Source: a virus
Reading direction: 5' to 3' (one strand)
DNA length: 22,087 nt
Virus record (IMG/VR): IMGVR_UViG_3300010885_046426
Coordinates: 1 to 22,087 of that record
Below the pieces are notes generated by a model. The model did not search any database. It was not told where the DNA came from and saw nothing but the letters and a program-made list of their open reading frames with translations. This document shows positions 1 through 22,087 of this stretch, in pieces. Numbering within the stretch: position 1 is the stretch's first letter; the number at the start of each line of letters is the position of its first letter. The position numbers were made by a program, and so were the translations under genes.

Positions 1-2
1 GG

Positions 3-428
3 GCTAACATAAGAGCTAAGAGAGCTCGAGGAGAGGCCCCAGCAAAAAAGGGATCTGAAGCCTATCAAAAGGCTGTTGATGCTGCTAAAAAGATTAATGC
101 CGAGGAGAGTGTAAATGAGATGACTATGTGTGAAGCTTGTGCCTTAGCTTTGATGGAAGATATTAAAGCTGGTAAGATTGAACTCACAGAAGCTGATTAC
201 CAAGGACGCACTGTTAAACTAGGCAAACCGATGCAGGGTGATGTAAAGAAGTTTAAAGTGTATGTTAAAAATGAAAAAGGAAATGTTACTAAGGTAAACT
301 TTGGACAGAAGGGAATGAGTATAAAGAGGAATAATCCAGTTCGTAGAAAATCTTATCGAGCTAGACATCATTGTGATAACCCAGGACCGAGAGACAAAGC
401 AAACTACTGGTCATGTAGAAATTGGTAA
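3..428 (+). CDS. Conserved phage protein, 5'-truncated by the window edge
   Basis: The reading frame is open from the first bases of the window, so the start lies upstream and 141 residues are visible. An internal ATG at position 120 exists, but the residues before it (IRAKRARGEAPAKKGS and following) look like genuine protein, so I do not take it as the start. The visible part has a basic N-terminal motif, a CEACALALMEDIKAGKIEL segment, and a distinctive C-terminus rich in Arg, His, Cys and Trp (RRKSYRARHHCDNPGPR, then YWSCRNW). I recognise this tail as a recurrent motif in proteins of T4-like marine phages, where it is usually annotated as hypothetical or structural. The clustered His and Cys could bind a metal, which is inference. 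The next gene starts 1 nt after its stop. Exact function unknown. Confidence 0.8.
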   Translation, partial: ANIRAKRARGEAPAKKGSEAYQKAVDAAKKINAEESVNEMTMCEACALALMEDIKAGKIELTEADYQGRTVKLGKPMQGDVKKFKVYVKNEKGNVTKVNFGQKGMSIKRNNPVRRKSYRARHHCDNPGPRDKANYWSCRNW

Positions 429-429
429 A

Positions 430-1248
430 ATGAAATTTAAAAAAATACTATATGAGCTTGAAGTTCTCGGTCAAGAGAAAGTAATTCCTCTCGATAAAAT
501 TTCTGTTGATGCAGCTAGAGATACCATCCGTAATGGGCGAAAGGATTCAAACCAAGTAGACGACGTTGCAATGTCTAGAAAAGCAGCAATCGCTGTTAAG
601 GATTTAAAACCTGCTCAGACAGAAATAATCAAAGAGAAGGCATTTGGAATGGCTATTGAAATGTTAATGAAAGGTAAGTGGGATAACCAAGACCTACAAT
701 CAATTATTTCAAAAGATAACTATATCATGGATGGACACCATCGATGGGCAGCAGTATCATTAATTAATCCAAATGCAAAGATAGTTGGAACAGTTATTAA
801 TCTACCAGGAATAGCGTTGGTGTCTGTACTCAACATTGCGACAAAGGCAATGGGCAAGAGTGGTAATCCTGGTAAGGGAGATGTGGCATCATTTACTGGA
901 GCTAATTTTGATCCTCTGATTACAGACGCAATGCAAAATGGCATCAAAGGAGAGTTTCCTATCGATAGCAAAACAATTACAGAGGCCATGGGTAAAGTTC
1001 CAGGAGCTAATGGTGATGCTGAAAAAGGAAAACAAATAATGATGCATAACGCAGATTTGTTACCAAAAACAATAATGCCAGGAGCTCCAGAAAGAATAAA
1101 CATGCCTGTGATAGCACCTGCAGAAGTAAGTAAAGTAGTAGCAGCCATAAGTCAAGGACTTATAGATTTTACTAAACCATATGCACCAACGACAAAAATT
1201 CAAGAGTCGGTTATGGATATGATCAACAAAGCAAATAAAAACAAGTAA
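430..1248 (+). CDS. ParB/sulfiredoxin-like fold protein with DGHHR motif
   Basis: A 272-residue protein. The start is placed at the ATG at 430, 1 nt after the upstream stop. An in-frame ATG at 373 would overlap the upstream gene by 56 nt and add an unconvincing leader. Residues 98-106 read YIMDGHHRW, followed by a predicted strand/helix (AAVSLINPNAKIVGTV). The DGHHR box is the signature of ParB/Srx-type nucleotide-binding or nuclease domains. The region before it (PAQTEIIKEKAFGMAIEMLM) would be the preceding helices. The C-terminal half has no motif I recognise. DGHHR proteins occur in several T4-like marine phages near structural genes. They may act as a nuclease, an NTP-dependent switch or a structural component, and the sequence does not decide which. 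It does not show a full partition ParB: no helix-turn-helix or centromere-binding domain is evident, and no parA is nearby. Confidence 0.75.
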   Translation: MKFKKILYELEVLGQEKVIPLDKISVDAARDTIRNGRKDSNQVDDVAMSRKAAIAVKDLKPAQTEIIKEKAFGMAIEMLMKGKWDNQDLQSIISKDNYIMDGHHRWAAVSLINPNAKIVGTVINLPGIALVSVLNIATKAMGKSGNPGKGDVASFTGANFDPLITDAMQNGIKGEFPIDSKTITEAMGKVPGANGDAEKGKQIMMHNADLLPKTIMPGAPERINMPVIAPAEVSKVVAAISQGLIDFTKPYAPTTKIQESVMDMINKANKNK

Positions 1249-1249
1249 T

Positions 1250-1657
1250 ATGCCATATACAGCAAAAAAAGTAGGAGATCAATACTGCGTGTACAAACAC
1301 GGAGAAAAGGTTGGATGTACAGACGGAAACAAAGAAGCCTTAAAAAAATATATGGCAGCTTTGCATATCAACGCCAAAGAGGGTGTAAATGAGTTGACAC
1401 TCAACTCTCATGGTGTGCGTGATATATTAAAAACAATCCTAAATCATTTAGAAGTAATTCCAAAATTAGGATTTAAAAAATTTAAAGATGTTATCGAGTA
1501 TCTTAGAGATGGAGATCTAGAGGAGCAGGATAAACTTGAACAACAACTAAAAGCCATGGGCGTTTCCGTTGTTTACGAATCAAAAGAAAAACAACTAAGA
1601 AAAGTTGTAAGAGAGGAGGTTGCTAAGGTAATCAAGGGTAAAAGACAAACTAAATAA
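1250..1657 (+). CDS. Small phage protein with N-terminal VYKHGEKVGC domain
   Basis: A 135-residue protein starting 1 nt after the preceding stop (TAATATG). Residues 1-45 form a compact domain (YCVYKHGEKVGCTDG, then ALKKYMAALHIN) of the type often attached to phage head-associated proteins. The motif is familiar but I cannot attach a function to it. The middle is predicted helical. The C-terminus (KQLRKVVREEVAKVIKGK) is a basic amphipathic helix resembling the N-terminal helix of the protein at 2648. Its place in a tightly packed virion operon suggests a minor structural or assembly role. No catalytic motif is visible. Confidence 0.7.
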   Translation: MPYTAKKVGDQYCVYKHGEKVGCTDGNKEALKKYMAALHINAKEGVNELTLNSHGVRDILKTILNHLEVIPKLGFKKFKDVIEYLRDGDLEEQDKLEQQLKAMGVSVVYESKEKQLRKVVREEVAKVIKGKRQTK

Positions 1658-1665
1658 GATGAACA

Positions 1666-1890
1666 GTGAGAGTAAAGTACAACAGAAGACTGAGGGTGAA
1701 CCCAGCAACGTTGAGCCTGATGATTGCAATGTTTTTCAATCCCTTAGGTTTCGACGCACTATTCAAGATGGTAATGGACTGGACCGGTTCCTATTGGATT
1801 ACGGATGTTATTTTTTATGGCGTATCAGCTTTATTCTTTATCTTGTACTATTTATTAAAGAAACGCTCTAACAGACATGAAGCTAGTTAA
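1666..1890 (+). CDS. Small two-helix membrane protein, GTG start
   Basis: A 74-residue protein with a basic N-terminus (VKYNRRLRVNP) and two hydrophobic segments, about residues 14-34 (LSLMIAMFFNPLGF and following) and 44-64 (WITDVIFYGVSALFFILYYL), ending in KKRSNRHEAS. The pattern fits an inner-membrane hairpin. The GTG at 1666 is the only start upstream of the conserved-looking segment, because a TGA lies in frame at 1660. A second + frame beginning with ATG at 1659 covers almost the same DNA but encodes a less protein-like sequence. I recall comparable membrane proteins, with GYDALFK and TGSYW-type motifs, in T4-like marine phages. The 3' end overlaps the next gene by 14 nt. Function unknown. 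It could be holin-like given the spanin-like pair downstream, but that is speculation. Confidence 0.65.
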   Translation: MRVKYNRRLRVNPATLSLMIAMFFNPLGFDALFKMVMDWTGSYWITDVIFYGVSALFFILYYLLKKRSNRHEAS

Positions 1891-2278
1891 CCTAATCCCT
1901 TTAAGAGAGGTAGAAGATCAATCAACACCGGAGTTGATTGCAACACCATATTTTCGTGAGTTTCAAGCAAAGCACGGATACACTCCTTTATTCAAGTATA
2001 TAGGAATAAAGAACCAAGAGCACATCTTTATGGCTGATTTAGAGGATTTAGGTGCAATGGATCTTATTGTAGCCAAAGCACAAATCATGGCCAGAATTAC
2101 AGAAAAAGAAGCTTTTTTTGGTTTAATATATACACTAACGGGTTTAAACCAGTTAGATGCGTCAATTTGTAAAATGATACAAAAAGATGGTGGAATTGAA
2201 GTATTACCATACGACTCCAAAGATAAAAAGAATTTTAATGCTAAAGCAACTGAGTTTGCATCGCTAATACAAAACTAA
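1877..2278 (+). CDS. Unrecognised phage protein
   Basis: A 133-residue soluble protein of mixed alpha/beta appearance whose start overlaps the membrane-protein gene by 14 nt. No signal peptide, membrane segment or catalytic motif is visible. Recognisable stretches are TPYFREFQAKHGYTPLFKYI near the N-terminus and a hydrophobic helical middle (AFFGLIYTLTGLNQLDASI). The next gene begins 1 nt after its stop (TAAAATG), so it belongs to the same operon. I do not recognise the family. Its place among small genes upstream of the terminase is the only hint of a virion or morphogenesis role. Confidence 0.65.
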   Translation: MKLVNLIPLREVEDQSTPELIATPYFREFQAKHGYTPLFKYIGIKNQEHIFMADLEDLGAMDLIVAKAQIMARITEKEAFFGLIYTLTGLNQLDASICKMIQKDGGIEVLPYDSKDKKNFNAKATEFASLIQN

Positions 2279-2279
2279 A

Positions 2280-2648
2280 ATGAACAAGGACCTAGAAAAG
2301 TTGTTAGCGTATTTGCTACACTCAAGAAATCAAGCACACGTTTTCCATTTACAAACTAAGTCTTTTGCAGAGCATATGGCTTTAGGCGCATACTACGATG
2401 GTATTGTGGAGTTGTTTGATGGTATAGTAGAGGCTTATCAAGGAAAGTATGATATTATTGCTAGCTATGAAAATTTTGAATTAGAGTCTTATAAGAGCAA
2501 CGAGGCAGTGATCGCATACCTAAAAGCATTAGCTAAAAAAGTTGACGACACTTATGCTAAAGTAGGCGACACATACATCCAAAACCAATTAGATGGTGTA
2601 ACTGAACTAATTTACTCTACAGTATATAAACTAAGATTCCTAAAATAA
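2280..2648 (+). CDS. All-helical phage protein, possibly ferritin/Dps-like
   Basis: A 122-residue protein that looks entirely alpha-helical. The N-terminal half (LLHSRNQAHVFHLQTKSFAEH, then ALGAYYDGIVELFDGIVEAY) has a His/Gln/Tyr/Glu pattern reminiscent of Dps and other ferritin-like four-helix bundles. Proteins with a FH.QTKSFA.H motif recur as hypotheticals in large marine phages. I cannot identify a complete ferroxidase site, so a structural or host-interaction role is as likely as metal binding. The stop codon overlaps the next start (TAATG), implying translational coupling. Confidence 0.7.
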   Translation: MNKDLEKLLAYLLHSRNQAHVFHLQTKSFAEHMALGAYYDGIVELFDGIVEAYQGKYDIIASYENFELESYKSNEAVIAYLKALAKKVDDTYAKVGDTYIQNQLDGVTELIYSTVYKLRFLK

Positions 2649-3049
2649 TGACAAAGAGACCGGTAAAACTTACAAAAGAAAGAGCATTGCGTGAAGCAAT
2701 TCGTCGATTAGCTGTTAAAGTTCTTCGAGAGGAAGAAGAGAAGGCAGCAGAAGAAGCTCCTGAGGAAACACCTGAAGAGGCTCCTGAGGAAACTCCAACA
2801 GCAACTGCAAAACCAAAACCAAAAGAAGAACCCGCACCTGAAGAAGCTCCGGCTGAAGAAGAGCAGGGGTTAGGTAACGATTTCCAAAGCGCTGTCGATA
2901 TGTTTACTCGTAAGATTGGTTTATCTCAGGATACACCATCAGGAGACGACTTAGTAGATATGTTATCTCAAGTTGTTGAAAAATTTACTACAACAAGTGA
3001 AGAAAGATTAAATTTATTGAAAGGAATCCGAAATAACACAGTACACTAA
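2648..3049 (+). CDS. Acidic Pro/Glu/Ala linker protein
   Basis: A 133-residue protein in three parts. Residues 1-30 form a basic amphipathic helix (LREAIRRLAVKVLREEEE). Residues 30-77 are a low-complexity linker of Glu, Ala, Pro and Thr with near-repeats of EEAPEET. The C-terminus is helical (DFQSAVDMFTRKIGLS and following). Such helix-linker-helix proteins are common in head and tail operons of large phages, where they may act as core or decoration components. No family is recognised. It is coupled to both neighbours by TAATG overlaps. Confidence 0.7.
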   Translation: MTKRPVKLTKERALREAIRRLAVKVLREEEEKAAEEAPEETPEEAPEETPTATAKPKPKEEPAPEEAPAEEEQGLGNDFQSAVDMFTRKIGLSQDTPSGDDLVDMLSQVVEKFTTTSEERLNLLKGIRNNTVH

Positions 3050-3747
3050 TGGACACAACCCGTATCGAAAAGAGGCTTAGAGAAGATACCGCATACCAAG
3101 AGTTCTTTAAAAAAGCTATGGATAAGTTTGACATTACATCTCCAACAGATCTCAAAGATCCAGAAAAGAAGAAAAACTTTTTTAACTATGTAGATAGTAA
3201 TTACTCAGCTAAAAACGAAGTACAAGGTGTTAGTGGACAGTATACAGCTGCTATACAGCAGATGAAGTCAGTAATGCAAACCTTTTTACAAAAACTAGCA
3301 CTTGCTCCTAGAGATATACAGAGAGACTTTGCTCAACTGTATAAATCAGTTACAAAGCAGAGTATGCAGCAACTGAATAGGTTTGAAATTGAAAAGATAA
3401 TGGATGTTCTTAAGCCAGTATTGGAGAAATCGGGATTTAAACTAAAAGTTAATGATAAAGAGCTTGCAATGGCGTTTACAGCAGCACTTAGTCAAACTAA
3501 AAACATAAACACCAAAGTACCAGCATCAGTATTAGCGGAAGAGTATTTTCCAGCCGATAGCAATGATGAGCCAAGTTTGAGAGATGCTAAAAAGGCATTA
3601 GCTACTTGGTTTACAAATACACAAAGATATACACCTGGAATTGTGACTCCAAAATTAGATATCTTACACGACCTAATTGATGACTATGCTCACGAGTATG
3701 CTCGAAGCTATGCGGATAACTTAGACATGGAACGAAACTCATTCTAA
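3049..3747 (+). CDS. Unrecognised phage structural-module protein
   Basis: A 232-residue, mainly helical protein coupled to its upstream neighbour through TAATG. The N-terminus contains LKDPEKKKNFFNYVDSNY, a segment of a type I have seen in other phage head-region proteins. Its middle is rich in Gln, Lys and Leu, compatible with coiled coil (QLYKSVTKQSMQQLNRFEIE). No enzyme motif, signal peptide or membrane helix is visible. The next gene starts 1 nt after the stop. A minor virion or chaperone role is inferred from context only. Confidence 0.7.
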   Translation: MDTTRIEKRLREDTAYQEFFKKAMDKFDITSPTDLKDPEKKKNFFNYVDSNYSAKNEVQGVSGQYTAAIQQMKSVMQTFLQKLALAPRDIQRDFAQLYKSVTKQSMQQLNRFEIEKIMDVLKPVLEKSGFKLKVNDKELAMAFTAALSQTKNINTKVPASVLAEEYFPADSNDEPSLRDAKKALATWFTNTQRYTPGIVTPKLDILHDLIDDYAHEYARSYADNLDMERNSF

Positions 3748-3748
3748 A

Positions 3749-4096
3749 ATGAAATTAGAAGTTACAAAAACAAACCTAATATTAGCTGCAGTAATTCTAT
3801 TACTGCTTGGTTACATTATAATCATAAGTAGAACAAACACTTCTATAAATGATTTAGAGTATAAAACCGAGATTGATAGCTTGAATAGAGTGATATCAAC
3901 TTACCAGCAGCACCAGGTTGTTTTGGATCAAAAGATTTCAAATAAAGAATTAGTTATTAAAAAGCTAGATCAAGAAATAGATTCAACAAAACAAGTAATA
4001 ATTCAAGAAAGAAAATACTATGGTGATAAAATTAAGAATGCTGGCCGTTATACTCCTACTGAGCTTGACAGCTTTTTCACAGAAAGATACAAGTAA
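3749..4096 (+). CDS. Membrane-anchored coiled-coil protein, candidate inner-membrane spanin
   Basis: A 115-residue protein with one N-terminal membrane helix (about residues 9-27, LILAAVILLLLGYIIIIS). A long predicted coiled coil follows to about residue 90 (regular Leu/Ile heptads, for example LVIKKLDQEIDSTKQVII), ending in YTPTELDSFFTERYK. The topology (short cytoplasmic N-terminus, one membrane span, periplasmic coiled coil) is that of an i-spanin such as Rz. Small coiled-coil proteins ending in FF..RY are, to my recollection, frequent in Bacteroidota phages and sit beside a protein with a VC....A.KI..D motif, as here. The last 77 nt overlap the next gene in another frame, typical of Rz/Rz1 layouts. 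The lysis role is inferred. No endolysin is in the window. Confidence 0.7.
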   Translation: MKLEVTKTNLILAAVILLLLGYIIIISRTNTSINDLEYKTEIDSLNRVISTYQQHQVVLDQKISNKELVIKKLDQEIDSTKQVIIQERKYYGDKIKNAGRYTPTELDSFFTERYK

Positions 4097-4457
4097 ACAA
4101 CAAAAAGTTTGCATGCCCTTAAGTGTGGCACAAAAAATAGCAGTTGATCTTATAAGATTAGACTCGGTTACTGTTGAGTTAAAAAACACACAAGTTGTTT
4201 TACAAAAGACTGAGCAAAAATTAAACGAGCAAGATAGTCTTATCTTAATATACAAAGAAAAGCTCTTAACTTACCAACAAGAGATAGCTATACAGAATAC
4301 TAGATTCAACACGTGCTCCGAAAGAATTACGAAGCTAGAGAAGGATGTAGTTAAATTGACTAATAAGAATAAAAGATTAAAAGGTTGGTTAAAAGGAATT
4401 GGTGGAGGTTTTATTACTAGTGTAGGATTGCTAATCGCCATGATTACAATAAAGTAA
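4020..4457 (+). CDS. Signal-peptide coiled-coil protein, candidate outer-component spanin
   Basis: A 145-residue protein overlapping the preceding gene by 77 nt in a different frame. Residues 1-21 look like a signal peptide: basic MVIKLR, hydrophobic LAVILLLSL, then TAFSQ, a common Bacteroidota cleavage context. The start at 4020 supplies the positive n-region; an ATG at 4038 would lack it. The mature part begins KDTSKQQKVCMPLSVAQKI and continues as a long coiled coil (VELKNTQVVLQKTEQKLNEQ, then ITKLEKDVVKLTNKNKRL). It ends with a hydrophobic stretch of about 17 residues (FITSVGLLIAMITIK), so it may also be anchored at the C-terminus, somewhat like a unimolecular spanin. There is no clear lipobox cysteine, so it is not a classical o-spanin lipoprotein. 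Confidence 0.65.
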   Translation: MVIKLRMLAVILLLSLTAFSQKDTSKQQKVCMPLSVAQKIAVDLIRLDSVTVELKNTQVVLQKTEQKLNEQDSLILIYKEKLLTYQQEIAIQNTRFNTCSERITKLEKDVVKLTNKNKRLKGWLKGIGGGFITSVGLLIAMITIK

Positions 4458-4458
4458 T

Positions 4459-6036
4459 ATGTCGGAACAACAAAAAAGTCTTAAAGATATCATAAAGGAT
4501 GAGTACGTTAAATGTGCTCGTTCAGCGTCTTACTTTATGAAAAAGTATTGTGTAATTCAGCACCCTACTAGAGGTAAGATCCCATTCCACTTATATCCAT
4601 ATCAGGAAGATGCATTACAAGACTTTCAAGATTTTGACAGAACAATCATTCTAAAGTCGAGACAGTTAGGTATATCAACACTTATAGCAGGATATGCGCT
4701 TTGGATGATCTTATTTCAAAATGATAAAAACGTACTTGTTGTTGCAATTGACCAAAACACCTCTAAAAACCTTGTAACAAAGGTACGAGTAATGTTTGAC
4801 AACTTACCGAGTTGGATGAAGTTAAAAGCAGTAGAAAGCAATAAGCTGTCCATGAGACTTTCAAACGGATCTCAAATTAAAGCCGTATCAAGCACAGGAA
4901 CATCAGGACGCTCAGAAGCATTATCATTAGTAATCATTGATGAGGCAGCTTTCGTTGATGGAGCAGAAGAGTTATGGGCATCACTACAGCAAACACTATC
5001 AACGGGTGGGGAAGGTATTTTATTATCAACTCCCAATGGTACTGGTAACTTTTTCCATAAAATGTGGACAAAAGCAGAGGCAGGCGATAATAAGTTCAAG
5101 ACACTAAGACTCCCATGGTCAGTACATCCAGAAAGGGATCAGGTTTGGCGAAACAGACAAGAGGATGAGTTAGGAGCTCGACTAGCAGCTCAAGAGTGTG
5201 ACTGTGACTTTAGTACATCAGGTAACACTGTAGTATCTCCAGAACTTATAACTTATTACATGCAGACGTTTGCTCAAGACCCAATCGAGAAGAGAGGTTT
5301 TGATGGAAACTTATGGATATGGGAGCAGCCAGATTACACTAGAAGCTATCTAATAGCAGCCGATGTTGCGCGTGGAGATGGTAGTGACTACTCTGCCTTT
5401 CATGTAATCGATGTGGAGAGTGCTAATCAAGTTGCTGAATACAAAGGTCAGCTGTCAACTAAAGACTTTGGTAATTTATTAGTAGCTGTTGGTACAGAAT
5501 ACAATGATGCACTAGTTGTAGTGGAGAATGCAAATGTAGGATGGGCAACCTTACAGCAGATAATAGAACGTGGTTATAAAAACCTCTACTATACACCAAA
5601 AGATAATGGATTGGATTCAGATAAATTCTTATCTCGAGGATATGACTTAACAGATAAGACTGATATGGTGGCTGGGTTTACAAACTCACACAAAGTAAGA
5701 CCTCTTACAATCAGTAAGATGGAGTTGTATATACGAGAAAAAAGCTGTATAATAAGGAGTAAGCGATTGCTAGACGAGTTGTTTGTTTTTATTTATAGAA
5801 ATGGAAGACCAGAAGCTGCATCGGGTTACCACGACGATTTAGTAATGTGTTTTTGTCAAGGATTGTGGGTAAGAGACACTGCATTGAGATTGAGACAAGC
5901 GGGAATAGATCTTAGCAGAACAGCCGTAAGTCACATCAAATCAACAGTATCAATATACAAGCCATCTAATACCAGAACCGGTTGGAGTATGAAAACACCG
6001 AATGGTAGCGATGAAGACCTTAACTGGTTAATGTGA
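4459..6036 (+). CDS. Terminase large subunit, T4 gp17-like
   Basis: The packaging motor ATPase and headful nuclease, 525 residues (T4 gp17 is about 610). The ATPase domain has a deviant Walker A, KSRQLGIST at residues 66-74, where Ile occupies the usual GK(S/T) lysine position and a Lys sits at the front of the loop. Walker B is LSLVIIDEA with D161-E162. The coupling motif LLSTPNGTGNFF is at 188-199. The RNase H-like nuclease domain supplies acidic residues in AADVARGDGSDY (D302), VVVENANVGW (E356) and SGYHDDLVMCF (D459-D460). It would act at the portal vertex, pumping concatemeric DNA into the prohead and cutting it. The start lies 1 nt after the upstream stop (TAATATG). No small terminase is recognisable next to it. 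A promoter-like element follows its stop. Confidence 0.96.
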   Translation: MSEQQKSLKDIIKDEYVKCARSASYFMKKYCVIQHPTRGKIPFHLYPYQEDALQDFQDFDRTIILKSRQLGISTLIAGYALWMILFQNDKNVLVVAIDQNTSKNLVTKVRVMFDNLPSWMKLKAVESNKLSMRLSNGSQIKAVSSTGTSGRSEALSLVIIDEAAFVDGAEELWASLQQTLSTGGEGILLSTPNGTGNFFHKMWTKAEAGDNKFKTLRLPWSVHPERDQVWRNRQEDELGARLAAQECDCDFSTSGNTVVSPELITYYMQTFAQDPIEKRGFDGNLWIWEQPDYTRSYLIAADVARGDGSDYSAFHVIDVESANQVAEYKGQLSTKDFGNLLVAVGTEYNDALVVVENANVGWATLQQIIERGYKNLYYTPKDNGLDSDKFLSRGYDLTDKTDMVAGFTNSHKVRPLTISKMELYIREKSCIIRSKRLLDELFVFIYRNGRPEAASGYHDDLVMCFCQGLWVRDTALRLRQAGIDLSRTAVSHIKSTVSIYKPSNTRTGWSMKTPNGSDEDLNWLM

Positions 6037-6051
6037 CTATTTATATAAAAC
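6037..6051 (+). promoter_or_regulatory. Candidate phage late promoter element upstream of the portal gene
   Basis: CTATTTATATAAAAC directly follows the terminase stop codon and lies 8 nt before the portal ATG. The identical 15-mer recurs at 14629-14643, and a 14/15 match at 20177-20191. Variants precede other genes in the window. Promoter function is inferred from recurrence at gene junctions, not from a known consensus. Confidence 0.5.
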
Positions 6052-6059
6052 AATAATTA

Positions 6060-7928
6060 ATGGCTGAAGACCAACAACCAAGATCAATTTTTGCATCCTT
6101 AAGAAGACTATTTAGTACAGACGTTATTATACGTAATGTAGGAGGGAATCAGTTAAAAGTGATCGATACCGACATGATTCAATCTGATGGTAATATTAAG
6201 ACCAACAGACGAGTTGATAGGTATTCAAGACTATTCTCAGTTATGCCAGGCGGAATGTCTATGCATGCTGGGCAATTACAGTTATACACTCGACTAGAGT
6301 TATTCCGTGATTACGAAGCAATGGATACGGATAGTATTATATGTTCAGCATTAGACATATATGCTGATGAGTGTACTGCTAAGAATGAATTTGGAGATAT
6401 CTTAACGATTAAGTCTCCTAACGAAAAAGTGCAAAAAGTACTTCACAATCTTTTTTACGATGTATTGAATATTGAGTTCAATTTATGGCCATGGATTAGA
6501 AACACCGTCAAGTATGGTGACTTCTTTTTAAAGCTAGATATTGCAGAAAAGTATGGTGTGATTAATGTGGAACCTATCTCAGCCTATGAGATGATCCGTG
6601 AGGAGGGTATGGATCCAAACAAGCCAAATGAAATTAAATTTAAAAGAGACTTTACAGCTCTTTCATCAGCTTATTCTGTTTCATCTAATAAAGATGCAGA
6701 AGAGTTTGACAACTACGAAATAGCTCACTTCAGACTACTTACAGATACAAACTTCCTACCTTACGGTCGTTCTATTATTGAACCAACAAGAAAGGTTTGG
6801 AAGCAAATCACTCTTATGGAAGATGCGATGTTAATACACCGTATCATGAGAGCTCCAGACAAGCGTGTATTCAAAATTGATATTGGTAATATTCCACCAA
6901 ACGAAGTAGAAGCGTTTATGGAAGGTATGGTCAACAAAATGAAAAAAGTACCATACATTGATCAAGATACTGGAGAATATAATCTAAAATACAACATGCA
7001 AAACTTACTAGAAGATTTCTACCTTCCAGTACGTGGTGCAGAAAGTGGAACTTCAATTGAATCTTTGGCAGGTGTTCAGTATGACTCTATTCAAGATATT
7101 GACTATCTTAAAAATAGATTGTTAGGATCTTTAAAAATTCCTAAAGCTTATTTAGGATATGAAGAGGATACAACTGGAAAAGCTACACTAGCTTCTCAAG
7201 ACTTTAGATTTGCTAGAACGGTTGAGAGAATACAAAAGATAATATCTTCCGAGCTTAATAAAATAGCAATAGTGCATTTATATGCACAAGGGTTTACAGA
7301 CGAAGAACTAGTAGACTTTTCGTTAGCTTTAACAGCACCATCTTCTGTATATGAAAAAGAGAAGGTAGAGTTGTGGTCATCTAAAGTAACACTTGCTGGT
7401 GATATGATTGAGAAGAAACTATTCAGTCGCTATTGGGTATATGAAAACTTATTCAACCTAAGTGAAGCTCAGTTCTTACATGAGCAAGATAGAATTATCG
7501 AAGATACAAAAGCACAGTTTAGAATTGAACAGATTAAGACTGAAGGGAATGACCCAGTAAAAACTAAACAATCATTTGGAACACCACATGATTTAGCAGC
7601 TTTATACAAAGGTAATGGTGGAGTTCCGAAGGGATATGATGCTGATAAGAGTATGCCTGATGGAGGTTGGCCAGGAGCAGGACGTCCAGAAGAACCAGGA
7701 TCCTACAGAACACACGAGCATCCACTTGGATGGGATCCGTTAGGAAACAAAACAATAATGAATGTGTCAGAGACAAAATCAGCTAAAAGACAGTCAATTG
7801 AAGCGTATAGATCGCTATTAAACTCTATGCCAACTAAGAGACAAGCGTTAACTGAGACATTTGATGAGAAAATTGAGCAAGATAACTCAAATTTATTGAG
7901 CGAAGATAACATCTTACCAGAGGAATAA
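6060..7928 (+). CDS. Portal protein, T4 gp20-like
   Basis: The dodecameric portal at the unique head vertex: it nucleates head assembly, docks the terminase and later joins the neck. At 622 residues it is longer than T4 gp20 (524). The gp20-type signature is clear: RVDRYSRLFSVM (51-62), an ALDIYADECTAKNEFG segment (97-112), and LWPWIRNTVKYGDFFLKLD (142-160), then ISAYEMIREEG. The clip/stem region follows (RAPDKRVFKIDIGNIPP, later LGSLKIPKAYLGYEEDTTGK). The extra length is mostly C-terminal: a Gly/Pro-rich stretch around 505-563 (GGVPKGYDADKSMPDGGWPG, then YRTHEHPLGWDP) and an acidic tail containing LTE and LLSE. The start at 6060 is the first ATG after the promoter-like element. No Shine-Dalgarno is present. 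Confidence 0.95.
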   Translation: MAEDQQPRSIFASLRRLFSTDVIIRNVGGNQLKVIDTDMIQSDGNIKTNRRVDRYSRLFSVMPGGMSMHAGQLQLYTRLELFRDYEAMDTDSIICSALDIYADECTAKNEFGDILTIKSPNEKVQKVLHNLFYDVLNIEFNLWPWIRNTVKYGDFFLKLDIAEKYGVINVEPISAYEMIREEGMDPNKPNEIKFKRDFTALSSAYSVSSNKDAEEFDNYEIAHFRLLTDTNFLPYGRSIIEPTRKVWKQITLMEDAMLIHRIMRAPDKRVFKIDIGNIPPNEVEAFMEGMVNKMKKVPYIDQDTGEYNLKYNMQNLLEDFYLPVRGAESGTSIESLAGVQYDSIQDIDYLKNRLLGSLKIPKAYLGYEEDTTGKATLASQDFRFARTVERIQKIISSELNKIAIVHLYAQGFTDEELVDFSLALTAPSSVYEKEKVELWSSKVTLAGDMIEKKLFSRYWVYENLFNLSEAQFLHEQDRIIEDTKAQFRIEQIKTEGNDPVKTKQSFGTPHDLAALYKGNGGVPKGYDADKSMPDGGWPGAGRPEEPGSYRTHEHPLGWDPLGNKTIMNVSETKSAKRQSIEAYRSLLNSMPTKRQALTETFDEKIEQDNSNLLSEDNILPEE

Positions 7929-7938
7929 AACATAAGTG

Positions 7939-7950
7939 CATATTTATATT
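7939..7950 (+). promoter_or_regulatory. Variant of the recurrent TATTTATAT element
   Basis: CATATTTATATT lies between the portal stop and the ATG at 7954. The TATTTATA core (7941-7948) ends only 5 nt before the start codon. If it is a promoter, the mRNA would be nearly leaderless. This copy is weaker than the one at 6037, lacking the AAAAC end. Confidence 0.35.
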
Positions 7951-7953
7951 TAG

Positions 7954-8808
7954 ATGAAGAAGTCAACACATTCCAAGATCAAGAACACTGCAATTCTTTT
8001 TGAATTGCTGACTAGGCAAGTTGCAGCTGACACGATCAAGGGTATCGATAAGTCACCAGCTTTAATGTTGATAAAAGAGTACTTTAAGTCAAGCTCCGTT
8101 GTCGCTAAAGAGTTGGTACTATACCAAACACTCGTAAATGAGAAATTCTCTAGTCCAGAGAAGGCATCGTACTTAGTAAATACTGTAGTAAAGCTTCGCA
8201 ATAGATTAGACACAAAAGGACTGAGAGATACAAAGTACGCACTGATCCGTGAGATCAAAAACCACTATGACTTAGGTGATTTCTTTAAAACTAACCTAAC
8301 CGACTATAAGCTGTATGCATCTATATACAGAGTATTTGAAGGGGTCACAGTATCTAGAGCATCTGAGGTTGTTAACAGCCGATTTACAATCATCGAGCAT
8401 TTAACTAAGAAAAAGACAACTCAGCTACAAGAGTCTGTTAATCCAGTTGGAGATTACCTCAAACAAGACGTAGAAATTCGTTTATTAGCATATAAGTTGA
8501 TGATTGATAAGTTCAATGAAAAATATGCTAACCTATCTACTAAGCAAAGAAGTATACTTAAGGAGTATATAAACAACATTTCAAATACAGTTTCTCTGAA
8601 GGAGTTTGCAACAAACGAAGCAAAGCAACTTCAAATACAATTAAAGAAACAACTACCAAAAGTAGTAGACAAAATTACAAAGATTAAGTTGAATGAAGTA
8701 GTAAACATGCTTGATTCTTTTCCAAAGATGCGCACCATTAAGGAAGAACACATCTTGTCGCTATTGCTTTATTATGAATTAATAAAAGAGCTAAAGAATG
8801 TCAACTAA
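7954..8808 (+). CDS. Conserved T4-like head-module protein of unknown function
   Basis: A 284-residue, strongly basic and helical protein between portal and protease. The N-terminus (KIKNTAILFELLTRQVAADT, then KSPALMLIKEYF) belongs to a type I recognise from the same position in T4-like phages of marine bacteria: a (K)NT..LFELL.RQ...DT motif followed by SPA. Those homologues are annotated only as hypothetical. The rest contains LRDTKYALIREIKNHYDL and a C-terminal series of amphipathic helices. A motif QLQESVN (LxE followed by Ser) resembles a T4-type prohead protease site. The position suggests a prohead core or assembly protein, which is inference. The 3' end overlaps the next gene by 11 nt. 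Confidence 0.75.
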   Translation: MKKSTHSKIKNTAILFELLTRQVAADTIKGIDKSPALMLIKEYFKSSSVVAKELVLYQTLVNEKFSSPEKASYLVNTVVKLRNRLDTKGLRDTKYALIREIKNHYDLGDFFKTNLTDYKLYASIYRVFEGVTVSRASEVVNSRFTIIEHLTKKKTTQLQESVNPVGDYLKQDVEIRLLAYKLMIDKFNEKYANLSTKQRSILKEYINNISNTVSLKEFATNEAKQLQIQLKKQLPKVVDKITKIKLNEVVNMLDSFPKMRTIKEEHILSLLLYYELIKELKNVN

Positions 8809-9541
8809 AACAAAACTAACCGAAGAAGAAAAAAACGAAGTTCGTAGTTATATAAAAAAGCTACAAAAGGAGGGAAGCACCACTGCTGGTGTTCCTGGCT
8901 TCCTTACAGCTGCTGCTTTTACTGGTGAAGAGGGTGGTGATGGTACAACAAAGGTTGATTTAGAAGATGATCAGTATTCATACTCAATTAAACCTAGTGA
9001 GAAAAAACCACACTTTGTAAAGCTGGACGAAGCTAACTATAAAACATTTAAAGAGGATAGTTCGTTAAATGAAGTACAAAAAGTAAATAGAAAAGTACTA
9101 GAAGTCAACCGCATGTTAAGAGAAATATCACAAGCATTAGATCATAGTATGAAGCTAAAGACAGAGTCTTCATTGGATAACTCTCGTTACTGGAAAAGGA
9201 CTAACGAAGCTATCTTAAAGATGAAAATTAGAATTGGAGAAGTCAATAAAAAAGTTAGCCAATTAGCTAACCTTAAAGAATTAGCTGCAAATTCTGTAAA
9301 GGATAAATTAGTGCAATTGCTAAATAGAGCTGGTTTTAATGTAACAGCTCAAGATGTTGATTATAATCAAACAGCAGCTGACCAATACGAATTTGATGTT
9401 ATGATTAATGGTGAACCAACTGCAATCGATTATAAAAAAGGTGAGTTAATATATCAAGATTACGACGAAGAAATAAGCTTAGGTAATATTAGCCAGGAGC
9501 AAGAGGTTGTCGCTAAACTGACACAAACATTAAAACCATGA
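8798..9541 (+). CDS. Conserved head-module protein, coiled-coil core
   Basis: A 247-residue protein overlapping its upstream neighbour by 11 nt and the protease gene by 4 nt (ATGA). It starts with a charged helix, then STTAGVPGFLTAAAFTGEEG. A similar STTAG/GTTAG-VxG stretch is present in the capsid protein here. A helical core follows (VNRKVLEVNRMLREISQALD, HSMKLKTESSLDNSRYWKRT), a motif I recognise from hypothetical proteins next to gp21 in related phages. The C-terminal third is mixed alpha/beta (LLNRAGFNVTAQDVDY, then GEPTAIDYKKGEL). No enzyme site is evident. Its tight coupling to the protease gene favours an assembly-core function. Confidence 0.75.
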   Translation: MSTKTKLTEEEKNEVRSYIKKLQKEGSTTAGVPGFLTAAAFTGEEGGDGTTKVDLEDDQYSYSIKPSEKKPHFVKLDEANYKTFKEDSSLNEVQKVNRKVLEVNRMLREISQALDHSMKLKTESSLDNSRYWKRTNEAILKMKIRIGEVNKKVSQLANLKELAANSVKDKLVQLLNRAGFNVTAQDVDYNQTAADQYEFDVMINGEPTAIDYKKGELIYQDYDEEISLGNISQEQEVVAKLTQTLKP

Positions 9542-10152
9542 AACAAGTATTAGTTGATTACATAGGATCGATTACCGTAACGCCAGAGCAGATTCATGAA
9601 TCTATAGCAAACAACAATGGTAAGGTTATTGTTAGTGGTATTATGCAAAGAGGTAGCACTGGTAAAGACGAAAACTTTAACCAAAACGGTAGAAGCTATC
9701 CACTTCCAATATTAAAGCGTGAGAGTGATAAGTATAAAAAGGTATTTATCGCTGAGCGTAGAGCTTTAGGAGAATTAGATCACCCAGAGTCCTCAGTAGT
9801 AAACCTTTCCAACGTATCCCACAATGTAATAGATTTATGGTGGAATGGTTCAGACTTAATGGGTAAGATTGAGATCCTAGGAACACCATCAGGAAACATT
9901 GCAAAAGAGCTTTTGAAAGCTGGAATCCGTTTAGGTATCTCATCTCGTGGTATGGGTTCAGTAACAAACTTAGGTGAAGGAAAAGTAGAAGTTCAAGATG
10001 ATTTTGAAATCGTTTGTTGGGACTTAGTATCCAATCCATCTACTCAAGGAGCTTTCATGTCGCCATCGCTTAACGAAGGTGTAAACAGAGAAGCAGCAAA
10101 TAAGTATTCAAAAATCAATTCACTTATCGGTGATATAATTTCAGTAATGTAA
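9538..10152 (+). CDS. Prohead core protease, T4 gp21-like
   Basis: The serine protease of the prohead that digests the scaffold and trims head proteins before DNA packaging. It has 204 residues, close to T4 gp21 (212). Visible signatures are FNQNGRSYPLPILKRE (47-62), ALGELDHPESS (76-86, catalytic His82), VSHNVIDLWWNGSDLMGKIE, LGTPSGNIAKELLKAG, and GISSRGMGSV (133-142, with the nucleophile Ser at 135 or 136). Then DFEIVCWDLVSNPSTQGAFM. The His and Ser boxes match the gp21 family. The C-terminus contains PSLNEGVN, an LxE-Gly sequence that could be an autoprocessing site. The ATG overlaps the preceding stop (ATGA). Confidence 0.95.
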   Translation: MKQVLVDYIGSITVTPEQIHESIANNNGKVIVSGIMQRGSTGKDENFNQNGRSYPLPILKRESDKYKKVFIAERRALGELDHPESSVVNLSNVSHNVIDLWWNGSDLMGKIEILGTPSGNIAKELLKAGIRLGISSRGMGSVTNLGEGKVEVQDDFEIVCWDLVSNPSTQGAFMSPSLNEGVNREAANKYSKINSLIGDIISVM

Positions 10153-10153
10153 T

Positions 10154-10513
10154 ATGAAACTAAAACAAATTATAGAAAATCTTGACCAAAAGGTAGAGCG
10201 TAACGAAAAAGCTGCATTCTTGCAAGAGGTTGCCATGTTTAATGAATATGGAAAGATCATTTATCGTACTGATAATATGCGTGAAGCAGCTGAAAAAATA
10301 GGTAAAATTGTTGAGAACGCTGAGCGTATTGCTTTGCAGGAAACTGACGAATGGTTTGACGAGGTAACCGTTAAGCGCAATATGAAGTCTCTTCGCTCCA
10401 ACAATGAGTCATTCAAGAAAACTGTAGGTGAAGTTGCTAAATTGCAACAACGCCTAGAAGCTCTTTATGAAGAAATGGGTAGTACTTTAGGTAGATACTA
10501 CGAAATACACTAA
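10154..10513 (+). CDS. Conserved helical head-module protein
   Basis: A 119-residue, almost wholly helical protein starting 1 nt after the protease stop (TAATATG). Characteristic stretches are MFNEYGKIIYRTDNMREAAE, TDEWFDEVTVKRNMKSLRSN and a C-terminal coiled coil (VAKLQQRLEALYEEMGS) ending LGRYYEIH. I recall similar FNEYGK..YR.. / WFD..T..RNMKSL proteins next to gp21 and gp22 homologues in phages of Bacteroidota, with no assigned function. Its size, helical nature and position between protease and scaffold suggest a prohead core component, by context only. Confidence 0.75.
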   Translation: MKLKQIIENLDQKVERNEKAAFLQEVAMFNEYGKIIYRTDNMREAAEKIGKIVENAERIALQETDEWFDEVTVKRNMKSLRSNNESFKKTVGEVAKLQQRLEALYEEMGSTLGRYYEIH

Positions 10514-10515
10514 AT

Positions 10516-10923
10516 ATGGCTAAGTATAGCAAACTCGTTTCAGAACTTATATCAAGTGTACTCAGTGAGTATGTATTTGAGGCTGATAACCCATTTGCTG
10601 CTGCTGCAGATAAAGAAGCAAAAGGAGATGATGCTGCGGCTGAAGAAGCTCCTGCTGATGATAGTGCAGATGCAGCAGATGCAAAGGATGATAAAGCACC
10701 TAAAAAGAAAGAAGGTGGAGATGAGGAGGGGTTAGCTTTTAATTTTGATATAGACGGAGTGAAGAAGTATAACACAGCTCAGTTTATTAACTCTCGAGCA
10801 GTAGCCAACAAAATAACTAAAGACGGAATACTAGCAACTGTACAACCTGACGGAGTTGATATTCTTGTAGGTTTTGATGATATTACAGAAAGCGCTAAGA
10901 ATTTTTTTAAAGTTAAAAAATGA
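10516..10923 (+). CDS. Small protein with acidic linker, possible prohead core component
   Basis: A 135-residue protein in three segments. Residues 1-24 are an amphipathic N-terminal helix (KYSKLVSELISSVLSEYVFE). Residues 28-74 are a highly acidic Ala/Asp/Glu/Lys linker. The C-terminus is a compact alpha/beta domain (FNFDIDGVKKYNTAQFINSR, later GVDILVGFDDITESAKNFF). The N-terminus resembles the short capsid-targeting peptides of T4 internal proteins and contains an LSE, but the match is loose. It starts 2 nt after the upstream stop and overlaps the next gene by 4 nt. Family not recognised. Confidence 0.7.
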   Translation: MAKYSKLVSELISSVLSEYVFEADNPFAAAADKEAKGDDAAAEEAPADDSADAADAKDDKAPKKKEGGDEEGLAFNFDIDGVKKYNTAQFINSRAVANKITKDGILATVQPDGVDILVGFDDITESAKNFFKVKK

Positions 10924-11699
10924 AAAAACAAACTATAACTTTATCTGAATTAACCCATCAAATTTTGATGGAAAAAAAGATGAATCGATGGATTGCTGAG
11001 ATAACTAGATCAATGTCTATGCTATCAGAGGGTATGCCAAGTACATCAGGAATTGATTCAACAATTTTAAAAGTATCAAAAGATCTTGATAAAGCAGGAG
11101 ATGATGTAAGTGATGAGAATGTACAAGCAGCAATGTTGGCAGCTCAGTTAGCAAAGGGTGGAAGCCTTGATGCAGTAACAGCTCAAGATGTTGAAAAGTT
11201 TATTCCACAGGGTACTGAGAAAGAGGACGCCGACTTGCAAGAAGCGCATGGTGGAGCGTTAGTCGTAGTGGAGGGTATTAGTCTTATACTAGGTAATGCT
11301 GCTTTAATAGAAGCAATATCTAAAACAATACAAAAGGTAACTGGAAAAGCTACCGATCCAAATAAAGTAAAACTAGCTCTCAATAAGGTGTCAGGTTTTT
11401 TAAAGAAAGCTACTGGATTCCCAATGAAAATAGTTACTAAAGCCATTGAGTGGATTATTGGTAAAATGGGTGGAGGAGACTTTGCTCAAAAAGTAGGAGC
11501 ACTTACTATCAAGATTGCAGGTGTAGCAGCTTTGTTGGTAATTGGAGTAACCTTCTTCCCAGTTGGAGGTATATCGTTATTGGGGATTATATCATCAATA
11601 ACAGCTCTTATTGGTAAAGGGTTTGAATTAGCACATATGGGTCATGAATTAGCTCATGAGCTTAAGGCTGCAGGTGGTACACAACCAGCAGTAGCGTAA
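10920..11699 (+). CDS. Hydrophobic head-module protein with membrane-type segments
   Basis: A 259-residue protein beginning with the ATGA overlap. The N-terminal 37 residues are charged and helical, ending MLSE-GMPS, a good LxE-Gly match to the T4 prohead protease recognition pattern. Residues about 111-132 (GGALVVVEGISLILGNAALI), 195-212 (LTIKIAGVAALLVIGVTF) and 215-234 (VGGISLLGIISSITALIG) are hydrophobic enough to insert in a membrane. The C-terminus is AHMGHELAHELKAA. A membrane-active protein lying between prohead core genes is unusual. Possible explanations are an internal protein delivered with DNA or a membrane factor for prohead assembly. No family is recognised and neither role is proven. 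A hairpin and a gene-free gap follow. Confidence 0.7.
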   Translation: MKKQTITLSELTHQILMEKKMNRWIAEITRSMSMLSEGMPSTSGIDSTILKVSKDLDKAGDDVSDENVQAAMLAAQLAKGGSLDAVTAQDVEKFIPQGTEKEDADLQEAHGGALVVVEGISLILGNAALIEAISKTIQKVTGKATDPNKVKLALNKVSGFLKKATGFPMKIVTKAIEWIIGKMGGGDFAQKVGALTIKIAGVAALLVIGVTFFPVGGISLLGIISSITALIGKGFELAHMGHELAHELKAAGGTQPAVA

Positions 11700-11726
11700 C
11701 CTATAAAGATACAAATTATTTTTAAT

Positions 11727-11750
11727 AAATACACCAATAAAGGTGTGTTT
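11727..11750 (+). terminator. Weak hairpin, possible terminator
   Basis: AAATACACC, loop AATAAA, GGTGTGTTT can form a 9-bp stem (11727-11735 with 11742-11750, one T-G wobble). It is followed by TATAGTTTAG rather than a strong T run. It lies 28 nt after the stop of the hydrophobic protein, at the start of the only large gap in this region, so it may end or attenuate the upstream transcript. Confidence 0.45.
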
Positions 11751-11757
11751 TATAGTT

Positions 11758-11786
11758 TAGCGTACTACTTATTGTTAAATACGCTA
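11758..11786. repeat. Inverted repeat TAGCGTA/TACGCTA in the gap before the scaffold gene
   Basis: TAGCGTA (11758-11764) and TACGCTA (11780-11786) are exact 7-nt inverted repeats separated by 15 nt. The gap from 11700 to 11858 holds no gene. Besides this repeat it contains the hairpin at 11727-11750 and a promoter-like TATATTTG. The repeat could be an operator or a second RNA hairpin. Function unknown. Confidence 0.45.
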
Positions 11787-11803
11787 TCCTTATTATAGTG
11801 TCC

Positions 11804-11811
11804 TATATTTG
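11804..11811 (+). promoter_or_regulatory. Bacteroidota-type -10 element (TATATTTG)
   Basis: TATATTTG fits the Bacteroidota consensus TAnnTTTG and lies 47 nt before the scaffold ATG at 11859. I see no TTG at the expected spacing of about 19-21 nt upstream (the nearest is at 11772), so this is a partial match to a host-type promoter. Confidence 0.4.
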
Positions 11812-11858
11812 ATATTAAATTGCAGGCTCCAATAGCCTCAGGACAAAAAAATCCAAAA

Positions 11859-12947
11859 ATGAACAAATTATTAAAAGATGCAATTGCAGACGCTAAAGCC
11901 GTTAGAGAAACAGCATTAGCTAACGCTAAGTTTGCGCTTGAAGAAGCATTTGCTCCAAAGATTCAGTCTATGTTATCTCACAAAATTAAAGAAGAGATGG
12001 AAGATGAAGAGCCAATCGAAGAGCCATCAAAAGATGGAATGGAAGATGAAAAAATGGAATCAAGAATGCGAAGAAATGCTGGAATCTACGAAGAAGATGA
12101 TATCTTTGGAGACGAAACTGGTGAAGGATCAACTAAAGCAGCAGGTGAAGATCCAGAAGCTTTAGCAGAAGAAGGTGATGACGAAGGAGAAATTGACAAC
12201 GAACACGGTCATTTAGATCCAGCAGGAGAGCCAGACGATGTTAATGACATGAATATGGACGGAAAACCAGATGATATTTCAGACGAAGATCTAGAAGAAT
12301 TAATTCGTGAGTTAGAAGGTGATGACGATGAAGCTCCAGCCGAAGACGAAGACGAAGACGAAGAAAAGATGATGGAAGGTGATGATGAAGAGTACGAAGA
12401 AGCTCCTAAAACTGAAGCCCGTCGCAAAAAGAACAAAATGAAGATGATGGAAGAAGAAGGCGACGACGAAAAAGCATCTGATGAAGATGATGACGAAGAA
12501 GTTGACTTAGAAGAAATCATTCGTGCATTGCGTGAAGAAGATGAAGAAGGTGAAGGCGAAGACACTGAAAGAGCTGAAAAAGCTGAGGAAGAGTTAGAAG
12601 AAGCTTACAAAGTAATTAAATTCTTACGTAGTAAATTGAATGAAATTAACCTTTTAAATGCTAAATTACTTTATGTTAATAAATTAATTAAGAAAGAAGG
12701 TCTTACAGAATCTCAAAAAGTGAAAATCATTGAAACTTTTGATCGTGCTAAAAACGTTCGTGAAGCTAAGTTGATCTACACAACCCTTGCTGAATCAGTA
12801 GCTAAGAAGTCTGCAGTGAAAACTTCGACGACTAAAACTAAAATGGTAGAAGGATTTGCCTCTAAAGGTCAAAAACCAACTACTAAGATTTTAAGTGAGA
12901 ACAAAATTTACAACCGTTTTACAGAATTAGTAAAATTTAATCGTTAA
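11859..12947 (+). CDS. Prohead scaffold/core protein, T4 gp22-like
   Basis: The main internal scaffold around which capsid protein assembles, later destroyed by the gp21-like protease. The start chosen is the ATG at 11859, giving 362 residues and an N-terminus NKLLKDAIADAKAVRETAL. A TTG at 11820 would add 13 residues and looks spurious. An N-terminal helix leads into a very acidic region (about residues 46-245), rich in Glu, Asp, Met and Lys, including a short GAAGAC triplication at 12342-12359. The C-terminal helical domain (YKVIKFLRSKLNEINLLNAK, then ESQKVKIIETFDRAKNVREA) is the gp22-type scaffold signature. It holds several LxE sites (LNE, LTE, LAE-Ser) suited to the protease. The capsid gene follows directly, as 22-23 do in T4. 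The acidic region is longer than I expect for gp22. Confidence 0.9.
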   Translation: MNKLLKDAIADAKAVRETALANAKFALEEAFAPKIQSMLSHKIKEEMEDEEPIEEPSKDGMEDEKMESRMRRNAGIYEEDDIFGDETGEGSTKAAGEDPEALAEEGDDEGEIDNEHGHLDPAGEPDDVNDMNMDGKPDDISDEDLEELIRELEGDDDEAPAEDEDEDEEKMMEGDDEEYEEAPKTEARRKKNKMKMMEEEGDDEKASDEDDDEEVDLEEIIRALREEDEEGEGEDTERAEKAEEELEEAYKVIKFLRSKLNEINLLNAKLLYVNKLIKKEGLTESQKVKIIETFDRAKNVREAKLIYTTLAESVAKKSAVKTSTTKTKMVEGFASKGQKPTTKILSENKIYNRFTELVKFNR

Positions 12948-12972
12948 TCAAAAATTTAAAAAATAAAATCAA

Positions 12973-14568
12973 ATGAACTTATTTGAAAACATGCACAGTG
13001 AAAACAGAGGCGAAGCAACAAAGCCTTTGATTTCCAAGTGGTCTCGTACGGGATTGCTTGAAGGTTTGGGTTCTAAAAATGAGAAGTCCACAGTGGCTGT
13101 CCTTTTGGAAAACCAAGCAAAACAATTAGTAAAAGAGGGTTCTGGTACAACTGCAGGTGTAGGTGGATCAGGATTTGAACAATGGACTGGAGTAGCTCTT
13201 CCGTTAGTACGTCGTGTATTCGCTGAAATCGCTGCTAAAGAATTTGTCTCTGTACAGCCAATGAACTTACCTTCTGGTCTAGTATTCTACTTAGACTTTA
13301 AGTATGGTAACAACAAGAAGCCATTCGGATTCGGACCAACTTCTCAAGACCAAACTGGTACTCTACAAGGTATCACAAACGCAGCTGGAGCACCATCTGA
13401 CGGTCTTTACGGAGCAGGTCGATTTGGATACTCTGTTAACAACTCAGCATCAGTTGCTGCAGCTGTAACAACAGCGTCTTTATCTTCTTGGGGAACAATG
13501 AACTATGATGGTACTTATTCAGCATCATTTGGTACATTCAGAACTGTATCTATACCTACATCATCTTTGGGTACTTTAGATCTTTACGCTGTTCGTTCTT
13601 TCCGTCTTTACTCTTCATCTATAGAGTTGACTCCAGTATCTGCATTCACAGTACTTAACGGTGGTAACATCCAGTTTGTAATTACAGGATCTGCAGTATC
13701 TACTGGATCATTTACAGCTGCTGTATCTTACTCTATCCAACCTACAAATGATAATAGAAACGACTTCGAATCTACTGGAGTAACTTCTACATCTCGTAAC
13801 TTGGATACTACCTTGAACATCCCAGAAATTGAATTGCAAATGCGTTCAATTCCAGTAACTGCTAAGACTCGTAAGTTGAAAGCAAGTTGGACTCCTGAGT
13901 TTGCTCAAGATTTGAATGCTTACCATTCAGTAGATGCTGAAGGTGAATTGACAGCTATGTTGTCTGAGTATGTTTCTATGGAGATTGACTTAGAGATCAT
14001 GGATATGTTGATCCAAGCAGCTAACACAACTGATTACTGGTCTGCAAAAACAAACCAAGTTTGGAATGGTTCAGCTTTCGTTGCTGATACTAACGTAAGT
14101 GGTAACGCTTATATCCAAGGTACATGGTTCGCTACTTTAGGTACAAAACTACAAAAAGTATCTAACCAAATTCACGCGAAAACTTTACGTGGTGGTGCAA
14201 ACTTCTTAGTATGTTCTCCAGATATCTCTACTATCCTAGAATCAATCCCAGGATATGCTGCAGATGGTGATGGAACAAAAATGAAGTATGCAATGGGCGT
14301 ACAAAAGGTAGGTGCTTTAACTAGCCGTTACCAAGTGTACAAAAACCCTTACATGCAAGAGAATACAATCTTGATGGGCTTTAGAGGTAACCAATTCTTG
14401 GAAACAGGAGCTGTTTACGCACCTTACATTCCATTAATGTTGACTCCACTTGTGTACGATCCAAACAACTTTATCCCAAGACGTGGTGTAATGACACGTT
14501 ACGCGAAAGTTGTTACTCGTCCAGAATTCTACGGAAAAGTTTATGTAGCAGACTTGAATGCATATTGA
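12973..14568 (+). CDS. Major capsid protein, T4 gp23-like
   Basis: The subunit of the head shell, 531 residues (T4 gp23 is 521). The N-terminus holds the gp23 prosegment motif KWSRTGLLEGLGSK (22-35), then VLLENQAKQLVKEGSG (43-58). Maturation cleavage is expected after a Glu here, LVKE55 being the likeliest. Next come WTGVALPLVRRVFAEIAAKE (71-90) and VSVQPMNLPSGLVFYLDFKYG (about 92-112), which correspond to the VRR and GVQPMN regions of T4 gp23. A Ser/Thr/Ala-rich domain at about 125-265 is probably the insertion domain. The C-terminus has LRGGANFLVCSPD and PLVYDPNNFIPRRGVMTRYA. The leader (12948-12972) is A-rich with no Shine-Dalgarno. Frequent CGT, TCT, AAC and TTC codons suit high expression. 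A strong terminator lies 20 nt downstream. Confidence 0.97.
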   Translation: MNLFENMHSENRGEATKPLISKWSRTGLLEGLGSKNEKSTVAVLLENQAKQLVKEGSGTTAGVGGSGFEQWTGVALPLVRRVFAEIAAKEFVSVQPMNLPSGLVFYLDFKYGNNKKPFGFGPTSQDQTGTLQGITNAAGAPSDGLYGAGRFGYSVNNSASVAAAVTTASLSSWGTMNYDGTYSASFGTFRTVSIPTSSLGTLDLYAVRSFRLYSSSIELTPVSAFTVLNGGNIQFVITGSAVSTGSFTAAVSYSIQPTNDNRNDFESTGVTSTSRNLDTTLNIPEIELQMRSIPVTAKTRKLKASWTPEFAQDLNAYHSVDAEGELTAMLSEYVSMEIDLEIMDMLIQAANTTDYWSAKTNQVWNGSAFVADTNVSGNAYIQGTWFATLGTKLQKVSNQIHAKTLRGGANFLVCSPDISTILESIPGYAADGDGTKMKYAMGVQKVGALTSRYQVYKNPYMQENTILMGFRGNQFLETGAVYAPYIPLMLTPLVYDPNNFIPRRGVMTRYAKVVTRPEFYGKVYVADLNAY

Positions 14569-14588
14569 TTATAGCATTTAATAACCTT

Positions 14589-14616
14589 AAAAGCCTCATA
14601 GTAATATGGGGCTTTT
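14589..14616 (+). terminator. Strong intrinsic terminator after the capsid gene
   Basis: A 12-bp stem with one T-G wobble, AAAAGCCTCATA / TATGGGGCTTTT, closes a GTAA tetraloop and is followed by CTGTTTTCC. It lies 20 nt after the capsid stop codon, so it should end the packaging/head transcript and isolate the PhoH gene. Confidence 0.85.
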
Positions 14617-14628
14617 CTGTTTTCCATG

Positions 14629-14643
14629 CTATTTATATAAAAC
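14629..14643 (+). promoter_or_regulatory. Candidate phage late promoter element upstream of PhoH
   Basis: CTATTTATATAAAAC, identical over 15 nt to 6037-6051, lies between the capsid terminator and the PhoH ATG, 16 nt upstream of that ATG. A position just after a strong terminator is where a new promoter is needed, which makes this the best-supported copy. Confidence 0.6.
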
Positions 14644-14659
14644 AAAATGTTACTAGTTT

Positions 14660-15358
14660 ATGGAATTGCAACAGAACCAACAGCCTCAAAAAAAGATCAG
14701 TAATCTCAATAAGAGAAAACCTAAAGGTCAAATCAAGTTTAAGATAGAACTTAACGAAGAGCAGAAAGCAGCAAAGGCTGTTATCTATGATAATCCGGTA
14801 ATCCTTTTAAAAGGGATGGCAGGTTCAGGTAAAACCTTAGTTGCATGTCAGGTAGCACTTGATATGTTCTTTAAGAGAGAAATCGAAAAAATTGTAATAA
14901 CGAGACCAACTGTAGCTAAGGAGGAGATAGGATTTCTTCCAGGTGATATGAAGGAGAAGATGGATCCATGGTTGGCTCCAATATACGCTAACCTCTATAT
15001 GCTTTACAACAAAGAAGCAGTAGATAAGATGGTTGCTGAGGGTGTTATAGAGATTGTTCCATTTGCATTTATGCGAGGTAGAACCTTCCCCAATGCATTA
15101 GTGTTAGTTGACGAGTGTCAGAATATTACTCACACTCAAACGGAAATGATGCTAGGTCGTTTAGGTAAAGGAGGAAAGATGATATTCTGTGGAGACCTTG
15201 CACAGATTGACTTAAAAAACAGAAAGGACTCGGGTATCAGCTTCTTTCTGCGCTTAGAGGAGCATGTAAAAGGAGTTAGAATACTAACACTCAAAACTAA
15301 TCATCGACATGAGATTGTGGAAAACATACTTTCAGTATATTCAGATTATCGAGATTAA
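14660..15358 (+). CDS. phoH: PhoH-like P-loop ATPase
   Basis: A 232-residue PhoH-family ATPase. Walker A is GMAGSGKT (52-59). The conserved ITRPTVAKEEIGFLPGDMKE follows (80-99), then FMRGRTFPNALVLVDECQN (137-155, Walker B with D151-E152), and IFCGDLAQIDL (175-185), the sensor-like motif. A basic N-terminal tail precedes the core. PhoH proteins are frequent in marine phages. Their role there is unresolved; RNA metabolism and phosphate stress have both been proposed. The gene has its own promoter-like element upstream and terminators on both sides, so it is a separate cistron inserted between capsid and neck genes. The ATG at 14647 gives a short dead frame, so 14660 is the start. Confidence 0.95.
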   Translation: MELQQNQQPQKKISNLNKRKPKGQIKFKIELNEEQKAAKAVIYDNPVILLKGMAGSGKTLVACQVALDMFFKREIEKIVITRPTVAKEEIGFLPGDMKEKMDPWLAPIYANLYMLYNKEAVDKMVAEGVIEIVPFAFMRGRTFPNALVLVDECQNITHTQTEMMLGRLGKGGKMIFCGDLAQIDLKNRKDSGISFFLRLEEHVKGVRILTLKTNHRHEIVENILSVYSDYRD

Positions 15359-15381
15359 TGGGTTTTAGTTTTATGATATAT

Positions 15382-15407
15382 AAAGGACCCTTCGTGGTCC
15401 TTTTTTT
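15382..15407 (+). terminator. Strong intrinsic terminator after PhoH
   Basis: AAAGGACC, loop CTTCGT, GGTCCTTT forms an 8-bp stem followed by a continuous T run (15401-15407). It lies 23 nt downstream of the PhoH stop and closes that cistron. Confidence 0.9.
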
Positions 15408-15426
15408 GTTGATTCCTTTTTTTGCT

Positions 15427-15442
15427 GATATTTATATGAAAC
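15427..15442 (+). promoter_or_regulatory. Variant of the recurrent late-promoter element before the neck genes
   Basis: GATATTTATATGAAAC differs from the 15-mer at 6037 mainly in the first base and the G before AAAC. It sits between the PhoH terminator and the ATG at 15452, where transcription of the neck genes must restart. Confidence 0.5.
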
Positions 15443-15451
15443 TCTATATAC

Positions 15452-16627
15452 ATGAATATACCAATTTGGCCAGGCTCAAGCTCTTTCGTTAGTTCATCTG
15501 CTTCTTACTATGCAGGATCGACAACGACTAGACCAACCCCATTTGGCTATTACGATGCTGACTCAACCTTTAAAACAGAATCCAATAAGGTAGCTGACTG
15601 GTGTGCTCGTAAGTTAGGATATCCTATAATGGATGTTGAGCTTCAAGATATAAACTTCTTTGCTGCATTTGAAGAGGCAGTCACTGAGTTCAGTACTCAA
15701 GTGAATATGAACAATGCAAAGGATTACATGCTTACACTGCAAGGAACTCCTACATCTAATCAATTATCACAAAGAGTTGTTACTCCTAACTTAGGTAGAG
15801 TTATTAGTATGGCTAAGCAGTATGGTAGTGAGGCAGGATCAGGTGGTGATGTAAATTACAAAAAAGGTTATATAGAGTTGGTTGGTGGACAGAGTGAATA
15901 TGACCTAGCTGCTCTATGGGCTACTGTGCATGAGTCAGGAAGTGCTATAGAAATCAAAAGAGTGTATCATGACTTCACTCCAGCGATTGTAAGATACTTT
16001 GACCCTTATGTAGGAACTGGAGCAGGAACACAGCAAATGCTAGATAGCTTTGGATGGGGTTCTTACTCTCCAGCAGTATCTTTCATGGTAATGCCCTTGT
16101 ATGCAGATTTACTTCGTATGCAAGCTATCGAGTTAAACGATACGATTAGAAAATCATCATACAGTTTTGAATTAAGAAATAACAAATTGAAGTTATTCCC
16201 AACTCCTACATATCCAGTAAATATGTGGTTTGAGTATATTGTGGTAGCAGAGAGAAATAATCCACTTAAAGAGCCTACTGGATCAATTAGTGATTTGAGC
16301 AATGTACCTTATAATAGAATACAATTTGCAAACATTAAAGATATAGGACTTCAGTGGATTTATAAGTACACTCTTGCAACAGCAAAAGAAATGCTGGGTC
16401 TAATCAGAGGTAAATATTCTACTGTGCCAATTCCAGGATCTGAAATGACGTTAAATGGAGCAGATCTAATTGCACAAGGACGGGAAGATAAGGTTGCATT
16501 AATATTGGAGTTAGTTACGCTACTCACATCAATGACACGACAAGGTCAGATGGAGCAAGAAACAGCAATTGCAACAGCGCTTTCAACACAGTTGTCAAAA
16601 GTCCCACTTTACATATACATTAAGTAA
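15452..16627 (+). CDS. Probable neck protein, T4 gp13-like
   Basis: A 391-residue protein and first gene of the neck/tail-completion cluster. After a Ser/Thr/Tyr-rich N-terminus (residues 1-30) comes VADWCARKLGYPIMDVELQD, then FFAAFEEAVTEFSTQVN. Head-tail connector proteins of this helical type show the same LG.P...VE+.D...... AFEEAV pattern. The middle has AIEIKRVYHDFTPAIVRYFD and a beta-rich part (SFELRNNKLKLFPTPTYPVN). The C-terminus is helical. I assign gp13-like head completion from this pattern and from the two following genes, which resemble gp14 and gp15. It is longer than T4 gp13 (309), and the assignment is less certain than those of the head proteins. Its stop overlaps the next ATG (TAATG). 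Confidence 0.6.
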   Translation: MNIPIWPGSSSFVSSSASYYAGSTTTRPTPFGYYDADSTFKTESNKVADWCARKLGYPIMDVELQDINFFAAFEEAVTEFSTQVNMNNAKDYMLTLQGTPTSNQLSQRVVTPNLGRVISMAKQYGSEAGSGGDVNYKKGYIELVGGQSEYDLAALWATVHESGSAIEIKRVYHDFTPAIVRYFDPYVGTGAGTQQMLDSFGWGSYSPAVSFMVMPLYADLLRMQAIELNDTIRKSSYSFELRNNKLKLFPTPTYPVNMWFEYIVVAERNNPLKEPTGSISDLSNVPYNRIQFANIKDIGLQWIYKYTLATAKEMLGLIRGKYSTVPIPGSEMTLNGADLIAQGREDKVALILELVTLLTSMTRQGQMEQETAIATALSTQLSKVPLYIYIK

Positions 16628-17136
16628 TGGCATTATTTGGAAGTAGTAGAGATATTAGCTTTATACATAAAGTGAACGGTGAATTGCTAGACAATGTAAT
16701 TCAGCAAGAAGTTCATTTTTACAAACTCTACCTACCAGGAGTAAAAAGTAAGGATGCAGATAATTTATACGGAGAAGCTTCTGCACAAAAGACCTATTTT
16801 AGACCAGTGAGATTAACTTGTATAATAGACAGAACTCAAGGGGTGGCAACTGTGCAGGATGATCAATTTGGTATAGATGCTACTTCAGCTTTTAACTTCA
16901 AGTTTTTGAGATTAAAATTAGAAGAGTTAAACTTAATACCACAAGTTGGTGATATTATTGAAGATCGTGGTATGTATTATGAGGTAGATAACACAAATGA
17001 AGTTCAGTTTATTGCAGGTAAAGATAACGAACACTTTAAAGGTGTTGGACCAGAATTTGGTAAAAGTTTAACTGTTGAATGTGTAGCTCACTTATCGAGA
17101 GTAACTAGACTTCAGATAGAAAAAGATAGAATATAA
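16627..17136 (+). CDS. Probable neck protein, T4 gp14-like
   Basis: A 169-residue, beta-rich protein coupled to both neighbours through TAATG. The sequence VHFYKLYLPGVKSKDADNLYG, KTYFRPVRLTCIIDR, LIPQVGDIIEDRGMYYEVDN and NEVQFIAGKDNEHF matches what I recall of gp14-type neck proteins of marine T4-like phages (LYGES..K.Y..PVRL.C.I.R, then VGDI+...  YYEVD). Gp14 joins gp13 below the portal to close the filled head and accept the tail. It is shorter than T4 gp14 (256). A general head-closure protein of another family is the main alternative. Confidence 0.65.
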   Translation: MALFGSSRDISFIHKVNGELLDNVIQQEVHFYKLYLPGVKSKDADNLYGEASAQKTYFRPVRLTCIIDRTQGVATVQDDQFGIDATSAFNFKFLRLKLEELNLIPQVGDIIEDRGMYYEVDNTNEVQFIAGKDNEHFKGVGPEFGKSLTVECVAHLSRVTRLQIEKDRI

Positions 17137-18335
17137 TGTACACAAAAAAGAATTTACCAAAATCACAATTTGAGCTTTCTACTGGAGCTGCAGATAAACG
17201 CTTTGGTCGTGATAACGATGTTAGGCGAGATGATGATAACCTAAAAGAGTTATCAATTGGTTTATTTGATATTGATTATACAATCAAATGGTATTTTGAT
17301 AATGTAATAAAACCGGAGGTAGATAATTTTGGTACAACACTATCAGTACCAGTAATGTACGGAGCTCCAGAAAAATGGAAGAATGTCCAAGCAGATGGAT
17401 ACTTTCGTGATATGGCTGGAAAGATACAATCTCCACTAATATCATATCGCAGAAGTAGTATCACTAAGAATAAGACCTTAGGATCAAAAGTAGATGCAAA
17501 CTATCCACAACTTTACTATACACAGGAGATTAAATACGGTCAACAAAATAAATATGACCAATTCAGCATACTAACAAATAGCAAACCAATTAAATCATTT
17601 GTTACTACTGTAATACCTGAATTTGTGGACATTACTTATGATGTAATTATATGGACTGATTTTGTTGAGCATATGAATGGTATTGTGGAATCGGTACTAT
17701 ACACAGAAGGATCTTTCTGGGGTGAACCAGATAGGTTTAGGTTTAGAACTAAGATAGATAACTTTACAAATACAACCGACCTACTACAAGATCAAGATAG
17801 AATAGTAAGAACATCATTTACAATAACAATGTTCGGATATATTATTCCAAACGTATTAGCTAAAAACCTAAGCAAGAAACAATCTTCCAAGGCTTTTGAT
17901 ACAAGACAGCTTATAATGGAAACTACTCCAGATGCAGATCCAACAGTATTCCAACAAACAGATGTTATCACAGCAGGACCGGGTGCTAATATGATACAAC
18001 CAACAATAACAGCAGCACCTAACCCTAACACATTATCAGCAGCAAACCCACTACTATTGGCGTACCTAAATACAAATATAGCAAAGCAAGCTACAAGTGT
18101 AGTGGTACCAGATACAGCTTACTTTACAGCAACATTCTTGGTAGCACCAACCGGCTTACCAACTACAAGCGCAACTAACTTTATGTTCTTTGTGAATGGG
18201 CAGTATGTAGAACCTGCAGCAATAACAAGTTTTACTGAGTCTAGTGGAATATGTACATTAGTACTGAATACTGGCCAGTTAGGTTTCACATTAATCGCAA
18301 CCGATGAAGTTGTGGCAATAGGTAAATTTACTTAA
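17136..18335 (+). CDS. Probable tail-completion/sheath-stabiliser protein (gp15-like) with added C-terminal domain
   Basis: A 399-residue protein in two parts. Residues about 38-245 hold a well-conserved phage domain: FDIDYTIKWYFDNVIKPEVD, VPVMYGAPEKWKNVQADGYF, RDMAGKIQSPLISYRR, NYPQLYYTQEIKYG, and VDITYDVIIWTDFVEHMNGI. I recognise this domain in T4-like marine phages at the position after the neck genes. A gp15-like role at the head-proximal end of the tail is inferred from that order. After a Pro/Ala/Thr linker (265-305), residues 306-399 form a second beta-rich module (LVAPTGLPTTSATNFMFFVN, ending EVVAIGKFT) that looks like a virion decoration domain. The start overlaps the previous stop (TAATG). 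Confidence 0.6.
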   Translation: MYTKKNLPKSQFELSTGAADKRFGRDNDVRRDDDNLKELSIGLFDIDYTIKWYFDNVIKPEVDNFGTTLSVPVMYGAPEKWKNVQADGYFRDMAGKIQSPLISYRRSSITKNKTLGSKVDANYPQLYYTQEIKYGQQNKYDQFSILTNSKPIKSFVTTVIPEFVDITYDVIIWTDFVEHMNGIVESVLYTEGSFWGEPDRFRFRTKIDNFTNTTDLLQDQDRIVRTSFTITMFGYIIPNVLAKNLSKKQSSKAFDTRQLIMETTPDADPTVFQQTDVITAGPGANMIQPTITAAPNPNTLSAANPLLLAYLNTNIAKQATSVVVPDTAYFTATFLVAPTGLPTTSATNFMFFVNGQYVEPAAITSFTESSGICTLVLNTGQLGFTLIATDEVVAIGKFT

Positions 18336-18336
18336 T

Positions 18337-18654
18337 ATGTCATTAATAAGAGGAAGTCAAATATCAGGAAGTGTTGCTAGTGCAAGTTATGCACTAACAG
18401 CTTCTTTTGCGTTGAATGGTGGGGGAGGTAATTCGTTTCCATTCTCAGGAAGTGCAGTCATTACTGGTTCGTTATTAATCAAAAGCGACGTTAACGATAT
18501 TTTCTTAATCAAGAATTTTAATAATCAACCAATCCTAACGGTATCTCAAAGCGGAGTTATAGTGCTAGCAACACAAAGTGCAGCTCTAACCAATCCAGCT
18601 CCAGTGGGAGGAATATACTTTACATCAGGAACCTTTTATGTAGGATTGGAGTAG
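18337..18654 (+). CDS. Small tail-fibre-like protein
   Basis: A 105-residue protein starting 1 nt after the preceding stop. It opens with Ser/Ala/Gly repeats (SGSVASASYALTASFALNGG), then a GGGG..FPFSGSAVITGSL module shared with the fibre proteins at 20273 and 21554. It ends with a compact domain (NDIFLIKNFNNQPILTVSQS, then NPAPVGGIYFTSGTFYVGL) of a kind I have seen as a C-terminal cap in fibre proteins of Bacteroidota phages. It is probably a short fibre or a fibre-attachment subunit. No chaperone or receptor-binding motif can be named. Confidence 0.65.
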   Translation: MSLIRGSQISGSVASASYALTASFALNGGGGNSFPFSGSAVITGSLLIKSDVNDIFLIKNFNNQPILTVSQSGVIVLATQSAALTNPAPVGGIYFTSGTFYVGLE

Positions 18655-18670
18655 GTTTTATTTATGGCAT

Positions 18671-18686
18671 CATATTTATAATAAAC
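18671..18686 (+). promoter_or_regulatory. Variant of the recurrent late-promoter element before a fibre gene
   Basis: CATATTTATAATAAAC keeps the TATTTATA core (18673-18680) and the AAAC end, with one extra base between them. It lies in the 45-nt gap upstream of the fibre ATG at 18700. Confidence 0.4.
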
Positions 18687-18699
18687 TAAATAAGAAGAA

Positions 18700-19695
18700 A
18701 TGGCAGAGTGGAAAAAAGTAATAGTCTCGGGTAGTATAGCTCAATTAGCAGCAGTGTCTGCAAGTACTGGATTCACTATCGGTACTAATCAGGTTATAAC
18801 TACAGCACAAGCGACGACTTACTTGTCAGGTTCATTCACCGGATCTTTTAGAGGAGATGGTTCTGGACTAAGTGGTATTGCAGCTTCTTTCCCAGTAGTA
18901 TCAACAACTGATTTAGCAACAAGTAATCAGATATTTGTAAGTGATGGTGCAAGTAAGTATATTACATATGGTAACTTAGTACTAGACTTAGCAGGATCTG
19001 GAGCAGGAACGAGCAACTTAACTACAACCGATACTGGGGATAGTTTAGCATTAACCTCTCAAATAGCTGTAACCGGAGTAACTGCATCATTCACTGGATC
19101 GCATATTGGATCATTAACTGGAACAGCATCTTATGCTACTCAAGCTTTGAGTTCATCTTATGCACTTTCAGTTCCTTTCACGGGAATCATTGGAGCACCT
19201 GCAGGAGCAGTATCCTCTTCTGTATTCTCTTCACCTTCGCAAGGTAATGCATCGTTAATTACAAATGGTGTCTCAGGTTCAACTATTTCACTAGGTCTTA
19301 CAACTGGAGATTCACCATCATTCAACAACTTAACATTAGCAGGAGACCTTACAGTAAATGGTACAACGGTAACATTAAATACAAATAACCTTATTGTTGA
19401 GGACAAGTTTATCTTACTGAGCTCAGGATCCCTATCAGCAAATGATGGTGGTATTATTGTTCAAAATGCTGTAGGAGGAACTGGATACGCTTTATACTTT
19501 GACTCAACTGGAGATGGAACAGCACCTCGTTGGTCATTTGCAGAAGCAGCAAACAGCACAGCGACATCTTTAACGCCAACCTACTTCGTAGGAGCGGTGA
19601 CTGGATCCGCAGCAGCACCTTCACCAGCACCTACTTATGGATTTGGTACAATACACGTTAATAGTACAAACGGAGATATATACATTTACGCATAA
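18700..19695 (+). CDS. Tail-fibre protein
   Basis: A 331-residue, Ser/Gly/Thr/Ala-rich fibre protein. The N-terminus (MAEWKKVIVSGSIAQLAAVS) is shared with the fibre at 20273 and is likely the virion-attachment end. Repeats follow: SGSFTGSFRGDGSGLSG, SFTGSHIGSLTGTASYATQA, LSSSYAL. The C-terminal third has LTLAGDLTVNGTTVTLNTNN, LIVEDKFILLSSGS and GGTGYALYFDSTGDGTAPRW, a beta-rich module common in phage fibres. The end (GFGTIHVNSTNGDIYIYA) looks like a trimer tip strand. The function would be adsorption to the host surface. No intramolecular chaperone or enzymatic motif is visible. A candidate promoter element lies upstream. Confidence 0.8.
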   Translation: MAEWKKVIVSGSIAQLAAVSASTGFTIGTNQVITTAQATTYLSGSFTGSFRGDGSGLSGIAASFPVVSTTDLATSNQIFVSDGASKYITYGNLVLDLAGSGAGTSNLTTTDTGDSLALTSQIAVTGVTASFTGSHIGSLTGTASYATQALSSSYALSVPFTGIIGAPAGAVSSSVFSSPSQGNASLITNGVSGSTISLGLTTGDSPSFNNLTLAGDLTVNGTTVTLNTNNLIVEDKFILLSSGSLSANDGGIIVQNAVGGTGYALYFDSTGDGTAPRWSFAEAANSTATSLTPTYFVGAVTGSAAAPSPAPTYGFGTIHVNSTNGDIYIYA

Positions 19696-19721
19696 TTATA
19701 CACCATAGTTACGACTTATTT

Positions 19722-19925
19722 ATGGGACTATTAGATAAACTAGCAAGGAATAACCAACCTGAGGAAGCTCCAGTAGCAGATAACAATATCCAAAACCTCA
19801 ACCAACAAGAGTTGGAGTTTTTATTACAAACACTCAAAGTAACAACATTTACGGGAGAGCATGTAGAATTTCTGTACAACTTAATAGTAAAACTACAGAA
19901 ACAGTACATTCAGTTACAAAAATAA
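19722..19925 (+). CDS. Small helical protein, first of two paralogues in the fibre cluster
   Basis: A 67-residue protein between fibre genes. A short polar N-terminus is followed by LNQQELEFLLQTLKVTTFTG, then EHVEFLYNLIVKLQKQYIQL, a two-helix hairpin with the turn at TG. The next gene repeats the same layout, so the two are probably paralogues. The ATG overlaps a TTATTTATGG that is a poor relative of the promoter element. Similar small L..QELEFLL proteins occur in phages I associate with Bacteroidota, with no known role. Fibre assembly is possible from context. Confidence 0.65.
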   Translation: MGLLDKLARNNQPEEAPVADNNIQNLNQQELEFLLQTLKVTTFTGEHVEFLYNLIVKLQKQYIQLQK

Positions 19926-19937
19926 AAATCAATAGTT

Positions 19938-20171
19938 ATGAATCTATTCTCAATCGATCTCGGTATTAATGAGATACAACTCCTACGTCAATCGTTAGAT
20001 ATAATTACCATCACCGGTAAGGACGCAAAGTATGTAGCAAGCTTGCAAATTAAACTCGAAAGTGAGTTAGAGCAGATACAACTTATGCTGCAACAGCAAG
20101 AACAAGAAAGGGAGCAAGCACTCCAAAAGATGCTAGCAGCTGAAGCAAGAAAAGAAGCTAAAGCTAAATAA
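19938..20171 (+). CDS. Small helical protein, second of two paralogues in the fibre cluster
   Basis: A 77-residue protein starting 12 nt after its paralogue. LGINEIQLLRQSLDIITITG, then KDAKYVASLQIKLESELEQI, aligns with the previous protein without gaps around the T.TG turn: hydrophobic L/I positions, the TxTG turn and the KL near the end of helix two are kept. The C-terminus is extended by a Gln/Glu/Ala/Lys coiled coil (LMLQQQEQEREQALQKMLAA). Function unknown. Confidence 0.65.
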   Translation: MNLFSIDLGINEIQLLRQSLDIITITGKDAKYVASLQIKLESELEQIQLMLQQQEQEREQALQKMLAAEARKEAKAK

Positions 20172-20175
20172 CCAT

Positions 20176-20191
20176 ACTATTTATATAAAAT
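20176..20191 (+). promoter_or_regulatory. Candidate phage late promoter element before the repeat-fibre gene
   Basis: ACTATTTATATAAAAT matches the 6037 and 14629 copies at 14 of 15 positions (the final C is T). Unlike the others it lies far (81 nt) from its gene, leaving room for the foldable leader at 20195-20255. Confidence 0.5.
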
Positions 20192-20194
20192 AAC

Positions 20195-20255
20195 TTGTTG
20201 TTGGCCGTAAGGAAGTGGGCACACGCACGGCATAAGTGTATGTAACCAACCACAA
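20195..20255 (+). promoter_or_regulatory. Foldable, GC-richer 5' leader of the repeat-fibre gene
   Basis: The 101-nt gap between the small gene and the fibre ATG contains nested complementary arms. TTGTTGTTGG (20195-20204) can pair with CCAACCACAA (20246-20255) at 9 of 10 positions. CCGT (20205-20208) can pair with ACGG (20227-20230), and GTG (20215-20217) with CAC (20222-20224) around GGCA. Pairing was worked out by eye. The stretch is less AT-rich than its surroundings and has no reading frame of note. It could be an RNA structure controlling translation of the fibre. Confidence 0.4.
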
Positions 20256-20272
20256 CACAAAAGAAAAACTAT

Positions 20273-21535
20273 ATGCCGTCATGGAAAAAAGTCATAACGT
20301 CAGGCTCTAATGCAGTCCTAAACTCGGTAACGGCTACTACAGGATTTACCGGGTCATTACTTGGTACTGCTTCATATGCAACACAAGCATTAAGTGCTTC
20401 GTATGCTCCTGGCGGAGGAAATCCATTCCCATATAATGGTAATGCACAAATTTCAGGCTCATTAGGAGTAACTGGTTCATTTGCGGTTCAAACATATGAT
20501 TCATTTATATCAAACGCATATGTTAATGCCATTCAAATAACCAATACTTATAGAACAATATATGATATCTTTGGAAATACTAGTATAGATGCTGGAGGTA
20601 GAATTTTAACAGATATGAATGCTCTTCCATCTGCGAACTGGATGGCTCGCACATTATTTGATTCTAGTCCTTCACCGAGTATAAATTGGGGTTTTAGATA
20701 TTTGTATAATAGCAGCGGTAGCATTTCATTGAATTGGGCTAGTAAAATAGCATATGATACATCAACTTCTTCCAGTATCAAATGGGATATAAGACAATTA
20801 TGGGATGCCGATCCATTTGCATTAGGATATAATACAGCAAGTTTAGATTGGGCTAATCGACTTGCATATGATGCTAATGCTTTTCCATCAATTGATTGGA
20901 ACTATCGACGTGCATATGATGGTGCTAATGTTCTATCAATAGATTATGGCCATCGTAATTTAATTACACCTAATGGTACTATTGCAGCTTTAAATTGGGG
21001 TGATGATACTTATTTAGATTCAAATGTTTATCAACGCGATTATAAATCAGCAGATATACAAGATGCTGTATCAAATAACTATAATGATCCTGCGGCATCT
21101 TATTTAGGAGATGTAATTGAAGTTGATGGTACCATATTTATAGGTAATTATGTGACAGACGGTATGCTAGTTTATTTAGAGACTAACGCTACTTGGTACC
21201 CAGTCGAACAAGCATCAACTGTATCCACTAAATTATTAGGAATTGCACATAATGTTGGGTTCAATGGTGCAAATACAGGATGGGTTCTATTAGAAGGACA
21301 TGTTGTAATTGATGATACTTCAACAAGTGGTCCAAATGTTCAATCCCCCGATCACGGACTTCCAATATATATTAAAAACAATACAACCACAGGTTTAATG
21401 TCAACAGTGGTTCCTACCACAACTAGTGGTACTAATGTAGTTAGAGTATTAGGTCATTGCTACCAACAAAATGCCGGTACAACATCACAATGGATGATGA
21501 AATTTAGACCATCAAATGATTGGGTGGTAATATAA
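20273..21535 (+). CDS. Tail-fibre protein with nine W..R repeats
   Basis: A 420-residue fibre protein. The N-terminus MPSWKKVITSGSNAVLNSVT matches that of the 18700 fibre, followed by SLLGTASYATQALSASYA and a GGGNPFPYNGNAQISGSL module. Residues 99-249 are nine degenerate tandem repeats, mostly exactly 16 residues, with consensus near SI(D/N)W..R.LYD (for example ANAFPSIDWNYRRAYD). One unit carries a 6-residue insertion. The C-terminal domain (from about 280, VIEVDGTIFIGNYVTDGMLV to WMMKFRPSNDW) is beta-rich, with WVLLEGHVVIDD and VVRVLGHCYQQN; it is likely the tip or a head domain. The function would be host adsorption. The foldable leader and a promoter-like element lie upstream. Confidence 0.8.
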   Translation: MPSWKKVITSGSNAVLNSVTATTGFTGSLLGTASYATQALSASYAPGGGNPFPYNGNAQISGSLGVTGSFAVQTYDSFISNAYVNAIQITNTYRTIYDIFGNTSIDAGGRILTDMNALPSANWMARTLFDSSPSPSINWGFRYLYNSSGSISLNWASKIAYDTSTSSSIKWDIRQLWDADPFALGYNTASLDWANRLAYDANAFPSIDWNYRRAYDGANVLSIDYGHRNLITPNGTIAALNWGDDTYLDSNVYQRDYKSADIQDAVSNNYNDPAASYLGDVIEVDGTIFIGNYVTDGMLVYLETNATWYPVEQASTVSTKLLGIAHNVGFNGANTGWVLLEGHVVIDDTSTSGPNVQSPDHGLPIYIKNNTTTGLMSTVVPTTTSGTNVVRVLGHCYQQNAGTTSQWMMKFRPSNDWVVI

Positions 21536-21553
21536 AATTAATCAAGTAAAAAA

Positions 21554-22087
21554 ATGGCAACAACAAAAATATTAGGTTTAGAAATTACGGCATTGAGTGC
21601 TTCATATGCAACAACTTCTTCATTTGCTTTAGCCGTAGCAGGTGGTGGAGGAGGAGCAACTTTTCCATACACTGGATCCGCCATTATTTCAGGTTCATTA
21701 AATGTAACGGGATCACTTAGGGTAACTAGTGGTATAACAGGATCATTACAAGGCACTGCTTCATATGCTACAAATGCATTAAGTTCTTCATATGCTGTAA
21801 CAGCATCATACGTAACTGGTTCAATATTTACCAATTCAAACTCTGCAGCAAGTGCTTCATATGCCTTAAGTTCATCCTTTGCATCAACAGCATCTATAGC
21901 ACTTCAAGTATCTAGTAGCATATCAACACAAAATTTACAACATAATGTTTTATTTGTTGATACTTCAGGACCTGGTACTATTCAAGTGGATGGAGGTTTA
22001 AGATATAATCCAAACCAAGATTTATTAACAACTACATCTTCATACGCAATACAAGCATTAAGCTCTTCATTTGCTTCAACGGCTTCA
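21554..22087 (+). CDS. Repeat-rich tail-fibre/adhesin protein, 3'-truncated by the window edge
   Basis: The frame is open from the ATG at 21554 to the last base, 178 residues, with the 3' end outside the window. The start follows an A-rich leader (AAGTAAAAAA) 18 nt after the previous stop. The sequence is dominated by Ser/Ala/Tyr/Thr repeats: TALSASYATTSSFALAVAGG, GTASYATNALSSSYAVTASY, ASASYALSSSFASTAS. It shares the GGGGG..FPYTGSAIISGSLNVTGS module with the fibres at 18337 and 20273. A short non-repetitive segment (HNVLFVDTSGPGTIQVDGGL) resembles parts of other fibre shafts. It is a large fibre or adhesin by composition; its full size is unknown. Confidence 0.75.
   Translation, partial: MATTKILGLEITALSASYATTSSFALAVAGGGGGATFPYTGSAIISGSLNVTGSLRVTSGITGSLQGTASYATNALSSSYAVTASYVTGSIFTNSNSAASASYALSSSFASTASIALQVSSSISTQNLQHNVLFVDTSGPGTIQVDGGLRYNPNQDLLTTTSSYAIQALSSSFASTAS

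Follow-up and report, generated by a model that had tools for sequence, protein, structure and literature searches.

We identified a pair of overlapping genes, here called A and B, directly upstream of the terminase large subunit gene (terL) in a viral DNA stretch of 22,087 bases (the window), which contains a T4-like head and packaging operon. These two genes probably encode a two-component lysis module that would be expressed late and act in the manner of a spanin, in a phage infecting Bacteroidota; we put the probability of this reading at about 0.74. The spanin-like reading is well supported by comparative sequence evidence.

The first gene, A (positions 3749–4096, plus strand), encodes an i-spanin-like protein of 115 amino acids with an N-in transmembrane span, a periplasmic coiled coil and a conserved C-terminal motif. 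Judged by hydropathy and its coiled-coil-like sequence, it has the N-terminal span and periplasmic domain expected of the first gene of a two-component spanin. The span (residues 10–26; 3776–3826, plus strand) was placed at the Kyte–Doolittle (KD) maximum and is strongly hydrophobic among homologues (mean KD 2.77), whose insertion score is negative in 81 of 81 cases, the least negative value being -0.36 on a crude membrane-insertion scale. The C-terminal motif, ELDSFFTERYK (4061–4093, plus strand), is encoded by DNA that also encodes the end of the B signal peptide, and its L, F, R and Y residues are invariant in 20 aligned homologues. A contains no cysteine in the window, and a periplasmic Cys occurs in A of only three of the 81 homologous pairs described below.

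The second gene, B (4020–4457, plus strand; 145 amino acids), starts out of frame inside A and extends beyond it, the overlap covering 77 nt (4020–4096, plus strand); terL (4459–6036, plus strand; PHROG terminase large subunit, 5.6e-48) lies directly downstream of B and outside the module. B has a cleavable signal peptide (4020–4079, plus strand) with n-, h- and c-regions that ends in LTAFS|Q and has no Cys nearby; its predicted cleavage by signal peptidase I, at S20|Q21, agrees with the Bacteroidota Q-rule. An AlphaFold2 (AF2) model based on 71 aligned sequences, from the window and the loci, predicted a signal helix at residues 2–20, a linker and one continuous helix at residues 34–144 (4119–4451, plus strand; mean pLDDT 86). 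By residue counts, a Lys/Arg-rich stretch (4353–4394, plus strand) directly precedes a C-terminal hydrophobic segment, GIGGGFITSVGLLIAMI (4395–4445, plus strand), which is a putative membrane anchor of uncertain destination. The mature protein contains two periplasmic cysteines, Cys31 (4110–4112, plus strand) and Cys99 (4314–4316, plus strand). The original prediction had described A as a single-span coiled-coil protein ending in FFTERYK and overlapped out of frame by 77 nt, and B as a protein with a signal peptide, a coiled coil and a terminal hydrophobic stretch; all of these features are present. It had also noted that B lacks a lipobox, which holds in every one of the 81 homologous pairs. 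Lipidation at an internal Cys of B was considered and rejected: the signal peptide ends 11 residues before Cys31, and a lipobox was not found.

The suggestion that the pair might be conserved in other phages was borne out: at least 81 distinct homologous A/B pairs keep the layout, including one in an isolate, Flavobacterium phage immuto. These pairs were collected by a terminase search (80 loci kept) and by profile searches (the best 80 of 164 and the best 80 of 227 confirmed relatives); duplicates were removed and four rows in which A matched the B profile were dropped, which reduced 85 pairs to 81. Every one of the 80 pairs whose start is readable has an A–B overlap of 74–95 nt, always in the same relative frame, and an export signal on B. 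When 18 larger records were searched with the B profile, B was found in 12, one copy in each, and the weak second matches in two of these 12 coincide with the A gene.

Outside the overlap, both genes are under purifying selection, with dN/dS of approximately 0.1: comparison of the window with L001, L014, L006, L010 and L011 gave 0.08–0.12 for A and 0.09–0.11 for B, and comparison with L017 gave 0.16 and 0.11, respectively. Nucleotide identity between the window and L010 or L011 is about 0.90 in the overlap, 0.79 in the rest of A and 0.68 in the rest of B. From L010 outward the overlap is more conserved than its flanks, and in comparison with the three closest relatives its conservation lies between those of A and B. 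S20 and Q21 of B are invariant in 71 of 71 aligned sequences, and Gln is found at position +1 of the predicted site in 80 of the 81 pairs (L022, whose B is truncated or frameshifted, was scored as lacking the site). The conservation of this cleavage site and that of the A motif are not independent, since the same overlap DNA encodes both. In addition, the search patterns held the B signal peptide up to FS and the ELxxFFxxRY motif of A, so the high conservation of both motifs comes partly from the selection of matches. Loci from the terminase search, which were chosen without these motifs, also show both of them (of the 20 sequences aligned, 19 come from the window or from loci of this kind).

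The Bacteroidetes Q-rule describes signal peptidase I sites that are immediately followed by Gln (PMC5837995, in its available text). A site of this kind marks B as an exported protein that would not be lipidated, and it points to a Bacteroidota host. Such a host agrees with the closest isolate of named Bacteroidota host, Flavobacterium phage immuto, whose terminase is 54% identical to that of the window. A terminase with the same identity to the window (54%) was also observed in Microcystis phage Mel-JY01 (L087, PP395634.1), together with a terL-slot B carrying a Q-rule signal peptide; both traits are typical of Bacteroidota phages, and the recorded cyanobacterial host of this phage deserves a check.

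Known protein families gave little help in assigning A and B. Searches of both against Pfam and PHROGs yielded nothing beyond chance-level coiled-coil matches; the Rz-like spanin profile phrog_89 gave E values of 0.49 for A and 0.037 for B, and only one of 71 B members fell below 0.01 with the PHROG spanin profile. A PDB search with the two proteins returned one weak match (E 0.006). No tblastn match to either was obtained in annotated phages, the immuto homologue having surfaced only on direct search of the immuto record, and no relatives of A or B were found in bacterial genomes.

The genomic location of the homologous pairs bears directly on their function. Most of them (57/81) lie within 120 nt upstream of terL, in the head-gene operon. 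The original prediction had considered the place of the pair before terL odd; this does not hold within the family, since the terL slot is its usual home, and spanins away from the endolysin are known in T4. The remaining 24 pairs lie away from terL, and 21 of them have a gene for a peptidoglycan hydrolase and/or a holin nearby. Eleven, immuto included, follow a GH19 endolysin and/or a holin match within 3 kb, and the neighbourhoods of L149 and L137 were confirmed by Pfam; these 11 pairs look like one lineage and therefore represent few independent events. The other 13 comprise 10 that share an operon with an Amidase_2 gene (detected by tblastn in 10 of 10, and over the Pfam cut-off in five of five tested) and three that were unplaced. 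The endolysin/holin association expected of two-component spanins was thus found in relatives only, and these neighbours support a lysis role for the pair. Together with the lack of a lipobox in all 81 pairs (0/81), they also support the earlier proposal that the pair is spanin-like and that B is neither a standard o-spanin nor a standard u-spanin.

In immuto, the gene order is GH19 endolysin (PF00182; PHROG endolysin, 3e-63), holin (PF05105), two genes, A and B; the terL slot of this phage has no pair, and the pair sits in the lysis cassette. In the L042 genome, the pair is at terL and a GH19 endolysin is found approximately 12 kb further on, in the structural region. No GH19 match was detected within the window, and likewise none in control genomes. 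The annotated start of the immuto gene immuto136C_84 (46085) is too late, as it cuts off the signal peptide; the likely B gene is L091:10044-10445 (MW353177.1, 46043–46444), which overlaps A by 89 nt.

Two further observations concern the surroundings of the pair. Approximately 2 kb upstream of it, positions 1666–1890 of the window (plus strand) encode a membrane protein of 74 amino acids, which contains hydrophobic segments and whose C-terminus is basic. It has tblastn matches in 40 loci (some on a common contig) and no PHROG match, and it is a candidate holin of the phage. In L194, B is followed just downstream (position 7664) by an ORF corresponding to the N-terminal part of terL, an unrelated 280-amino acid ORF and, about 2 kb on, the next terL match; this split terminase possibly reflects an intron or homing insertion.

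In some relatives, single-gene proteins were found in place of the pair. At the terL slot of L026 and L028–L031, the pair is replaced by a gene for a 248-amino acid protein with an N-terminal span, a coil and a C-terminus ending in GVGFGLQYNLIKF, an apparent beta tail whose last residues are QYNLIKF; in others, such as L038, a 207-amino acid single gene occupies the slot. The AF2 model of the 248-amino acid protein was poor (mean pLDDT 48.7), and its beta tail is therefore proposed from the sequence pattern only. Distant relatives of this form were found in L238, after a glucosaminidase gene (PF01832, slightly under the cut-off) and before DUF5675, and in L239, downstream of GH108. Furthermore, the single gene of L237 has on either side a homologue of the corresponding neighbour of A/B in L142, L143 and L166: the upstream neighbour matched with E values of 9e-8 to 2e-7, and the downstream one with 1e-4 (L142) and 0.006 (L143), no match being listed for L166. 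Such single-gene proteins of the DUF6549/DUF6808 type in Bacteroidota phages resemble the pair in occupying its genomic slots and lying near endolysins. They differ from it in being encoded by one gene, in their N-terminal span and in an apparent beta C-terminus whose last residue is Phe; no homology between them and A or B was detected. The interchange at two slots, together with the endolysin neighbours of both forms, is the strongest argument for a common function. A DUF6549 protein (PF20186, 8.6e-29) was also observed in Bacteroides phage B124-14 (L090:6765-7370, minus strand) directly after an M15 peptidase endolysin; this phage is listed as spanin-less, and the protein is a candidate for a unimolecular spanin.

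A sister type of pair was also detected at the terL slot, with terL directly downstream in 24 of 24 loci checked (36 were returned). Its two genes overlap by 1 nt in 24 of 25 distinct cases and by 4 nt in the other. The second protein has a textbook lipobox in 11 of 25, LASC|AAP... being one example, while most of the remainder have only a Q-rule signal. An hhalign comparison of B with the sister B gave a probability of 89% (E 2e-6, 116 columns); as the coiled-coil control, B versus A, reached 68% (E 5e-5), homology of B and sister B is likely rather than proven. In L261, L262, L265, L266, L272, L274, L275 and others, the N-terminus alternates within one family between a lipobox (LASCAAPKKCCAQ) and a Q-rule signal (NSFAQ), an apparent switch between export through signal peptidase II and signal peptidase I.

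A comparable pair is present in Croceibacter phage P2559S, where overlapping genes at 27300–27674 and 27508–28065 follow an Amidase_3 endolysin. The first encodes a coiled coil with an N-terminal span, and the second a coiled-coil protein with a Q-rule signal peptide and apparent amphipathic beta strands at its end (...GGRLSFAIW); the layout is kept in three further contigs (a fourth, L240, is P2559S itself). Thus, the P2559S pair shares with A/B an N-terminal-span coiled-coil gene overlapped by a Q-rule coiled-coil gene, here adjoining an endolysin, whereas its overlap is 167 nt, its second protein ends in apparent beta strands, and its proteins are not established as homologues of A or B. 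The exported 185-amino acid ORF beside the endolysin (L092:27508-28065) was annotated only as its last part (27826–28065), and it is a candidate second spanin component in another phage listed as spanin-less.

Several known spanin systems can be compared with A and B. Overlapped two-component spanins are those of the P2 LysB/LysC kind, of which lambda Rz/Rz1 is an embedded relative, and a combination of zero and two cysteines is the commonest among known two-component spanins (both according to the available text of PMC6139136). A/B resembles these in several ways: the first protein is a coiled coil of the inner membrane, the end of its gene overlaps out of frame with the gene of a second, exported protein, cysteines number zero in the first protein and two in the second (at least one periplasmic Cys per pair being expected), and lysis genes are neighbours, here in relatives. 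On the other hand, B is a predicted Q-rule signal peptidase I substrate rather than a lipoprotein, and it combines a long helix with a hydrophobic segment at its C-terminus. In T4, the spanin genes pseT.3 and pseT.2 are away from the endolysin and holin genes (PMC6139136, available text). A/B and PseT.3/PseT.2 have in common a T4-like phage, this separate location and the 0 + 2 cysteines; PseT.2, in contrast, is an o-spanin with a lipoprotein signal, the T4 genes are of the separated kind, and the models run gave no sequence match to A/B. Unimolecular spanins (T1 gp11) also have a C-terminal hydrophobic segment after a periplasmic domain, whereas B has no lipobox, has periplasmic Cys, is all-helical and lies beside a second gene. 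Layout, A topology, cysteines and the neighbourhood of relatives therefore agree with spanins, and B has neither the lipoprotein signal of an o-spanin nor the N-terminal lipoylation of a u-spanin, which points to spanin-like action outside both canonical classes.

A reasonable scheme is as follows. The N-terminal span of A would anchor this protein in the inner membrane and leave its coiled coil in the periplasm. B would be exported through Sec, processed ahead of Gln21 by signal peptidase I and form a periplasmic helix of about 110 residues, with the conserved C-terminus of A probably meeting the conserved mature N-terminus of B. The marginally hydrophobic, Lys/Arg-preceded C-terminus of B may be seated in the outer membrane, which is the topology we favour. 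The resulting chain, from inner membrane through A and B to outer membrane, would span the periplasm, and removal of the peptidoglycan by the endolysin would let it collapse and join the membranes, presumably by fusion. At 0.15 nm per helical residue, the A and B coils would extend approximately 11 and 13 nm, a sum close to the width of the periplasm.

Several observations speak against the spanin-like reading: B has no lipobox, while lipidation is a defining property of o-spanins; the pair is not recognised by any spanin model of PHROG or Pfam; most pairs (57/81) are not beside an endolysin; and the window itself gave no GH19 match. A topological alternative with the same function would make B a type I protein, with its C-terminus in the inner membrane and its N-terminal part extending to the outer membrane either lipid-free or only by way of a partner; in that case B would be a u-spanin whose lipobox has been lost, and A a helper. 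A C-terminus in the inner membrane is equally compatible with the predicted continuous helix, and the segment is of membrane-span length and predicted to be helical. The sister B proteins with both an N-terminal lipobox and a C-terminal hydrophobic segment (11/25) show the u-spanin layout, and type I inner-membrane proteins have been proposed as possible i-spanins (PMC6139136, available text). However, neither a lipid nor any other outer-membrane link is visible at the N-terminus of B. The segment is only marginally hydrophobic, less so than the A span in 78 of 80 pairs, and Lys/Arg residues are more frequent before than after it in 80 of 80 (mean 4.7 in the 14 residues before it versus 0.8 in the tail after it, which averages only 1.7 residues). 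Such flanking charges are unfavourable for an N-out/C-in anchor in the inner membrane under the positive-inside rule. Moreover, mature B has at least one Cys in 75 of the 81 pairs, and none of 58 surveyed u-spanins has a periplasmic Cys (PMC6139136, available text). Hydrophobicity and charge mildly favour placing the B C-terminus in the outer membrane, and we consider the type I topology rather unlikely.

The other explanations give the pair a different function and appear less probable still. A and B might control the timing of lysis, as a holin partner or antiholin-like sensor, rather than disrupt the outer membrane: immuto-like phages have a holin nearby, and small membrane-anchored periplasmic proteins such as T4 RI can regulate holins. 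However, replacement by a long protein that combines an inner-membrane span with an apparent beta tail agrees better with a role across the periplasm, and the long rigid coils, overlapping genes and cysteine pattern follow two-component spanins, so that a timing role seems improbable. The position of 57 of 81 pairs directly before terL in the head-gene operon would suit a membrane-bound factor for head assembly or packaging, yet the pair is elsewhere in 24 of 81, with a hydrolase and/or holin gene nearby in 21 of these, and immuto has it in the lysis cassette and not at terL; because of the 24 pairs away from terL we rejected this explanation, which retains very little probability. Least probable of all is an accessory gene (moron) for superinfection exclusion or envelope modification. 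In its favour, A and B are two small envelope proteins of unknown family, but the pair is conserved as a single copy in 12 of 12 records with a match, is under strong purifying selection and lies among structural or lysis genes, and PADLOC gave no match for A or B.

A more specific form of the spanin-like reading, which we advance tentatively and would not quite call probable, is that B is a non-lipidated o-spanin that is exported under the Q-rule, is held in the outer membrane by its C-terminus and represents one of several interchangeable forms in Bacteroidota phages. These forms would comprise A/B pairs, pairs with beta strands at the end of B, and single beta-tailed proteins that reach from the inner to the outer membrane. 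If this is true, a whole route of outer-membrane disruption would be invisible to lipobox-based surveys. According to its available text, one such survey requires a lipobox, lists P2559S, P2559Y and B124-14 as spanin-less and says that its criteria ignore other topologies (PMC6139136); in RM378, also listed as spanin-less, we found no pair upstream of the terminase. Another discarded o-spanins that had no lipobox, and its conclusion is that unimolecular spanins are the only kind used by Bacteroidetes phages (PMC12596118, available text). No description of a Q-rule spanin was found in the titles and abstract beginnings of freely available papers on spanins in Bacteroidetes or Flavobacterium phages, or on spanins in connection with signal peptidase I or a lipobox. 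The presence of a Q-rule signal instead of a lipobox offers a concrete explanation of how lipobox-requiring surveys could miss such genes, and the missing lipid-attachment signal may be why these pairs were overlooked.

Most likely, the pair helps to burst the outer membrane of the host. It is conserved and widespread. Given its presence in the cultured phage immuto, whose host is Flavobacterium sp. LMO8, the way in which phages considered spanin-less open the outer membrane becomes directly testable.
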